Shown piece after piece: positions 1 to 64,000 of a stretch of DNA of 64,000 bases (its first letter is position 1; each line of letters opens with the position of its first letter). The stretch is from Paenibacillus sp. PvR098 (GTDB lineage: Bacteria; Bacillota; Bacilli; Paenibacillales; NBRC-103111). The notes beneath the pieces were generated by a model. That model was given only the letters and a program-made list of their open reading frames with translations. It searched no databases and was not told the DNA's origin. The DNA lies in the NCBI RefSeq assembly GCF_017833255.1, contig NZ_JAFIBU010000001.1, positions 3,652,501 through 3,716,500 of the forward strand, written 5' to 3'. Both the position numbers and the translations under genes were made by a program.

Positions 1-1465
<1,465 letters not shown>

Positions 1466-1526
1466 AATACATGAACTTCAGCATGCTTTGTTTCGATCCA
1501 GTTTTCAGGGCGCAAACCTGAATATG

Positions 1527-1643
1527 TTTGGTGATGATGGCGGAAGGGAACCACGCGTACCCATACCGAACACGAACGTTAAGCCTTCCAGCGCCAATGG
1601 TACTTGGACCGCAGGGTCCTGGGAGAGTAGGACGTCGCCAAGC
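1527..1643 (+). rRNA. rrf: 5S ribosomal RNA
   Basis: A 117-base gene with the Firmicute 5S signature: it starts TTTGGTGATGATGGCGG, contains CCACGCGTACCCATACCG and ends GGACGTCGCCAAGC, with the two ends complementary. It lies about 60 bases after the 23S 3' end, as expected for an rrn operon. Confidence 0.96.
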
Positions 1644-1684
1644 GAGTATTGTTTGATAATGTAATACTTAACAACCATTAACAT

Positions 1685-1760
1685 TCCCTGATAGCTCAGT
1701 TGGTAGAGCACTCGACTGTTAATCGAGTTGTCACAGGTTCGAGTCCTGTTCGGGGAGCCA
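1685..1760 (+). tRNA. tRNA-Asn (GTT)
   Basis: Acceptor arm TCCCTGA pairs with TCGGGGA; anticodon loop contains GTT; T-loop GTTCGAG; discriminator G and CCA are encoded. First tRNA after the 5S gene, likely cotranscribed with the rrn operon. Confidence 0.96.
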
Positions 1761-1765
1761 TTTTT

Positions 1766-1854
1766 GGAGAGGTGTCCGAGCTGGCCGAAGGAGCACGATT
1801 GGAAATCGTGTAGGCGTCACAAGCGTCTCGAGGGTTCGAATCCCTCTCTCTCCG
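1766..1854 (+). tRNA. tRNA-Ser (GGA)
   Basis: Class II tRNA with an extended variable arm (GGCGTCACAAGCGTC). Anticodon stem CACGA/TCGTG encloses a loop with GGA. The acceptor GGAGAGG ends at discriminator G; no CCA is encoded, so the tail must be added after transcription. Confidence 0.95.
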
Positions 1855-1911
1855 TAGATTTTACTAGCAAGATGAGGATTAAAGGAATTCGTGTAGCAGC
1901 ATATTTATCAA

Positions 1912-1986
1912 GGCCCGTTGGTCAAGGGGTTAAGACACCTCCCTTTCACGGAGGTAACAGGGGTTCGAATCCCCTACGGGTCACCA
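1912..1986 (+). tRNA. tRNA-Glu (TTC)
   Basis: Acceptor GGCCCGT/ACGGGTC, anticodon TTC in a CCTCC/GGAGG stem, T-loop GTTCGAA, discriminator A and encoded CCA. Confidence 0.96.
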
Positions 1987-2003
1987 TTACTTTTTAATCC
2001 CAT

Positions 2004-2079
2004 GGAGGCTTAGCTCAGCTGGGAGAGCATCTGCCTTACAAGCAGAGGGTCGGCGGTTCGATCCCGTCAGCCTCCACCA
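2004..2079 (+). tRNA. tRNA-Val (TAC)
   Basis: Acceptor GGAGGCT/AGCCTCC, anticodon TAC within CTGCC..AGCAG-type stem, T-loop GTTCGAT, encoded CCA. Confidence 0.96.
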
Positions 2080-2093
2080 TAGAGACTTACTGA

Positions 2094-2174
<81 letters not shown>

Positions 2175-2181
2175 TTTTCGC

Positions 2182-2258
2182 GGAGCCGTGGTGTAGAGGC
2201 CTAACATGCCTGCCTGTCACGCAGGAGACCGCGGGTTCGAATCCCGTCGGCTCCGCCA
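2182..2258 (+). tRNA. tRNA-Asp (GTC)
   Basis: Acceptor GGAGCCG/CGGCTCC, anticodon GTC, T-loop GTTCGAA, discriminator G as usual for Asp, encoded CCA. Confidence 0.96.
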
Positions 2259-2348
2259 TTATTTTTTTAATTAAATTAGGTGCAAAATAAACATCGGAAT
2301 GATGCGGAGAATATCCGATATGTCCGGCGTTTTTAATTTAAAGACTAC

Positions 2349-2423
2349 GCCGTCGTAGCTCAGAGGCAGAGCAACGCACTCGTAATGCGTAGGTCGGAGG
2401 TTCGACTACTCTCGACGGCACCA
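2349..2423 (+). tRNA. tRNA-Thr (CGT), with T-stem mismatch
   Basis: Acceptor GCCGTCG/CGACGGC is perfect, anticodon stem ACGCA/TGCGT encloses CGT, and CCA is encoded. The T-stem reads GGAGG against ACTCT around loop TTCGACT, so the normally invariant G53-C61 pair is replaced by G opposite A (g2400 and a2408). It could be a tolerated variant, an early sign of decay, or a base-call error. Confidence 0.88.
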
Positions 2424-2450
2424 CTTTAATAAGCCTCATTCACTAAATAT

Positions 2451-2527
2451 GGCGGTCGTGGCGAAGTGGTTAACGCATCGGTTTGTGGATCCGACATTCG
2501 AGGGTTCAATTCCCTTCGATCGCCCCA
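2451..2527 (+). tRNA. tRNA-His (GTG)
   Basis: Anticodon GTG. The extra G at position -1 (g2451) pairs with C73, the histidine identity element. Acceptor GCGGTCG/CGATCGC, encoded CCA. Confidence 0.95.
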
Positions 2528-2542
2528 TACTTTTATTAACAT

Positions 2543-2614
2543 TGGGGATTAGCCAAGCGGTAAGGCAACGGACTTTGACTCCGTCATGCCTAGGTTCGAA
2601 TCCTAGATCCCCAG
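2543..2614 (+). tRNA. tRNA-Gln (TTG)
   Basis: Acceptor TGGGGAT/ATCCCCA, anticodon TTG, T-loop GTTCGAA. Ends at discriminator G with no encoded CCA. Confidence 0.95.
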
Positions 2615-2656
2615 TATTTCTCTCAAAGCTGATATGTAGAAAAGAGAAATGTTTGA

Positions 2657-2732
2657 GAGCCATTAGCTCAGTTGGTAGAGCACCTGACTTTTAATCAGGG
2701 TGTCGTAGGTTCGAGTCCTACATGGCTCACCA
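2657..2732 (+). tRNA. tRNA-Lys (TTT)
   Basis: Acceptor GAGCCAT/ATGGCTC, anticodon TTT in a CCTGA/TCAGG stem, encoded CCA. Confidence 0.96.
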
Positions 2733-2760
2733 TTGTTTCAACTGGAATACAGATCATTAA

Positions 2761-2835
2761 GCGGAAGTGGCTCAGGGGTAGAGCATCGCCTTGCCAAGGC
2801 GAGGGTCGCGGGTTCGAATCCCGTCTTCCGCTCCA
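2761..2835 (+). tRNA. tRNA-Gly (GCC), copy 1
   Basis: Acceptor GCGGAAG/CTTCCGC, anticodon GCC, T-loop GTTCGAA, discriminator T and encoded CCA. An identical second copy lies 158 bases downstream. Confidence 0.96.
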
Positions 2836-2918
2836 TAATGAATATGTGAAATATAGATACGATCCCATTGGGGTTCATATGGGCATATTCTTTTGGAGAG
2901 TAGTGGAGTATTTATTAA

Positions 2919-2993
2919 GCGGAAGTGGCTCAGGGGTAGAGCATCGCCTTGCCAAGGCGAGGGTCGCGGGTTCGAATCCCGTCTTCCGCTCCA
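2919..2993 (+). tRNA. tRNA-Gly (GCC), copy 2
   Basis: Base-for-base identical to copy 1, including a few flanking bases on each side, so it arose by a recent local duplication. Confidence 0.96.
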
Positions 2994-3022
2994 TAATGAG
3001 TTGAATCAACTCATTCATATAG

Positions 3023-3102
3023 GCCGGTATGGCGGAATTGGCAGACGCGCGCGACTCAAAATCGTGAGGGAAACCGTGGGGGTTCAAGTCCCTCTACCGG
3101 CA
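3023..3102 (+). tRNA. tRNA-Leu (CAA)
   Basis: Class II tRNA with a long variable arm. Acceptor GCCGGTA/TACCGGC; anticodon stem CGCGA/TCGTG with loop CTCAAAA gives CAA, reading UUG. Ends at discriminator A without encoded CCA. Confidence 0.93.
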
Positions 3103-3110
3103 TTGAATAA

Positions 3111-3187
3111 CGGGACGTAGCTCAGCTTGGTAGAGCACCTGGTTTGGGACCAGGGGGTCGCATGTTCAAATCGTGTCGTCCCGACCA
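3111..3187 (+). tRNA. tRNA-Pro (TGG)
   Basis: Acceptor CGGGACG/CGTCCCG, anticodon TGG in a CCTGG/CCAGG stem, T-loop TTCAAAT, encoded CCA. The T-stem uses two G-T pairs. Confidence 0.94.
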
Positions 3188-3199
3188 CTATATTTTAAT

Positions 3200-3273
3200 G
3201 CGGGTGTAGTTCAATGGTAGAACTCCAGCCTTCCAAGCTGGTAGCGTGGGTTCGATTCCCATCACCCGCTCCA
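3200..3273 (+). tRNA. tRNA-Gly (TCC)
   Basis: Acceptor GCGGGTG/CACCCGC, anticodon TCC in a CCAGC/GCTGG stem, encoded CCA. Confidence 0.96.
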
Positions 3274-3281
3274 AATCATTA

Positions 3282-3355
<74 letters not shown>

Positions 3356-3361
3356 TAAACA

Positions 3362-3389
3362 GTCTCTCGCATACGCGAGGGGCTTTTTT
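3362..3389 (+). terminator. Rho-independent terminator of the rrn-tRNA operon
   Basis: Stem CTCTCGC/GCGAGGG around ATAC, followed by a run of T. It begins 7 bases after the tRNA-Arg gene. Confidence 0.85.
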
Positions 3390-3708
3390 CGTATAAAGGG
3401 AGAGAACCTTAGAGGTATGTAGAGCAGGAATTAGTAAGAGAAACATCGCAATAGTGAATCTGTTCATAAAGGTTTGAATATACTTTCTCCATCACATTTC
3501 CTGTCAATGTGTCATAATCCAACACACAGCTAACTTGCCGCGTACTTCAATACTGTGTAAGCAGGCTACTCCATTTTTTGAAGGTCATCTTTAAATAAAG
3601 GAACCGTATTATAGAATTCTTACAGTAATCTCATATATTTGAGTAAGTTCCTTACATAATAAGAAATTCTGCGACTCGTAAAGGAGTGTCTTTGTTATTT
3701 AACATAAA
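3390..3708. other. Intergenic stretch without a recognised gene
   Basis: About 320 AT-rich bases. The minus strand carries one short open segment ending near 3410 that looks mildly coding, but it has no start, no ribosome binding site and no recognisable motif. Nothing else is supported here. Confidence 0.5.
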
Positions 3709-3746
3709 ATATAAAATAAAAAAGTCGTCGGGATACCCGAACGACA
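3709..3746 (-). terminator. Terminator facing left, downstream of a GGDEF relic
   Basis: On the minus strand GTCGTTCGGG pairs with CCCGACGAC around a short loop (3724-3745) and is followed by a T-rich run (plus-strand A run 3709-3723). It would end transcripts from the decayed gene at 3833-4075. Confidence 0.7.
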
Positions 3747-3832
3747 TAGTTTAATTCCTTCATTATTCGACTGCTGACACAAACGGAGTGCGCAGCGGGC
3801 GGATTCAATGAATTGGGACAAGGTTCGAAAGT

Positions 3833-4075
3833 TTAGCCAAATCCAGCTAAGCGATTTTTTATTTTCTGCGTATGATAGACAGCCACGTTGTTCTTTCCCG
3901 CTTTCTTTACTTCATACATGGCTTTATCCTCATTTTATTGTTTGTTTATCTCAAATATGGTTAGAGAACTCTTCTTGAATGTTCTTCGCCTTGACCTCGA
4001 CCGCATGTCGATCAGAAGGAGCATTAGAAAATGGGACTATTTCATTGAATGTGATGATTGAAATAGATAAATGAC
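3833..4075 (-). pseudogene. Remnant of a GGDEF (diguanylate cyclase) protein C-terminus
   Basis: Reading the minus strand, the last 33 codons give NEDKAMYEVKKAGKNNVAVY and a short tail before TAA at 3835-3833. This matches the conserved C-terminal helix of GGDEF domains (A-D-x-A-M-Y-x-x-K-x-x-G-R-N). An in-frame TAA (3937-3935) sits just upstream. Further upstream, 3961-4070 gives a GGDEF-like segment (EIVPFSNAPSDRHAVEVKAK) in another phase, with the central part of the domain missing. No start codon or GGDEF motif survives. This is a deleted and frameshifted gene whose terminator is still intact. Family assignment rests on the C-terminal motif only. Confidence 0.6.
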
Positions 4076-4170
4076 CTATTTTTCCCTCTTTTTCCTGAGA
4101 AGTTAAGAGCAAGACGATAATCATGAATGCTATCGATAAAATTGGATCAAATAAAAGAGGTTAAAATGAC

Positions 4171-4199
4171 TTGTCCACGCCAATGGTGTGTAGTAAAAT
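4171..4199 (+). promoter_or_regulatory. Predicted sigma-A promoter of the biotin operon
   Basis: TTGTCC and TAAAAT are separated by 17 bases. Transcription would start near 4206, placing the BirA box immediately downstream of the start point, a layout suited to repression. Confidence 0.6.
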
Positions 4200-4211
4200 A
4201 CGTTTTAGTTG

Positions 4212-4249
4212 AATTGTTAACCTAATATGATAAACGAAGGTTAACAATT
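4212..4249 (+). promoter_or_regulatory. BirA (biotin repressor) operator
   Basis: A perfect inverted repeat with arms AATTGTTAACCT (4212-4223) and AGGTTAACAATT (4238-4249) and a 14-base spacer. This matches the known TTGTTAAC...GTTAACAA BirA box of Firmicutes. It ends 28 bases before bioD. By analogy the operon is repressed by BirA loaded with biotinyl-AMP. Confidence 0.93.
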
Positions 4250-4277
4250 AATAGATTCGCGTATAGGGGTATGACCT

Positions 4278-5015
4278 ATGAGTACAGGATTGTTCGTTAC
4301 CGGTACGGATACGGATGTAGGCAAAACATGGGTGACAGGCGCTCTTGCTGCTGCTATCCACCGTAGGCTGGGCAGCGAGGAGCGAAAACAAAAACTGCGT
4401 CTGTGGAAGCCTGTGCAGTCCGGAGTTCGAATGGGCGAGGCCCAAGCGGATAGTTACCGGCTTGTACATGGCAGCGGTCTACAGCAAAAGGAATCAGACA
4501 CGGCTACCATTACACTTGAGGAACCGTTAGCCCCATGGATGGCAGCGGAACGAGCGGGCACGCCAATGGATTGGGACGAGCTGGTTCGGGAAGGACGCCA
4601 AAGGCTTCAAGCTGATGGACCGCTTCTTGTGGAAGGAGCCGGGGGACTGATAGTCCCCTTAACCGAGCACTGTTTGGTCGCTGATTTGGCTGCAGTCCTG
4701 AATCTGCCTTTGCTCATTGTAGCCCGTCCTAAGCTGGGCACGGTGAACCATACACTACTGACCGTAGAATATGCTAGGCAGAGAGGACTCCGGGTGGCCG
4801 GCGTCATTATGAACGGATATGAGGATGAACTCGACCCCATGTTGAAAGAAAACCAGCGCATGATCGAAACATTTGGTCAGGTTCGCGTATGGGGAATGCT
4901 GCCTTGGGTCGGAGAAAGCCCACAAACCGATGCAGCGTGGTCAGCTTGGCGCGATCTGTGGGTGGAGACGGTAGAGCGCCGGATCGATATGCAAGCGGTT
5001 ATGGAATACTTTTAG
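4278..5015 (+). CDS. bioD: Dethiobiotin synthetase
   Basis: ATP-dependent enzyme that closes the ureido ring of dethiobiotin from 7,8-diaminopelargonate and CO2, the penultimate step of biotin synthesis in the cytosol. The 245-residue protein has the P-loop GTDTDVGKTWVTGAL near residue 9 and the VEGAGGLIVPL segment near residue 115, both typical of BioD, and normal family length. An AGGGGT ribosome binding site lies 7 bases before the ATG. It is the first gene of the bio operon, right behind the BirA box. The aminotransferase gene bioA, which supplies its substrate and often precedes bioD, is not in the window. Confidence 0.95.
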   Translation: MSTGLFVTGTDTDVGKTWVTGALAAAIHRRLGSEERKQKLRLWKPVQSGVRMGEAQADSYRLVHGSGLQQKESDTATITLEEPLAPWMAAERAGTPMDWDELVREGRQRLQADGPLLVEGAGGLIVPLTEHCLVADLAAVLNLPLLIVARPKLGTVNHTLLTVEYARQRGLRVAGVIMNGYEDELDPMLKENQRMIETFGQVRVWGMLPWVGESPQTDAAWSAWRDLWVETVERRIDMQAVMEYF

Positions 5016-5054
5016 CGGATTAAAATCACATTATTCATGAGGAGGACAATTTGG

Positions 5055-6047
5055 ATGTTGACAATGCAGACTAATTGGAATGAGCTGGCGGATAAATCGA
5101 TTCGCGGCGAATTGCTTACTTTGGAGGAAGGTTTATCGGTACTTCAAGCCGATGATGACGAACTGCTTTCCATTATGCAAGCGGCGTTTAAAGTAAGGAA
5201 GCATTATTACGGGAAAAAAGTGAAGCTGAACCTGATCATCAATGCCAAGAGCGGACTTTGCCCGGAGGACTGCGGATACTGCTCACAATCGATTGTATCG
5301 AAGGCCGCGATTCAAAAGTACCCGCTGTTGGAGAAAGACACACTGGTAGACGGTGCGCGCAAAGCGATGGAGCTCAAGGTCGGGACGTACTGTATTGTGG
5401 CCAGCGGCCGCGGTCCGTCGAATAAGGAACTTGATCAAGTCGTAGAGGCCGTAAAAGAGATTAAATCGACGATGCCGATGAAAATCTGTGCTTGCCTTGG
5501 GATTTTGAGCGAGGAGCAGGCTATAAAGCTAAAAGAAGCGGGCGTGGACCGGTATAATCATAATTTGAACACAAGCAAGCAAAATTTCACCAATATTACA
5601 ACTACACATACATATGACGACCGGGTAAATACGGTGGAAATGGCGAAGGCAGCGGGCATGTCCCCATGTTCGGGCTGCATCATCGGTATGGGGGAGACAA
5701 ATGAAGAGATCGTCGAGATGGCGTATGCTCTGCGGGAGCTGGACGCCGATTCGATTCCGGTCAATTTCTTGAATTCGATTCAAGGAACGCCGCTGGAGAA
5801 CAATCGGGAGCTGAATCCTCGCAAATGCTTGAAGGTGCTTGCCTTGATGAGGTTGATTTGCCCGTCCAAGGAAATTCGGGTAGCAGGAGGACGCGAGGTG
5901 AACCTGCGTTCGCTGCAGCCTCTAGCACTATATGCGGCAAACTCCGTATTTGTCGGCGATTATTTGACTACGGAAGGTCAAGAGGCGACAGCCGACCACA
6001 AGATGATTGAGGATCTTGGTTTCGAGATCGAGCTGTGCGCTCTTTAA
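5055..6047 (+). CDS. bioB: Biotin synthase (radical SAM)
   Basis: Inserts sulfur into dethiobiotin to make biotin, using a radical-SAM [4Fe-4S] cluster plus an auxiliary [2Fe-2S] cluster. The cluster motif CPEDCGYCSQ (Cys-x3-Cys-x2-Cys) is near residue 70. Other BioB hallmarks are YNHNLNTS and the Asn/Arg-rich C-terminal part. The reading frame opens at an ATG at 5037, but that codon overlaps the strong GAGGAGG site at 5039-5045. The start 9 bases after this site, ATG 5055, is therefore chosen and gives 330 residues, the usual size. It lies 40 bases after bioD and 14 bases before bioF. Confidence 0.95.
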   Translation: MLTMQTNWNELADKSIRGELLTLEEGLSVLQADDDELLSIMQAAFKVRKHYYGKKVKLNLIINAKSGLCPEDCGYCSQSIVSKAAIQKYPLLEKDTLVDGARKAMELKVGTYCIVASGRGPSNKELDQVVEAVKEIKSTMPMKICACLGILSEEQAIKLKEAGVDRYNHNLNTSKQNFTNITTTHTYDDRVNTVEMAKAAGMSPCSGCIIGMGETNEEIVEMAYALRELDADSIPVNFLNSIQGTPLENNRELNPRKCLKVLALMRLICPSKEIRVAGGREVNLRSLQPLALYAANSVFVGDYLTTEGQEATADHKMIEDLGFEIELCAL

Positions 6048-6061
6048 GGTGACGTCTACAG

Positions 6062-7213
6062 ATGAGGAAATCAGCTTGGCAGTGGATGCATACGGAATTG
6101 GAATCGCTGAAGGAGCGGGCCCAGTTCCGTTCTTTAGTGGAATCGGAGCTGCAGGAACAAGGCTGGCTGCTGCGGGACGGACAGCGGATGCTGAATCTTG
6201 CTTCGAACGATTACTTGGGCCTGCAGCAGCGGAGCGGAATCGCTGATGCACGAATGGGGGCAACCGCTTCGAGGTTGATTGTGGGCAATGACCCGGTGTA
6301 TCGACAATTTGAAGAGGAATTCGCCCGGTTTAAAGGAACGGAAAGCTGCCTGTTGTTCAGCAGCGGATACATGGCCAATGTCGGCGCCATCCCGGCTTTA
6401 ATAGGGCGTCATGACATCGTGTTCAGCGACAGGCTGAATCACGCCAGCATTGTTGATGGCATTGTGTTGAGCCGCGCGGAGCATCTCCGTTACCGCCACC
6501 GTGATCTGCGTCATTTGGAATCACTGCTTTGCAAGGCGGATCCCGGCAGCAAAAAGCTGATCGTCACAGATTCGATCTTCAGTATGGACGGCAGCATAGC
6601 CCCTTTAGAGGAGCTGGTGGAGCTGAAGGACCGCTATGGCGCGATGCTGATGGTTGATGAAGCGCACAGCGGCGGACTCTACGGAGAACAGGGACAAGGT
6701 CTGGTGCATGAGCTTGGCTTAACGGAACGGGTAGAAATCCAAATGGGCACGTTCAGCAAAGCCTATGGAGGTTACGGCGCCTATATTGCTGGCGACGAGG
6801 TACTCAAGCAGTATCTCGTCAACAAGGCACGCAGCCTGATCTACACGACGGCGCTGCCTCCTGCCGTCATTGACTCGGTAAGGCGAAGCTGGCTCCAGGT
6901 GCGGGAGGAGGATTGGCGGCGTAAGGAGCTGTCCCGCAAGTCCGCCTGGTTCCGCGATGCGCTGCAGCGGCGGGGGTTCGATACAGGTGAGAGCGAGTGC
7001 CATATTATACCGCTTCTGTTGGGCAGTAACGAGCAAACGGTGCATTTTAGCGAGAAGCTGCAGCAGGCGGGCATCGCCGCCGTAGCGATCCGGCCGCCAA
7101 CGGTGCCGGAGGGAACGGGAAGAATACGTTTTACACTGATGGCTACGCACCGGGACGAGGATTTGCAGTGGGCGGTGGAGGAAATTGACAGAGCAGGACG
7201 TGATTTAGGCTAG
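6062..7213 (+). CDS. bioF: 8-amino-7-oxononanoate synthase
   Basis: PLP enzyme of the alpha-oxoamine synthase family that condenses pimeloyl-ACP (or CoA) with alanine. The PLP lysine is in the segment TFSKAYGGYGAYIAG (about residue 225), and the aspartate and histidine that position PLP are in MVDEAHSGG. The 383-residue length is normal. It follows bioB by 14 bases with an AAGGTG site 10 bases before the ATG. It carries the committed ring-precursor step of the operon. Confidence 0.94.
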   Translation: MRKSAWQWMHTELESLKERAQFRSLVESELQEQGWLLRDGQRMLNLASNDYLGLQQRSGIADARMGATASRLIVGNDPVYRQFEEEFARFKGTESCLLFSSGYMANVGAIPALIGRHDIVFSDRLNHASIVDGIVLSRAEHLRYRHRDLRHLESLLCKADPGSKKLIVTDSIFSMDGSIAPLEELVELKDRYGAMLMVDEAHSGGLYGEQGQGLVHELGLTERVEIQMGTFSKAYGGYGAYIAGDEVLKQYLVNKARSLIYTTALPPAVIDSVRRSWLQVREEDWRRKELSRKSAWFRDALQRRGFDTGESECHIIPLLLGSNEQTVHFSEKLQQAGIAAVAIRPPTVPEGTGRIRFTLMATHRDEDLQWAVEEIDRAGRDLG

Positions 7214-7263
7214 GCTCATCGCCTATCTTTGTGATCAAGATGGTATGGAAGTCGGTGATAGAG

Positions 7264-8043
7264 ATGATAGACGGCAAAAGACGTATCTTATGGATTCACG
7301 GCTGGGGCATGTCGCCTGCCGTATGGGAACAGTTTGCTCGGGAGCAGGTGACAGGTCAGGGAGTAGAACATCATTTTTTTTCATACACGGACTGTCATTC
7401 GATCGCAGAGTTCCACGAAGCGCTGGACCGGACGCTCCGCGAGGTGCAGCCGGAGGCGGTCATCGGGTGGTCGATGGGCGGCATGTTGGCTATCGACCGG
7501 TTTACGGTACTGGCTGAGGAAAGTGCTGGAGCGATGGGCACGACTCTGCATTCTCTGGGGATCAGACGGCTCATTGTGGTCGGATCGACCCTGCGTTTTG
7601 TCAGCGCCGATCGGAACCTGGGCTGGCCAAGACGGATTGTAGAACGAATGCTCAGCAAGCTGGAATCGGACCCAGAAGCTGTGCTGCGGCAGTTTGCGGA
7701 TTCGATGGTATCTGCGGAAGAGAAGACTGCCGGTAAAGAAATAGCCGTCTGCGGGACTGATTTTTCAATGGAGGGACTCCAGGCCGGGCTTCATTATTTA
7801 CTTGAATCCGATTTAGCAGAAGGATGGGCTAAGACGCTGGTTCCCAGGTTCACTGCCTCGGGAGGTCGGATTCTGTGGATTCACGGGCGTGAGGACACGA
7901 TCTGTCCGGTTGGAGCGGCGCCCGGAGACGCAAAAGGCGTAAGGAGCGTGCTGCTAGAGGGAGCAGGGCATGCTCCTTTCTTGACGAAGCCGGAAACTTT
8001 TTACGAACAACTGAGGGGTTTTCTTGATGACGATGAGGATTGA
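7264..8043 (+). CDS. Alpha/beta hydrolase, BioH-like pimeloyl-ACP methyl ester esterase
   Basis: In the BioC-BioH route this esterase removes the methyl cap from pimeloyl-ACP methyl ester so that pimeloyl-ACP can enter BioF. The sequence shows the hydrolase oxyanion segment WIHGWGMS near the N-terminus, nucleophile elbow GWSMGGM, the acid in IHGREDTICPV and the final histidine in GAGHAPF, so the triad is complete. Its place between bioF and bioC supports the BioH role, although overall similarity to the E. coli enzyme cannot be judged here. The frame is open from a GTG at 7231; ATG 7264 is preferred because GGTGAT lies 4 bases upstream. It overlaps bioC by 17 bases. Confidence 0.8.
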   Translation: MIDGKRRILWIHGWGMSPAVWEQFAREQVTGQGVEHHFFSYTDCHSIAEFHEALDRTLREVQPEAVIGWSMGGMLAIDRFTVLAEESAGAMGTTLHSLGIRRLIVVGSTLRFVSADRNLGWPRRIVERMLSKLESDPEAVLRQFADSMVSAEEKTAGKEIAVCGTDFSMEGLQAGLHYLLESDLAEGWAKTLVPRFTASGGRILWIHGREDTICPVGAAPGDAKGVRSVLLEGAGHAPFLTKPETFYEQLRGFLDDDED

Positions 8044-8893
8044 TAAGGGGAAGGTACGCCGGCATTTTGACCGGCATGCCGGAAGCTACGATCAATATGC
8101 GGTCGTACAGCGAACGATGGCGGATTATCTGCTGGAGCTAACTTTGAAAAGAAAAGCGCCGGAGGATGTAAGGCGGATCATCGAGATCGGCTGCGGTACG
8201 GGGCTGCTTACCGGTAAGCTGCTTGATGCTTATCCGGAGGCCATTGTGCTGGCCATCGATTTATCTCCGCAGATGGTAGAGTGCACGCGGCTGCGTTATA
8301 GCAGTTCTGCGGCTGGGCGGCTGGAGGTGCTGGTTGGTGATGCCGAACCTGAGGGAGTTGATGACGAATCTGCACTTAAAGAGTGTGATCAAGCGGATTT
8401 GATCATTTCGAGCGCTGTTTTCCAATGGTTTGACGATCCTGAACGCACGTTGAAGGCATGGCTTGGACAGCTCAGTACGGATGGTCTGCTCGCGTTTGCC
8501 ACGTTCGGACCGCAAACCTTTGGCGAGCTGCATGAAGCTTTTCGTGCTGCGGAGCGGGAGCTTGGTCTCCCAGAGATGTCCCATGGACAGGACTTTCTAA
8601 GTCTGAGCGAGTGGGAAATGCTGTTACGGCGAGGGGCTAAAGGGCTGCGGCAAGGCTTGACCTTTACCGGTCAGGAGGCTCTGGAGGTGCAGGCATTTGA
8701 GGATGTCAGGACTTTCTTGTACAGTGTGAAACGGGTAGGGGCAGGCAACGCCAATTCAGATTCCGGGGAGACCCAGCGTGCGGGACGACGCCTTTTTGCA
8801 GAGATGGAAAAAAAGTATACGGAGCGGTTTGCTATGGATGAAGGAATTCGCGCTACATACCATTTGCTTTATGGCTTTTTCGGCGCCGAATGA
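8027..8893 (+). CDS. bioC: Malonyl-ACP O-methyltransferase
   Basis: SAM-dependent methyltransferase that masks the malonyl carboxyl group so that fatty-acid synthesis enzymes can extend it to pimelate. Motif I is IIEIGCGTGLLTGKL near residue 50, followed by the acidic loop (AIDLSPQMVE) and motif SAVFQWFDDP, both typical of BioC. The N-terminal region (FDRHAGSYDQYAVVQ) is also characteristic. ATG 8027 is chosen because GAGGGG lies 8 bases upstream; TTG 8024 and ATG 8033 are alternatives. It overlaps the BioH-like gene, so the two are translationally coupled. Last gene of the biotin operon. Confidence 0.92.
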   Translation: MTMRIDKGKVRRHFDRHAGSYDQYAVVQRTMADYLLELTLKRKAPEDVRRIIEIGCGTGLLTGKLLDAYPEAIVLAIDLSPQMVECTRLRYSSSAAGRLEVLVGDAEPEGVDDESALKECDQADLIISSAVFQWFDDPERTLKAWLGQLSTDGLLAFATFGPQTFGELHEAFRAAERELGLPEMSHGQDFLSLSEWEMLLRRGAKGLRQGLTFTGQEALEVQAFEDVRTFLYSVKRVGAGNANSDSGETQRAGRRLFAEMEKKYTERFAMDEGIRATYHLLYGFFGAE

Positions 8894-9000
8894 TCGGGTT
8901 CCGGAACGGCTTCTTTTTATACCATAGTCTAGCGATTTGCCGGTAATTGCCTTATAATAGATAGGTCAGCAATCCGCAAATCGTTCAAGACCGGATACGC

Positions 9001-9014
9001 TTAAAACGTTTAAA
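9001..9014 (+). promoter_or_regulatory. Candidate LacI-family (KdgR-like) operator
   Basis: TTAAAACGTTTAAA is a near-palindrome with a perfect AAACGTTT core, the type of site bound by LacI-family repressors. It sits between a TATAAT hexamer (8953-8958) and the kduD ribosome binding site. No convincing -35 was found, and no regulator gene is adjacent. Confidence 0.4.
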
Positions 9015-9026
9015 TGGGGTGTGAAG

Positions 9027-9782
9027 ATGAATTTGTTTGATTTAACCGGAAAAGTGGCTATTGTGACCGGCGGTGCGATTGGTCTGGGCGGGGGGATTTC
9101 CTTAGGGCTGGCCAAAGCGGGAGCCGAAGTCGTGATCGTCACCAGCAACGACCGTTCGCGCGAGGTTGAGCAGCAAATCCAGGCTATGGGCCGTAAGGCA
9201 CATACCATTGTAGCGAACCTGATGGATGAGAGCGCGCTCAAAGGCGTCGTGGATGAGACGCTGTCCGTATTCGGTAAAATCGACATTTTGGTTAATAACT
9301 CGGGTATTATTCGCCGGACGCCGGCTGCTGATCATGGAGCCCAGGATTGGCATGATGTGTTGAATTTGAATTTGAACTCGGCCTTTTTCCTGTCACAGCT
9401 TGCCGGCCGTGAAATGATCAAACAAGGATCGGGTAAAATTATCAATATCGCCTCCATGCTTTCTTTTCAAGGCGGAATTAATGTACCGGGATATACAGCT
9501 TCCAAGCATGCTATGGCCGGCGTAACGAAAGCGCTTGCCAACGAGTGGGCAAGTCAAGGCATTCAAGTGAACGCCATTGCCCCGGGCTATATGTCTACGG
9601 ACAATACGGCTGCGCTGCGTGCCGATGAGGAGCGTAATGCGCAGATTTTGGGCCGGATTCCTGCGGCAAGGTGGGGTACACCGGAAGACCTGCAGGGCCC
9701 TGTTGTTTTCTTGGCTTCGCAAGCTTCCGACTATATGAGCGGTCACGTGTTGTGCGTGGACGGAGGGTGGATGACTAGATAA
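9027..9782 (+). CDS. kduD: SDR oxidoreductase, probably 2-dehydro-3-deoxy-D-gluconate 5-dehydrogenase
   Basis: Short-chain dehydrogenase expected to interconvert 2,5-diketo-3-deoxygluconate and 2-keto-3-deoxygluconate (KDG) in pectin or uronate breakdown. It has the cofactor motif TGGAIGLGGG near residue 15, NNSG near residue 90, catalytic Ser in IASMLSFQGG and YTASK, and the C-terminal SGHVLCVDGGW. The 251-residue length is normal. ATG 9027 is preferred over an in-frame GTG at 9021 because GGGGTG precedes it. The stop overlaps the next start (TAATG). Adjacent KDG kinase and KDPG aldolase support the assignment, though gluconate 5-dehydrogenase is a close alternative. Confidence 0.8.
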   Translation: MNLFDLTGKVAIVTGGAIGLGGGISLGLAKAGAEVVIVTSNDRSREVEQQIQAMGRKAHTIVANLMDESALKGVVDETLSVFGKIDILVNNSGIIRRTPAADHGAQDWHDVLNLNLNSAFFLSQLAGREMIKQGSGKIINIASMLSFQGGINVPGYTASKHAMAGVTKALANEWASQGIQVNAIAPGYMSTDNTAALRADEERNAQILGRIPAARWGTPEDLQGPVVFLASQASDYMSGHVLCVDGGWMTR

Positions 9783-10765
9783 TGAGCATGAGCAGACAAA
9801 CCGGAACTTCACAGATGTTTCAACCTGAAGTGATTACCTTTGGAGAGTCAATGGCGCTGATGATACCGGAGAACCCCAAAGGCATCGAATACGCTCAGCA
9901 ATTTCAGGGGATGTTTGGCGGTGCAGAGGGTAATTTGGCGATGGGTATATCCCGGCTTGGTCACCGGGCCGGCTGGTTCAGCCGCCTGGGAAAGGATCCG
10001 TTCGGCCGCATGATTCTGAAGAGAATCCGCGGCGAAGGCGTGGATGTTTCCCGTGCAGAGCTGACACCGGAAGCTCCAACGGGATTAATGCTGCGTGAGG
10101 ATGTTTCGGGCAAGCCCTCGGTTTACTATTATCGTAAAGGATCAGCGGCCAGTACACTGGGACCGGAGCATCTGGACGAGGAATACATCAAGCAGGCAAA
10201 ATTTTTGCACGTGACGGGCATTACGCCGGCACTCAGTTCAACCTGCCGCGAGGCGGTTAAGGAAGCGATCCGTTTGGCCCGCAAGCATGGGGTGAAGGTG
10301 TGTTTTGACCCGAACCTACGGCTGAAGCTGTGGTCGCTTGAGGAAGCACGTGAGGTGCTGCTGGAGCTAGCCAAGGAAGCAGACTATTTCCTGCCGGGTC
10401 TGGACGAGCTAAAGCTGCTGTACCAAACGGAGAGCTTCGACGAAATCGTCGGTCATCTAAGTAAGCTTCGGGCGGTATCTATCGTCAAAGGCGGCGATGA
10501 CGAGACGTTCATTGTTGAACAAGGACAAGTTAGCTCGGTGCCTTATTTCAAAGCCGAGCGGGTAGTCGATACGGTAGGAGCGGGAGATGGCTTCTGTGCC
10601 GGATTCATCGTTGGTTTGCTTAAGGAATACAGCCTGGAGGAAGCGGTACGCCTTGGTAATCTCGTCGGCTGCATGATCGTGCAGATGGAGGGTGACTGGG
10701 AAGGCGCCCCTACATGGGAGCAGGTTGAAGCGTTTTTAAACAATGAGAAGCATGTGGAGCGGTAG
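9782..10765 (+). CDS. kdgK: 2-keto-3-deoxygluconate kinase (PfkB family)
   Basis: Phosphorylates KDG to KDPG with ATP. It is a PfkB-family sugar kinase of 327 residues. The family signature DTVGAGDGFCAGF near residue 263 carries the catalytic aspartate, and the N-terminal FGGAEGNLAMGISRLG segment binds the sugar. The first ATG overlaps the kduD stop; ATG 9788 is a second option. Gene order kduD-kdgK-eda places it in the middle of a three-step route from diketo sugar to pyruvate and glyceraldehyde 3-phosphate. Confidence 0.9.
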   Translation: MSMSRQTGTSQMFQPEVITFGESMALMIPENPKGIEYAQQFQGMFGGAEGNLAMGISRLGHRAGWFSRLGKDPFGRMILKRIRGEGVDVSRAELTPEAPTGLMLREDVSGKPSVYYYRKGSAASTLGPEHLDEEYIKQAKFLHVTGITPALSSTCREAVKEAIRLARKHGVKVCFDPNLRLKLWSLEEAREVLLELAKEADYFLPGLDELKLLYQTESFDEIVGHLSKLRAVSIVKGGDDETFIVEQGQVSSVPYFKAERVVDTVGAGDGFCAGFIVGLLKEYSLEEAVRLGNLVGCMIVQMEGDWEGAPTWEQVEAFLNNEKHVER

Positions 10766-10792
10766 ATAGAAGAAGGGACGGATGAGTGAAGG

Positions 10793-11455
10793 ATGAAGAA
10801 AATCAAACTAATGCAGCAGTTAGTGGGTGAGGGCGTCGTAGCGGTACTGCGCGGAGACACGCCCGATGAAGTAGTAGAGATGGCGGAACAGGCTATCGAG
10901 GGAGGCATTAAGGTTATCGAGGTGACGATGACCGTGCCGTTTGCACTGCAAGCGATCGAGAAGCTTGCGAAGAAGTATTCCAGCACGGCGCAGGACCCGA
11001 GTAAATATGCCATTATCGGCGTAGGTACGGTACTGGATCCGGAAACCGCACGAGTGGCGATTCTGAGCGGCTCTGAATTTGTTGTAGGGCCATCGCTCAA
11101 TCCGGATACAGTCACGCTGTGCAACCGTTACCGAGTGCCAGTCTTGCCGGGTGTCATGACGATCCAGGAGATTCAGCGGGCGCTTGAGCTGGGAGTCGAC
11201 GTGGTGAAGCTGTTCCCGGGCAATTTGTATTCGCCTTCGATGATTAAAGCGATCAAAGGTCCGCTGCCGCAGGCCAATGTGATGCCGACGGGCGGCGTGT
11301 CGCTCAGCAATTTGGGCGAATGGATCAAAGCCGGCGCCGTAGCGGTCGGTATTGGCTCCGACTTGACTACAGATGCCGTAAAAGCAGGAGATTACAGTCT
11401 GGTGGCCAAAAAAGCGGCACAGTATATCGAAGCTTACCGCGCCGCCAAAGGCTGA
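10793..11455 (+). CDS. eda: KDPG/KHG aldolase
   Basis: Class I aldolase that splits 2-keto-3-deoxy-6-phosphogluconate into pyruvate and glyceraldehyde 3-phosphate. The general-acid Glu is in VIEVTMT, the Schiff-base Lys in VDVVKLFPGN (about residue 137), and the phosphate-binding segment is MPTGGVS. The 220-residue length is typical. It lies 27 bases after kdgK. The ribosome binding site is imperfect: GAAGG sits very close to the ATG. It ends at a long hairpin. Confidence 0.93.
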   Translation: MKKIKLMQQLVGEGVVAVLRGDTPDEVVEMAEQAIEGGIKVIEVTMTVPFALQAIEKLAKKYSSTAQDPSKYAIIGVGTVLDPETARVAILSGSEFVVGPSLNPDTVTLCNRYRVPVLPGVMTIQEIQRALELGVDVVKLFPGNLYSPSMIKAIKGPLPQANVMPTGGVSLSNLGEWIKAGAVAVGIGSDLTTDAVKAGDYSLVAKKAAQYIEAYRAAKG

Positions 11456-11468
11456 TTTCAAAAGTAAA

Positions 11469-11521
11469 ACAAGCCCTTCTCTTTCATGCCGCAGCATGAA
11501 AAGCGAGGGCCTGTTTGTTAA
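11469..11521 (+). terminator. Hairpin terminating the kduD-kdgK-eda operon
   Basis: A long interrupted stem: ACAAGCCCTT with AGGGCCTGT outside and TTTCATGC/GCATGAAA inside, followed by TTTGTT. It begins 13 bases after the eda stop. Confidence 0.75.
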
Positions 11522-11576
11522 AGACATAAGATTTTGGTGGAGTTGAATATTTCCATAATTAAATATAAACACCATA

Positions 11577-11612
11577 AAAAACCCCCAGGGCTTTCAGCTC
11601 TGAGGGTTTTGC
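11577..11612 (-). terminator. Terminator of gltB
   Basis: Minus strand AAACCCTCAGAGC pairs with the AGCCCTGGGGGTTT side, ending in a T run (plus-strand A run from 11576). It lies 14 bases beyond the gltB stop. Confidence 0.85.
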
Positions 11613-11625
11613 TACTTTATATATC

Positions 11626-14600
11626 TTACTCGGTAGCTACCGATTGATCGGCTTGCAGACCCACCGGTGCGATGCGTACGAAGTTCGACTGAAGGTTATT
11701 CAGCAGGTTTTCGATCGTCGCAGCGGCTTCCGGTTGACCAGATGCGGCAAGTGCATCACGGTAGGCGCCAAGCAGCTCGTTCAGATCCTTGATGCTTTGC
11801 GGACCAACGGCTTCGATTTTGACTTTTGCGCCTTTGGCAACACGGCGTTCAATCGCCGCTTGATCCAGTCCCATCTCAGGAACAAGACGCTGATAGATCA
11901 CACCACCGGTCATCCCTGCGCAAATCCACGGACCCGGATCGCCGAGAACGACAGCACGGCCATTCGTCATATACTCGAACGCGAAGCCTTTGAGGTTCGC
12001 GCGAGCAGCCAGACCGCCCAGTTCATCGCGAAGCGGGGACGTGATCTCACCGCCGAATACGACATCGGCGCCTGAGAAACGGATACAAGCGCGCGTGTCG
12101 GCACTTCCTTGAATCAGGAACAAGCCTTTCTGTGCACCATAGCCGAATGATTTACCCACGGAGCCGTTAATGAACTGCTTGTGCTTGCTCGGTGATTTCA
12201 GGATGGAGACCTTACCGCCGAGCGACATTTTGCCGACCCCGTCTTCCGCGCCGCCGTGAACCGTAATATCTACGCCGCGGGCGTTAAAGGCCGCAAGTCC
12301 GTTACCCGGTACGGAACCATCGGTCATCGTAATGTTGACCGGAGGAAGCTCGTCGTAGCTGCCGTCGAAACGGTCTCTTACGCGATGGCTTGCATATCGG
12401 CTTCCCAAGATACGGGATTCCGCGTCTACCTTGCTCCACTTGCGCTCTACCGGAGCCTGGAAGGAAACGGCATCCGGGAAGAACTCCTGGCCCTCCGCGC
12501 CTGCAGCGATACGGATATCCGAGGATACTGCGGCAGCGACTTCGAATTCAGCTTCTTTCGCCGCAGCGAAGGAAATCGGAGCCGGACGAAGCAGATCGGA
12601 GAGATCGATCCGCTCCAGATGGCTGGTTTGATGCAGCAGATCGGAACGCCCTACCAGCTCCTGTGCATCCTTGAAGCCTAGTTGAGCGACAATTTCGCGA
12701 ATCTCTTCGCCGATTCCGCCGAACAAGCGGACAAGCGATTCTACAGCCGTATCGTACACACGAGGCACGAAGCGGCGCAGGCCTTTCTCTTCAGCCTCTT
12801 CCATCGAGTCGATTTGCGTTGCGATACCTACGTGGCAAGTATCCAAGTGACAGCCGCGGCAGGTCGTACAGCCGATCGATTGCATCGCGATGGAACCGAA
12901 GCCGACGCGGTTCGCGCCGAGCATAAACATTTTCACAACGTCCGCACCGGATTTCATACCGCCGTCGGACCAAAGCTCAACCTTATGACGCAGACCGGCA
13001 TCGATCAGCGCGAGGTGAGCGAGCTTCGTGCCGATTTCCGTAGGAAGTCCCACATGCGTGAGGGAGTGGATCCGTGCCGCGCCTGTACCGCCGTCAAAAC
13101 CGGACAGCGTAATGACGTCCGCACCTGCTTTGGCAACACCTACAGCAATCGTACCGATACCTGGCACAACTGGAATTTTAACAATGATTTGCGCCTTACG
13201 TCCGCTTGCTTCCTTCAGCTCGGAAATAATTTGCGCCAAGTCCTCTATCGAATAAATATCATGGTTGTTGGATGGCGAAATCAGATCGGAACCAATGGTA
13301 GCATTCCTTGCTGCGGCGATTTTAGCCGTTACTTTCGAACCTGGCAGATGACCGCCTTCGCCCGGCTTCGCGCCTTGGCCGATTTTGATTTCCAGGAAGG
13401 CTACGGCGTTCGCAAGCTCTACGTTCACACCGAAACGGCCGGACGCCACTTGCGCGCCGCGAGTCCGCTTGTAGCGGCCGAGCATGTCTTTGATCTCGCC
13501 GCCTTCGCCGTTCATCGTTACCATGTTCAGCCGCTCGCCAGCTTCCGCGTAAGCACGGAATGCCGTTTCGTTCTGCGAACCGAAGGACATGGAAGAAATA
13601 AGCATAGGCAAATCGTGACCGCCGATACCGATATTCACTTGTGAAGGATCCAATGGCTTGCGGCCTTCAGCAAGAGCTTTCTCAAAGTTGAAATCGGCAA
13701 CGTGACGGATCGAAATCGGGTTTTTCTTTTCCTCTTCGCGCAGCTTGTCGCGATAGTCCGAGTAAGGAGCTGTACCGGAGGCAGCGTCTCCCAGGGCTTT
13801 CCACATCCGTTGGAAGAAGCGGAAGTTGCGTGCCGCTTTGGCCTTCGGATTCGTATAATCGTTATGACGGGCTTCCGCATCTGCTTCGAGCTCGGCAAAG
13901 CCGGTACCCGCGTTATCGCTGCCCAGGTAGTTGACGATATCCAGCACTTCAGCAAGCTCCGGCTTCAGTCCAATGGAGGAGAAGAAGCGGGTATAGCCGC
14001 GAAGCTCATGTGTACCGATGGTGGAGATGACCTTCTCCAAGCCTTTCATCAAAGCGGTGAACACCTTGCGTGCAGCCGGGGCTCCGTCCTTGGAGGAAGC
14101 CGTTGTAAACATGATGTAAGGAGACAATACATCAGCACCCAAACCACAGGCTACCGCGATGTCATGCAGGTTACGGATAGAGCCACTGCGCAGCACGAGC
14201 GTCGTTTGACGGCGCAGGTTGTCGCCGTACCCGAGTTTCTCAGCTCTCAAGGCAATATCCACTTTGGATACCGCAAGATGCGGATCCATCCATAAAAGGT
14301 CATTCTGATGCGCCTGGCTGTCATCCAGGACCAGCAGCATGGCACCGTTACGGACAGCTTGCACAGCGTCTGCACCGAGCCTATCAAGTGCTTCTTCAAG
14401 CGAAGTGCCGCGGGCAAACGTTGTGGAGAGCGTCGTTACGGCATCGCCGTTCTGAGCACCGAACATAGCCACGAGCTGTTCAAAGCTAGGCTGCTTCAAT
14501 TCAGTCAAAGAGTCGGCGCCGTTGCTGCCTTCGAGTACAACCGGATAAAGCAGCTCGATGCGGAGACGTTCGTCCGGCTGACCGTACAGGGCAGGGCGAG

Positions 14601-16176
14601 GGCCTACCACGACACGGGTGGAGAAATGCTCCATTTCACGGTCACGGTCGATGGCAGGGTTCGTAACGACAGCTACGCTCTCTTTAATGAAGTCCGGAAT
14701 GTTCTGACGCTCCGGATTCAGAGCGGCATGCGGGCTATCGTGTCCAAGGGAACGGATCGGCTCTGCGCCGGTTTGGGCTGTGGTCTCGATCATCTGAATG
14801 CCGTCACGGTCCCAGCCGAAGGAGCTGTAAAGCGCATCTGTCGGCGTAATGTCAGCTACAAGAGCAGCTTCTATCGACGGCACTTCGTTATTCAAATGCT
14901 TGCGCAGGCCTTCGAAGCCAATGCGTGCTTGAGCGCGCTCCAGCACGGTGTCTTGTACTTGATGGTACGGAATAACCTGCACATGCTCTCCCGGCGTCAG
15001 TACGACACCGATTTTTTCACCTGGTGCAATCGGCTTCGGATCGGCTACCATCTCGCCTACGGTGATCACGCCTTGCTCGGAGGAGAAATAAAGAGACGTA
15101 TCGCTTTCTACCATCCAGACCGGACGAAGACCGAGCGCGTCTACGCTGAAAATGCATTCGTTGCCGTAACGGGACACGATCCCGGCCGGACCTTGTGCAT
15201 AATGACCCCAAGTTTGGCGATAGTAAACATAAAGATCCTGAAGCTCTGGACGGTACAGCTTCATTTCGTTCAAAATTGGAGGGAATACGACTTCCATCGC
15301 TTCGAACAGGCTAAGACCAAAGCGGTGGATGAACGTTTCAATCGTACGGTTCATATCTTGGGAATCGCTGCCGCCGTCTACGAGCGGTACGCCGACCATA
15401 TCGGCTTCTAAACGCAGTTTCTTGACTGTATTGATCTCGCCGTTATGGCCGAGCAAAGAGAATGGTTGAACGCGGAAAAAGCTTGATTGTGTGTTCGTGG
15501 AGTAGCGGTTATGGCCGATGGTAACTTGGGCTGCAAACAGAGGGTCACGAGTATCGTTAAAGTATTTAGGCAAAATGCTGGCGGCACCCATCACCTTATA
15601 GGCTGCCGTTACGTTGCTGAGCGTAGCCACGTGCACAGTGTATTTCGCTTCGATCGCAACATGCAGTTCAAACAGGTGGTCTGCCACCTTCACTTCCTGC
15701 TTGTCGCAAAGACCTACGATTTGCCAGAAGGTCGGTTCATCGTTACGGCCGTTCGGGCCGAGTACGCTGCTGTCGACTTGGTTCTCTTGCTCTAGAAGAA
15801 TGCTGACTTGGTACTGGGCGAACAGTTCACGAATGCCCTTTTGCATGTCAGCAGCCGAAATATCCAACTTGCGTGGAACGAAAATATGAGCAACGGAAAA
15901 GCGCTCATCGTAAGCGAGCTTGCCGTCCAAGCCGGCATCCGTCAGTTTTTTCTCCCAAAGCGCTCTAGGAATGTCCGTCAAAATACCGCAGCCATCGCCT
16001 TCGCCATTAATAAAACCTGAACGATGTTCCATTTTTACAAGGGCATCTATCGTCTTTTGGATGTTGTCGCGGGAAGGGGACCCGTTTTTTTCTACAATAC
16101 AAATGATGCCGCAGCTATCATGTTCGGTGGCCAACAGGTTCTGAAAGCGGCCTTCATTACGCATAATTTCGTTCAT
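11626..16176 (-). CDS. gltB: Glutamate synthase, large subunit
   Basis: Transfers the amide of glutamine to 2-oxoglutarate to make two glutamates. Domain order is standard: N-terminal class II glutaminase (nucleophile Cys in TEHDSCGIICIV, exposed after removal of about 21 residues), central domain, FMN domain with PGEGGHLPGSK, a [3Fe-4S] motif C-x5-C-x4-C (CTTCRGCHLDTC), and the C-terminal beta-helix GXGXG domain. The 1516-residue length is normal. The frame is open to 16308, but ATG 16176 best fits the family N-terminus. A strong GGGAGGTGA lies 22 bases upstream rather than at the usual distance, so the start is uncertain. The small subunit gltD is not adjacent. Confidence 0.93.
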   Translation of the reverse strand: MNEIMRNEGRFQNLLATEHDSCGIICIVEKNGSPSRDNIQKTIDALVKMEHRSGFINGEGDGCGILTDIPRALWEKKLTDAGLDGKLAYDERFSVAHIFVPRKLDISAADMQKGIRELFAQYQVSILLEQENQVDSSVLGPNGRNDEPTFWQIVGLCDKQEVKVADHLFELHVAIEAKYTVHVATLSNVTAAYKVMGAASILPKYFNDTRDPLFAAQVTIGHNRYSTNTQSSFFRVQPFSLLGHNGEINTVKKLRLEADMVGVPLVDGGSDSQDMNRTIETFIHRFGLSLFEAMEVVFPPILNEMKLYRPELQDLYVYYRQTWGHYAQGPAGIVSRYGNECIFSVDALGLRPVWMVESDTSLYFSSEQGVITVGEMVADPKPIAPGEKIGVVLTPGEHVQVIPYHQVQDTVLERAQARIGFEGLRKHLNNEVPSIEAALVADITPTDALYSSFGWDRDGIQMIETTAQTGAEPIRSLGHDSPHAALNPERQNIPDFIKESVAVVTNPAIDRDREMEHFSTRVVVGPRPALYGQPDERLRIELLYPVVLEGSNGADSLTELKQPSFEQLVAMFGAQNGDAVTTLSTTFARGTSLEEALDRLGADAVQAVRNGAMLLVLDDSQAHQNDLLWMDPHLAVSKVDIALRAEKLGYGDNLRRQTTLVLRSGSIRNLHDIAVACGLGADVLSPYIMFTTASSKDGAPAARKVFTALMKGLEKVISTIGTHELRGYTRFFSSIGLKPELAEVLDIVNYLGSDNAGTGFAELEADAEARHNDYTNPKAKAARNFRFFQRMWKALGDAASGTAPYSDYRDKLREEEKKNPISIRHVADFNFEKALAEGRKPLDPSQVNIGIGGHDLPMLISSMSFGSQNETAFRAYAEAGERLNMVTMNGEGGEIKDMLGRYKRTRGAQVASGRFGVNVELANAVAFLEIKIGQGAKPGEGGHLPGSKVTAKIAAARNATIGSDLISPSNNHDIYSIEDLAQIISELKEASGRKAQIIVKIPVVPGIGTIAVGVAKAGADVITLSGFDGGTGAARIHSLTHVGLPTEIGTKLAHLALIDAGLRHKVELWSDGGMKSGADVVKMFMLGANRVGFGSIAMQSIGCTTCRGCHLDTCHVGIATQIDSMEEAEEKGLRRFVPRVYDTAVESLVRLFGGIGEEIREIVAQLGFKDAQELVGRSDLLHQTSHLERIDLSDLLRPAPISFAAAKEAEFEVAAAVSSDIRIAAGAEGQEFFPDAVSFQAPVERKWSKVDAESRILGSRYASHRVRDRFDGSYDELPPVNITMTDGSVPGNGLAAFNARGVDITVHGGAEDGVGKMSLGGKVSILKSPSKHKQFINGSVGKSFGYGAQKGLFLIQGSADTRACIRFSGADVVFGGEITSPLRDELGGLAARANLKGFAFEYMTNGRAVVLGDPGPWICAGMTGGVIYQRLVPEMGLDQAAIERRVAKGAKVKIEAVGPQSIKDLNELLGAYRDALAASGQPEAAATIENLLNNLQSNFVRIAPVGLQADQSVATE

Positions 16177-16484
16177 TCTCGTGGTCAGCAGGCTGACCGT
16201 CACCTCCCTGATAGATAAAATTCGGGTTCGTCCTAACATTAAGGCTTGGTCATGCAGCTGAAAGAAAGTGTCTTGAGCCAACGGGCAACACAGTGAATAA
16301 AAATACATTTATTCTGCATAATTAACTACGTTGACGTTTTTTCGTTTCTTTCGAAGAAGCGCAAAACAGGGCAATAATAAAAAAATAAATGTGCCCAAAT
16401 CAACCAAATGAGCGCATATCTTCATGGCTATCATGATGAAAACCTTACATTTAGCCGAGATTATTTAGTTTCAAAAGTAGTTAT

Positions 16485-16513
16485 AGAATAACATGAAATG
16501 GCCTGCTATACAA
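16485..16513 (-). promoter_or_regulatory. Predicted sigma-A promoter of gltB
   Basis: On the minus strand TTGTAT and TATTCT are separated by exactly 17 bases. It would give a leader of about 300 bases before gltB. Apart from this and the hemL terminator, the 16177-16691 interval shows no gene. Confidence 0.5.
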
Positions 16514-16603
16514 TAGAACATTCCGGTATTTAAACATATGAAAGCGCTGCCTATTTTGCATAACTGGTGAATAAAGGCAGACTTTTGGCTCTGTTATAGG
16601 GAT

Positions 16604-16648
16604 TTAAAAAAACGAACGAACTATTACCGGAATCTGATAATAGTTCGT
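16604..16648 (-). terminator. Terminator of hemL
   Basis: Perfect 11-base stem ACGAACTATTA/TAATAGTTCGT (16616-16626 and 16638-16648), followed on the minus strand by a T run. It lies about 45 bases past the hemL stop. Confidence 0.88.
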
Positions 16649-16691
16649 GATTTGGGTGATAAACGGAATTTATTGTCACTTCGAATTCGAC

Positions 16692-18032
16692 TTACACCAT
16701 GCGGGCAAAAGCGCGTTCTGCCGCTTGTATGGTATATGCGATATCGGAATCGGTATGTGCGGTGGTCATAAACCACGCTTCATATTTAGAAGGAGCGAGA
16801 CAGATGCCTTCTTCCAGCATGAATCGGAAAAATTGCGCAAACAGTTCGCCGTCCGTAGCCTGAGCTTCCTCGTAATCGGTCACCGGATGGCTGCAGAAGT
16901 GCGTAGATAGTGCGCCGCGAATGCGGTTGACCGTGAGTGCGATGCCATGCTTGCCGGCAGCAGCCGTCAGGCCAGCCTCGAGAGCCGCTCCCAGCTTGTC
17001 CAGCAGGGTATACGTGCCGGGCTCCTGCAACGCCTGCAGGCATGCGATGCCTGCAGAGATCGATGCAGGGTTGCCCGCCATCGTACCGGCTTGATAAGCC
17101 GGTCCTAGAGGCGCCACCTGCGACATGATGTCTTGACGGCCCCCATAGGCTCCGATCGGCAGACCGCCGCCGATGATTTTGCCCAAGGCCGTCAGGTCGG
17201 GCTCAATGGCTGCATAATCTGTTCCCGGAGGCAGCCCGTCAAAGGTTTGCGCCGATCCGTAGTGGAAGCGGAACGCGGTGATGACCTCGTCATAGATGAC
17301 GAGAGAGCCGTTGCGGCGGGCGGCCGAGCAAAGTCCCTCGAGAAAGCCCGGCTTCGGCATGACCATGCCGAAATTGCCCACGATGGGCTCAACCATTACT
17401 GCGGCCACGTCATTTCCCCAGCGCGCAAGAGCTTCCTCGAGCGCTTCGACATTGTTGTACGGCACGGTGATCACCTCGTGCGCGATGCTCACCGGAATGC
17501 CGGCGCTGTCCGGGATCCCGAGCGTGGACGGGCCAGAGCCTGCAGCGACTAGCACTAAATCGGAGTGGCCGTGATAGCAGCCGGCGAACTTGACGATTTT
17601 ATTGCGGCCCGTATAAGCGCGGGCTACACGGATCGTCGTCATGACGGCCTCTGTGCCCGAATTGACGAAGCGCACTTTGTCCATCGAGGGGATGGCTGCC
17701 TTCAGCATGCGGGCGAATTCGATTTCAAGCTCTGTCGGGGTCCCGTACAGCGTGCCGTTCTCCGCGGCACGACAAATGGCTTCCGTTACGTGAGGATGAG
17801 CATGGCCGAGGATGATCGGTCCATAGGCAGCCAAATAATCGATGTAACGGTTATCGTCCTCGTCCCAGAAATAAGCTCCCTTGCCGCGCTTCATAAAGAC
17901 GGGCGCCCCGCCACCAACCGCTTTGAATGACCTCGACGGGCTGTTCACCCCGCCGACAATATGTTCCAAAGCTTCCTTATATAATCGTTCGGAGCGGGAT
18001 CTATGTTTCCCGTAATCGGATGGGTGAGTCAT
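16692..18032 (-). CDS. hemL: Glutamate-1-semialdehyde 2,1-aminomutase
   Basis: PLP enzyme that converts glutamate 1-semialdehyde to 5-aminolevulinate, the tetrapyrrole precursor. Class III aminotransferase fold with [15 protein letters not shown] at the N-terminus, [10 protein letters not shown] for PLP phosphate binding, [10 protein letters not shown] with the PLP aspartate, and the Schiff-base Lys in [18 protein letters not shown]. The 446-residue length is slightly longer than many HemL proteins. ATG 18032 follows GAGAGG at about 10 bases; an upstream TTG is less likely. The gene is alone, away from other hem genes, so it may be the second paralogue (GsaB type) rather than the main hemL. 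Confidence 0.88.
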
Positions 18033-18138
18033 GACTATCAATCCTCTCTGTTAAACGGCTTGTCGGTAAACGCACAATAATAAACAATTCTATTGTATCG
18101 CTCATTTCATATCCAATCCATTCCAAGCGTTGGTGCTA

Positions 18139-18165
18139 CAAAAAACAGGAAGCCGAAGCTTCCCG
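18139..18165 (-). terminator. Terminator of the LCP gene
   Basis: Minus strand GGGAAGC-TTC-GGCTTCC followed by TGTTTTTT. It sits between the LCP stop and the hemL start, separating the two transcripts. Confidence 0.88.
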
Positions 18166-18180
18166 TCTATCGAAACCTAT

Positions 18181-19227
18181 TTATTGTTTTTTCAATGATC
18201 CTGTCCCGGCGCTCCCGTTATTGCCGATAGCCTCATGGGTTTGAGATGAAGACTTCTCTTCAGGAGCGTATGGATCGCGGCCTTGGAAGAGATTCTTAAT
18301 GTAGGATTGCAGCTTATTCCGGTCTACGCTTAGCACGGCCGCTCCACCGACCCGTCTTTCCCTAAGCAGCTCCGCAGGCGGAATCTGCTTGGTAACCATT
18401 CCCTCGGCTTTGGCTTCATAAGCAAGGGCGCCCAGCTTCAACATATCGGTAGTGGTCAAGTTTGTTTCGATATAAGGGTCAATGCCGTTTAAGATTTTAG
18501 GGAGCCGGATCAGCGAGCCCGTCGTCTGCATCTTCTCTGCAACCGCCTGAAGAAATTTGCGTTGACGCTCAGTGCGGGAGAAGTCGCTTAGCGCGTCATG
18601 ACGGAACCGGACGTACTGCAGCGCTTGCTCGCCATTGAGATGCTGAATCCCTTTTTTCAGGTTGATGTCATACTGATGGTTGTCTGCGGAATCCTTATAC
18701 CGCATATCCTTTTCCACTTCGATCTCAATGCCGTCGATGGCGTCCACAAGCGCAATGAAGCCTTCGAAATCGGTCATGACATAATACTGAATCGGAATGC
18801 CGAGCAGATCGCTGGCTGTTTTCATGGACAGATTGGGTCCGCCGATCGCATAAGCTGTGTTAATCCGGTCGTTGCCAGAACCCGGTATCTTCACGTAGGT
18901 GTCGCGCAAAATGGAGAACAAGTGGGCCTTCTTCGTCACGGGGTCGATGGAAGCGACCATGATGGAATCGGATCGGCCGACTTCATTCTTTTTACCACGG
19001 GAATCTCCACCGAGAATAAGGACGTTGACCCGTTCTTTTCCTTCCCATTTGGGCGGAGCATTCACATCGGTCATGCCAACCTGTTTCGGATGCAGTCCTC
19101 CGAATTTTGTCGAATCGGGTCTTTGAATATTGTTTGCAAAGTTTATGAAGGCATATGAATAATAGCCGATGCCTGCGAGCAAAAGAAGCAGAGCGATGAT
19201 AACTATTCGTTTGATCGCACGTGCCAT
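18181..19227 (-). CDS. LytR-CpsA-Psr (LCP) family cell-wall glycopolymer ligase
   Basis: Membrane-anchored enzyme family that moves teichoic acids or polysaccharides from lipid carriers to peptidoglycan. The 348-residue protein starts with one transmembrane helix (about residues 7-26, IVIIALLLLLAGIGYYSY). An extracellular LCP domain follows with VLILGGDSRG, the catalytic arginines in FSILRDTYVKIPG, GNDRINTAYAIGG, and the C-terminal VRFRHDALSDFSRTERQ. The tail is Ser/Gly-rich. ATG 19227 has AAAGGA 10 bases upstream; the frame is open further but the extension lacks any signal. Divergent from the ABC exporter at 19420. Confidence 0.92.
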   Translation of the reverse strand: MARAIKRIVIIALLLLLAGIGYYSYAFINFANNIQRPDSTKFGGLHPKQVGMTDVNAPPKWEGKERVNVLILGGDSRGKKNEVGRSDSIMVASIDPVTKKAHLFSILRDTYVKIPGSGNDRINTAYAIGGPNLSMKTASDLLGIPIQYYVMTDFEGFIALVDAIDGIEIEVEKDMRYKDSADNHQYDINLKKGIQHLNGEQALQYVRFRHDALSDFSRTERQRKFLQAVAEKMQTTGSLIRLPKILNGIDPYIETNLTTTDMLKLGALAYEAKAEGMVTKQIPPAELLRERRVGGAAVLSVDRNKLQSYIKNLFQGRDPYAPEEKSSSQTHEAIGNNGSAGTGSLKKQ

Positions 19228-19419
19228 GGAAACCAGATCCTTTCCTGTGGGTTCGTCGCTTTTCCAAAACGAGCCGTTCGTGTATGATAACGTGTATAGG
19301 ATTAGACAACGTAGCTGAATCATGCGCTGAAAGGGCAGGAAACTATTACATTTCATTATAAAAGGTTTCGAGCTGTCCCTGCAAGCTTCGGCATATTTTG
19401 ACAGGAGGAATGATGTGCC

Positions 19420-20481
19420 ATGAGTTGGGCCATCGACGTGCATCAGCTCCGCAAGGAGTTCAAGGTACAAAAGAACCGCGAAGGCTTGAAAGGAGCGATT
19501 CGCGATTTATTTAACAGGGAATATAACCAGGTCAGAGCCGTCAAGGACATTAGCTTTCAAATTCCCCAAGGGGAGATTTGCGGCTACATCGGCGAGAATG
19601 GAGCCGGAAAATCGACCACAATCAAAATGCTTACCGGCATCCTTGTTCCGACATCCGGCGACATTCGAGTGAACGGCTACATTCCTTATAAGGAGCGGGA
19701 AAAGTTTGTCCGCGGCATCGGAGTCGTGTTTGGCCAACGCAGCCAGCTGTGGTGGGACATCGGCGTCATAGAATCGTTCCAGCTGCTCAAGAAGGTGTAT
19801 CGCGTTTCTGATAGCGACTATCGGGCGCGGCTGGACGAATTGGTAGACCGATTGGAGCTCGGTGAGCTGCTGAACCGGCCGGTACGCAAGCTGAGTCTTG
19901 GGCAGCGAATGCGCTGTGAGCTGGCGGCTTCGTTGATCCATAATCCGCAGATTCTGTTTTTGGACGAGCCGACGATCGGACTGGACATTGTGGTGAAAAC
20001 AGAAATCCGCGAGTTTCTTAAATCGTTGAACAAGCGATTCGGTACAACCATCCTGCTTACGACGCACGATCTTCAGGATATTGAAGCCCTCTGCTCCCGG
20101 GTGATTATGCTGGATGATGGTCGGATTATTTACGACGGTGGCCTGGAGGAGCTCAAGGAGCGCTGGGGCAAAGGCAAAGAAGTTATCCTGCGATTTGGGG
20201 AGCCGGTGGCGCTGGAGCGCTTGAAAGAATTAACTAGTGGTCTAGAAGTAAACTGGTCGCTGGATAACGAGCTGACGGCTAAAGTATGGATCCCACAGCA
20301 GCTTACCAGTGTTTCTGAAGTGCTGGCCCGTGTCGTTGGGGTCATGAGCATAGAAGATATCAAGATTGTCGAAACGAATACGGACGACATTGTACGCGAG
20401 ATTTACAAAACAGGATCCAGCGACGTCAAACGGCCGGAGCAAAAAGATCAAGCGGAACGGGAAGTGACCCTGCATGTCTAG
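19420..20481 (+). CDS. ABC-2 type transporter, ATP-binding protein
   Basis: ATPase of an exporter made with the two following permeases. The 353-residue protein has Walker A GENGAGKSTT near residue 65, a signature loop LSLGQRMRCELA, Walker B ILFLDEPTIGLD and switch histidine in TTHDLQDIEAL. A C-terminal extension of about 110 residues is typical of the subfamily working with paired ABC-2 permeases. AGGAGG lies 11 bases before the ATG. The last 8 bases overlap the first permease. Substrate is unknown; the divergent LCP gene hints at a cell-envelope role but does not prove it. Confidence 0.9.
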   Translation: MSWAIDVHQLRKEFKVQKNREGLKGAIRDLFNREYNQVRAVKDISFQIPQGEICGYIGENGAGKSTTIKMLTGILVPTSGDIRVNGYIPYKEREKFVRGIGVVFGQRSQLWWDIGVIESFQLLKKVYRVSDSDYRARLDELVDRLELGELLNRPVRKLSLGQRMRCELAASLIHNPQILFLDEPTIGLDIVVKTEIREFLKSLNKRFGTTILLTTHDLQDIEALCSRVIMLDDGRIIYDGGLEELKERWGKGKEVILRFGEPVALERLKELTSGLEVNWSLDNELTAKVWIPQQLTSVSEVLARVVGVMSIEDIKIVETNTDDIVREIYKTGSSDVKRPEQKDQAEREVTLHV

Positions 20482-21268
20482 CGCTTATCTGGACATTATC
20501 CGTATCCGGTTTCTTATGATGCTTGCCTACCGAGTCAATTATTACAGCGGAATTATTATTTATGCTCTTAATATTGGCGCATACTATTTTCTATGGAAGG
20601 CGATATACGGAACGAAGGAGCTGCTCGGCGGTATGACCGTCACACAAATGACTACTTATGTGGCTGTTTCGTGGATGGCGCGGGCGTTTTATTTTAACAA
20701 CCTGGATAGAGAAATCGCCAATGAAATTAAAGACGGCAGCGTGGCTATTCAGTTCATCCGTCCATACAATTATATTATTGTCAAAATGATGCAGGGTCTC
20801 GGCGAAGGCTTGTTTCGTCTGCTGTTGTTTTCTGTTCCCGGGATGGCGATCGTTTCGCTGCTGTTTCCCGTAAGTCTGCCGACGGACCCCAAGGTTTGGC
20901 TTGTTTTTCTTGCCATGCTGTTCTTCAGCTTCCTGATTAATTCGCAGATTAATATTATTACCGGGCTGTGTGCATTTTTCCTTGAAAATAATGAAGGCTT
21001 GATGCGCATGAAACGGGTGGCTGTCGACCTATTCTCCGGTCTAGTCGTGCCGATCTCGTTCTTCCCCGGATGGGCGGAGGGACTGATGAAGCTGCTGCCG
21101 TTCCCGGCGATTACCTATTTGCCGGGATCCGTGTTCACAGGGAAGGTGACGGGAAGCGCGGTGTACGGTGTGTTCGGAACGCAGATTCTCTGGTTCCTGC
21201 TTCTCACGCTTCCGCTGTTTGTACTCTGGCGCAGCGCGCGGTTGCGCCTGTTTGTGCAGGGGGGTTGA
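20474..21268 (+). CDS. ABC-2 family permease (first of pair)
   Basis: Integral membrane protein of 264 residues with about six hydrophobic segments, including ones around residues 20-40, 55-75, 115-135, 140-170 and 225-255. The charged stretch NLDREIANEIKDGSVAIQFIRP after the second helix is typical of this ABC-2 subfamily, where two different permeases pair with one ATPase. The start overlaps the ATPase gene by 8 bases. Substrate unknown. Confidence 0.86.
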   Translation: MSSAYLDIIRIRFLMMLAYRVNYYSGIIIYALNIGAYYFLWKAIYGTKELLGGMTVTQMTTYVAVSWMARAFYFNNLDREIANEIKDGSVAIQFIRPYNYIIVKMMQGLGEGLFRLLLFSVPGMAIVSLLFPVSLPTDPKVWLVFLAMLFFSFLINSQINIITGLCAFFLENNEGLMRMKRVAVDLFSGLVVPISFFPGWAEGLMKLLPFPAITYLPGSVFTGKVTGSAVYGVFGTQILWFLLLTLPLFVLWRSARLRLFVQGG

Positions 21269-21272
21269 GGGC

Positions 21273-22061
21273 ATGATGTTTTATGCAGGACTCTTGATCG
21301 ATTACTTGAAAAATTATATGAAAATCCGGCTGACCTACCGTTCCGACTTCTGGATGGAGGTGGTGTCGGACCTGCTGTTTAACGGGTTGAATCTCTTCTT
21401 CATTCTGGTTGTGTTTCAGCATACGGCTGCGATCGGCGAATGGAACCAGCAGCAAATCTTGTTTATCTACGGCTATTTTATGGTGCCGTATGGCTTGTTT
21501 ATTACCTTTTTCAATCTGTGGGGCTTTAGTGAACGGTATATCGTTAAAGGGGAAATGGACCGGATTTTGACGCGTCCGGCACATAATCTCGTGCAGCTGA
21601 TGCTGGAAAATATGGACCCCTCTTCTTTGTTCAGCGCCTTAGTCGGCATGATCATCATGGGCTACTCCTGGACTCAGCTGGATCTTGGAATGATGTGGTA
21701 CGATCCGTTGGTGTTTGTGCTGCTTGTCGCAGGATCGATGATGATTTACGGGGGCATCTATATCTTTTTCACTGCATTGTCATTCTTCTCGGATTCACCG
21801 ACCGGCATCACGGCAATGCTGTGGAATTTGCAGAACTACGGTCGCTATCCGATGACGATCTATAATCGGCTGATCAATATTATGCTGACCTGGGTGCTGC
21901 CGTTCGGGTTCGTAGGCTTTTATCCCGCGGCGTATTTCCTGGATCGGGTCAATTGGGGCTCTTTCGCTTTGCTGACTCCGCTTGTGGGAGTTGTCTTCTT
22001 GACCATCGGGTTGACGGTATGGAATTACGGAGTGAAGCGGTACAGGGGAGCGGGATCATAA
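21273..22061 (+). CDS. ABC-2 family permease (second of pair)
   Basis: A 262-residue membrane protein with about six hydrophobic segments and the subfamily motif ERYIVKGEMDRILTRP, which parallels the one in the neighbouring permease. The frame is open from 21168, inside the previous gene, but the start is placed at ATG 21273, 5 bases after that gene and 8 bases after AGGGGGG. Together the three genes form a complete exporter, ending at a 14-base-stem hairpin. Confidence 0.86.
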   Translation: MMFYAGLLIDYLKNYMKIRLTYRSDFWMEVVSDLLFNGLNLFFILVVFQHTAAIGEWNQQQILFIYGYFMVPYGLFITFFNLWGFSERYIVKGEMDRILTRPAHNLVQLMLENMDPSSLFSALVGMIIMGYSWTQLDLGMMWYDPLVFVLLVAGSMMIYGGIYIFFTALSFFSDSPTGITAMLWNLQNYGRYPMTIYNRLINIMLTWVLPFGFVGFYPAAYFLDRVNWGSFALLTPLVGVVFLTIGLTVWNYGVKRYRGAGS

Positions 22062-22072
22062 GGTTATCATTT

Positions 22073-22111
22073 AGGGCGGTTGAACGGACAATAGGTTCGT
22101 TCAACCGCCCT
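22073..22111 (+). terminator. Strong hairpin after the ABC exporter
   Basis: Perfect 14-base arms AGGGCGGTTGAACG (22073-22086) and CGTTCAACCGCCCT (22098-22111) with an 11-base loop. It lies 11 bases after the last permease. There is no clean T run, so it may act as a weak terminator or an mRNA 3'-end stabiliser. Confidence 0.65.
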
Positions 22112-22211
22112 GCTGTTGATAGTGGGAATGTGACCTGCTGCACTGAATGAGTTGAGTATGGCAGAGCATGATTGTATTATGTTTGTATCAATATATGAGG
22201 AGGAATTAGTA

Positions 22212-22679
22212 ATGTCATCCATTGAAGTGGGGCAAGTCGTCCCTAATTTTACGCTTCAAGCCGGTGGAGGGGAACAAGTCTCGCTGGAGCAGTACCGCGG
22301 CCGGAAGGTCGTTATTTATTTCTATCCGAAAGATATGACGCCGACGTGTACGGAGGAGTCTTGTCAATTTCGCGATTACAACGGCCAGTTCAAGACATTG
22401 AATGCAGAAGTCATCGGCATTAGCCCCGACGATCCCAAATCTCATGAGAAGTTTGCTGCAAAGCACGAGCTGCCTTTCACGCTGCTCTCCGATCCGGACC
22501 ACACGGTATGCGAGCTGTTCGGGGTATGGACGCTGAAGAAGATGTACGGCAAAGAATACATGGGCGTCGTACGTTCCACGTTCCTGATCGATGAGGAAGG
22601 AAAGTTAGCAAAGGAATGGCGCAAGGTAAGGGTAAAAGGGCATGTGGAGCAAGTGCTGGAGGCCGTGAAGGCAACTTAA
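22212..22679 (+). CDS. bcp: Thioredoxin-dependent thiol peroxidase (Bcp/PrxQ)
   Basis: Reduces hydrogen peroxide and organic hydroperoxides in the cytosol. Peroxiredoxin fold with peroxidatic Cys in the segment TPTCTEESC and a second Cys five residues on (C-x4-C), the atypical two-Cys arrangement of PrxQ. FYPKDMTP and VVRSTFLID are also family features. The 155-residue length is normal. The frame is open from 22152, but GAGGAGGA at 22197-22204 precedes ATG 22212 by about 8 bases, which decides the start. Monocistronic. Confidence 0.94.
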   Translation: MSSIEVGQVVPNFTLQAGGGEQVSLEQYRGRKVVIYFYPKDMTPTCTEESCQFRDYNGQFKTLNAEVIGISPDDPKSHEKFAAKHELPFTLLSDPDHTVCELFGVWTLKKMYGKEYMGVVRSTFLIDEEGKLAKEWRKVRVKGHVEQVLEAVKAT

Positions 22680-22964
22680 GCATTCTTTTTGGCCAGTCGG
22701 GGGAACGCAGTGCACACCACCCAACGTTCTTCTGGCTGCCGATAACTGTTCTGATCCTGGAATTTCCTCCAATGGTTCGTGCCTCTAGTTCCATAAATCA
22801 CTCTCTTGATATCCCTCACGAAAAAAATCTTGGACTCTCAGCCTCTGTTCTTCGCAGAGCTAAACCACATCTCATTAATAACCACTTACTCCCCATGTTA
22901 ATAATGAATGGAATAAATAGTCAATCTAGTTTAATTTTAAGTATACTAAGCTAACTTTATGTCA

Positions 22965-22993
22965 TTGACATTGTAAATAATTCAACATAAATA
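22965..22993 (+). promoter_or_regulatory. Strong predicted sigma-A promoter
   Basis: Consensus TTGACA, 17-base spacer, TAAATA. It faces a short interval with one small ORF and a terminator. The rest of 22680-22964 is AT-rich and shows nothing recognisable. Confidence 0.6.
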
Positions 22994-23047
22994 AGGGTTT
23001 GTTAATTTTATATTATGTTTATTTACATAATAATGGAGAGGGTCTTC

Positions 23048-23155
23048 ATGATGGGCAAAGGTTCATCAAATGATCTAATTAAAAACACCGCAAAGCCTGT
23101 GATTCAGGTTTTGCGGTGTTCCGGTATACGACCGTATAACGGTAATTTTTTATAA
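23048..23155 (+). CDS. Possible 35-residue small protein (or untranslated small RNA)
   Basis: ATG 23048 (or 23051) follows GGAGAGG at about 7 bases and opens 35 codons, beginning MMGKGSSNDLIKNTAKPV. It is bounded by a consensus promoter 55 bases upstream and a plus-strand hairpin at its end. The second half of the ORF runs through the inverted repeat that ends the opposite gene, so its C-terminal residues may only reflect that hairpin. No family is recognised. It could equally be a roughly 150-base noncoding RNA. Confidence 0.35.
   Translation: MMGKGSSNDLIKNTAKPVIQVLRCSGIRPYNGNFL
23079..23120 (-). terminator. Terminator of the HTH-isochorismatase gene
   Basis: Minus strand AACACCGCAAA.CCTG pairs with CAGG.TTTGCGGTGTT and continues into TTTTTAATT. 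It lies 57 bases after the gene's stop. Confidence 0.85.
23121..23152 (+). terminator. Plus-strand hairpin ending the short unit
   Basis: Imperfect stem CCG.GTATACG / CGTATA.CGG followed by TAATTTTTTA on the plus strand. It abuts the minus-strand terminator, making a back-to-back pair. Confidence 0.5.
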
Positions 23156-23176
23156 TAGTTGCGTGAACCTGCAGCT

Positions 23177-23941
23177 TTATAGTTCGTTCATGTATTTGAT
23201 AATCCGGTCCACATTCACAACATCGGCATACCGTGCATTTAAATCGAGTAGTGCCGTATTTTGAATCGTTTCAGTTCGGTCTCCAACCGCTTCTTCGGCT
23301 ACGATCACATGATAGCCTCGCTCTAAAGACTCCACGGCTGTTGCGCGAATGCTTCCGCTAGTCGTGGTTCCAGCCAATATCACGGTATCAATCTCTCTTT
23401 GTTTGAGAAATTCCTCAACCGGTGAGCAATAGTAATCCGTGATATGAACAGTGGTATTGACCAAATCATAAGTGAAATTATCGAGATCCGGGTGGGTTTT
23501 CACCCAAGCGCTGTTTCGATCCAACACATGCAAAGACGGGAACTTTTGCCCCCATAACAGGGAAAATTTATTCGCTGGATCGTAGATGGTCTTGCTGAAT
23601 ATCACAGGAATATGATTGGCGATTGATGCCGTGACGAGTTTCTTGGTCGCTTCAATCTGTTCGTTTAATTGAATAGACAATTTGGAATTGGGATCGGTGA
23701 AGGCCAAGGTGAGGTCGCGAATGAGCAGGGCTGGTTTATTGCCAAATCCAATTTGTCCGGAAAAACCCTGTTGGGTGTACAATTGCTGTATTTCATCCAA
23801 CAGATACCTTCTCTGTCCACCGGGAGTATAAATTACTTTTAATCCGTACCCTTCAACTACACCGTCTTGTTCTATTCTTCGCAATGTGCTTGCTGAAATC
23901 CCCAACAGTTTGGCGGCATCGGAAATATTTAATAATTTCAC
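23177..23941 (-). CDS. MerR/excisionase-type HTH fused to an isochorismatase-like domain; probable regulator
   Basis: Residues 1-55 form a winged HTH of the MerR/excisionase kind (ISDAAKLLGISASTLRRIEQDG, then a GGQRRY wing). Residues 65-250 match isochorismatase-fold hydrolases of the N-carbamoylsarcosine/maleamate amidase type (KPALLIRDLTLAFTDPNS; GYHVIVAEEAVGDR). The catalytic Asp is present, but the Lys position reads as the Asn/Thr-rich VNTTVHIT, and the nucleophile Cys of TSGC is Ser (TTTSGSIRATAVES). Catalysis therefore looks lost, and the domain may sense a ligand. It is divergent from a maleate-isomerase-like gene, a likely target. Autoregulation and ligand are inferred, not seen. Confidence 0.82.
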   Translation of the reverse strand: MKLLNISDAAKLLGISASTLRRIEQDGVVEGYGLKVIYTPGGQRRYLLDEIQQLYTQQGFSGQIGFGNKPALLIRDLTLAFTDPNSKLSIQLNEQIEATKKLVTASIANHIPVIFSKTIYDPANKFSLLWGQKFPSLHVLDRNSAWVKTHPDLDNFTYDLVNTTVHITDYYCSPVEEFLKQREIDTVILAGTTTSGSIRATAVESLERGYHVIVAEEAVGDRTETIQNTALLDLNARYADVVNVDRIIKYMNEL

Positions 23942-24206
23942 CTTTCATTCATCCTTTTCTGTTAAATCAAGTTGTTTGAATATATACAAAATTATCAAGT
24001 CTACACAAAGATAACAAAACTTATTTTTATTGTAAATGATAAGCCTGCTTTTGTAAATTTACTAAGCTAAAGCATTGAACGTACTGGGCCGAGAGTGGCG
24101 GAGTATGTATGATATAAGCTTTATTTATACATTTTTTTTATATTAATAATTAGGCAAAAGGTCTAAACATAATTTTCAAAAAATTAAGTTTTATCCGAAA
24201 GTTTGG

Positions 24207-24235
24207 TTGACGAGTTTGTGTCATTGTCTTATAAT
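24207..24235 (+). promoter_or_regulatory. Consensus sigma-A promoter toward the maleate isomerase gene
   Basis: TTGACG, 17-base spacer, TATAAT. The transcript would have a leader of about 470 bases. Two direct copies of TTGGTAAGTTT (24265-24275 and 24318-24328) lie just downstream and could be regulator binding sites. Confidence 0.7.
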
Positions 24236-24531
24236 ACCATTAAATATGATAAGAATGAATAAGATTGGTAAGTTTAATTAAGGGTAATTAATATACTTTT
24301 TATTTGTTTTATCATGTTTGGTAAGTTTGGTTCAATTGTAATTGTATTAAGCATTAGCATATGAACACCGTGGAATATCCTCTCATTTATTGAAAAGCAA
24401 TTGAATTGATGCACAAACCATCTCAAGGAAGTGCATGACTCATAGGATGAAGCTTTGAAAGGGGGTGTACCATCATCATTATATGATGATCAAAGATTCC
24501 GTCCTGAGCCTGTATTCCAACTAAATTTATG

Positions 24532-24651
24532 GGTGTGGAAACTACAGCAGCAGAGCACAAGTGCGGTATATGCAATCATTTCTATCACAAATTTATAGTA
24601 ATACATATATTTGATCTCACTGCTGTGCCAGTGAAAACGATATTCCACACC
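24532..24651 (+). other. Inverted-repeat element in the leader of the maleate isomerase gene
   Basis: GGTGTGGAA (24532-24540) is complementary to TTCCACACC (24643-24651), with inner CAGCAG/CTGCTG complementarity. It encloses about 100 bases upstream of the TTG start. Just before it (24472-24490) is a second small hairpin, ATCATCAT/ATGATGAT, containing a 13-codon ORF after a GGGGGTG site. This could be a structured leader with attenuation, or a small palindromic insertion. Function unknown. Confidence 0.4.
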
Positions 24652-24712
24652 GAAGTTCATTCAGTTGTAATGGGAAGAACCATTGCAAATTAACCAAAAG
24701 GGGTGTTCATCT

Positions 24713-25465
24713 TTGCAGCAAGCTTACCGAGTGGGACTGATCGTCCCCAGTTCAAACACGACGATGGAAACGGAAATACCGGAAATGCTGCGCAGCCGAT
24801 CACAGATCGAGCCGGAGCAATTCACCTTTCATTCCAGCCGGATGCGCATGAAGCATGTGACTAAGGAAGAACTGACGAAAATGGATCACGAAAGCGTGCG
24901 CTGTGCCGTTGAATTATCAGATGCCCGCTGTGACGTATTGGCTTATGCCTGCCTGGTTGCGATCATGTGCCAAGGACCGGGTTACCATGTTTCTTCAGAA
25001 ATTAAATTAACGAACGCAACGGAGCAAGCGGGAGATATGATAGCGACCATCAGCAGCGCCGGCGCATTAATCGAAGGGCTTAAAATTATGGGGGCCAAAA
25101 AAATATCCATCGTAACTCCTTATATGAAGCCCCTTACCCAAACGGTGATCGAATACATCGAATCGTACGATATCCAGGTGCTGGATTCAATCAGCTTAGA
25201 AGTGGCTGATAATCTTGAGGTGGGCAGACTTGATCCGATGAATTTAATTGATATCGCCCAAAGGCTGAACATTCAAGACGCGGATGCGGTGGTGCTTTCC
25301 GCTTGCGTGCAAATGCCATCGCTTCCTGCCGTTCAGGAGGTGGAGAACCGGCTGGGGATCCCGGTTCTTACGGCCGCTACCTCGACTGTGTATCAAATCC
25401 TGAAAATGCTGAATTTGAAGACGGTCGTACCTAATGCTGGTAAATTGTTATCCGGCAGCTACTAG
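24713..25465 (+). CDS. Maleate cis-trans isomerase-like protein (Asp/Glu racemase superfamily)
   Basis: Likely isomerises maleate to fumarate or acts on a related cis-dicarboxylate. The 250-residue protein opens with VGLIVPSSNTTMETEIPEML and has the two family cysteines in LAYACLVAIMCQGPGYH and VVLSACVQMPSLPAV, plus the C-terminal TAATSTVYQILKML. All fit maleate isomerase (NicE type); arylmalonate decarboxylase relatives are the alternative. The start is a TTG 8 bases after AAAGGGGTG; a TTG at 24683 has no such site. The neighbouring regulator carries a maleamate-amidase-like domain, which supports a maleate-related substrate. No other nicotinate or maleate genes are nearby. Confidence 0.82.
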   Translation: MQQAYRVGLIVPSSNTTMETEIPEMLRSRSQIEPEQFTFHSSRMRMKHVTKEELTKMDHESVRCAVELSDARCDVLAYACLVAIMCQGPGYHVSSEIKLTNATEQAGDMIATISSAGALIEGLKIMGAKKISIVTPYMKPLTQTVIEYIESYDIQVLDSISLEVADNLEVGRLDPMNLIDIAQRLNIQDADAVVLSACVQMPSLPAVQEVENRLGIPVLTAATSTVYQILKMLNLKTVVPNAGKLLSGSY

Positions 25466-25480
25466 AACTTGAGCTGAATG

Positions 25481-25524
25481 AAATATAGAAGGGCAGTGGT
25501 TTAATCCACTGCCCTTCTATATTT
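25481..25524. terminator. Perfect 19-base-stem terminator
   Basis: AAATATAGAAGGGCAGTGG (25481-25499) is exactly complementary to 25506-25524 around a 6-base loop, with a T-rich end on both strands. It lies 15 bases after the maleate isomerase gene and can work in both directions. Confidence 0.9.
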
Positions 25525-25526
25525 CT

Positions 25527-25917
25527 ACACCAGTGATCTGGTCCATTAAAGCTTGTCGTGCTGTATGGCATTGATTAATATTAGTGCAGTAACGGAGATG
25601 GAGAGACGGGGATCTGCTGCAAAAACAGAAAATGCCATCCCTGCGGTGGAAGCCGGTGTAAGGTAACCGGCTCGTCCGATGCTGCGAGAACGCCAATGTC
25701 AATGAATCGTTGATACAGGAGATTAGTGAACGTTACGCATGACAGACGATGTCGAAGGATAAATGTTGAAGCAAACTAGTGGGTGAATATATGGATAGCG
25801 GACTCATCGATTCTTACGAGCTGGTGAAGTTCTCCCTGGTGGGCCGCTTCATCCTTAGCTTCAAGCCTGCTGACGACGCATGCCACCGTTATAGACCCGA
25901 TCTCTTACCCGCATTAA
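25527..25917. other. Gene-poor region with an unrecognised open fragment
   Basis: On the minus strand 25694-25546 is open for about 48 codons and ends in TAA; it reads with a natural amino-acid mix (RAGYLTPASTAGMAFS within it) but lacks a start and was not matched to a family. It may be a relic. A plus-strand ORF from 25779 runs through a hairpin and into an antisense relic and is not believed. Confidence 0.4.
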
Positions 25918-25959
25918 TAGAAGTCCCGATGATGGTTTCCGTCATTGGGACTTCTTTGT
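25918..25959. terminator. Hairpin between relics
   Basis: AGAAGTCCC and GGGACTTCT pair with inner ATGATGG/CGTCAT-type pairs; TTCTTTG follows on the plus strand. It directly follows the chemoreceptor relic when read on the minus strand. Confidence 0.6.
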
Positions 25960-25963
25960 CAGG

Positions 25964-26200
25964 TCATGTTTGGTTGTTGCCTTTAAGGGTATCTGCGCTC
26001 ATTTTCTCCAGCAGCTTGGCGTTATTGCTAATTTCCTGCATCATACGCGGCCAGTTCTTCCGTGAGAGCAGACTGGTTCTCTGCCTCTTCGTTGATGTTG
26101 GATATTGAGGACAGGATATCTATATCGAATATTGTTTTCTTAATAGCTTCCGTATGCTGCTTTAGGGTCATATTCAGAATGCTTCTCCCATATAGTCTAT
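25964..26200 (-). pseudogene. Broken C-terminal fragment of a methyl-accepting chemotaxis protein
   Basis: Minus-strand codons from 26171 give an MCP-like tail: SSISNINEEAENQSALTEEL, then after a one-base frameshift MMQEISNNAKLLEKMS, ending at TGA 25966-25964. Gln/Glu-rich heptads with the E-E-L-A-A motif fit the signalling domain tail of chemoreceptors. An unshifted read hits TAG right after the break, and the upstream frame is closed by TAA within about 40 bases. Only this C-terminal piece remains, next to the deacetylase start. Confidence 0.65.
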
Positions 26201-26237
26201 AACGTAGTTTTTAATAGATTTTATGGAGGAGTTGCTC

Positions 26238-27623
26238 ATGATGCGCGAAACACGTACTTTTGGCTGCAGCAGAGTTGTACCGGTTATCTTGCGATGGCTT
26301 TGCTTGATGCTGATGTTTACGAGCTCTCCGAATATAGCAGGTGCTTCAGAAAGTAGTTATGGAGATCAAGAGGCGGTATTCGCGCAGCTTAAAGCCGGCA
26401 AACGGATGGAAGCTGAAAGAACGTATTCCGTGCCGGAGAATGCTACGGTGTATTTGACTTTTGATGATGGACCAAGCAAGCTGACGCCGAAGGTGCTGGA
26501 TATTTTGCGGGATGAGGGGGTGGAGGCGACCTTCTTCGTGCTGGGTGAACAGGCCGAAGCGCGGCCGGAGATCGTGCGGCGCATTGTGGAAGAAGGGCAT
26601 GCTCTCGGCAACCACACCTATAATCATAGATATAAGGAGCTTTATTCCGATTTTAGCGGGTTCTGGGAGCAGGTGCTGAAGACGGAGGATGTGCTGGCAG
26701 CTGCAACAGGGGAGCGGCCTCGTTTGCTGCGTGCGCCCGGTGGGACATTCGGGAATTTCGACGCATTCTATTATCATTATTTAAGTCTCGCAGGATATGT
26801 GGTACACGATTGGAATATCGACAGCGAGGATGCGCGAAGGCCCGGCATGACGGCGGAGAGCATTTACCGTACGGTGGAGAAAGGGCCATTCCGTCACGAA
26901 GCGATCGTGCTGATGCATGACAAAGCGGGGCATGAAGAGACAATCAAAGCGCTGCCGAGGATCATCCGGCTGTTTAAAGAGAAAGGCTATACCTTTGCGT
27001 CGCTTTCGCCAGACGTGAAGCCTGTCCAATTCTCGGTGAGCAAACCGAAGCGGCCGCGTGCCGTGAGCATGGGTCAATACGAACAACTGGCGGTAGCTTC
27101 AAGGGAACGTGGAACCCAGTGGTCCGATAAGCTGGACATTCGTCAGGCCCCACAGACGCTGGTTGCCGATTCGGGGCCGGCGCCTGGTCCGGAGCGGCTT
27201 CGGCTGCGGGCGGAAAGAGCGGACGTCAGCTTGGCGAGGCCGGAGTTTATTTATCGGGAGGGGTATTATTCGGTTCCGATTCGTCAGCTCTCCTCGTTGA
27301 TGGGAGGTAGGGTGGAGTGGAACGAGGAGACACGGACGGCCTCCGTGAGCAGGGGGCTTTACAAGGCGGAATACGATCTTGCGCTTAGAGAACTTCGCGT
27401 CCAGCGTCCAGCTGAGGAGCCGCAATCGATTTCTCTGCCCGAGATGGAAGTAAAGGACGGCGTACTGTATGTTCCGCTGCGCAAAACGTTGGAGCTGTTC
27501 GGCGGCCGGGTGACGGCTTACACCGCTGAGACGGATCCGGGAACGGCGGAAGTGCAAATCTCTTTTTCCGGGCGATACGGAAGCTGGTTGGGGTTCTATC
27601 AAAATCTGAAAGGGACGGCGTGA
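26238..27623 (+). CDS. Secreted polysaccharide deacetylase with copper-amine-oxidase-like C-terminal domain
   Basis: Probably removes acetyl groups from peptidoglycan, chitin or another wall polymer outside the cell. Residues 1-36 are a signal peptide (hydrophobic core VVPVILRWLCLMLMF, then AGASES). Residues about 65-260 are a NodB domain with YLTFDDGPSKLTP (metal Asp), GNHTYNH (metal His pair), LRAPGG and LMHDK. Residues about 330-450 resemble the copper amine oxidase N-terminal-like domain common in Paenibacillus surface proteins (YYSVPIRQLSSLMGG; GVLYVPLRKTLELFGG). The frame is open from 26223, but GGAGGAG there is the ribosome binding site for ATG 26238. Confidence 0.88.
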   Translation: MMRETRTFGCSRVVPVILRWLCLMLMFTSSPNIAGASESSYGDQEAVFAQLKAGKRMEAERTYSVPENATVYLTFDDGPSKLTPKVLDILRDEGVEATFFVLGEQAEARPEIVRRIVEEGHALGNHTYNHRYKELYSDFSGFWEQVLKTEDVLAAATGERPRLLRAPGGTFGNFDAFYYHYLSLAGYVVHDWNIDSEDARRPGMTAESIYRTVEKGPFRHEAIVLMHDKAGHEETIKALPRIIRLFKEKGYTFASLSPDVKPVQFSVSKPKRPRAVSMGQYEQLAVASRERGTQWSDKLDIRQAPQTLVADSGPAPGPERLRLRAERADVSLARPEFIYREGYYSVPIRQLSSLMGGRVEWNEETRTASVSRGLYKAEYDLALRELRVQRPAEEPQSISLPEMEVKDGVLYVPLRKTLELFGGRVTAYTAETDPGTAEVQISFSGRYGSWLGFYQNLKGTA

Positions 27624-27766
27624 TCGTCTAAAAATTCTGAATCCCGGACATACTAGAAACATAGATTGCAAGACGGGGAAGTCCAGCGGAAAAGGTAGAA
27701 AAGAAAGAGTCATAACCGATGCTGAGGCGCTTCCGGCTTGCCAAAACTTTCGGGAGGTTTTGGAGA

Positions 27767-28741
27767 ATGACGACGCCCTCTGTTCAAGCGGATTCGCCGC
27801 AAACGGTGTTGGAACGTATTGTATATCAAGTGGAGAAGGTTATTGTAGGAAAAAGGAATGTGATCGAGAAGATGCTCGTGGCGATGCTCTGCGGCGGCCA
27901 CGTCCTGCTGGAGGATGTGCCGGGCGTCGGCAAAACGATGCTCGTCCGCGCGCTCGGCAGGACCATTGACAGCAGCTTCAAGCGTATTCAATGTACCCCG
28001 GATCTGCTGCCGTCCGATCTGACAGGGGTCTCGGTCTATAACCAGAGGACCGCCGAATTTGAGTTTCGTCCTGGGCCGCTTCTGGCAAACATTGTGCTGG
28101 CCGACGAGCTCAACCGTTCTTCGCCGCGGACGCAGGCGGCCATGCTGGAGGCGATGGAGGAGAAGCGGGTGACAGTCGATGGAACGACGTATCCGCTGCC
28201 GGAGCCGTTCTTTATCTTGGCGACGCAAAATCCCGTTGACTTCGAAGGCACGTTCCCGCTGCCGGAGGCGCAGCTGGACCGGTTTTTGCTGAAGCTTCAT
28301 CTTGGCTATCCTGACGCTCGCGATGAGGTGGAGATGCTCAGCCGAATGGAAGAGGCGTTCCCGCTGTCCCGCATCCGTACGGTTGTTCTTCAGGAGGAAT
28401 TTACAGAACTGCAAAGAGAAGTGAGGACCGTTCATGTGGATGAGACAATAAAGCAGTATATCGTGGGGCTGACGACGGCGACGAGGAGTCATCCGGACGT
28501 GACGCTTGGAGCAAGTCCGCGCGCTTCGATTGCGCTGATGCGGGCCTCCCAAGCTCAGGCGTTCCTGCAGGGCCGAAGGTACGTCATTCCTGATGATGTT
28601 AAAGAGCTGAGCGTATTGGTTCTTGCTCATCGGTTGATGTTATCCTCCTCGGCCCTTCTGGGGGGGCGTACTGCGGAAGCCGTAATGGCTGGGCTCGTCT
28701 CCGCAGCGCCAGTGCCGGTACGCAGGCACGCGGCAGGCTGA
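27767..28741 (+). CDS. MoxR-family AAA+ ATPase
   Basis: Chaperone-like ATPase that usually works with DUF58/VWA partner proteins. The 324-residue protein has Walker A DVPGVGKTM near residue 52, Walker B IVLADELNRSSP and the MoxR segment ILATQNPVDFEGTFPLPEAQ, followed by the lid domain. ATG 27767 is chosen because GGGAGG lies 9 bases before it; the frame is open from an ATG at 27719. First gene of a three-gene operon with DUF58 and transglutaminase proteins, a widely conserved arrangement of unclear function. Confidence 0.92.
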   Translation: MTTPSVQADSPQTVLERIVYQVEKVIVGKRNVIEKMLVAMLCGGHVLLEDVPGVGKTMLVRALGRTIDSSFKRIQCTPDLLPSDLTGVSVYNQRTAEFEFRPGPLLANIVLADELNRSSPRTQAAMLEAMEEKRVTVDGTTYPLPEPFFILATQNPVDFEGTFPLPEAQLDRFLLKLHLGYPDARDEVEMLSRMEEAFPLSRIRTVVLQEEFTELQREVRTVHVDETIKQYIVGLTTATRSHPDVTLGASPRASIALMRASQAQAFLQGRRYVIPDDVKELSVLVLAHRLMLSSSALLGGRTAEAVMAGLVSAAPVPVRRHAAG

Positions 28742-28761
28742 GAAGGGCGGAGGATGAGGTG

Positions 28762-30027
28762 ATGCGCAGTGCGGTGGTCCTTTTGGGCATGGTCGGTTTC
28801 TTGGGAGCCATGGGGTGGTGGGCGTTGTCCTGGGGTGGGAGAACGGCTTGGTTTATGGTGTATGTTTCGGTTTTTTTGCTGATGTACGCTGTGCTCGTAA
28901 CCAGGTCTGTGAAACGGGGAATTCAGGTGGAGCGGGATACGGGTCGCGGACATCTTGAAGAAAAGTATCGTGGGGAGGAGCTCCGCATCTTTGCGGGGGA
29001 ATCTTATGTTCTCCATTATCGGTTGACGGCTTCGGGATTCGCTCCTGGAGTCTGGCTGCGGCTGGAGGATTGTTGGGTCCATCAGGGTACAGGCGAGCGG
29101 GTGACGCTGCGCGGAGTGGGGACCACGGGCTTCGGCCGTACCGCAGAGCTGAGCTGCCGGTTTGAGCTCCCCGGTCGGGGGCTGTATGTGCGTGAGGCGC
29201 TGACGGTTCGCGCTAGCGATGCCTTCGGTCTCCTGCGTGTAGAGCGCAGGAGCGGCGGCGGGGGGCAGCTGTGGGTGCTGCCCCGGGCTTGGATTATGGC
29301 TGCGGAACCGAACGCGGGACAGGAAGGCACGCGTCCGGCTCAGCGGCAGCCGCGGACTTGGGAGGCCGCGACGCAGGTGAGCGGCACGCGGCCTTATGCG
29401 CCGGGGGATCCGCTGAGGCGGATTCACTGGCGCAGCAGCGCGCGCACGGGCGAGCTGCGCGCGAAAGAGACGGAGCTGCCGGCCGTTGTGAGGCAGCTCG
29501 TGGTGTTAGACGCGGCCGGAGCCGGGGAGAGTGCGGGAGCCGCCCTATGGGCGGATCCTGCGCTTGCGGCGGCGATGGAGGCTGCGGCGGGCATCGCCCG
29601 GCGAGGGCTCGAGCTGGGCGGAAGCGTGCGCCTTGCCGTCAGCGACGGGCAAGGGAGCGCGGCGGAGGCGCGGGGGCGTGAGCGCCTTGGCGAGCTGCTG
29701 CAGCTGCTGGCGGCGGTGCCGCGGGGCGGAGCCCGCCCCGAAGCCTTCGCCGAGCTCGCGCTGCGCGAGGCCCGGCACGCCGGCGGCGGGGCGGTCACGC
29801 TCGTCACTGCCCGAGCCGATGCGCAGCTGGCCGCGGCTTTGCGCCGCCTGCCGCGGGGCGCCGTGCGCGTCGTCTTCGTGCACGGGCCGGGGGCGCTGCC
29901 AGGGCCCGTGCACGCGTGGATGCGGCAGCTTAAGTCGCTCGGCTGCCGCGTGACGCTGGTGTCAGCGGGCGGTCTGACCGCGCCGCCATCGAAGGGAGGT
30001 GCCGGCCATGCCGTATCCGGCACCTAA
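28762..30027 (+). CDS. DUF58 domain protein
   Basis: Membrane-associated partner of MoxR. Two hydrophobic helices occupy residues about 4-47, and the DUF58 signature is in SGTRPYAPGDPLRRIHWRSS, with the characteristic D-x-x-R-x-I-x-W, near residue 220. The C-terminal part (about 250-400) is Ala/Arg/Gly-rich and encoded by very GC-rich DNA. GGAGG sits 8 bases before ATG 28762. The last 20 bases overlap the transglutaminase gene, implying coupling. Biochemical function of the family is unknown. Confidence 0.88.
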   Translation: MRSAVVLLGMVGFLGAMGWWALSWGGRTAWFMVYVSVFLLMYAVLVTRSVKRGIQVERDTGRGHLEEKYRGEELRIFAGESYVLHYRLTASGFAPGVWLRLEDCWVHQGTGERVTLRGVGTTGFGRTAELSCRFELPGRGLYVREALTVRASDAFGLLRVERRSGGGGQLWVLPRAWIMAAEPNAGQEGTRPAQRQPRTWEAATQVSGTRPYAPGDPLRRIHWRSSARTGELRAKETELPAVVRQLVVLDAAGAGESAGAALWADPALAAAMEAAAGIARRGLELGGSVRLAVSDGQGSAAEARGRERLGELLQLLAAVPRGGARPEAFAELALREARHAGGGAVTLVTARADAQLAAALRRLPRGAVRVVFVHGPGALPGPVHAWMRQLKSLGCRVTLVSAGGLTAPPSKGGAGHAVSGT

Positions 30028-32446
30028 GCAAGCCGCAGCTGGGAACGCTGCGATCAAGCGGACCGCCGCCCCTACGTCTTGGGCGGCCGATGCTGCGCTC
30101 AGCGCAGTACTGCTCCTGCTGCTGCTGGAATGGCTCTATCCGCTGCACCGGCTCTCGGAAATCACCGAGGTGTCCTCGATTATGCCGTTCGCAATTACGT
30201 TTATGCTTCTGGTGGCCGTGGATACGCTCCGACTGCCCGGTTGGGCGATCTGGCCGGTCAAGGTGTTGTGGATTGTCGGGACGACGGCTTGGCTGCACAA
30301 CGGACATGCACTTCCCTCCCTGGACTGGTGGGCGAACTTCGGGCATGAGCTGCGGATTGATGCGGCGGAAGGATTGGAAGGCAATCTGGCCGCTTGGGAA
30401 CCGGCAACGCGTACTCTGCTGTTTATGACGGGCTGGGCATTCTTCATCTCCGTGCTGCAATCGTTTGTGCTCGAGCGGCGGCAGGTGCTGTGGTTTTGGG
30501 GGATGACGCTCTTCTATCTGGTGTTCATTCAATGGGTCTTTGCCATCGATATGTTCCCGGCCGTTCTGCGATGCACGGGGATCAGCCTGCTGCTTCAAGG
30601 GATGCTTCAGCAGGGACGGTGGATTTATTGGCGGTTGGAGGCGGCTGACTCTTCTTCCGAAACCTATGAGCCTGCGGCGCGGGATGCTGCGCTGCAAGGC
30701 TCTGCCGCTCCGCTGGCCGGATTGCTGCTGGCTGCTGCCTGTCTGACCGCGGGCTGGCTTGGAACACTGCTCCACCCGCAGGAGATGCGGGAGCTCGACT
30801 GGTCACGGTACATTCGGGCGTTCGAGGAACGGTTCCGCAGTGAAGTCTGGGACCAAAGGCATACCGCAGGTGCGGCTCAGGCCGGGCGGACAGGCTACGG
30901 CTCGGATGATACCCGGCTCGGACAGCCGCTGCAGCTTGATGAAAGCCCTGCCTTTGTGGCTGTGACCCCAAGGCTCACCTACTGGCGGGGAGAGGCGAAG
31001 AGCTATTACACCGGGCAAGGGTGGATCCAGCCGGATAGCCGTATGGTGCAGTACTTGGCCGATCCCCCCGGATGGGACACGGCTACGGCTGCTGAGCATT
31101 CATACTATGTGCCCGTGAAGCAAACGATCCGGATCCAGGATGAAAGCTTAACCCGGCAGCTGTTTGCCGGTGGCGAGCTTATCCGGGTGGTGTCGCTGCA
31201 ATCTGTCCAAGGGCAGCCTATTTCCACGGATGGGATCTGGAGACAGCTTTGGTCTGATCGTATCACGCTTCCTGTCAGGTCAGATCCTTTGGCCGAATAT
31301 GAGATCGAGTCGCTGATCCCGGCGGACCGGACGGCTTTGGCTCTAATGACGGATTCGCACACATCATATCCTTCCGAGATCGAAGAGCGGTTTCTGCATC
31401 TGCCGGGTACGCTTCCGGAGCGGGTAAAGCAGCTTGCAGCGAGCATCGTGGCCCAGGAGTCCTCTGCATACGCTAAAGCAGTTGCCATTGAGCGCTATCT
31501 GCGCGAACATTACGCTTATAGTCTGTTAGAAACCCGGACGGTGCAAGGAAAGGAAGATGTGGTTGACCGGTTTTTGTTTGAGCAAAAAACCGGGTATTGT
31601 GACCATTTTTCAAGCGCCATGGTGGTGCTCCTTCGATCCGTCGGCGTACCTGCCCGCTGGGTCAAGGGATTCACCCCCGGTGAGATTCTTGCGGTTGACG
31701 GAGAGGAAGGCAGCGAGCGGTATACGGTACAGGTGCGGCAAAAAGATGCACACTCTTGGGCAGAAGTGTATTTTCCTTCCGTCGGATGGGTACCATTCGA
31801 GCCGACACCTGCTTACAGCGGCTCCGGCGGCGAAGCGCCATCCTCCGCTTTAGCTGGCTCAGGCGCTCCTTCGGCAAGCGAAAGCGGGGCTTGGGGGCAA
31901 ATGGCGGGACATCTGCGTTCTGCAGCGGACTCCCTGTTGTCCATGGCACGCTCGCTTCACGGCAGCTTGTCCACAGCCGCTGGTGCGGCCGGGGCTGTCA
32001 TCCACAAGCTGCTGTCCACACAAGGGATAAGCTCTCTGTGGAAGTTATCCCTGTGGATCGCCGCGGCGGGGCTGGCAGCTCTTATGCTTCTTATCCCCAT
32101 GTGGACAAGGAAAGCTCGTTTAGCAAGCGCGTCCTCGGAATGGGGTTCTACCGCGATTCACAGCTTGCGCCGCGCGGCTCTTCTGCGCTTCAGCGACCGG
32201 CTGTGGCGCCGTCTGCAGCATTCGCACGGCCCTGCAGCACCGTCCATGACACTGCGCGAGTATGCGGGCTCCCGCCGCTGCCAGACTGAGGCGCAGCGCG
32301 TGGCCTTGATGCAGCTGGCGGAGCAGCTCGAAACGCTGCAATACGCCGATCCGGACCACCCGGACACGACAGTGACGCGACGCTCGCTTGTCGAAGCATG
32401 GCGTCACCTCAAGCGAAGCCGAAAGTCTGTAACCACGAAGCCCTGA
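30008..32446 (+). CDS. Membrane-bound transglutaminase-like protein
   Basis: An 812-residue protein: residues about 30-240 contain five to seven transmembrane helices, residues about 250-600 are extracellular, and a final helix lies near residue 690. The transglutaminase core shows the catalytic Cys in KTGYCDHFSSAMVVLLRSVG, His in KDAHSWAEVYF and Asp-equivalent region in VPFEPTPAY. A DUF4129-like cytosolic tail follows. ATG 30008 has GGGAGG 8 bases upstream. Such proteins pair with MoxR and DUF58, as here. They may crosslink or cleave surface proteins, but the substrate is unknown. Confidence 0.9.
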   Translation: MPYPAPKQAAAGNAAIKRTAAPTSWAADAALSAVLLLLLLEWLYPLHRLSEITEVSSIMPFAITFMLLVAVDTLRLPGWAIWPVKVLWIVGTTAWLHNGHALPSLDWWANFGHELRIDAAEGLEGNLAAWEPATRTLLFMTGWAFFISVLQSFVLERRQVLWFWGMTLFYLVFIQWVFAIDMFPAVLRCTGISLLLQGMLQQGRWIYWRLEAADSSSETYEPAARDAALQGSAAPLAGLLLAAACLTAGWLGTLLHPQEMRELDWSRYIRAFEERFRSEVWDQRHTAGAAQAGRTGYGSDDTRLGQPLQLDESPAFVAVTPRLTYWRGEAKSYYTGQGWIQPDSRMVQYLADPPGWDTATAAEHSYYVPVKQTIRIQDESLTRQLFAGGELIRVVSLQSVQGQPISTDGIWRQLWSDRITLPVRSDPLAEYEIESLIPADRTALALMTDSHTSYPSEIEERFLHLPGTLPERVKQLAASIVAQESSAYAKAVAIERYLREHYAYSLLETRTVQGKEDVVDRFLFEQKTGYCDHFSSAMVVLLRSVGVPARWVKGFTPGEILAVDGEEGSERYTVQVRQKDAHSWAEVYFPSVGWVPFEPTPAYSGSGGEAPSSALAGSGAPSASESGAWGQMAGHLRSAADSLLSMARSLHGSLSTAAGAAGAVIHKLLSTQGISSLWKLSLWIAAAGLAALMLLIPMWTRKARLASASSEWGSTAIHSLRRAALLRFSDRLWRRLQHSHGPAAPSMTLREYAGSRRCQTEAQRVALMQLAEQLETLQYADPDHPDTTVTRRSLVEAWRHLKRSRKSVTTKP

Positions 32447-32477
32447 CGATCGAGCGGAGTAGCGGCAGGCTTTTTTA
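32438..32477 (+). terminator. Probable terminator of the MoxR operon
   Basis: AAGCCCTG pairs with GCAGGCTT across a 20-base loop and is followed by TTTTTT. The stem begins within the last codons of the transglutaminase gene. Confidence 0.6.
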
Positions 32478-32560
32478 TCGCTGTTTTTTGAAAATTAGGG
32501 AAAGGCATGGCATGTTTGTACACGTTTCGACGTTTCGACACGACTTTTGGCGTACAGGCA

Positions 32561-32589
32561 TTGCCCTTTATCCGGCGTAAGCTTATAAT
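32561..32589 (+). promoter_or_regulatory. Predicted sigma-A promoter of guaA
   Basis: TTGCCC, 17-base spacer, TATAAT. The start point would be about 45 bases before the guaA ATG. No purine riboswitch is seen in this short leader. Confidence 0.75.
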
Positions 32590-32639
32590 TAGGTTCATTG
32601 AAAAAAACGAACGATACAAGCAGGAGGAACCAATAGACC

Positions 32640-34178
32640 ATGGATAAACCGAACGAAATTATAGTGGTGCTCGACTTCGGAGGACAGTACAACCAACTGA
32701 TCGCGCGCCGGATTCGCGACTTGGGCGTGTACAGCGAGCTGCTGCCATTTAACACTCCCGTTGACAAAATTCGAGAATTGCAGCCTAAAGGTATCGTCTT
32801 TTCCGGCGGACCCGCCAGTGTGTACGGGGAAGAATCTCCGCTGGTCGATCCTGGCGTTTACGACCTGGGTGTACCGATCTTTGGCATTTGCTACGGCATG
32901 CAGATGATGGCTCATCAGCTGCAGGGTAAGGTGGAGCGGGCTTCCAAACGGGAGTATGGCAAGGCGGAGGTCGATTTCGCGGACGCTTGCGGTCTTGTAC
33001 ATGGACTTGAAAAGAAACAGACAGTTTGGATGAGCCACAGTGATCTGGTTGTAGAGACGCCGCAAGGATTCGTAGTGGATGCGAGCACGGAGCATGCGCC
33101 AATCGCAGCCATGAGCCACCCGGACAAAAAAATGTTCGCCGTCCAGTTCCACCCCGAAGTACGGCACTCGGTGTACGGTAATGAGATGATTCGTAATTTC
33201 CTGTTCCATGTATGCGGCTGTGAGGGCACTTGGAGCATGGAGACGTTCATCGAAGATACGATTCGTGAAATCCGTGAGCAAGTGGGCGACCAGAAGGTGC
33301 TTTGCGCGCTGAGCGGCGGGGTGGATTCTTCTGTGGTAGCCATGCTGATCCACAAGGCGATCGGCGATCAACTGACTTGTATGTTTATAGATCATGGCCT
33401 GCTGCGCAAAGGCGAAGCGGAGAGCGTAATGGAAACGTTCGTCGGCAAATTCGATATGAAAGTCGTTAAAATCGACGCTCGTGAGAGGTTCCTCGGAAAA
33501 TTGAGCGGTGTGGACGATCCGGAGCAAAAACGGAAAATCATCGGCAACGAATTTATCCGCGTATTTGAAGAAGAATCAGAGCAGTTCGACGATTTCGCTT
33601 TCCTAGCGCAAGGAACGCTTTATACGGATATCGTGGAAAGCGGTACGGCGACGGCGCAAACGATCAAGTCGCACCATAACGTGGGCGGCTTGCCGGAAGA
33701 TATGAAGTTCAAGCTGGTTGAGCCTTTGAAGGCGTTGTTCAAGGACGAAGTGCGTAAGGTTGGCGAAGAGTGCGGTCTGCCGGAGGCCATCGTATGGCGC
33801 CAGCCGTTCCCGGGTCCGGGCCTTGCTATTCGGGTACTCGGCGAAGTGACGGAAGATAAGCTGGAGATTGTGCGTGAATCTGACGCGATTCTCCGCGATG
33901 AAATCGCCAAAGCCGGGCTTGACCGGGAAATCTGGCAGTACTTTACCGCACTGCCTAACATGAAGAGCGTAGGTGTCATGGGCGACGCGCGTACCTACTC
34001 CTACACCGTAGGCATCCGTGCTGTAACGTCTATCGACGGCATGACGGCGGACTGGGCACGCATTCCTTGGGATGTACTGGAGAAGATCTCCGTCCGCATC
34101 GTAAACGAGGTCGACAACGTTAACCGCGTGGTGTACGACATTACATCGAAACCGCCGGCAACGATTGAGTGGGAATAA
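32640..34178 (+). CDS. guaA: GMP synthase (glutamine-hydrolysing)
   Basis: Aminates XMP to GMP, the last step of guanine nucleotide synthesis. Domain order: class I glutamine amidotransferase with nucleophile Cys in FGICYGMQ (about residue 85) and His-Glu in VQFHPE; ATP pyrophosphatase domain with P-loop [11 protein letters not shown] (about residue 222); and the dimerisation domain with FPGPGLAIR and a C-terminal [11 protein letters not shown]. The 512-residue length is standard. AGGAGG lies 11 bases before the ATG. Monocistronic, ending at a strong hairpin and next to a purine permease. Confidence 0.97.
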
Positions 34179-34186
34179 ACTAAGCG

Positions 34187-34226
34187 AGCCTGTTCTCTCT
34201 AAGTTTAGAGGGAGCAGGCTTTTATA
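34187..34226 (+). terminator. Terminator of guaA
   Basis: AGCCTGTTCTCTCT pairs with AGAGGGAGCAGGCT around a 6-base loop, followed by TTTTAT. Located 9 bases after guaA. Confidence 0.88.
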
Positions 34227-34433
34227 ATAAGATTTTGGGAATTGCTGCGCGTAAAGGCATAAAACAAAAGCGATTAGGAAAATCTTAGTGGAGACCATGA
34301 ATTCGCTATAAGGGGTTATTTTCCTTTTTGCCGAACAAATTTACAGATGAACATTAAATTGTTCGGAAAAATGATTGACAAGCTTCGACAGCGATTTTAG
34401 AATAGGGGATAGATTAATGCAAGGGAATAACCG

Positions 34434-34501
34434 TTTCGTATAATTCCGGGAATCGGCCCGGAAGTTTCTACGAGGTCACCGTAAATGATCTGGCTACGAA
34501 A
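34434..34501 (+). promoter_or_regulatory. Guanine-type purine riboswitch aptamer
   Basis: Closing stem TTTCGTA/TACGAAA encloses the conserved purine-aptamer pieces TATAATTC, GGAAGTTTCTAC and CCGTAAATG, with loop-loop kissing elements GGAATCGG and TCACCG. The specificity position in GGCTACG is C, as in guanine/hypoxanthine aptamers; adenine riboswitches have T. It lies 110 bases before the NCS2 permease gene and controls it through the hairpins that follow. Confidence 0.93.
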
Positions 34502-34510
34502 AAAAAGCGG

Positions 34511-34541
34511 TTCACGGAGCAATCCGTGAAGCGTTCTTTTT
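34511..34541 (+). terminator. First terminator hairpin of the purine riboswitch
   Basis: Perfect TTCACGGA/TCCGTGAA with GCAA loop, then GCGTTCTTTTT. It follows the aptamer within 10 bases, so it is the likely ligand-controlled terminator. Confidence 0.8.
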
Positions 34542-34545
34542 CTTG

Positions 34546-34573
34546 AAGCCCGGGAATAGGTACCCGGGCTTTT
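34546..34573 (+). terminator. Second hairpin of the purine riboswitch leader
   Basis: AAGCCCGGG/CCCGGGCTT with an 8-base loop and TTTTC. A second intrinsic terminator directly behind the first, before the ribosome binding site. Confidence 0.8.
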
Positions 34574-34612
34574 CGTCGTTGTTCCGAAAAACCATTTGGA
34601 GGGATTTCAGGA

Positions 34613-36025
34613 ATGGATCGTTTTTTTAAGCTGAAAGAGAACGGCACCACGGTTCGCACGGAAGTCATGGCCGGCCTTACGACATTCATGACGATGGCGT
34701 ATATTTTGGCCGTCAATCCGAACATACTGAGCGCATTTGGCTCGGGAGCGACCGGGATGGATTGGACCGCGGTCTTCCTCGCTACGGCGATTGCCGCAGG
34801 CGTGATGACCATTGCCATGGGCTTGTTCGTTAACTTTCCGGTAGCGCTGGCTCCGGGTATGGGGCTTAATGCTTACTTCGCTACGGTGATTCTCGCTTCA
34901 CAGGGAACGTTTACGTATCAGATGGCTTTGACGGCCGTCTTCATTTCAGGGATTATTTTTATTATTTTGACCGTGACCAGGGTGCGGCAGATGCTGCTTG
35001 TTGCCGTTCCGGACAGCCTTAAGCATGCGATTACCGTAGGTATCGGATTGTTCATCACGATTATCGGACTCAAAAACAGCGGACTGCTGGCGGTTGCCGT
35101 CGAAGCCGCGAATGATATTCCAAAGGGAACGTATACGGAACTGGCGTTCTTTGAAACGGTATTTCATCTAGGCAATGTGCAGAATGCGAACGTCCTGCTT
35201 TGCATTATCGGGATTGCTCTGATTTCCATATTGATGGTTCTGAAGGTTCGCGGCGCGATTTTGTTTGGGATTTTGCTGACAACGGTAGCGGGTATGTTCA
35301 TGAGCAATCCGGACGGAACTCCGGTTGTGAGCCTGGCTTCGCTGACGAGTGGCGAAACAACCTGGGTGCCGGATATGAGCAAGCTGGCATTTGGGCATTT
35401 TGATTTTGCGGGCATCCTGAATGCCGGGATCATCTCTGTTATTTTGACATTTACGTTTGTGGAATTGTTTGATACGTTCGGCACGCTGGTCGGAACGGCC
35501 AACCGCGCCGGATTAATGAAAAATAAAGAAGAAGGTAACAAAAAAGTCGGTAAAGCCATGATGGTGGATGCCATCGGCGTTAGCGGCGGCGCTTTGGTGG
35601 GTACAAGTACCGTAACGGCGTATGTCGAGAGCGCAGCCGGCGTTGCCGAGGGTGGACGTACAGGCTTGACAGCTGTTACTACGGGCGTTTGCTTCCTTTT
35701 GGCGCTGTTCCTAGCACCGCTCGCCGCACTCATTCCGGGCTCCGCAACTGCTGCGGCATTGATCGTTGTCGGTGTATTGATGATGCAGTCTGTACGCGAA
35801 ATTGAGTTCCAGGACTTGGTTTACGGCGTTCCAGCATTTTTGACTGTTACGATGATGCCGTTCACGTATAACATCGCCAACGGTATTTCCTTCGGTATTG
35901 TGGCGTACGTGCTGCTCGCTACGGTTGCCAAATTGGGCGGCCAAGGGCAATATAAAGTCCATTGGCTGATGTGGATTCTGGCGATTCTGATTATCGCAAG
36001 GTATATCTTCCTCGGGGGCCATTGA
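34613..36025 (+). CDS. pbuG: Purine permease, NCS2 family (guanine/hypoxanthine, PbuG/AzgA type)
   Basis: Proton-linked importer of guanine and hypoxanthine in the plasma membrane. The 470-residue protein starts with the AzgA/PbuG-type TEVMAGLTTFMTMAYILAVN, has about 12 to 14 hydrophobic segments, the substrate-site region FVELFDTFGTLVGTANRAG and GTSTVTAYVESAAGVAEGGR. GGAGGG precedes the ATG by about 7 bases. Riboswitch control by guanine agrees with a purine uptake role. PbuO is a close paralogue that cannot be excluded. Confidence 0.9.
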   Translation: MDRFFKLKENGTTVRTEVMAGLTTFMTMAYILAVNPNILSAFGSGATGMDWTAVFLATAIAAGVMTIAMGLFVNFPVALAPGMGLNAYFATVILASQGTFTYQMALTAVFISGIIFIILTVTRVRQMLLVAVPDSLKHAITVGIGLFITIIGLKNSGLLAVAVEAANDIPKGTYTELAFFETVFHLGNVQNANVLLCIIGIALISILMVLKVRGAILFGILLTTVAGMFMSNPDGTPVVSLASLTSGETTWVPDMSKLAFGHFDFAGILNAGIISVILTFTFVELFDTFGTLVGTANRAGLMKNKEEGNKKVGKAMMVDAIGVSGGALVGTSTVTAYVESAAGVAEGGRTGLTAVTTGVCFLLALFLAPLAALIPGSATAAALIVVGVLMMQSVREIEFQDLVYGVPAFLTVTMMPFTYNIANGISFGIVAYVLLATVAKLGGQGQYKVHWLMWILAILIIARYIFLGGH

Positions 36026-36056
36026 TCTCCCGCGGATGGACTAAAACAGGTTAACT

Positions 36057-36098
36057 AGCTTCGGTGTTCGATCCATTCGGGCACCGGGGCTTTTTTCA
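36057..36098 (+). terminator. Terminator of the purine permease gene
   Basis: GCTTCGGTG pairs with CACCGGGGC through a partly unpaired stem, then TTTTTTC. About 30 bases after the stop. Confidence 0.8.
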
Positions 36099-36146
36099 TT
36101 GATCAGGGACAGTGGTGTAATTGCAAAAGTTTTCTGATAATGGCCA

Positions 36147-36175
36147 TTGACTTTGCGTTGGGGGCATACTATAAT
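36147..36175 (+). promoter_or_regulatory. Consensus sigma-A promoter of the leuA T-box leader
   Basis: TTGACT, 17-base spacer, TATAAT. The transcript would start near 36182, shortly before the first T-box stem I. No further promoter is seen before leuA. Confidence 0.85.
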
Positions 36176-36200
36176 AGCAATCAAATCCATAACTGGATAA

Positions 36201-36476
36201 CGCAACGAACGGGAGCAGTAGCCGTCATGTCCTGTCTAGAGAGCTGCGGGGTGGTGCAACGCAGTCAGGATCATCGGTGAATCTCGCCCGGGAGCGGCAA
36301 AGCTGAACGGCTGGAGTGTAGCGCTGCACTTCATAAGCGGTAAGCTTTGACGGGTCGCCTCCGTGATCAGGCATCGAGCGGACAACAGCTTTCTATGAAA
36401 AGCTGCGGTCAACAAGAGTGGTACCGCGATAGGCACAGCCTGTCGTCTCTTAAATTAGAGACGGCGGGCTTTTTTG
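36201..36476 (+). promoter_or_regulatory. T-box leader 1, leucine specifier (CTC)
   Basis: Contains the stem I landmarks GGGAGCAGTA and GAGAGCTGCGGGGTGGTGC, a specifier loop GAAT-CTC-GCC (CTC at 36283-36285, Leu) and the T-box AGAGTGGTACCGCG (36415-36428). The terminator is AGCCTGTCGTCTCT/AGAGACGGCGGGCT plus T run (36437-36476). Uncharged tRNA-Leu(GAG) is expected to favour antitermination. Confidence 0.92.
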
Positions 36477-36497
36477 ATTTTCGAATTAAATATCAGA

Positions 36498-36778
36498 AAC
36501 GTGAAGAACGGGAGCAGTAAAGTGAATCCGGTTGTGCAGAGAGCTGCGGGGTGGTGCGACGCAGTCGACGGAAGCTTGAAACTCGCCCGGGAGCGGCGGA
36601 GCGGAAAGGGCTTGAGGGAGATGATCTCATCAAGGTTGAGTAGGTTGCGACGGATTAGCCCTCCGTGACAAGGGGTTCGAGGTGGAATTCTAACGTGCGT
36701 TGGAGTTCAAAAAGAGTGGTACCGCGGCAAGGTTCAGCCTGTCGTCTCTTGATTTTCAAGAGACGGCGGGCTTTTTTT
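36498..36778 (+). promoter_or_regulatory. T-box leader 2, leucine specifier (CTC), in tandem
   Basis: A second complete T-box: GGGAGCAGTA, GAGAGCTGCGGGGTGGTGC, specifier GAAA-CTC-GCC (CTC at 36582-36584), T-box AGAGTGGTACCGCGG (36713-36727) and its own terminator (36736-36778). Core elements are nearly identical to leader 1, while the stem II/III regions differ. Both must be antiterminated for leuA to be expressed. Confidence 0.92.
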
Positions 36779-36808
36779 GTCGAAAAAAAATCCAAGGAGA
36801 TGATCGTT

Positions 36809-38419
36809 ATGATGATGAACCAAGACCAATCCAAGAATGAAATGAGAAAAATACACATTTTCGATACGACGCTGCGAGATGGAGAGCAGGCACCAGGAGC
36901 GACGCTGACACCGGAACAAAAAATTGTCATTGCCAGGCAGCTGGCCAAGCTTGGTGTGGATGTAATTGAGCCAGGATTTCCGGTTTCGAGTCCCGGGGAT
37001 TTTGCAGCGGTTCAGCAAATTGCGAGAGAAGTTACCGGCGTTGAAATATGCGGCTTTGCCCGCGCGATGAAGGAAGACATTGACGCTGCGGTCCGCGCTA
37101 TACAGGATGCCGAGCGTAAGCGGCTGCATCTGTTTATTTCTTCGTCAAGCATTCATCTGGACTTCCAGCTGCGCAAATCTCGGGATCAGGTCATCGGCAT
37201 TGCCCGTCAAATGGTGGCTTACGCAAAGCAGTATGTGGATCGAATTGAGTTCTCTCCAATGGATGCTACGCGGACAGGAGACGAATTCCTGTTCGAGATG
37301 ATTGAAGCCGTAATCGGCGAAGGGGCCACGATCATTAACATTCCGGACACGGTCGGCTATGCGCTGCCGGAGGAATATGGGGCGATGTTTACTCGGGTGA
37401 TGAAGAATGTACGTGGCGGAGAACAGGTGCAATACAGCGCCCACTGTCATAACGACCTTGGCCTCGCGGTAGCGAACAGCTTGGCGGCCATTCGTGCAGG
37501 AGTTACTCAGGTGGAAGTAACCGTGAACGGCGTAGGGGAACGCGCCGGCAACTGTTCGATGGAGGAGCTGGTGATGGCGCTTGAGACCCGGAAGGCGGCT
37601 ATTGGAGCGGAGACGTCGATTCGTGCGGAGCATATTTTTGACACCTCCCAAATGGTCAGCCGCGCGATGAGCTTTCCGATCGCATTCAATAAGCCGATTG
37701 TGGGACGCAACGCTTTTCAGCATGAGGCGGGTATCCACCAGGACGGACTGCTCAAAAACCGCAGCACCTACGAAATCATGGACCCTGAGCAGCTGGGCAT
37801 TCCGCGCAGTATGATCATTCTGGGCAAGCACTCCGGCCGTCATGCGATCAAGCATCGGGTCAGTCAGTTTGGGGTAGAGCTGAGCGAGGAGCAGATGGAA
37901 AACTTCTATGCCGCTTTCAAGTCGCTGGCGGATCGCCAGAAGGTTGTTCATGACCATCAGCTGCTTGAGCTGGTGGGTCACACGGTGAATCAGGTACTGG
38001 AGCCGTATACGCTTGTCTCCGCACAACTGATAACGGGCAACGCAGGGCATCGGGTGGCGTCTTGTACGATCCGCAATGAGGCCACGGGCCATGAGGCGGT
38101 TTATGTGGGCACAGGTGATGGCCCGGTGGAAGCGGTCGTGGCAGGCATCAAGCAGGGACTGCCTTTTGAAGCGGAGTTTGCCGACCTGGAGTTGTACTCG
38201 CTCTCTTCAGGGGAAGAAGCAAGCGGCGAGGCGATTGTAACGATACGGGCGCACGGGCAAACCTACCGCGGCATCGCGGAGAATCGCGACATTCTTATGG
38301 CAGCGGCCCATGCGTATATGGCAGCTTGCAATCAAGCGGCCCGCGAGTGGGGGCAGCGAGTAGAGAAACCGACGGGGGATTCGATTGGAGCCATGGAAGT
38401 GGAAATCACCATACCATAA
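36809..38419 (+). CDS. leuA: 2-isopropylmalate synthase
   Basis: Condenses acetyl-CoA with 2-ketoisovalerate, the committed step of leucine synthesis. The 536-residue protein has FDTTLRDGEQAPGATLT (catalytic metal Asp), SPMDATRTGDEFL, the metal HCHNDLGLAVANSL, NGVGERAGNCSMEE, and a C-terminal LeuA regulatory domain (from about residue 400) for leucine feedback. The frame runs upstream into the T-box leader. AAGGAG at 36794-36799 puts the start at ATG 36809, 9 bases on; ATG 36812 or 36815 are possible. It stands alone without other leu/ilv genes. Expression is set by two leucine T-boxes. Confidence 0.95.
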   Translation: MMMNQDQSKNEMRKIHIFDTTLRDGEQAPGATLTPEQKIVIARQLAKLGVDVIEPGFPVSSPGDFAAVQQIAREVTGVEICGFARAMKEDIDAAVRAIQDAERKRLHLFISSSSIHLDFQLRKSRDQVIGIARQMVAYAKQYVDRIEFSPMDATRTGDEFLFEMIEAVIGEGATIINIPDTVGYALPEEYGAMFTRVMKNVRGGEQVQYSAHCHNDLGLAVANSLAAIRAGVTQVEVTVNGVGERAGNCSMEELVMALETRKAAIGAETSIRAEHIFDTSQMVSRAMSFPIAFNKPIVGRNAFQHEAGIHQDGLLKNRSTYEIMDPEQLGIPRSMIILGKHSGRHAIKHRVSQFGVELSEEQMENFYAAFKSLADRQKVVHDHQLLELVGHTVNQVLEPYTLVSAQLITGNAGHRVASCTIRNEATGHEAVYVGTGDGPVEAVVAGIKQGLPFEAEFADLELYSLSSGEEASGEAIVTIRAHGQTYRGIAENRDILMAAAHAYMAACNQAAREWGQRVEKPTGDSIGAMEVEITIP

Positions 38420-38424
38420 ATTTT

Positions 38425-38676
38425 CAAAGGCTGTGGATAATAGTTATCCACAGCCTTTGTGTATAGTGTGGGTAAGTCGAAAAACCCGTGCCCATATTGG
38501 TATCAAAGAGGATGGTTTTCCCAAGGCAGGGTGGATAAGTTTTTCAAAAAGAATCTGTGGATAATGTGTATAACTTTGTGGATTGAGCGAAAAAGCCTGA
38601 TATTTCTAGAAGAAGTGACATTTTATTCTGGGGATAATCTTGTGGATATTGCTAAGCGATCCCTTGGTTATACACC
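38425..38676. promoter_or_regulatory. DnaA-box cluster centred on a 16-base palindrome
   Basis: Downstream of leuA a perfect 16-base inverted repeat (38425-38440 and 38444-38459) is built from two head-to-head consensus DnaA boxes, TGTGGATAA and TTATCCACA. Further boxes fitting TTATNCACA with at most one mismatch are at 38467, 38530, 38556 (perfect), 38565 (TTATACACA, abutting), 38629, 38641 and 38668. That makes nine in 245 bases, four of them exact. No T run follows the hairpin, so a simple terminator is less likely. The rest of 38420-38910 has no convincing gene. Such clusters away from oriC are known to bind DnaA in B. subtilis. Confidence 0.6.
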
Positions 38677-38910
38677 GTTTGGATAATCAGGATGTTTCTG
38701 GGCAAAGTACGGGAAAGAGAAGGATGTCTGGAAGACGGGGCAGGACAACGTTTTCGAGAGATGCATACAGGGAGTTTTTATCGATTTGTGGTAGGTGGAC
38801 GATTGAATAGGGGAGGCTGACTGAGGGTTAGGAAAGAAATGAAGCTGGGGCTGCCCGGAAGTTGAATGTGCTGTGTGGATAGAAGATGCAAGAAAGGGAG
38901 GGCTAGCTGA

Positions 38911-41403
38911 ATGCGCTGTGGATGGATTGGCGAAAAAGACGGCATCGGGACGTCGAAACGTGTAGGTTGGGCGGCCGTGGGGTTGGTTCTGTGGATCGTT
39001 GGATGTGTTTTTGCGCCGATCGTTTCTGCATTGGAGATAAACTCCGATTTGCCTATCGAAGTCATCCACAAGGCTGTCGCCGGTGCTCCGGTTATCCCCA
39101 CTGTGGATAGCCGAACTCCGCTAGTCACCGTTTTATCGGTGCCGGGACTGTCTTTCATGGAGCTTCGCCCGGAGCGACTGTACAGTATGCCGTCCTTACG
39201 GCGCTTGTCGGAAGCGGGAGAATGGGGAGCTATGAATGTAAGGCTGCCATATCGAGGACTGGAATCGGTCTATGCGACATGGGGAGCTGGAGCGCCGGCA
39301 GACGGCCGGGGCTCGGAAGGGTGGAACCGGACGGAGCAGCGCGATGGGCAGCGGGTGGTCGATCTGTTAGAACGATTTTCGCTGTCGGCTTCTGAGGGGC
39401 AGGATCCGGCTGCAGTGGTCGTTCCGTCGATTGAATCGATGCGGCGAAGTAATGCTCATGGAGCTTATATAGCTCGACCGGGCTTGCTTGGAGAAACGTT
39501 AAAAGAGCATGGAATCCGTATGGCCGTCTGGGGGAATGTGGATAGGCCGGGGAAGGGATTAGACCAGTATCAGCGTTCCGCGGCATTAATGGTCATGGAC
39601 GAACAGGGGCGCGTAGAAGAGGGGGACGTAGGAAGATCACTGCTGGAGACGGATGCATCTATGCCATATGGTGTCCATACCCGCTTTGAACGACTGTACC
39701 AGGAATGGAGGAAGACTGCGGCTGCGGAAGATCGTGCATCTGGAGCGCTGGCGCTGATTGAGCTGGGCGATTTGCACCGGTTGTACGCGGAAAAGGAGAT
39801 GTATGCGCCTGAGCTATTTGTGCAGCGGAAACAGGAGGTACTGGAGCAGCTTGACCGTTTTATCGGGCGACTGGTTGATGATATGGAGACGAATGGAAAG
39901 GGCCATGTTCTTTGGCTGGTTAGCCCTCAGGCTCATGCAGAGGCCTTGAAGGAGAAGCTGCAGCTGACGCCCCTGCTTCGCTGGTCTCCGGAGCGGGCGG
40001 CAGGTACTGGTTTATTGACTTCAGCTGCGACGCGCCGTCCGGGTGTTGTATCGGCTGCGGATATCGCCCCTACTCTGTTAGCGGAGTTCGGGCTGGCGCG
40101 GCCGAATGGCATGATCGGGCTTCCTATCCAGACTGCAGAACCGATAGAAGGAACGGCTGGTTCGAAGGCTAACACTTTAAGCTGGTTGTTGCAGGAAGTG
40201 GAGGATATAAGCAAAGTGTACAAGCTGCGTCCGACGATTTTGTACGGGCTGGCCGGATATGAAGTGGCTGTCATGCTGGCTGGATTGACTGCGGCTTGGT
40301 TTGGGACGGCACATAAACGGTGGTGGAAGGGACTGCTGCGCGGCTTGCTGTTCAGCGTACTGCTGATACCGGGGGTATTGCTTACTATGGGCTGGTTTGT
40401 CCGCCTTGACCCAGGGGCATTAGGCTTGCTTTTGCTGCTGGGCTTGGCTGGGGCGGTGTTCAGCGGCGCTGCGGCAGGCTCCCGCGAGCTGCCGCAGCTT
40501 ATCCGGATGCTTTGGTGGATCGGGGCTGGGCTAAGCGGACTGATCCTGCTGGACCTCTGCACGGGCGCTTCAGCGATGAAACGGTCGGTGCTCGGCTACG
40601 ACGCAATGATCGGCGCTCGCTACTACGGCATCGGCAACGAGCTCATGGGCGTGCTGCTCGGCGCGTCGCTGCTCGGCCTCAGCGCGTGGCTGCAGGCCCG
40701 GCAGCTTCGGACGCCTAAGGCGCCTGCGCCGAGCGGGCGCGCCTGGGCCGCGGCTGCGGGCTGCGCGCTGGCTGGCGGCCTTGCGGCGCCAGCGCTCGGA
40801 GCCAACGCCGGCGGAGCGCTTGCCGCCGCTGCCGGCTTTGGAGCGCTTGCCGCCCGCCTCGCGGCGGGCAGCGCTCTGCGCTGGCGGCGCCTGGCGCTCG
40901 CGCTTGCGCTGCCGCTGTGCGCTGCGCTCGCGGGACTCTGGCTGCTGAACGCCGCCGGGTCTCCCGGCAACACCGCGGGGCCCACCGCAGCCGCAGCCAG
41001 TGTGACCGCCGTCTCCGCCCTTGGCGGCAGCATCCCCGCGGCCGGACCCGGGCACAGCAGCCACATCGGCCGCGCCTTCGGCGATTTGTTCCAAGGCCGC
41101 TACGACGTCATTGGTGCCATGATCGCGCGCAAGCTGGCGATGAACTGGCACCTCATTCGAATCTCCGCCTGGAGCAAGGTGCTGCTCACCGGCCTCGTGG
41201 TCATGGCCGTATTGGTGCTCCGGCCTCAGGGCCGCCTCCGCAGGTGGGAGGGGCGCTACCCTTACCTGATGCACGGGTGCTATGCGAACGTGATCGGCGC
41301 TACAGCGGCGCTGGTCCTGAACGATTCGGGTATTGTAGCTGCCGCTGCCATGATCGTGTACAGCAGCGTGCCGCTGCTCCTGTTGAAGCTCGAAGGCGCC
41401 TGA
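38911..41403 (+). CDS. Large membrane protein with alkaline-phosphatase-like extracellular domain
   Basis: An 830-residue protein. Helix 1 (about residues 18-42) anchors an outer domain (about 50-420) with features of the alkaline-phosphatase/sulfatase fold: TPLVTVLSVPGLSFMELRP at the start, MPSLRRLSEAGEWGAMN, and TRRPGVVSAADIAPTLLAEF near its end. After this come about ten membrane helices (430-830) with the motif ARYYGIGNELMGVL and a closing NDSGIVAAAAMIV segment. The metal ligands of classic phosphatases are not clearly all present, so catalysis is unproven. GGGAGG lies 9 bases before the ATG. The middle (40.6-41.1 kb) is extremely GC- and Ala-rich. Function unknown. Confidence 0.8.
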   Translation: MRCGWIGEKDGIGTSKRVGWAAVGLVLWIVGCVFAPIVSALEINSDLPIEVIHKAVAGAPVIPTVDSRTPLVTVLSVPGLSFMELRPERLYSMPSLRRLSEAGEWGAMNVRLPYRGLESVYATWGAGAPADGRGSEGWNRTEQRDGQRVVDLLERFSLSASEGQDPAAVVVPSIESMRRSNAHGAYIARPGLLGETLKEHGIRMAVWGNVDRPGKGLDQYQRSAALMVMDEQGRVEEGDVGRSLLETDASMPYGVHTRFERLYQEWRKTAAAEDRASGALALIELGDLHRLYAEKEMYAPELFVQRKQEVLEQLDRFIGRLVDDMETNGKGHVLWLVSPQAHAEALKEKLQLTPLLRWSPERAAGTGLLTSAATRRPGVVSAADIAPTLLAEFGLARPNGMIGLPIQTAEPIEGTAGSKANTLSWLLQEVEDISKVYKLRPTILYGLAGYEVAVMLAGLTAAWFGTAHKRWWKGLLRGLLFSVLLIPGVLLTMGWFVRLDPGALGLLLLLGLAGAVFSGAAAGSRELPQLIRMLWWIGAGLSGLILLDLCTGASAMKRSVLGYDAMIGARYYGIGNELMGVLLGASLLGLSAWLQARQLRTPKAPAPSGRAWAAAAGCALAGGLAAPALGANAGGALAAAAGFGALAARLAAGSALRWRRLALALALPLCAALAGLWLLNAAGSPGNTAGPTAAAASVTAVSALGGSIPAAGPGHSSHIGRAFGDLFQGRYDVIGAMIARKLAMNWHLIRISAWSKVLLTGLVVMAVLVLRPQGRLRRWEGRYPYLMHGCYANVIGATAALVLNDSGIVAAAAMIVYSSVPLLLLKLEGA

Positions 41404-41488
41404 CAAGTGCAACAATCGGGTGCTGTGAGTTTGTTTCACTAAGGTTCAAACACGGGTTTTGACTCAGCTGATTGCGCGCCTCAATACC

Positions 41489-41574
41489 AAAAATAGCGGA
41501 CGCTCAAGCACTGATGTTGACATCCACGGCTTAGCCGGGAAACACAAACATGAAGTGCCTGTCGATCCGCTATT
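41489..41574 (-). terminator. Structured 3' element and probable terminator of the ABC-F gene
   Basis: AAATAGCGGA and TCCGCTATTT (plus-strand 41489-41498 and 41565-41574) pair around an internally folded loop. Read on the minus strand the outer stem ends in a TTTTT run. It lies about 90 bases beyond the ABC-F stop. Confidence 0.5.
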
Positions 41575-41662
41575 TCAATAGAGGGCTTTATTTTTGCTGC
41601 TTTCGCAAGTAAACTGCCACAGCTCTGCCAACCGGTCATCACAGTGCACAGCTGAAGACAGC

Positions 41663-43633
41663 TTACTCCGCCAGCTCTTCCCACTGCTTGTAGCTGTCCG
41701 AGAGCTGAGCGCGCTTTTCTTCCAGAAGCGCGTTTTTTTCCTGCACCAGTACGTAGTTGTTGTATACTTCCGGAAGGGCAAGCTCGGACTCCAGTTCGCC
41801 GATTTCGCCTTCCAAGCGGGCGATGAGCTCTTCGAGCTGCTCCAACTTGCGCTGGCGGCTGCGTTCCTCGCGCTTAGCCTGCTTCCCGGCTTCGTAGCTG
41901 CTGCTATTTGGAGCCTGTTCGGCAGTGTCGGAATGGCCTGCTGAAGCGGAGCCGCCAGCCTTAGCCGCTTTACTCTTGGCTACTTCGGCTTCCTTCCGCT
42001 GCTGCTCGATCTCAGCCAGCTCCAGCTTCTTTTCCACGTAATCGTCGTAATTACCAAGGTAGCTGGTGACGCCAACTGGAGTGAGCTCCAGCATGCTCTC
42101 CGCCATTTTGTTCAGAAAATAGCGGTCATGCGAAATAAACAGCAGGGTACCCTCGTAATCGATGAGCGCCGATTCCAGCACTTCTTTACTATAAAGATCC
42201 AAGTGGTTGGTGGGCTCGTCCAGGATCAGCACGTTCGCTTTTTGCAGCATCAGCTTAGCCAAGGCGACGCGCGCTTTCTCCCCGCCGCTCAGCGACCCGA
42301 CCTTCTTGAACACGTCCTCGCCGCTAAACAGGAAATTGCCCAGCACCGTGCGGATACGGGCCTCCTCCAAATGGGGGTAAACATTCCATAATTCCTCCAG
42401 CACCGTCTGTTGCGGGTTCAGTCCGGTTTGTTCCTGATCATAGTAGCCGATCTTGACATTCGTGCCCCAATCATAAGTGCCGAGGTCGGGCGCATGCTGT
42501 CCGATGAGCGTCTTAAGCAGCGTTGATTTGCCAATCCCGTTAGGCCCGATCAGAGCGGCTGTGTCCCCGCGGCGCAGCTGAAACGAGACATTGCGGATGA
42601 GCGGGTTTTGATTGTCATATGAAACGGCAATCCCCCGAACATCCAGCACCTCGCGCCCGGATGGAGTCTCTACCTCGAAAGAAAAGCTCGCCCGTTTCAA
42701 ATCTCCGAGAGGCTTATCGATCCGATCCATTTTGTCCAGGGCTTTGCGGCGGCTTTGTGCCCGCTTGGTCGTTGAAGCACGGACGATGTTGCGCTGGATG
42801 AACTCCTCCATTTTGGTAATCTCGTCCTGCTGCTTCTCGAACTGCTTCATCTGAATCTCATAGTCCGCTTCCTTCAGCTCGATATACCGTGTATAGTTGC
42901 CGGTGTACCTGCGGGATGTGGTTCGCTCGATTTCATAGATCGCGTCTACGAGAGCATCGAGAAAATACCTGTCGTGTGACACCACCAGAATGGCCCCGGG
43001 ATATGAACGCAAGTACTGCTCAAGCCAAGTGAGCGTCTGAATGTCCAAATGGTTTGTCGGCTCGTCGAGCAGCAGGAGGTCGGGGGCTTCAAGAAGCATT
43101 TTGGCCAGTGCCAGCCTTGTTTTCTGCCCGCCGCTCAGCGCTTGGACCGAGGTAGCTGGGTCCATCCCGCCAAAGCCCATTCCGTTTAAGATGCCCCGGA
43201 TTTTGGCCTCGATTTCATAGCCGCCGCGCTCGCGGAAGGCATCGGAAAGCTCAGCGTAGCGGCGCATCGTTTCTTCCGTCTTTTTCTCATCCGCCAGAAC
43301 ATCCGGGTCGGCCATGCGCTCTTCCAGACGCCGAAGCTCGGTTTCCATTTCAAGCAGACCGGCAAAAACGTTCAGCAGCTCGTTCCAAATCGAACGGTCG
43401 GAGACGAGCCCGCTGTTTTGCTTTAAATAGCCGATTTTCGTTTCCTTTGCTTTAAAAATGTTACCCGAATCATAAGAAAGTTCGCCCGCAATGATCTGGA
43501 GCAGCGTCGATTTGCCGGCTCCGTTCACCCCGACCAGCCCGATTCGCTCCCGAGCCTCGATTTGAAGCGATATATTAGAAAGCACGGTACTGACCCCGTA
43601 GCTTTTGGTAATCCCTGTAACCTGCAGCAACAT
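41663..43633 (-). CDS. ABC-F family ATPase (YdiF-like)
   Basis: Soluble protein with two ATPase domains that acts at the ribosome rather than in transport. Domain 1 has Walker A GVNGAGKST, signature LSGGQKTR and DEPTNHLD; domain 2 has GPNGIGKST, LSGGEKAR and DEPTNHLD. They are joined by a charged P-site tRNA-interaction linker (about residues 240-310). A low-complexity segment and a coiled-coil C-terminal extension (about 540-656) follow. The 656-residue length fits YdiF-type members. AGGAGG lies 11 bases before the ATG. Gene order with moaC, tat and groE genes matches the B. subtilis ydiF neighbourhood. Role in ribosome rescue or antibiotic protection is not decidable. Confidence 0.92.
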   Translation of the reverse strand: MLLQVTGITKSYGVSTVLSNISLQIEARERIGLVGVNGAGKSTLLQIIAGELSYDSGNIFKAKETKIGYLKQNSGLVSDRSIWNELLNVFAGLLEMETELRRLEERMADPDVLADEKKTEETMRRYAELSDAFRERGGYEIEAKIRGILNGMGFGGMDPATSVQALSGGQKTRLALAKMLLEAPDLLLLDEPTNHLDIQTLTWLEQYLRSYPGAILVVSHDRYFLDALVDAIYEIERTTSRRYTGNYTRYIELKEADYEIQMKQFEKQQDEITKMEEFIQRNIVRASTTKRAQSRRKALDKMDRIDKPLGDLKRASFSFEVETPSGREVLDVRGIAVSYDNQNPLIRNVSFQLRRGDTAALIGPNGIGKSTLLKTLIGQHAPDLGTYDWGTNVKIGYYDQEQTGLNPQQTVLEELWNVYPHLEEARIRTVLGNFLFSGEDVFKKVGSLSGGEKARVALAKLMLQKANVLILDEPTNHLDLYSKEVLESALIDYEGTLLFISHDRYFLNKMAESMLELTPVGVTSYLGNYDDYVEKKLELAEIEQQRKEAEVAKSKAAKAGGSASAGHSDTAEQAPNSSSYEAGKQAKREERSRQRKLEQLEELIARLEGEIGELESELALPEVYNNYVLVQEKNALLEEKRAQLSDSYKQWEELAE

Positions 43634-44025
43634 GATTTGGTAAGCCTCCTGAATCCAAGTTCCCCTATTTTTATAAAGATGCTTCTGTATAGTTTAGCAC
43701 ATTCACGTGCCGATTTCGATTTCCAGTCGATTACATGTATATAAAATAAAACGCTCTGCCGTATGCTCAAAATCGAATGCGAGCGTGTGCCGGTCCGACC
43801 GTCACCCGTGGAGACGAGATCGACCCATTTATATGCAGCTTTCTTCTGCTGAGCCTGCTGTGATAGAACAAAGTCAGGCATCCGATCACATGCCGGTTCC
43901 GCCGTCTTATCCATCGAAATATCTCGTTAGCTTTCACTTCCATGAAAGGCTGTATTTCTTTTCACGATGTGATAAAATGAAAGTTAATCCAGATTTGATT
44001 TGAACGCCAAAAGTGAGGCCGTTTC
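43634..44025. other. Divergent intergenic region between ABC-F and fthC
   Basis: Must hold promoters for both directions. A TAAAAT hexamer at 43973 points toward fthC but lacks a good -35. Short ORFs on both strands, including a minus-strand frame from 43914, have no ribosome binding site or motif and are not called. Confidence 0.4.
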
Positions 44026-44661
44026 ATGAATATTAAAGAAAGAAAAATTGAGCTCCGCAGCCAAGCGGAAGCGGTTCGTTCCGCCATTGCAGAGGAAGAG
44101 CGGGAGAGCAAATCCCGGATCATCAGCGACAAATTGATCGAACGGTTGGAGCAGCTGTTTGGGCCCAGCCAGACGGTGAGACGACGCCCGACTCTGTTTA
44201 CTTATATGCCGATCAAAACCGAGGTCGATGTCACGCCTGTGCTCGAAGCGTGCTGGGAGCACCAATGGCGTGTCGTCGTTTCTAAGGTCATGCCGGCTTA
44301 CAAGCAGCTCAAGCTCTATGAGGTACGCTCATATGCGGATCTTCACCAGGGGACCTGGGGCATCCGCGAACCGGTACCCAGAGCGAAGCAGCTGTTCGAC
44401 ATTCGTCAGATTGATATCGCTTTAGTGCCTGGGCTTGCCTTTGATATGAATATGGGCAGACTGGGATACGGGGGCGGTTTTTACGACCGCTTCATGCAGC
44501 AGTACGTTCGGACAGGCCTTCCGAAGCCGTACATTATTGCCGCTGCTTTTGAGGATCAGTTGGTTCCCGAGGTACCGATGGGGCTCTTTGATTTTCGGAT
44601 CAACGAGCTTATTACCGAATCCCGGAACATCTTGGAGAGGAGTGCGGAAGCCGATGTCTGA
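44026..44661 (+). CDS. 5-formyltetrahydrofolate cyclo-ligase
   Basis: Converts 5-formyl-THF to 5,10-methenyl-THF with ATP, recycling a folate storage form. The 211-residue protein has the N-terminal basic helix [12 protein letters not shown], the GIREPVP segment and the family signature [14 protein letters not shown] near residue 145. Length is normal. AGTGAGG precedes the ATG by about 7 bases. Its final 8 bases overlap moaC, so it heads an operon with molybdenum cofactor genes. Confidence 0.93.
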
Positions 44662-45157
44662 AAAAGAAACGAAGCAAAGCCCGCTGACCCATTTTGACGA
44701 ACAGGGACGAGCGCGGATGGTGGATATTTCCGCCAAACAAGAAACGGTTCGTACCGCTACGGCCCGTACTAAGGTTACCATGCAGGCAACCACGCTCGAG
44801 CTGATCCGTCAAGGAAAGATTGGCAAAGGAGATGTGCTGGGCGTAGCTCAAGTCGCCGCTGTTATGGCAGCGAAGAAAACGTCGGATTGGATTCCAATGT
44901 GCCATCCGCTTGCGCTCACCGGCGTGGATGTGCGTTTCACGGATAACGGGGAAGGCGAGCTACATATTGAAGCGACGGTGCGGACCAAAGGGCAAACCGG
45001 AGTGGAGATGGAAGCCCTAACAGCTGTATCGGCCGCAGCGCTGACGGTATATGACATGTGTAAGGCGGCGGAAAAGTCGATGCAAATCGGTCCGACCTTC
45101 CTGCTGAGCAAAACAGGGGGCAAGAGCGGCGATTACCATTTCATCCCGCAGCCGTAG
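44654..45157 (+). CDS. moaC: Cyclic pyranopterin monophosphate synthase
   Basis: Second step of molybdenum cofactor synthesis, forming cPMP from the MoaA product. The 167-residue protein has [15 protein letters not shown], the conserved [12 protein letters not shown] with the active-site His/Cys, and [22 protein letters not shown]. The frame is open from 44537 within fthC, but family N-termini and the spacing favour ATG 44654, which overlaps the fthC stop by 8 bases. GGAGAGGAG is upstream inside fthC. B. subtilis also has moaC next to ydiF. Confidence 0.95.
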
Positions 45158-45218
45158 GTAGGCTTGGTTTGACACATGTAAGATAGAGAATAGATGAATT
45201 CAGGGGAGGAGCAGGTTT

Positions 45219-45719
45219 ATGCGCTGGAAAGTGGCTATCTTGACCGCAAGCGACGCGGGATCCCGCGGGGAGCGGGAAGATACGAGTGCACAGGTGATCC
45301 GTGAGCTGATCGAAGAGGAGATGAACGGCGAGATTATCGAGTACCGCATCGTACCGGACGAGAAAGACGAGATTATGGCGGGACTGATTGAGATGACCGA
45401 CTATTTCAAAGCTGATCTGATCCTCACCACGGGCGGCACGGGACTGGCCGTTCGCGACGTTACGCCTGAAGCGACGCTAAGCGTCATCGATCGTGAGGCA
45501 CCGGGCTTCGCCGAGGCGATGCGCATGTTTTCCATGCAGCAAACGCGTCGCGCGATGCTGTCCCGGGCCGTTTCCGGGATTCGCGGCAGAACGCTGATCA
45601 TTAACTTGCCTGGCAGCCCTAAGGGCGTGTCAGAGAATTTATCTGCAATCATGGACCAGCTGCCTCATGCGCTGGCTATTCTGACCGGACGGGAAGGGGA
45701 TCATGGCAGTGAAGCTTGA
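45219..45719 (+). CDS. moaB: Molybdenum cofactor biosynthesis protein, MoaB/MogA family
   Basis: Binds molybdopterin and likely adenylylates it before metal insertion. The 166-residue MoCF-domain protein has ILTASDAGSRGEREDTS at the start, the binding loop LTTGGTGLAVRDVTPEAT near residue 75, and INLPGSPKGVSENL near residue 130. GGGGAGGAG precedes the ATG by about 8 bases. It overlaps the next gene by 17 bases. MoaB and MogA cannot be separated from sequence alone. Confidence 0.9.
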   Translation: MRWKVAILTASDAGSRGEREDTSAQVIRELIEEEMNGEIIEYRIVPDEKDEIMAGLIEMTDYFKADLILTTGGTGLAVRDVTPEATLSVIDREAPGFAEAMRMFSMQQTRRAMLSRAVSGIRGRTLIINLPGSPKGVSENLSAIMDQLPHALAILTGREGDHGSEA

Positions 45720-46710
45720 GTCTATGCTTGAAGAGGTTGCAGTCGAGAAGGCGGTCGGGATGGTGCTTGCACACGACCTGACGCAAATTATCCCCGGTCA
45801 GTTCAAAGGCCGCTTGTTCAAAAAAGGCCACGTGATCCGTGAAGAAGACATCCCCGCGCTGCTTAGCATCGGTAAGGAGCATATTTATACGATCCGTTTG
45901 GAGAAGGGCATTCTGCACGAGGATGAAGCGGCTCTGCGTATGGCCAAGGCCGCGCAGGGCGCGAATGTGCAGCTGACTGAACCGCATGAAGGAAAAATTA
46001 CGCTGAAATCAACGATCCACGGTCTTGCCAAAATCGATAAAGCACGTATTGACGAGGTGAATTCCCTCAACCAAATCATTATGTCCACGGTTCAGACGAA
46101 TACAGTTGTCCAGCCGGGGCAGGGATTGATGGGCACGCGCGTTGTTCCGCTGATTATAGAAGAAGCGCGAATTGCGGAAGTGGAAAAGGTTGCGGAAACC
46201 GCCGCTGGACGGCTTGTGGAGGTTAAGCCGTTCAAGAAGCTGCGTGCCGGGCTGATTACGACGGGCAGCGAGGTGTTCAAAGGCCGTATACAGGACAAAT
46301 TCGGGCCTGTGGTGCGAGAGAAGCTGGCCGCCTTGGGTTCGGAAGTCATAGAGCAGCGCTTTGCTCCGGATGACAGCGAGACGATTGTGAGGGAGATTCA
46401 TCGGTTCAAGGAAGAAGGAGCAGACTTGATTCTTGTCACGGGAGGCATGTCCGTTGATCCGGACGATCGTACGCCGGGTTCGATCAAGCAAGCCGGGGCG
46501 AGAATCGTCAGCTATGGCACGCCGATGCTTCCTGGTTCGATGCTGTTGATCGGATATCTCGATGAGATCCCGATTATGGGGCTTCCCGGATGCGTCATGC
46601 ACGATCCTTATACCTCGTTTGACGTTCTTTTGCCAAGGATTTGTGCTGGCGAAACCATCAACCGAAACGATATTACCGAGATGGGATACGGCGGCCTGTA
46701 CAACTGCTGA
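45703..46710 (+). CDS. Molybdopterin-binding protein, MoeA-like (CinA/MoCF domain)
   Basis: A 335-residue protein related to MoeA but shorter. It starts with VEKAVGMVLAHDLTQIIPGQFKGRLFKKGH, like MoeA domain I. The MoCF core is from about residue 170, with AGLITTGSEVFKGRIQDKF and LILVTGGMSVDPDDRTPGSI, and then GLPGCVMHDPYTSFDVLLP. Domain II and the last MoeA domain are reduced or missing, so it may be a sensor or carrier rather than a full molybdenum insertase. It overlaps moaB, confirming cotranscription. Confidence 0.85.
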   Translation: MAVKLESMLEEVAVEKAVGMVLAHDLTQIIPGQFKGRLFKKGHVIREEDIPALLSIGKEHIYTIRLEKGILHEDEAALRMAKAAQGANVQLTEPHEGKITLKSTIHGLAKIDKARIDEVNSLNQIIMSTVQTNTVVQPGQGLMGTRVVPLIIEEARIAEVEKVAETAAGRLVEVKPFKKLRAGLITTGSEVFKGRIQDKFGPVVREKLAALGSEVIEQRFAPDDSETIVREIHRFKEEGADLILVTGGMSVDPDDRTPGSIKQAGARIVSYGTPMLPGSMLLIGYLDEIPIMGLPGCVMHDPYTSFDVLLPRICAGETINRNDITEMGYGGLYNC

Positions 46711-46752
46711 GCATCACGGTAACGAACTTATTAGACGGAAAGGACGACTGCT

Positions 46753-47025
46753 ATGCTTGGGAATTTGGGCTTCTCTGAAATATTACTCATCGCCGTCATA
46801 GCGCTGCTATTGTTCGGACCGAACAAGCTTCCGGAATTGGGGCGTTCTCTTGGAAGAACGTTGCACGAATTCAAGAAGGGCACGCGTGAAATATTGTCCG
46901 ACGATGAAACACGGCCGCCGGAACGGAAAGACGTCACGCCTTCCAGTTCCAGCGCACAGGAACCTGAACAGCCACAGACCGATCCTCCGGTTCACCGGCA
47001 GGATTCCCGTAGACTGCCGGATTAA
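46753..47025 (+). CDS. tatA: Sec-independent translocase component TatA
   Basis: Pore-forming subunit of the twin-arginine exporter. The 90-residue protein has one N-terminal helix (LGFSEILLIAVIALLLFGPNKLPE), the F-G hinge, the amphipathic helix LGRSLGRTLHEFKKGTRE and a polar Pro/Gln-rich tail. GAAAGGA lies about 9 bases before the ATG. Placement between molybdenum cofactor genes and tatC fits export of folded cofactor enzymes, some of which carry molybdenum. Confidence 0.95.
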   Translation: MLGNLGFSEILLIAVIALLLFGPNKLPELGRSLGRTLHEFKKGTREILSDDETRPPERKDVTPSSSSAQEPEQPQTDPPVHRQDSRRLPD

Positions 47026-47039
47026 TGAGGTGAAGTGAC

Positions 47040-47816
47040 ATGGAACAAGAAGACGGCATGACGCTTGTCGAGCACTTGACCGAGCTTCGTAAGCGAATCA
47101 TTTGGGTCATTATTGTGCTTGTGCTCGGTATGGTGATCGGACTGGTTGTGGCCCAACCGCTCATTACGTATTTGAAGTCAATCCCGCCGGCGAGCGAAAT
47201 CAACTGGAACGTATTTTCGCCGTGGGATGCGATTAAATTATATATGAATTTCGCTCTGGTTATGGGGCTGCTCGTAACTCTTCCTTTTACCTTGTATCAG
47301 GTTTGGGCATTTTTGAAGCCGGGACTCCGGCAAGTCGAGCAGAAGGCCTCGCTCATTTATGTGCCGTTCGCTTTCGTCATGTTTTTGCTGGGCCTTGCAT
47401 TCGGTTATTTTATCGTCTTTCAGATGGCCTTTTTGTTCACCACAACGATCACGGAGAGCTTGCAGCTTAGCGAAACGTACGGTGTAACTCAATATTTCTC
47501 TTTTATGTTTAATATTCTTATTCCACTCGCGCTTGTGTTCGAGCTTCCAATTGTGGTCATGTTCTTGACGAAGATCCGTTTGCTGAACCCGATGCTGCTC
47601 CGAAAATTCCGCCGCTATGCCTACTTGGCGCTGGTTGTCATATCCACGATGATTACACCGCCGGATGCAGCCTCGGCCATCATCGTCTCGGTGCCAATGA
47701 TTGGGCTGTACGAGCTCAGCGTGTTTCTGTCGGGGATAATCTACCGGAAGCAGCTGCTGCAGGATCAAGCTTGGGAATCGGAAGGAGCCGAAACGGCCAT
47801 GAAGCCTGTCGATTGA
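47040..47816 (+). CDS. tatC: Sec-independent translocase component TatC
   Basis: Receptor for twin-arginine signal peptides, six-helix membrane protein. The 258-residue protein opens with MTLVEHLTELRKRIIW, the signature N-terminal loop, and has FLKPGLRQVEQKA, the periplasm-side FAFVMFLLGLAFGYF helix and STMITPPDAAS in the last third. GAGGTG precedes the ATG, 14 bases after tatA. The final codons and stop lie inside the terminator stem. Confidence 0.96.
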   Translation: MEQEDGMTLVEHLTELRKRIIWVIIVLVLGMVIGLVVAQPLITYLKSIPPASEINWNVFSPWDAIKLYMNFALVMGLLVTLPFTLYQVWAFLKPGLRQVEQKASLIYVPFAFVMFLLGLAFGYFIVFQMAFLFTTTITESLQLSETYGVTQYFSFMFNILIPLALVFELPIVVMFLTKIRLLNPMLLRKFRRYAYLALVVISTMITPPDAASAIIVSVPMIGLYELSVFLSGIIYRKQLLQDQAWESEGAETAMKPVD

Positions 47817-47828
47817 CAGGCTTTTTTG
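47803..47828 (+). terminator. Terminator overlapping the tatC stop codon
   Basis: AGCCTGTC (47803-47810) and GACAGGCT (47815-47822) with loop GATT, followed by a T run. The TGA at 47814-47816 is inside the hairpin. Confidence 0.9.
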
Positions 47829-48077
47829 TTTGATTTTTGAGAAACGGATTAGAGACGTGTATGACTTGAGTCGTTAATCTGCATTACACAGCACACTCAT
47901 CGCCTCAAGAAGGAAGCCGCCCGTGCCGTTCCCGTCAACGGCTTGTCTCCTACCGTAATTCAGCATCTATCTACTGCAGCCACCCTCTGAATGCTTGAAA
48001 TCTCCTGTACTCACCTGCCGTATATTTTCTAATTCCCTGGATACAATGATTGAGGTGTAAAATTATTGTAAAACCAC

Positions 48078-48106
48078 TTGCAAAATTCATGCGAAGTTAG
48101 TATCAT
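48078..48106 (+). promoter_or_regulatory. Sigma-A promoter of groESL
   Basis: TTGCAA, 17-base spacer, TATCAT. The start point falls just before the CIRCE element. Between the tatC terminator and this promoter (47830-48077) nothing else is recognised. Confidence 0.75.
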
Positions 48107-48117
48107 AAGAATTGTTG

Positions 48118-48144
48118 TTAGCACTAAACGCATTCGAGTGCTAA
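48118..48144 (+). promoter_or_regulatory. CIRCE element (HrcA operator)
   Basis: TTAGCACTA, 9 bases, GAGTGCTAA. Matches the CIRCE consensus TTAGCACTC-N9-GAGTGCTAA with one change in the left arm. It predicts HrcA repression and heat induction of groESL. Confidence 0.96.
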
Positions 48145-48184
48145 TAAAAAATATAACCTAATTTTAAAAGGAGGCTATTTTCTC

Positions 48185-48466
48185 ATGATCAAACCGTTGG
48201 GTGATCGCGTAGTCATTGAAGCCATCGCTAAGGAGGAAACAACCGCAAGCGGAATCGTACTGCCTGACACAGCGAAAGAAAAGCCGCAAGAAGGCAAAGT
48301 CGTAGCTGTAGGTAGCGGTACACTCAAAGACGGTGAGCGCGTGCCACTTGAGCTTAAAGAAGGCGACCGTGTGATTTTCTCCAAATATGCAGGCACCGAA
48401 GTGAAATACGACGGCCGCGAGCTGCTCATCATGCGTGAAAGCGACATCCTTGCTATCATGGCGTAA
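48185..48466 (+). CDS. groES: Co-chaperonin GroES
   Basis: Seven-fold ring lid of the GroEL folding chamber. The 93-residue protein has [17 protein letters not shown], the mobile loop [17 protein letters not shown], and the [14 protein letters not shown] core. AGGAGG lies about 9 bases before the ATG. It is controlled by the CIRCE element and cotranscribed with groEL. Confidence 0.98.
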
Positions 48467-48575
48467 GTGTAAGCTGCCAGATCTCGCCGCGCTTTATACT
48501 TAAGTATTGCGCATTTACATTTACTTACGAAAATATCCGAATTGGTAAAATAAATTGAATTCAAATTCGACTTAG

Positions 48576-50222
<1,647 letters not shown>

Positions 50223-50241
50223 TCCAGCCTATCCCGTAAGG

Positions 50242-50275
50242 AAAAGCAGCATCCCGTTAGGGATGCTGCTTTTTT
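50242..50275 (+). terminator. Terminator of groESL
   Basis: AAAAGCAGCATCCC pairs with GGGATGCTGCTTTT around GTTA, followed by TTTTTT; 19 bases after the stop. Confidence 0.93.
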
Positions 50276-50323
50276 GCGTTATTTCACTATGTATTTGGAC
50301 ATGCCACGGAAATTAAAGTTGCC

Positions 50324-50740
50324 TCACACTGTTGAATCACGCTCTGCTTTATAAAAACGGCCTGTCAAGAACGCGTATGTTTGTTCGAGCTCAGTAAAAT
50401 TGGCTTTGATATGCTCGTAAATCCGCCGTGCCGTCATCTCGTCGTAAACGTGTGAAGTTTCGTTTCGATCTTTAAGCATCTGAAGCCAGCGTGCTTCGTC
50501 ATGAATCCATTGGGCTTGATATGCTCTTTGCAACGCTTCCCGAGGAGTACCGGTTTCGACACCCTCATAAGCCAATAGCCGCTTGAACGTTTTCCAATAT
50601 AGCTCAATGACGAATTCGAACCTTTGGATCGTTCCATCGATCGCCAAGCTGTTGGCTTCCGGTTCCTTTAATGCCTCTTTCAGTCGCTCTAAAGCATGGC
50701 CCAAATTCACTAAACTTTGGTTAATTTTGGTTTCGCTCAT
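50324..50740 (-). CDS. HEPN-family toxin candidate (HI0074-like)
   Basis: A 138-residue all-helical HEPN protein, historically called nucleotidyltransferase substrate-binding protein. It has the RNase motif R-x4-H-x-Y in DRNETSHVYDE near residue 92, which matches the HEPN toxin of type VII toxin-antitoxin systems. The N-terminus (LVNLGHALERLKEAL; QRFEFVIELYWKTFKRLL) is typical. It overlaps the upstream MNT gene by 20 bases. In studied pairs the MNT enzyme neutralises HEPN by AMPylating the Tyr. Toxicity here is inferred. Confidence 0.87.
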   Translation of the reverse strand: MSETKINQSLVNLGHALERLKEALKEPEANSLAIDGTIQRFEFVIELYWKTFKRLLAYEGVETGTPREALQRAYQAQWIHDEARWLQMLKDRNETSHVYDEMTARRIYEHIKANFTELEQTYAFLTGRFYKAERDSTV

Positions 50741-51023
50741 ATATCATCTTGCCCTCCGATTCGATTTTAAGTCTTAGATCTGAAGAAGCTTCTTCTAAAC
50801 GAATGACATCAATCAGAAGTAGTGTATCCAAGTCCTCGACGGAGTGTAAAATGTTCATCCAAGTCTTTAGGTCCGCTTCCGGCGCTTGAATAGCCAGATC
50901 GATGTCCGACCGTTCTTCTGCATCCCCTCGAGCTCTTGAGCCGAATAGGATCACTTTTTCGATTTCTCTATATGGAGACAAGCTATCGATCATTTGATTA
51001 TAGAGCGTTTCTTGGAGTATCAT
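50721..51023 (-). CDS. MNT-family minimal nucleotidyltransferase (antitoxin candidate)
   Basis: A 100-residue protein with the DNA polymerase beta-like core G-S-x10-D-x-D (FGSRARGDAEERSDIDLAI) near residue 28, plus a later acidic strand (LLLIDVIRL). It is the size of MntA-type antitoxins and precedes the HEPN gene with overlap. GGGGGTG lies just upstream of the ATG. Most likely a type VII toxin-antitoxin module, sitting between the groESL terminator and S-layer genes. Confidence 0.88.
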   Translation of the reverse strand: MILQETLYNQMIDSLSPYREIEKVILFGSRARGDAEERSDIDLAIQAPEADLKTWMNILHSVEDLDTLLLIDVIRLEEASSDLRLKIESEGKMIYERNQN

Positions 51024-51068
51024 CGGAGCACCCCCTAAGAATATATGTTATTTCATTATACAACAAAT

Positions 51069-51106
51069 TGAAAAAGAAAGAGACCCGAAGCATCGAGTCT
51101 CTTGAT
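51069..51106 (-). terminator. Terminator of the shorter SLH gene
   Basis: Minus strand AAGAGACTCGATGCTTCGGGTCTCTT forms a hairpin followed by a T-rich tail. It lies about 12 bases beyond the stop. Confidence 0.75.
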
Positions 51107-51117
51107 AATATAAATAA

Positions 51118-51759
51118 TTACTTCGTATAAGGCAAGAAGCGTTTCAGCACGGTTGCCGCTTGAGCGCGGGTTGCTGTACTTGTAGGACTAAACGTATCTT
51201 CCGTCATGCCATTCATAATTCTGGCATTCAGCGACGCTGCAATCTCCTTGTGGCCCCATGTGATTTGATCGGCATCTTTAAACTGGGAGAGAAGCTCTTC
51301 TTGTCTCGAAGCGTTGACCTCAGAAGCTACATCCGCATAGGTCAGAGCGCGAATAATGATCGCAGCCATTTCCTCACGAGTCACCGGAGCTGTCGGGTGG
51401 AAGGTATTGTCTTCGTAACCGTTGATCAGGCCTGCATAAGTTGCGGCGGATACGGTGTCTGCATACCAGGACGAAGCGTCCACATCGCTAAAATAAGTGT
51501 TGGAGGTAACAGTAGTCAGACCCAACGAACGAACAACCAATGTTGCAAATTCAGCGCGCGTAATGCTGCGGTCCGGCTCGAATTGTGTAGGGGTAACACC
51601 TTCTACAATTTTTTGTTCAACCAAGGATTCGATATCTTTCTTGGCCCAGTGGGAAGACAAATCGTCAAAAGCTGCAAAGGCAAGGACAGGAGATAACATC
51701 GACACGATCATCAGGACCGCGAGGATTTGAGCGACCTTTTTCATAACAACGGTTTTCAT
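51118..51759 (-). CDS. Secreted protein composed of three SLH domains
   Basis: Short cell-surface protein that would bind pyruvylated secondary wall polymer. The 213-residue precursor has a signal peptide (VMKKVAQILAVLMIVSML, then AFA) and then three S-layer homology repeats with ITRAEFATLVVRSLG, VTREEMAAIIIRALTY and ATRAQAATVLKRFL. Nothing else follows, so it is essentially an anchor. The frame is open to 51798. AGGAGG near 51773-51778 is 13 bases before ATG 51759, a little long. Signal and SLH parts closely resemble the next gene, pointing to gene duplication. Confidence 0.88.
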   Translation of the reverse strand: MKTVVMKKVAQILAVLMIVSMLSPVLAFAAFDDLSSHWAKKDIESLVEQKIVEGVTPTQFEPDRSITRAEFATLVVRSLGLTTVTSNTYFSDVDASSWYADTVSAATYAGLINGYEDNTFHPTAPVTREEMAAIIIRALTYADVASEVNASRQEELLSQFKDADQITWGHKEIAASLNARIMNGMTEDTFSPTSTATRAQAATVLKRFLPYTK

Positions 51760-51857
51760 TGTTTGCAGTAATCCTCCTATAATTTCTATGTTTTTCAATA
51801 AATTATACTATACCACCTTTAGCCATGGCTTGAACACCCCATAAATGTTAACAATAA

Positions 51858-51890
51858 ACAAAAAGACCCGATACCGAAGTATCGAGCCTT
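51858..51890 (-). terminator. Terminator of the larger SLH gene
   Basis: Minus strand GGCTCGATAC-TTCG-GTATCGGGTC followed by TTTTTG. It separates the two SLH transcripts. Confidence 0.85.
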
Positions 51891-51901
51891 GATGTAAGGA
51901 T

Positions 51902-53572
51902 TTAGTTAATAAAGCCAGCAGAGCCTAAGAAACGCTTCAGCATCGTAGCGGATTGCGCACGAGTTGCCTCGCTTGCAGAACCGATTGTGTTATCGGTTAG
52001 ACCGTTGATGATGCCTGCATGGATAGCGGCTGCGATTTCTTTTTGCGCCCAAATGATTTGGTTCGCATCATTGAATTTCGCGAGCAGTTCAGCTTGCTTG
52101 GAAGCGGAAATCTCCGTTTTCACGCCAGCGTAATTCAACGCACGAACGACCATAGCGGCCAGTTCTTCGCGAGTGATTTGGGTATTCGGACGGAACGTGT
52201 TGTCTTCGTACCCGTTAATAATGCCCGCTTTAACAGCTGCGGACACCGCGCCGGAGTACCATGCGCCAGCGTTCACATCGCTAAATTGGCTTGCGGAAGA
52301 ACCGGAAGTCAGACCCAAGGAACGAACAACCAGCGTTGCAAATTCTGCACGGGTGATGTTGCGGTTCGGTTGGAATTGATTGTCCGACACGCCTTCAACC
52401 ACCAGCTTGTTCGCGAGCAGCTCCACATCAGCTTTCGCCCAGTGGGATGCGAGGTCTTCGAAAGATTTATTGTTTTCGATAACCGTGTAAATGCTGTTTC
52501 CGTTACGCTTCAGCGTAGCTACGGTCTTACCATCTTTCGTTGCGAAGGTAGCAGGAACGAAGCTAAGCTTCTTCGTGACCGGGTTATAGAGAACACCAGT
52601 CGCTGTAGCAGCATTTACTGCTTTGCTCACGTTCAAAGAACGGGAGGCATAAGTTGTACCAAAGTCAATGTTAACCGATTTGCCGTTAGCGGAAGCCGTT
52701 ACGGTGAATTCGATCACATCAGCAATGGCGTTACCGCCAAGAGCGTCAATCGCGCTGTTCACATCTGCAGCCGTATCGCCGCTAACTTCAGAGATCGTAA
52801 CAGTGATTGTCAGATCTTTAATGTCAACGCCCAATGCTTTAGCCAGTGTATCCAAGTTCAGGACAGACAGAGGAAGATTGTAAGTACCATTCTCGGAAAC
52901 GATTGTAATCGAAGTGCCAGCTTTCTTAGCTGCGTCTACCAGAGCGGAAGCCGGAAGTTCCGCTTTATCACCGGAGATGTTCACTTCCACATTGGTTTTG
53001 CCTTCAAACGCCTGTGTCAGTACGCTTGCATCTACTTTACCGTTGGAAGCATCAACTTTTCCAGGCTCAGCAGCTGCACCACCACCGCCACCGCCGGCGC
53101 TGCGGCCTTCTTCATCTTCTGGTTGTTCACCAGGCTGTGCGTCTGGTACACCGGGCTCTGTACCTGGCTCACCTGGCTGTGCGCCTGGCTCCCCAGCTGG
53201 TGTGTAAACAGCATTATATATGGCAGCAGATACTCCGTAGAATGCTTTTACATAGACAGAATCAGCAACACTGGAATCGGCTAAGGTAATAGTAAAATCA
53301 AAGTATGTAGCACCATTGACTGTTCTGTATGTAGCATCGTAAATTGAGCTAATAACAGATGTAGCATTGCTGTCAGCGTAAACGGCAAAGTAAACATTGT
53401 CATTTACGTTATAGACCGTGCTGTAAACACTTCCCGTAATCGTTTTGTTTGGCTTATCGTAAGATGCCTTGTCAAAGCTGACTGCAGCGAATGCCAAAAC
53501 TGGTAAAAGCATAGACACGATCATAAGTACTGCTAAAACTTGCGATGTTTTTTTCATTACAGCAGACTTCAC
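51902..53572 (-). CDS. S-layer-type surface protein with C-terminal SLH domains
   Basis: A 556-residue secreted protein. A signal peptide almost identical to that of the neighbouring SLH protein is followed by a beta-rich N-terminal domain (about 30-135), a Pro/Gly/Glu linker (PGAQPGEPGTEPGVP) with a Gly run, a central domain (about 190-385) and three SLH repeats at the C-terminus (ITRAEFATLVVRSLG, ITREELAAMVVRALNY, ATRAQSATMLKRFLG). The start is a GTG 10 bases after AAAGGAG, parallel to the paralogue's start; the open frame to 53629 is not needed. It may be the protein decorated by the glycan genes that follow, but no glycosylation site can be read. Confidence 0.86.
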   Translation of the reverse strand: MKSAVMKKTSQVLAVLMIVSMLLPVLAFAAVSFDKASYDKPNKTITGSVYSTVYNVNDNVYFAVYADSNATSVISSIYDATYRTVNGATYFDFTITLADSSVADSVYVKAFYGVSAAIYNAVYTPAGEPGAQPGEPGTEPGVPDAQPGEQPEDEEGRSAGGGGGGAAAEPGKVDASNGKVDASVLTQAFEGKTNVEVNISGDKAELPASALVDAAKKAGTSITIVSENGTYNLPLSVLNLDTLAKALGVDIKDLTITVTISEVSGDTAADVNSAIDALGGNAIADVIEFTVTASANGKSVNIDFGTTYASRSLNVSKAVNAATATGVLYNPVTKKLSFVPATFATKDGKTVATLKRNGNSIYTVIENNKSFEDLASHWAKADVELLANKLVVEGVSDNQFQPNRNITRAEFATLVVRSLGLTSGSSASQFSDVNAGAWYSGAVSAAVKAGIINGYEDNTFRPNTQITREELAAMVVRALNYAGVKTEISASKQAELLAKFNDANQIIWAQKEIAAAIHAGIINGLTDNTIGSASEATRAQSATMLKRFLGSAGFIN

Positions 53573-53730
53573 TCCAGAACTTCTCCTTTCAGCTCTTTCA
53601 AAATGTAATGTTCTAAATAACGAACGCATAATTTGTATTCACCCCTTTCCTGCGTAAGATATATATGCCAAGGCCGTTTCTTAGTTACCAAAGTTATAGG
53701 GCCTAAGATCTATTCTAGCACCATAAAGTC

Positions 53731-53769
53731 GAAAATGGTAGTATTTTGAAAAGAAAAACTACCATTTTC
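53731..53769. repeat. Inverted repeat upstream of the SLH gene
   Basis: GAAAATGGTAGT (53731-53742) and ACTACCATTTTC (53758-53769) are perfectly complementary with a 15-base spacer. It lies about 160 bases before the SLH start without a T run, so an operator or mRNA leader structure is more likely than a terminator. No clear promoter was placed here. Confidence 0.5.
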
Positions 53770-53820
53770 GTGAATTAATTAACATATTATGAATTTAATA
53801 GAAATTAGATTTCCAGACAC

Positions 53821-53910
53821 AAAACAAAACAGGAGCATCAAGTCCTGAAGTGGCATAAGGTTTGACATTCTGTCAAGTCCTGTAGACAAGCTTCCGGCAA
53901 TGCTCCTGTT
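53821..53910 (-). terminator. Long-armed terminator of the O-antigen-ligase-like gene
   Basis: AACAGGAGCAT (53828-53838) and ATGCTCCTGTT (53900-53910) pair around a loop that contains a smaller TTGACA/TGTCAA hairpin. On the minus strand the outer stem is followed by TTTGTTTTG. It lies 13 bases past the stop. Confidence 0.7.
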
Positions 53911-53922
53911 GTATGATTGCAA

Positions 53923-56409
53923 TTAGAATTGGATATTTACTATATTCTGAATTTCTTGTCGTTCATTCGGATCTTTAGCCACCAAATTATCGAATAATGT
54001 TTGATCATTCTTTCCTTGCTTCTGTAATGTTGCAAGGTACCAACGAATGTTTTGGCGTGTCAGTTGGTCATCCAGAGACCCGCTTATACCGATTCGAAGG
54101 AAATTCTCCGCCGAATCATAATTGCCGCGGATAAATTCGATTTGACCTAAAGACAATCCGATTTTTACAGTAGTTCCAAAAGCCCGGCCTTGCCCTTGCT
54201 CCTTCGGAAGTGCGGCCAATGTTGCCGTTTTATCTTCTACCATTGTATATGTCTCAAAAGCTTGATTCCAAAACTGTTCTTGGAGAGGAGTATTGTTATT
54301 TGTCCGAGCTTGATTTCCTAGGTCTTTGCTAATTGCAATGCTTCTTTCATACAAAGTAATGTCCCAAGGAAAGTTTGTGATTTCCTGATTGGTCCGTTCC
54401 AGGGCTTTAGCCAAATCTTGTTTCATTACAAGCATATTGAGTTCTCTTTCAATCAGATATCGGTGATTAGGCTCCTTTTCACGGGCTTGCTCTAATAAAC
54501 TCATAGCTTCAGAGTAAAAATTCTCATCTTTCGTTTGATTATATGCTGACAACAAGATATCAATCTTGTAGCCGGTATAATCCGGATGATTCGGGTGCTG
54601 TTCCAACGATTTATCTAGCGGCACAAATATTTCATTCATATTTTTGTTACTCGAAGCTGTCGCTATGGCTTGGTTAAAATTGCTGTTTGCGCTTAAGAGC
54701 TGAAGTGAACTGAAAAGGAAAATTAAGGATAGTACAAGCAAAACGGAAGGAAACGACCATTTGTACTTATTCACATTTTCCTTCCAATTCCCTTTTAGAA
54801 CAAGAGCATCCTTGGATACCATTGCTCCAAAACTAAGGAATAGAAGCATGCCTAAATATACATAACTAAGGTCAAAGTCAATCATACTATGAATCAGTAG
54901 AGAGATCGCTACAATGTAGAAAATAAAATTAGAATGTCTTAGATTTTCATCCTGCTTAAGATAATTACGAATGTAGATGTAGAAAACCAAGGCAATAAGA
55001 ACGATAAAAATTAAAAATCCTATAATACCTACTTCAGTGAGATACTGCAGGAAAAAGTTATGGGCTTGCCGGCTGACGTAAGGATTGTTCTGATATTTCT
55101 CATAAAGCGCCGACCAGGCCCCTCCTCCAGCGCCGAGAATAGGATAGTCACTTACGAGCTTAATGGCATCTTGATAGAACGTCCCGCGTTCTAATACGCT
55201 GTGCTGTTGGAAGTTAATATTTTCAATCCGCGTCCGGACATTGTCCGGAAGCAGCTTAGTCAGCCCAGTGTCAGTGAGAAGCAAAGTTAAGGCAATCCCT
55301 CCGGCAACAATCGCCGTTACAGGAATGGCAATGCTTGCTAACCTGAATTTTTCAAATCGTCTCAGAAGTTTTTGAGCCCAAGGCAGCCCAAACTTCTGAA
55401 TAACAACAGCTAGAACCGCATTAATCAGCGAAACGATAAGTAAGCTTGTCCATCCAGATTGAGATAGACCCACTTGGTGTCCATTGTGCAGTTCTACCCC
55501 GATATTGGTTACTTTCGTTAAAATGATCAGTGACAAAACAAAGGAGGTAACCAGATGTAACAGATAGACTACTTGACGATAAGGCTTTAAAAAAGGAAGT
55601 ACCAAAATCAGAACAACAGGCAAGATCACAAGCCCGCCGCGGGACAACGTCAAGAAGAAAGAGATGATGATGGGTACGGCCATAAAGCCGTGAATTCCTG
55701 CAGACACCCATTTTCTAGTCGATGTTATTAAAAACAAAGTACACAGCAGCAAAGCAATCAGGAATCCTGCATAACTATTGGCGTATTGAAAAACCGAAGT
55801 TAAACGAGCGCCATTCGAGTCGACCATGACTGCATCCTGGTAGAACGTAGCGTTCTTCATGTTTGCCGCGAACCATTCAACAAGCGAAAAAGCGGCTTCT
55901 TTATTCCCAAACCAGTTCATGATTCCGAACAAGACAATAACATAACCGGAAATCATAAAGCCATTTTGGAGTATGGATAAGCCCAATGGATTCCTCGATA
56001 TATAAAGCGCTAGTAGAAAGAATGCAACATAAATGACCTGAATGAACGTCATATTAGAAGAGTAATAAGAAGATGCCGCACCAAAACTGGAAATGAAATA
56101 AGTTAAAGGGATTAGCCAAATGATTATACTCAAAAGATCCGATACTGTGTTGACTTTCCAGTGGTAAAATAAATATATCGACACAAGGAGCAATATTATG
56201 CATGACCAGATTAGAGCTGAGTAGATTGGTCTTTCGAAATCAAATGAATTGCCGTTGAATAAGGCTTTTTGGAATGGGGACCAGAAAAGAAATATTACTG
56301 AAAAACTAGATAAAATCCAAAATAATATGGAGCTTTTGTCTATTGTATTCGGTTGACCTTTTAATTCTTTGGAGTAAGAATAACTGCTTTTTTTATTCTT
56401 ATTGCTCAT
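53923..56409 (-). CDS. O-antigen ligase / oligosaccharyltransferase-like membrane protein (Wzy_C) with TPR-like tail
   Basis: Probably transfers or polymerises lipid-linked glycans at the outer face of the membrane. The 828-residue protein has about 12 or more helices over residues 28-560. The Wzy_C-type outer loop (GTFYQDAIKLVSDYPILGAG, then RQAHNFFLQYLTEVGIIGF) is near residues 400-460. The C-terminal 260 residues are soluble, helical and TPR-like. This layout resembles the WsfB-type enzymes proposed for S-layer protein O-glycosylation in Bacillales. Neighbouring SLH and nucleotide-sugar genes agree. Whether the acceptor is protein or polymer is inferred. AT-rich compared with the core genome. 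Confidence 0.85.
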   Translation of the reverse strand: MSNKNKKSSYSYSKELKGQPNTIDKSSILFWILSSFSVIFLFWSPFQKALFNGNSFDFERPIYSALIWSCIILLLVSIYLFYHWKVNTVSDLLSIIIWLIPLTYFISSFGAASSYYSSNMTFIQVIYVAFFLLALYISRNPLGLSILQNGFMISGYVIVLFGIMNWFGNKEAAFSLVEWFAANMKNATFYQDAVMVDSNGARLTSVFQYANSYAGFLIALLLCTLFLITSTRKWVSAGIHGFMAVPIIISFFLTLSRGGLVILPVVLILVLPFLKPYRQVVYLLHLVTSFVLSLIILTKVTNIGVELHNGHQVGLSQSGWTSLLIVSLINAVLAVVIQKFGLPWAQKLLRRFEKFRLASIAIPVTAIVAGGIALTLLLTDTGLTKLLPDNVRTRIENINFQQHSVLERGTFYQDAIKLVSDYPILGAGGGAWSALYEKYQNNPYVSRQAHNFFLQYLTEVGIIGFLIFIVLIALVFYIYIRNYLKQDENLRHSNFIFYIVAISLLIHSMIDFDLSYVYLGMLLFLSFGAMVSKDALVLKGNWKENVNKYKWSFPSVLLVLSLIFLFSSLQLLSANSNFNQAIATASSNKNMNEIFVPLDKSLEQHPNHPDYTGYKIDILLSAYNQTKDENFYSEAMSLLEQAREKEPNHRYLIERELNMLVMKQDLAKALERTNQEITNFPWDITLYERSIAISKDLGNQARTNNNTPLQEQFWNQAFETYTMVEDKTATLAALPKEQGQGRAFGTTVKIGLSLGQIEFIRGNYDSAENFLRIGISGSLDDQLTRQNIRWYLATLQKQGKNDQTLFDNLVAKDPNERQEIQNIVNIQF

Positions 56410-56718
56410 TCCCGTGTGCTCCTTTTTATTTCATAAATTACGTCAAAATTTTATCATATTAGACTTGTTTTATCCAATTGTTCTTCGAGATACATCGATA
56501 AATTCATCTTATGTCGTTTGTATATTCCTTGATAGAACGGGATTCCAAGCTTACAAACAGCTATATTAAGGATCAAATTCCTAATTTGAGAAGTTGAGTT
56601 AAAGATATAAGAATGGTAGAATTACCATTGGACAAAGTTCGGCAATAAATTTAATAATCTGTAAAAATTTCGAAAAAATTATGCTTTAACCAAGAACAAT
56701 GCCGGATTTCGCAAGGCG

Positions 56719-57996
56719 GTGCTTACCATTATTTCTTTTATTTATAGGGTTATTTATAGGCTTGCCATGTTCTCAAAGTCTTTCCTTGCTCTAGTGTTTC
56801 CTCCATCCGTAATGCAAATGGCAAAGAAGCGAATTTTAAGAAAAGCCTTTCCTTTGAATACCGGTTCCAATCCTACTGGGAACAAGCATTATCCACCGGG
56901 TATTAATCTTATCGGATATGCAAGAGCGGAAATGGGTATTGGTGAATCCTGTAGAATAATGGCCAAAAGCTTGAATGCTGTTAATTTTCCTTTTGGCATC
57001 ACAAATTTTACAGGCACTAACAAAGCGCGTATGACAGACCTTACGTGGATTCATAAAGAAGTCGAAAACCCGCAGTACAACATTAATGTTTTTCATATTA
57101 ATGCGGAACAAATGATTGAGATCTACGCTCATTACGGCAACAGCATTTTCAAGGATAGATATAATATTGGTTATTGGCATTGGGAGCTGCCTGATTTTCC
57201 GGATGATTGGCTTGAAAGCTTTCAGATAGTGAACGAAATCTGGGTGCCTTCAACTTTTGTTGCTAATTCGATCGCATTGAAAAGCCCAGTTCCTGTGGTG
57301 AAAATTCCACATAGTATTGAGGTGAATATACCGACTCCTCGTAGTCGCGAATATTTTCATTTGCCGGAAAAAGCTTTCTTGTTTCTTACCATGTATGATG
57401 TGAAAAGCTATCAAGAACGCAAGAACCCTCGTGCCTCTATAGAGGCGTTCAAATTAGCTTTTGGTCCTGACGACTTACATGTGGGGCTGGTAGTGAAGGT
57501 AAACAGCTCAACAAGTAGTCCAGATGAAATGCAGTTACTGGAAGAGCTGATTTCTAATTATAATAATATTTATTTAATTAAGGAAATACTTAGTAGAGAA
57601 GATACGAACTCTTTAATAGATGCAACCAATGGTTATATCTCTCTTCATCGAAGTGAAGGTTTCGGCTTAGGATTAGCCGAAGCGATGTATTTAGGAAAGT
57701 CTGTTATTGGTACTAACTGGTCATCAAATACTGATTTTATGAACCATCAAAATTCATGTCTTGTAGACTACAATTTAATACCAGTCGGCAGAGATCATGG
57801 TCCGTACAAGGCATATCAATATTGGGCTAATCCCGATATAGAACATGCTAGTTATTTTATGAAAAGGTTAGTGACAGATATCGATTATTATAAGTCGATA
57901 TCTCAAAAGGGAGAACAAATGATTAAAGAAAGCTTTTCTCCTATAGCGGTTGGTAAAACTATTGAGAAGAGACTTAAGTATTTAAAATTACTTTAA
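56719..57996 (+). CDS. GT4-like glycosyltransferase, probably 5'-truncated
   Basis: Residues about 60-425 form a GT-B glycosyltransferase of the GT4 type: INLIGYARAEMGIGES near the donor fold, GYWHWELPDFPDDW, EIWVPSTFVANSI and the C-terminal HRSEGFGLGLAEAMYLGK with the E-x7-E motif. The start is a GTG at 56719 with a poor ribosome binding site. The frame stays open and coding-like back to a stop at 56662 with no ATG, as if the N-terminal half of a larger multidomain transferase had been lost. The 309-base gap to the divergent ligase gene (56410-56718) holds no other gene and should contain promoters. Confidence 0.78.
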   Translation: MLTIISFIYRVIYRLAMFSKSFLALVFPPSVMQMAKKRILRKAFPLNTGSNPTGNKHYPPGINLIGYARAEMGIGESCRIMAKSLNAVNFPFGITNFTGTNKARMTDLTWIHKEVENPQYNINVFHINAEQMIEIYAHYGNSIFKDRYNIGYWHWELPDFPDDWLESFQIVNEIWVPSTFVANSIALKSPVPVVKIPHSIEVNIPTPRSREYFHLPEKAFLFLTMYDVKSYQERKNPRASIEAFKLAFGPDDLHVGLVVKVNSSTSSPDEMQLLEELISNYNNIYLIKEILSREDTNSLIDATNGYISLHRSEGFGLGLAEAMYLGKSVIGTNWSSNTDFMNHQNSCLVDYNLIPVGRDHGPYKAYQYWANPDIEHASYFMKRLVTDIDYYKSISQKGEQMIKESFSPIAVGKTIEKRLKYLKLL

Positions 57997-58053
57997 ATGA
58001 AATGGTGTGCTCTGCTCTTTCTCTTAGTTATTTAAGAACTGGAGGTTTAAACG

Positions 58054-59130
58054 ATGACGATTACAGCTGTAATTATGGCAGGTGGAAAAGGAGAGAGGTT
58101 TTGGCCAAAAAGTAGAACAAATCTACCTAAACAGTTCTTGAATATTTCTGGAAATAAATCTATGATACAGCAAACGATCAGTAGACTGGAGAAATTAATT
58201 CCTATATCACAAATTTTTATTGTTACCAATGAACTGTATGCTGAACTCATTAAAGCGCAAATTCCTCATTTACCGGTAGAAAATATTATTATTGAGCCTA
58301 TCGGTAGAAATACAGCTCCGTGTGTGGGACTTGCATCAATCATCATCGAAGAAAAATTTCCAGATAGTACAATGGTGGTTCTTCCTTCGGATCATATTAT
58401 TGAGAATGAAACAGGGTTTATCCAAATTTTAAAAACTGCAGTTGAAGTTGCCGGTAAGGATAATAGTCTTGTAACGCTCGGCATTTCGCCTACATATCCT
58501 GAAACAGGCTATGGATATATTGAAAGCAGTAATGATGTTACTAACTTGAACGATCTGGAGGTTCACAAGGTCAAGAAGTTTGTGGAAAAGCCAGACTTAG
58601 CTACTGCTGAAAAATATATTAATGCAGGAAATTATTATTGGAATAGCGGAATTTTCATATGGAAAGTTTCTGTCATTAGGGAATACATTAAAAGCTTAAT
58701 GCCGGAAATGCATGATATTCTGGAATCAATGAAAATCGGGTTCCGACAAGGCAATCCCAAAGATATTATCCAAAGTGAGTTTCACAAGATGCCGGATCAA
58801 TCTATTGACTATGGCATAATGGAGAAAGTCGCTAGCATATATGTAATTCCATGCGTGTTTGGGTGGGATGATGTAGGCAGTTGGACTGCTTTGGAAAGAA
58901 TTAACGAACGGGACGATAATGGAAATGTAATACGTGGGAACATCCTCAATCTGGATACGAAAAGATGCATTATTGAAAGCAACGGTAAATTAATTGCAAC
59001 TCTTGGAGTAGAGGATTTAATTATAGTAGATACCGAGGATGTTACTTTAATATGTTCCAAAGAAAAGGCACAGGAAGTAAAGTCGTTAATTAAAGAGTTA
59101 AGACTTCAAAAATTAGAACAATACTTATAA
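58054..59130 (+). CDS. manC: Mannose-1-phosphate guanylyltransferase
   Basis: Makes GDP-mannose from mannose 1-phosphate and GTP. The 358-residue nucleotidyltransferase has IMAGGKGERFWPKSR at the N-terminus, LPKQFLNI, PIGRNTAPC, VVLPSDHII and FVEKPDLATA. It lacks the phosphomannose isomerase domain of bifunctional ManC proteins. GGAGG is about 8 bases before the ATG. First of three GDP-sugar genes (manC-gmd-rmd) that together yield GDP-D-rhamnose. Confidence 0.93.
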   Translation: MTITAVIMAGGKGERFWPKSRTNLPKQFLNISGNKSMIQQTISRLEKLIPISQIFIVTNELYAELIKAQIPHLPVENIIIEPIGRNTAPCVGLASIIIEEKFPDSTMVVLPSDHIIENETGFIQILKTAVEVAGKDNSLVTLGISPTYPETGYGYIESSNDVTNLNDLEVHKVKKFVEKPDLATAEKYINAGNYYWNSGIFIWKVSVIREYIKSLMPEMHDILESMKIGFRQGNPKDIIQSEFHKMPDQSIDYGIMEKVASIYVIPCVFGWDDVGSWTALERINERDDNGNVIRGNILNLDTKRCIIESNGKLIATLGVEDLIIVDTEDVTLICSKEKAQEVKSLIKELRLQKLEQYL

Positions 59131-59155
59131 ACACTATCATATCATACAATTGTAA

Positions 59156-60139
<984 letters not shown>

Positions 60140-60151
60140 AAGGTGGTTTCT

Positions 60152-61087
60152 ATGAGAGCTCTAATTACTGGAGTGACTGGTTTTGTTGGTCGCTATCTAG
60201 CTCAAAACCTTCTGGATAATGGGTATGAAGTGTGGGGTGGGACACGTAAGTGTCCACCCTACTTTATTAATGGCGTGCAAATCGTGGAGCTTAATCTATC
60301 ACGTCAGGACATGATCGTTAATGTTTTGGAAGATATAAAACCTGATGTTGTGTTTCATTTATCTGGTCAGAGTTCTGTGAAATACTCATGGGATCATATC
60401 GAAGAAACATTTAAATCCAATGTAATGGATTCGATTAATTTGTTAGAAGCCATAAAAAATTCATCTTTAAAAAGTAGTGTAAGAGTAATCACCATCGGTT
60501 CTTCTGAAGAATATGGGGTAGGGGCCGAATTGCCGATAGTTGAAGAGGCGCGGACCGATCCGATGAATCCATATGGCTTATCCAAACTTACGGTAGGTAA
60601 AATCGCCCTTTTATATCATGGACTTCACCGCATGGATATCATCCACGCTAGAGCCTTTAACCATATAGGACCAGGTCAGTCCTTAGGTTTTGTGACAACT
60701 GATTTTACAAAACAAGTCATCGAAATAGAGAATGGGAAAGTCGAACCTGTGATGTATGTGGGTGATTTAAGTAGTAAACGTGATTTTACTGATGTGAGAG
60801 ATATTGTTGAAGCTTATCGTTTGCTAAATGAGAAAGGCACAGCTGGGGAAACCTATAATGTATGCTCTGGAGTCTGTATACCCATTCGGGGAATATTGGA
60901 TGATTTGGTGTCATTCTCCTCTAGTTCTATTAAAGTAATTGTAGATGAAAAAAAGTTAAGACCCAATAATGTTAAAGAGTACTATGGATCTAATGATAAA
61001 CTAAGAAAAGCTACTGGTTGGAAACCTTTAATATCAATTAGTCAAAGCTTGCACGATATTTATCTTCATTGGAAAAATACCTATTAA
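60152..61087 (+). CDS. rmd: GDP-6-deoxy-D-mannose reductase (GDP-D-rhamnose forming)
   Basis: Reduces GDP-4-keto-6-deoxymannose, most likely to GDP-D-rhamnose. Extended SDR of 311 residues with TGVTGFVGRYLAQNL, GSSEEYG, Y-x3-K in NPYGLSKLTVG, ARAFNHIGPGQSLGFV and RDFTDVRDIVEAY. Fcl (fucose synthase) has a different signature, and the adjacent gmd supports Rmd. GTG 60143 is in frame, but AAAAGGTGG places the start at ATG 60152. Only 12 bases after gmd. Confidence 0.88.
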   Translation: MRALITGVTGFVGRYLAQNLLDNGYEVWGGTRKCPPYFINGVQIVELNLSRQDMIVNVLEDIKPDVVFHLSGQSSVKYSWDHIEETFKSNVMDSINLLEAIKNSSLKSSVRVITIGSSEEYGVGAELPIVEEARTDPMNPYGLSKLTVGKIALLYHGLHRMDIIHARAFNHIGPGQSLGFVTTDFTKQVIEIENGKVEPVMYVGDLSSKRDFTDVRDIVEAYRLLNEKGTAGETYNVCSGVCIPIRGILDDLVSFSSSSIKVIVDEKKLRPNNVKEYYGSNDKLRKATGWKPLISISQSLHDIYLHWKNTY

Positions 61088-61126
61088 TATGATACCAGAT
61101 TGTTAGAACGGTGGTTTAGAGCGGTT

Positions 61127-61903
61127 ATGTTAAATGACTTTAAAGAAATCAAAAATTACAGGGAGATGTTGGTAAGTATTGTTCGAAGAGACTTGCGTTC
61201 TCGATACAAAGGCTCATTTTTGGGTTTCTTATGGACATTTGTAAATCCATTGCTGCAACTAATCGTCTATTCCATTGTATTTCCATATATTTTAAAAATA
61301 AATCAAGAAAATTATCCTATGTTTCTTTTTGTAGCGCTTTTACCTTGGATCTATTTTACTTCGTCTCTTCAAGGAGCGACAACTAGTATCGTAAGTGGCG
61401 CAAACTTAGTTAAAAAAATCTATTTTCCAAGGATGATCTTACCTCTTGCTGTTGTTGGTACTAATTTGATGAATTATATATATGGACTAATTATCGTTTT
61501 TTCAGCCCTTTTATTTATGGGAATTGAGTTGACGATGAATGTTTTATGGCTGCCAGTAGTTTTATTGATTCATTCTATTTTTATTTTGGGTTTAGCACTG
61601 ATTTTCTCGGCACTATATGTTAAGTTCAGAGACTTAGAACATATTGTAGGCGTAGTAACTTTTGTATGGTTTTATTTAACCCCTATTGTTTTTCCAATCA
61701 CCATTTTTCCAGATAATATTGCAGAAACCTTAGGATATAATCCTATGGTTCCGATAATTAATTCGTTTAGGGACATCTTACTTGATGGTAAACAACCGGA
61801 TTGGAGTTCGCTGTCCTATTCTTTGATAGTCGGATTATTAGTCACGGTAATTGGACTAATTGTATTCCGAAAATGTCAGAAGACCTTTGCGGAGGATTTG
61901 TAA
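61127..61903 (+). CDS. Glycan ABC transporter permease (Wzm-like)
   Basis: ABC-2 permease of a polysaccharide or teichoic-acid exporter. The 258-residue protein has RDLRSRYKGSFLGFLWTFVNPLLQL before helix 1, a signature of Wzm/TagG-type permeases, about six helices, and WFYLTPIVFPITIFP near residue 190. A TTG at 61100 opens the frame earlier; ATG 61127 with GGTGG at 10 bases is preferred. It is directly followed by its ATPase. It would flip completed glycan across the membrane for the ligase-like protein. Confidence 0.88.
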   Translation: MLNDFKEIKNYREMLVSIVRRDLRSRYKGSFLGFLWTFVNPLLQLIVYSIVFPYILKINQENYPMFLFVALLPWIYFTSSLQGATTSIVSGANLVKKIYFPRMILPLAVVGTNLMNYIYGLIIVFSALLFMGIELTMNVLWLPVVLLIHSIFILGLALIFSALYVKFRDLEHIVGVVTFVWFYLTPIVFPITIFPDNIAETLGYNPMVPIINSFRDILLDGKQPDWSSLSYSLIVGLLVTVIGLIVFRKCQKTFAEDL

Positions 61904-61905
61904 TA

Positions 61906-63180
61906 ATGGACCAAATCGTAATATCAATTAAAAATGTGAGTAAAGCGTTTAAAATATATCGTGATAAGCCATTAACTCTTAAGGAAAAGCTGTTAAAACT
62001 GAGAAGTAACGAGTATAGTCCTTTTTTTGCCGTAAAAAATGTGAGTTTGGATATTAAAAAAGGTGAGACAATCGGATTAATTGGTCATAACGGATGCGGG
62101 AAAAGTACAATGTTGAAACTCATTACTAAAATACTATATCCGGATAGCGGAGAAATCAATGTCAATGGAAGAATATCCAGTCTCATTGAATTAGGAGCTG
62201 GGTTTCATCCTGATTTTACGGGTCGAGAAAATATATATATTAACGCCTCTATTTTCGGTCTTTCTAAAAAAGAGGTGGATGAGAAAATAGACGAAATTAT
62301 TCGGTTTTCTGAACTCGGTGAATTTATTGAAAATCCGGTCAGAACATATTCTTCAGGAATGTATATGCGTCTTGCTTTTTCGGTGGCGATTAATGTCAAC
62401 CCTGAAATCCTACTAATCGATGAAATCTTATCTGTTGGTGACGCTAATTTTCAGAAAAAGTGCTATGATAAAATTGAAGGGTTTAAACTTAACGGAGCTA
62501 CTATTGTTATAGTTGCCCATGATTTGGGAACTATTGAGAAAATTTGTGATAGAGTTATATGGATGGACAAAGGCGAAATTATTGAACAAGGTGAAGCGGA
62601 TCGAGTCGTAAATTTATATACTCAGCATATGAATAAACGATTTGTAGAACAAAAGCAGCAAGAATACAGTAATGAACATCCTAATGTAGACAAGTTGAAA
62701 AACGATGTCCAAGTTGAAGAATTAGAAGTTCAAAGTTCGCTAGATTTTCCTGATGATATAAGATGGGGTTCGAAAGAAGTGGAAATAACAGAGGCAAGAA
62801 TAGTTAATTCAAAAGGCGAGACTACGAACGTATTATCCGCCGGTGAGTCGGTTGTAATTGAGATAAATTATAAAGTAAACAGCCCACAAAAAGAATATAT
62901 ATTTGGCATGGGATTTTATACATCCGATAAAGTCCTTGTATATGGTAATAATACACAAATTGGGAAATTAAAACTTAAAAATCTAAGTCATGTAGGTACG
63001 GTTAAGTTTAAAATCAATGATTGCAATCTGTTGTCAGGTAATTATAAACTGAACGTTGCAGTTGTTGACGGAGACCATAGAGCTTTGGATTTCATCAAAT
63101 TTTATATGGATTTTACAGTCATATCTAATGATAAAGCAGTAGGAGTATTTTCATTAAAACATAATTGGGAAATAGTTTAG
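61906..63180 (+). CDS. Glycan ABC transporter ATPase with C-terminal Wzt-type binding domain
   Basis: Residues about 1-250 are an ABC ATPase of the polysaccharide-export group: Walker A GHNGCGKSTM, SLIELGAGFHPDFTGRENIY, signature YSSGMYMRLAF and Walker B ILLIDEILSVGD. Residues about 285-424 are a beta-sandwich Wzt_C-like domain (FGMGFYTSDKVLVYGNNTQ; GNYKLNVAVVDGDHRALDF) that in relatives recognises the modified glycan end, linking export to chain termination. GGAGG lies 10 bases before ATG 61906, 2 bases after the permease stop. The frame open from 61801 is just overlap. Confidence 0.92.
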   Translation: MDQIVISIKNVSKAFKIYRDKPLTLKEKLLKLRSNEYSPFFAVKNVSLDIKKGETIGLIGHNGCGKSTMLKLITKILYPDSGEINVNGRISSLIELGAGFHPDFTGRENIYINASIFGLSKKEVDEKIDEIIRFSELGEFIENPVRTYSSGMYMRLAFSVAINVNPEILLIDEILSVGDANFQKKCYDKIEGFKLNGATIVIVAHDLGTIEKICDRVIWMDKGEIIEQGEADRVVNLYTQHMNKRFVEQKQQEYSNEHPNVDKLKNDVQVEELEVQSSLDFPDDIRWGSKEVEITEARIVNSKGETTNVLSAGESVVIEINYKVNSPQKEYIFGMGFYTSDKVLVYGNNTQIGKLKLKNLSHVGTVKFKINDCNLLSGNYKLNVAVVDGDHRALDFIKFYMDFTVISNDKAVGVFSLKHNWEIV

Positions 63181-63232
63181 CTAAGCAGATGGTTTAAAAA
63201 TATGTTTTTTGAAAGGAGGAACGAGATATTTT

Positions 63233-64000
63233 ATGAAGTTTAAAGATGAGGAAAGTTTGTATTATAAAGGTGAGCCAATACCTAAACAAACTACATCAAA
63301 TGATCCGAATACGTATTTAGGTGAAATTGAGAAATATCTCAATGTGATGATTCGAACACAAGAGAATGATGCTTATCGATATTTAAGTTCAGGTAAGAAA
63401 ATAATTGGCCCATTAATCATTTTAGTTAAAAAGGTCATTAGAAAACTTCTTAAGTGGTATATTGAACCTATCACATCTCAACAAACACAATTTAATAATG
63501 CGGTTACACCTGCTATTGGAAGAACGACAGAATTGATAATTGGGCTACTTAATAAAACTAGTGAAATGGAAAAAATGCAAACTCAATATAGTATCCTAGA
63601 GACACAACTTCAAGGAATACTAAATAAAACCAGTGAAATGGAAGAAATGCAAATACAATATAGTATTCTAGAGACACGACTTCAAGAAATGCTATATAAA
63701 ATCGGCGAAATGGAAAAAATGCAAACGCAATACAGTAACCTGGAGAAACGATTTCAAGAAATGGAAGGCCGAATGAATATTTATGCTGAAAGAATTCAGG
63801 CTGCTTCTACCAGGTTAGAAAAAATTGATGAAATTGATGTTTTTAAAGAAAGTAATTTTAATCTTTTCAATAAAACAACATATTCACAATCTGGTGAAGA
63901 TAGTATTTTGGCTTATGTAGTCTATGTTTTGGGGATCCCTTTCGAATCAGTCGATTATATTGATTTGGGAGCAAACCATGCTAAAGAGATGAGTAATACT
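63233..64000 (+). CDS. FkbM-family methyltransferase with N-terminal coiled-coil repeats (3' end outside window)
   Basis: The first 256 residues are visible. Residues 1-100 are charged and helical, with a hydrophobic stretch KKIIGPLIILVKKVI. Residues about 106-177 are three 24-residue repeats of a coiled coil. From about 222, TTYSQSGEDSILAYVVYVLG and then DYIDLGANHAKEMSNT match the start of FkbM-type SAM methyltransferases (S-Q-x-G-E-D and the I-D-x-G-A motif I). AAGGAGG lies 13 bases before the ATG. After wzm-wzt it may methylate the glycan end, which would fit a Wzt binding domain that reads a terminal cap; that link is inference. Confidence 0.78.
   Translation, partial: MKFKDEESLYYKGEPIPKQTTSNDPNTYLGEIEKYLNVMIRTQENDAYRYLSSGKKIIGPLIILVKKVIRKLLKWYIEPITSQQTQFNNAVTPAIGRTTELIIGLLNKTSEMEKMQTQYSILETQLQGILNKTSEMEEMQIQYSILETRLQEMLYKIGEMEKMQTQYSNLEKRFQEMEGRMNIYAERIQAASTRLEKIDEIDVFKESNFNLFNKTTYSQSGEDSILAYVVYVLGIPFESVDYIDLGANHAKEMSNT
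63548..63763 (+). repeat. Three tandem 72-base repeats encoding a coiled coil
   Basis: Units 63548-63619, 63620-63691 and 63692-63763 encode LNKTSEMEKMQTQYSILE-type 24-mers. Units 1 and 2 are most alike and unit 3 is more diverged. The repeats are in frame, so gain or loss would change only coiled-coil length. Confidence 0.9.

Follow-up and report, generated by a model that had tools for sequence, protein, structure and literature searches.

What does a protein that joins a DNA-binding domain to the fold of a catabolic amidase do opposite a maleate isomerase gene? The question is raised by a locus in a 64,000-nucleotide stretch of the Paenibacillus sp. PvR098 genome (the window), where a minus-strand gene (positions 23177 to 23941; 254 residues, GTG start) is annotated in public records merely as encoding an “isochorismatase family protein.” Lower nicotinate catabolism comprises steps ending in maleamate, maleate, and fumarate. 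We propose, with a probability of roughly 0.7, that the protein is a pathway-specific repressor of this part of nicotinate catabolism, whose sensor would be a dead maleamate amidase and which would release its target upon ligand binding. The proposal rests on the loss of the catalytic triad in all fusions of this kind and its preservation in standalone amidases, on their grouping in one clade and their linkage to nic genes, and on a period-9 motif whose sites are enriched upstream of cluster genes, lie past the −10 element of most structural-gene promoters, and are nearly absent from fusion-free loci.

The initial annotation had described the minus-strand product as an HTH joined to an isochorismatase-fold domain, and the open reading frame and its Pfam domains agree. 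Residues 1 to 58 (23768 to 23941, minus strand) constitute a winged HTH of the MerR/BldC type. Both HTH models, PF00376 and PF12728, matched all eight family members scanned, and in the window protein the MerR/HTH_17 match, at residues 3 to 58, fell slightly under the Pfam cut-off. About a dozen residues further on (59 to 70, where the structure model is weak), the isochorismatase-fold domain of some 175 residues begins (residues 71 to 244; 23210 to 23731, minus strand). It was recognized by PF00857 (E = 5.9e-22), by alignment to 1nba, and by Foldseek, whose top matches were 1nba, 4l08, and 3ot4; the closest solved sequences were N-carbamoylsarcosine amidases and the maleamate amidases Ami and NicF. 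The structure prediction, made from a three-row alignment, reached a pLDDT of 60, which identifies the fold and is too weak to judge the pocket. We rejected the possibility that the HTH acts as an excisionase or serves a mobile element, because the common motif and the context are those of catabolic promoters.

Asp51, Lys144, and Cys177 of 1nba, which we take to be its catalytic triad, aligned in phmmer with D76 (23714 to 23716), T164 (23450 to 23452), and S197 (23351 to 23353) of the window protein, all on the minus strand. The claim that the Asp was kept while the Lys region and the Cys were changed was exact, and the regulator lacks the Asp-Lys-Cys triad of active isochorismatase-like amidohydrolases. 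A triad intact at shifted positions was looked for and rejected, as the stretch between the Lys and Cys columns is gapless relative to 1nba and NicF. Across the family, the catalytic Lys was gone in all 20 fusions read and the Cys in 18, G086 and G935 having kept it. The 19 aligned sequences all retain the Asp; they carry Thr, Ser, or Ile in place of Lys, and the Cys position is occupied by Ser (13 proteins), Ala (4), or Cys (2). The twentieth, G1058, which was read by frame and whose N terminus appears truncated, has Thr for Lys and Ser for Cys. Conversely, Asp-Lys-Cys is intact in 20/20 standalone amidases from the same or neighboring loci. The Asp, a TTSG loop, and R199, an Arg two residues past the former Cys, are conserved across all close fusions. 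Maleate was bound in the crystal of a Cys-to-Ala maleamate amidase (entry 4l08), so a ligand may still bind when the nucleophile has been lost. Compared with NicF and Ami (3uao, 4l07, 4l08) and the N-carbamoylsarcosine amidase 1nba, which share its fold and are its best sequence and structure matches, the regulator adds an N-terminal HTH, replaces the Lys and Cys of the triad, and is placed as a regulator.

When about 1,300 genomes of prokaryotes were searched along with GTDB contigs and plasmids, 20 different fusion loci emerged, every one from Bacilli. The named hosts are Sporosarcina cascadiensis, S. aquimarina, and Peribacillus frigoritolerans, whose fusion occurs on two plasmids under one protein accession and was counted once. 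Viral contigs held no closer relatives, just two distant amidases. In a likelihood tree with the three catalytic columns masked and more distant amidases as the root, the 19 fusions formed one branch (support 96/95) among NicF-type amidases, with standalone NicF-type amidases as their nearest neighbors. This single branch suggests that the HTH-amidase fusion most likely arose once. A duplicated NicF would have gained a MerR/BldC-type winged HTH, and its amidase domain would have dropped the Lys, and mostly the Cys too, while keeping the Asp, the TTSG loop, and the nearby Arg. With these pocket residues in place, a pathway intermediate might be bound but not hydrolyzed. The window protein clusters with the G1039 and G1118 fusions, both of which lie inside full nic clusters.

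The nic gene names used here were assigned by homology and gene order. In Sporosarcina, the fusion gene is followed by genes for the TRAP transporter DctPQM, a NicC-like monooxygenase, NicX, maleate isomerase, an intact NicF, and NicD; in Peribacillus, G945, and G886, an HpaB-type hydroxylase replaces the NicC-like monooxygenase. Nic genes adjoin the fusion in 11 of the 14 close loci (the window, G071, two Sporosarcina, Peribacillus, G896, G886, G1039, G945, G955, G1129a, G1118, G970, and G1058), including the window, with the isomerase alone, and G955, with NicF alone. They were not found near the fusion in G071, G1058, and G896, the last on a short contig, which counts against a nic repressor. 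Hydroxylase, NicX, NicD, and intact NicF genes are typical of the close loci, and NicE is present in half of them. The linkage between the fusion and nic genes is conserved: the isomerase belongs to the fusion's cluster in 7/14 close loci and is found somewhere in the genome in 12/14. The idea that the protein controls the downstream enzyme is supported, and it was too narrow in that the regulon would normally span all of the lower nicotinate pathway. In the Paenibacillus sp. PvR098 genome NicX was not detectable, and no remnants of further nic genes occur within the 64-kb window. Thus, the regulator's targets there are probably just the maleate isomerase gene and its own. This genome carries two maleamate-amidase-like genes elsewhere. 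It also has a run of three consecutive isochorismatase-family ORFs (L045 7351 to 10807, 87 to 91 kb), two of them full-length with intact triads, next to a LysR regulator and a peptide-type ABC transporter.

The gene facing the regulator (24683 to 25465, plus strand) encodes a NicE-like maleate isomerase. Its product matches the maleate cis-trans isomerase of Pseudomonas putida S16 (4fq7, E = 9e-85) and, at 71%, Sporosarcina NicE, and it retains both active-site Cys motifs, YACLVAIM and SACVQMPSL. Counted to the TTG at 24683, the interval between the two genes spans 741 bases; counted to the TTG at 24713, it spans about 770. The latter TTG is preceded by the ribosome-binding site AAAAGGGGTG and is probably the true start. 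As initially annotated, a consensus promoter lies in this interval: TTGACG-17-TATAAT (24207 to 24235, plus strand) agrees with the consensus at 11 of 12 positions. The distance from promoter to gene, about 450 bases, is far longer than in relatives, and the 24340 to 24712 portion of this leader holds a perfect inverted repeat, GTGGAATATC / GATATTCCAC, at 24370 to 24379 and 24639 to 24648. A repeated element (MITE) was rejected, as the leader is single copy in the genome, and an Rfam scan of 22900 to 26200 for a riboswitch gave no match. A second maleate-isomerase-like gene, 73% to that of the window, is found on the Peribacillus plasmid (L130 1275 to 7175) in a CoA-transferase/3-isopropylmalate-dehydratase/HMG-CoA-lyase/tartrate-dehydrogenase cluster, a context that suggests another use for maleate isomerase.

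Regions upstream of 16 fusions other than that of the window have in common a motif of 20 bases, TTTtgTAAgTTTaaTAAGTT, which is a direct repeat with a period of 9 and reached a log-likelihood of 108.5 versus 57 to 66 in eight dinucleotide shuffles. The window sequence was left out of motif training, and the six best matches on both strands of the 64 kb all fell within the 741-base intergenic region, some of them overlapping in register with one tandem array. The top two make up candidate operator block 1, the tandem TAAGATTGG-TAAGTTTAA-TTAAGG (24255 to 24285, plus strand), which begins about 24 bases past the −10 of the isomerase promoter. The third and fourth, together with an exact 11-base repeat, mark candidate block 2, CATGTTTGG-TAAGTTTGG-TT (24308 to 24335, plus strand), located 53 bases on from block 1. 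The segment from 24207 to 24340, earlier singled out for footprinting, thus has the best score in the window for a motif trained on other species. On the minus strand, the likely promoter of the regulator, TTTACA-17-TACAAT (24029 to 24057; sequence match), is followed 5 bases past its −10 by a candidate autoregulatory operator, TAAGTTTTGTTATCTTT (24007 to 24023). The operator half-site has a third exact copy in the genome (G000:C1 2761126), but this one is located inside a reading frame and appears fortuitous.

We also applied a simple tandem test, i.e., two TAAGTTT units with at most two mismatches in total and a spacing of 9 to 11, to 19 loci. Thirty of the 49 sites fell inside the 5.8% of sequence located at most 500 bases upstream of cluster genes, a rate 26 times that elsewhere for loci that are partly related and not independent; permuted units gave means of 4 sites inside and 17 outside. 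Most structural-gene promoters (HpaB, NicC, DctP, NicD) were outside the motif training set. At 14 NicF-type loci of fusion-free genomes, 61 kb of sequence contained only two sites, both of them within the longest of the stretches, and the promoters of the two nearest amidase loci in the window genome have no tandem site. The G970, G1129a, G896, and G935 fusion loci lack a site recognizable by this test, which counts against a repressor. In G086, a tandem site is found 28 to 55 bases upstream of a standalone amidase gene on another contig. Tandem TAAGTTT units at 9- to 11-base spacing are the probable operator of the regulator.

Most structural-gene promoters are of the sigma-A type, with a 16- to 17-base spacer and forward tandem repeats at most about 30 bases past the −10; at the HpaB and G955 NicF promoters, the repeats start 8 to 9 bases past it. 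Both window promoters similarly have their repeats downstream of the −10. This position, together with the spacer length, argues for a repressor geometry, unlike that of MerR activation. In G086 the repeats are upstream, not downstream, of the best promoter, which counts against repression. We infer that protomers would sit head-to-tail on the tandem repeats that closely follow the −10 element of strong sigma-A promoters, covering the start of the transcribed region and blocking transcription of both the regulator gene and the nic operons. A ligand, most likely maleamate or maleate, would then occupy the dead amidase pocket and free the repressor from DNA. In the window genome, where the remainder of the cluster is absent, the target would be the lone maleate isomerase gene.

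It is quite unlikely that the protein is instead an activator whose liganded form recruits or remodels the polymerase like classical MerR proteins. It shares with them the winged HTH of a superfamily whose best-known members activate, and one G086 site and some weaker repeats do lie upstream of the promoter. However, there is no operator between the −35 and −10 with an over-long spacer: the operators come after the −10, and the near-consensus hexamers and 16- to 17-base spacers of the target promoters make remodeling unnecessary. Moreover, only residues 59 to 70, in a weakly modeled segment, separate the HTH from the next domain, apparently without a coiled-coil linker. An enzyme-regulator that would also hydrolyze amides through a rearranged active site is extremely improbable. 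A Ser could in principle serve as the nucleophile and two fusions have their Cys, but the Lys is lost from every fusion and an entire clade has Ala in place of the Cys.

Amidases of the isochorismatase fold assemble as oligomers, and the fusion's own cluster often supplies an intact NicF as well. Both facts would suit a nic regulator in which the amidase domain is only an oligomerization scaffold and another signal, such as binding of active NicF, exerts control. We consider this unlikely, given that every close fusion has retained the Asp, TTSG loop, and R199 despite the loss of catalysis. It is very unlikely that the gene pair in this genome is merely what is left of a former nicotinate cluster, decaying and without present function. 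The failure of the genome search to find NicX and the unusually long leader would suit such a remnant, but both reading frames are intact, the promoter and operators agree with their counterparts in other species, and the two maleamate-amidase-like genes elsewhere could supply the isomerase with substrate.

BpsR is a regulator of the MarR type. BpsR/NicR-type proteins regulate nic genes by responding to an intermediate of nicotinate breakdown (PMC6837509), as we propose for the present regulator, and differ from it in protein family and operator. In the report on the Bacillus niacini cluster, TetR and IclR genes are the only regulators named (PMC4256190). Streptomyces BldC, whose winged HTH lacks a coiled coil, binds head-to-tail to its own tandem direct repeats, about one turn apart (PMC5859096). 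The regulator resembles it in its MerR-like winged HTH and in an operator, known from sequence, made of tandem direct repeats; however, BldC has no effector domain, whereas the regulator carries an isochorismatase domain, and the repeat unit is AATTXXXX(C) for BldC and TAAGTTT(G/A)(G/A) for the regulator, whose head-to-tail binding is putative. The combination of a DNA-binding domain with an apparently inactivated enzyme domain makes it an enzyme-derived regulator, a kind already known. The catabolic regulator BzdR similarly has an enzyme-derived effector domain that has lost its activity, but the enzyme is shikimate kinase, from outside the regulated pathway, and the HTH is of another type (PMC3602430). 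CoaR combines a MerR-type HTH with a precorrin-isomerase-like domain related to the physiology that it controls, but it is an activator with a metal site, and its fold and operator differ (PMC7689651). Neither an isochorismatase-domain regulator nor a TAAGTTT tandem operator was found in the open literature, most subscription journals being outside this scope, and the family, fold, and operator described here appear undescribed.

The idea that enzymes give rise to regulators is widespread, but clear-cut examples are few. In the present family, the living NicF, a dead twin fused to an HTH, the adjoining operons, and the candidate operator can be seen together in many genomes, and the stages present (Lys lost and Cys kept, Cys to Ser, and Cys to Ala) leave the evolutionary path open to study. 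The analysis also points to a likely regulator for the breakdown of nicotinate in Gram-positive soil bacteria, and the protein might serve as a biosensor for compounds of the maleamate type.

The family extends beyond nic clusters. A second clade with Ala in place of the Cys (G183, G260, G367, and G1129b; about 37% identity to the window protein) is encoded at loci (L080, L081, L082, and L120) that adjoin polysaccharide-deacetylase-like genes and/or intact standalone amidase genes, with the same tandem operator motif between the genes. It probably represents the same design serving another amide or nitrogen compound. The chances are about even that these proteins are the founding family of ligand-responsive regulators that couple an isochorismatase-fold sensor, a dead maleamate amidase duplicated from an enzyme of the controlled pathway, to a MerR-like HTH assembling head-to-tail on tandem direct repeats, with the second clade adapted to other amide catabolism. 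In the third group, which retains the Cys (G086 and G935), the G086 copy lies within a Rieske-oxygenase/TRAP cluster. The G1129 genome has fusions of both clades at separate loci (L120 and L121). G896 encodes, in addition to its full fusion, an ORF with just the HTH part of a second copy (L126 9155 to 9448), which matches residues 2 to 94 with 82% identity and has tandem operator sites close by, in L112.
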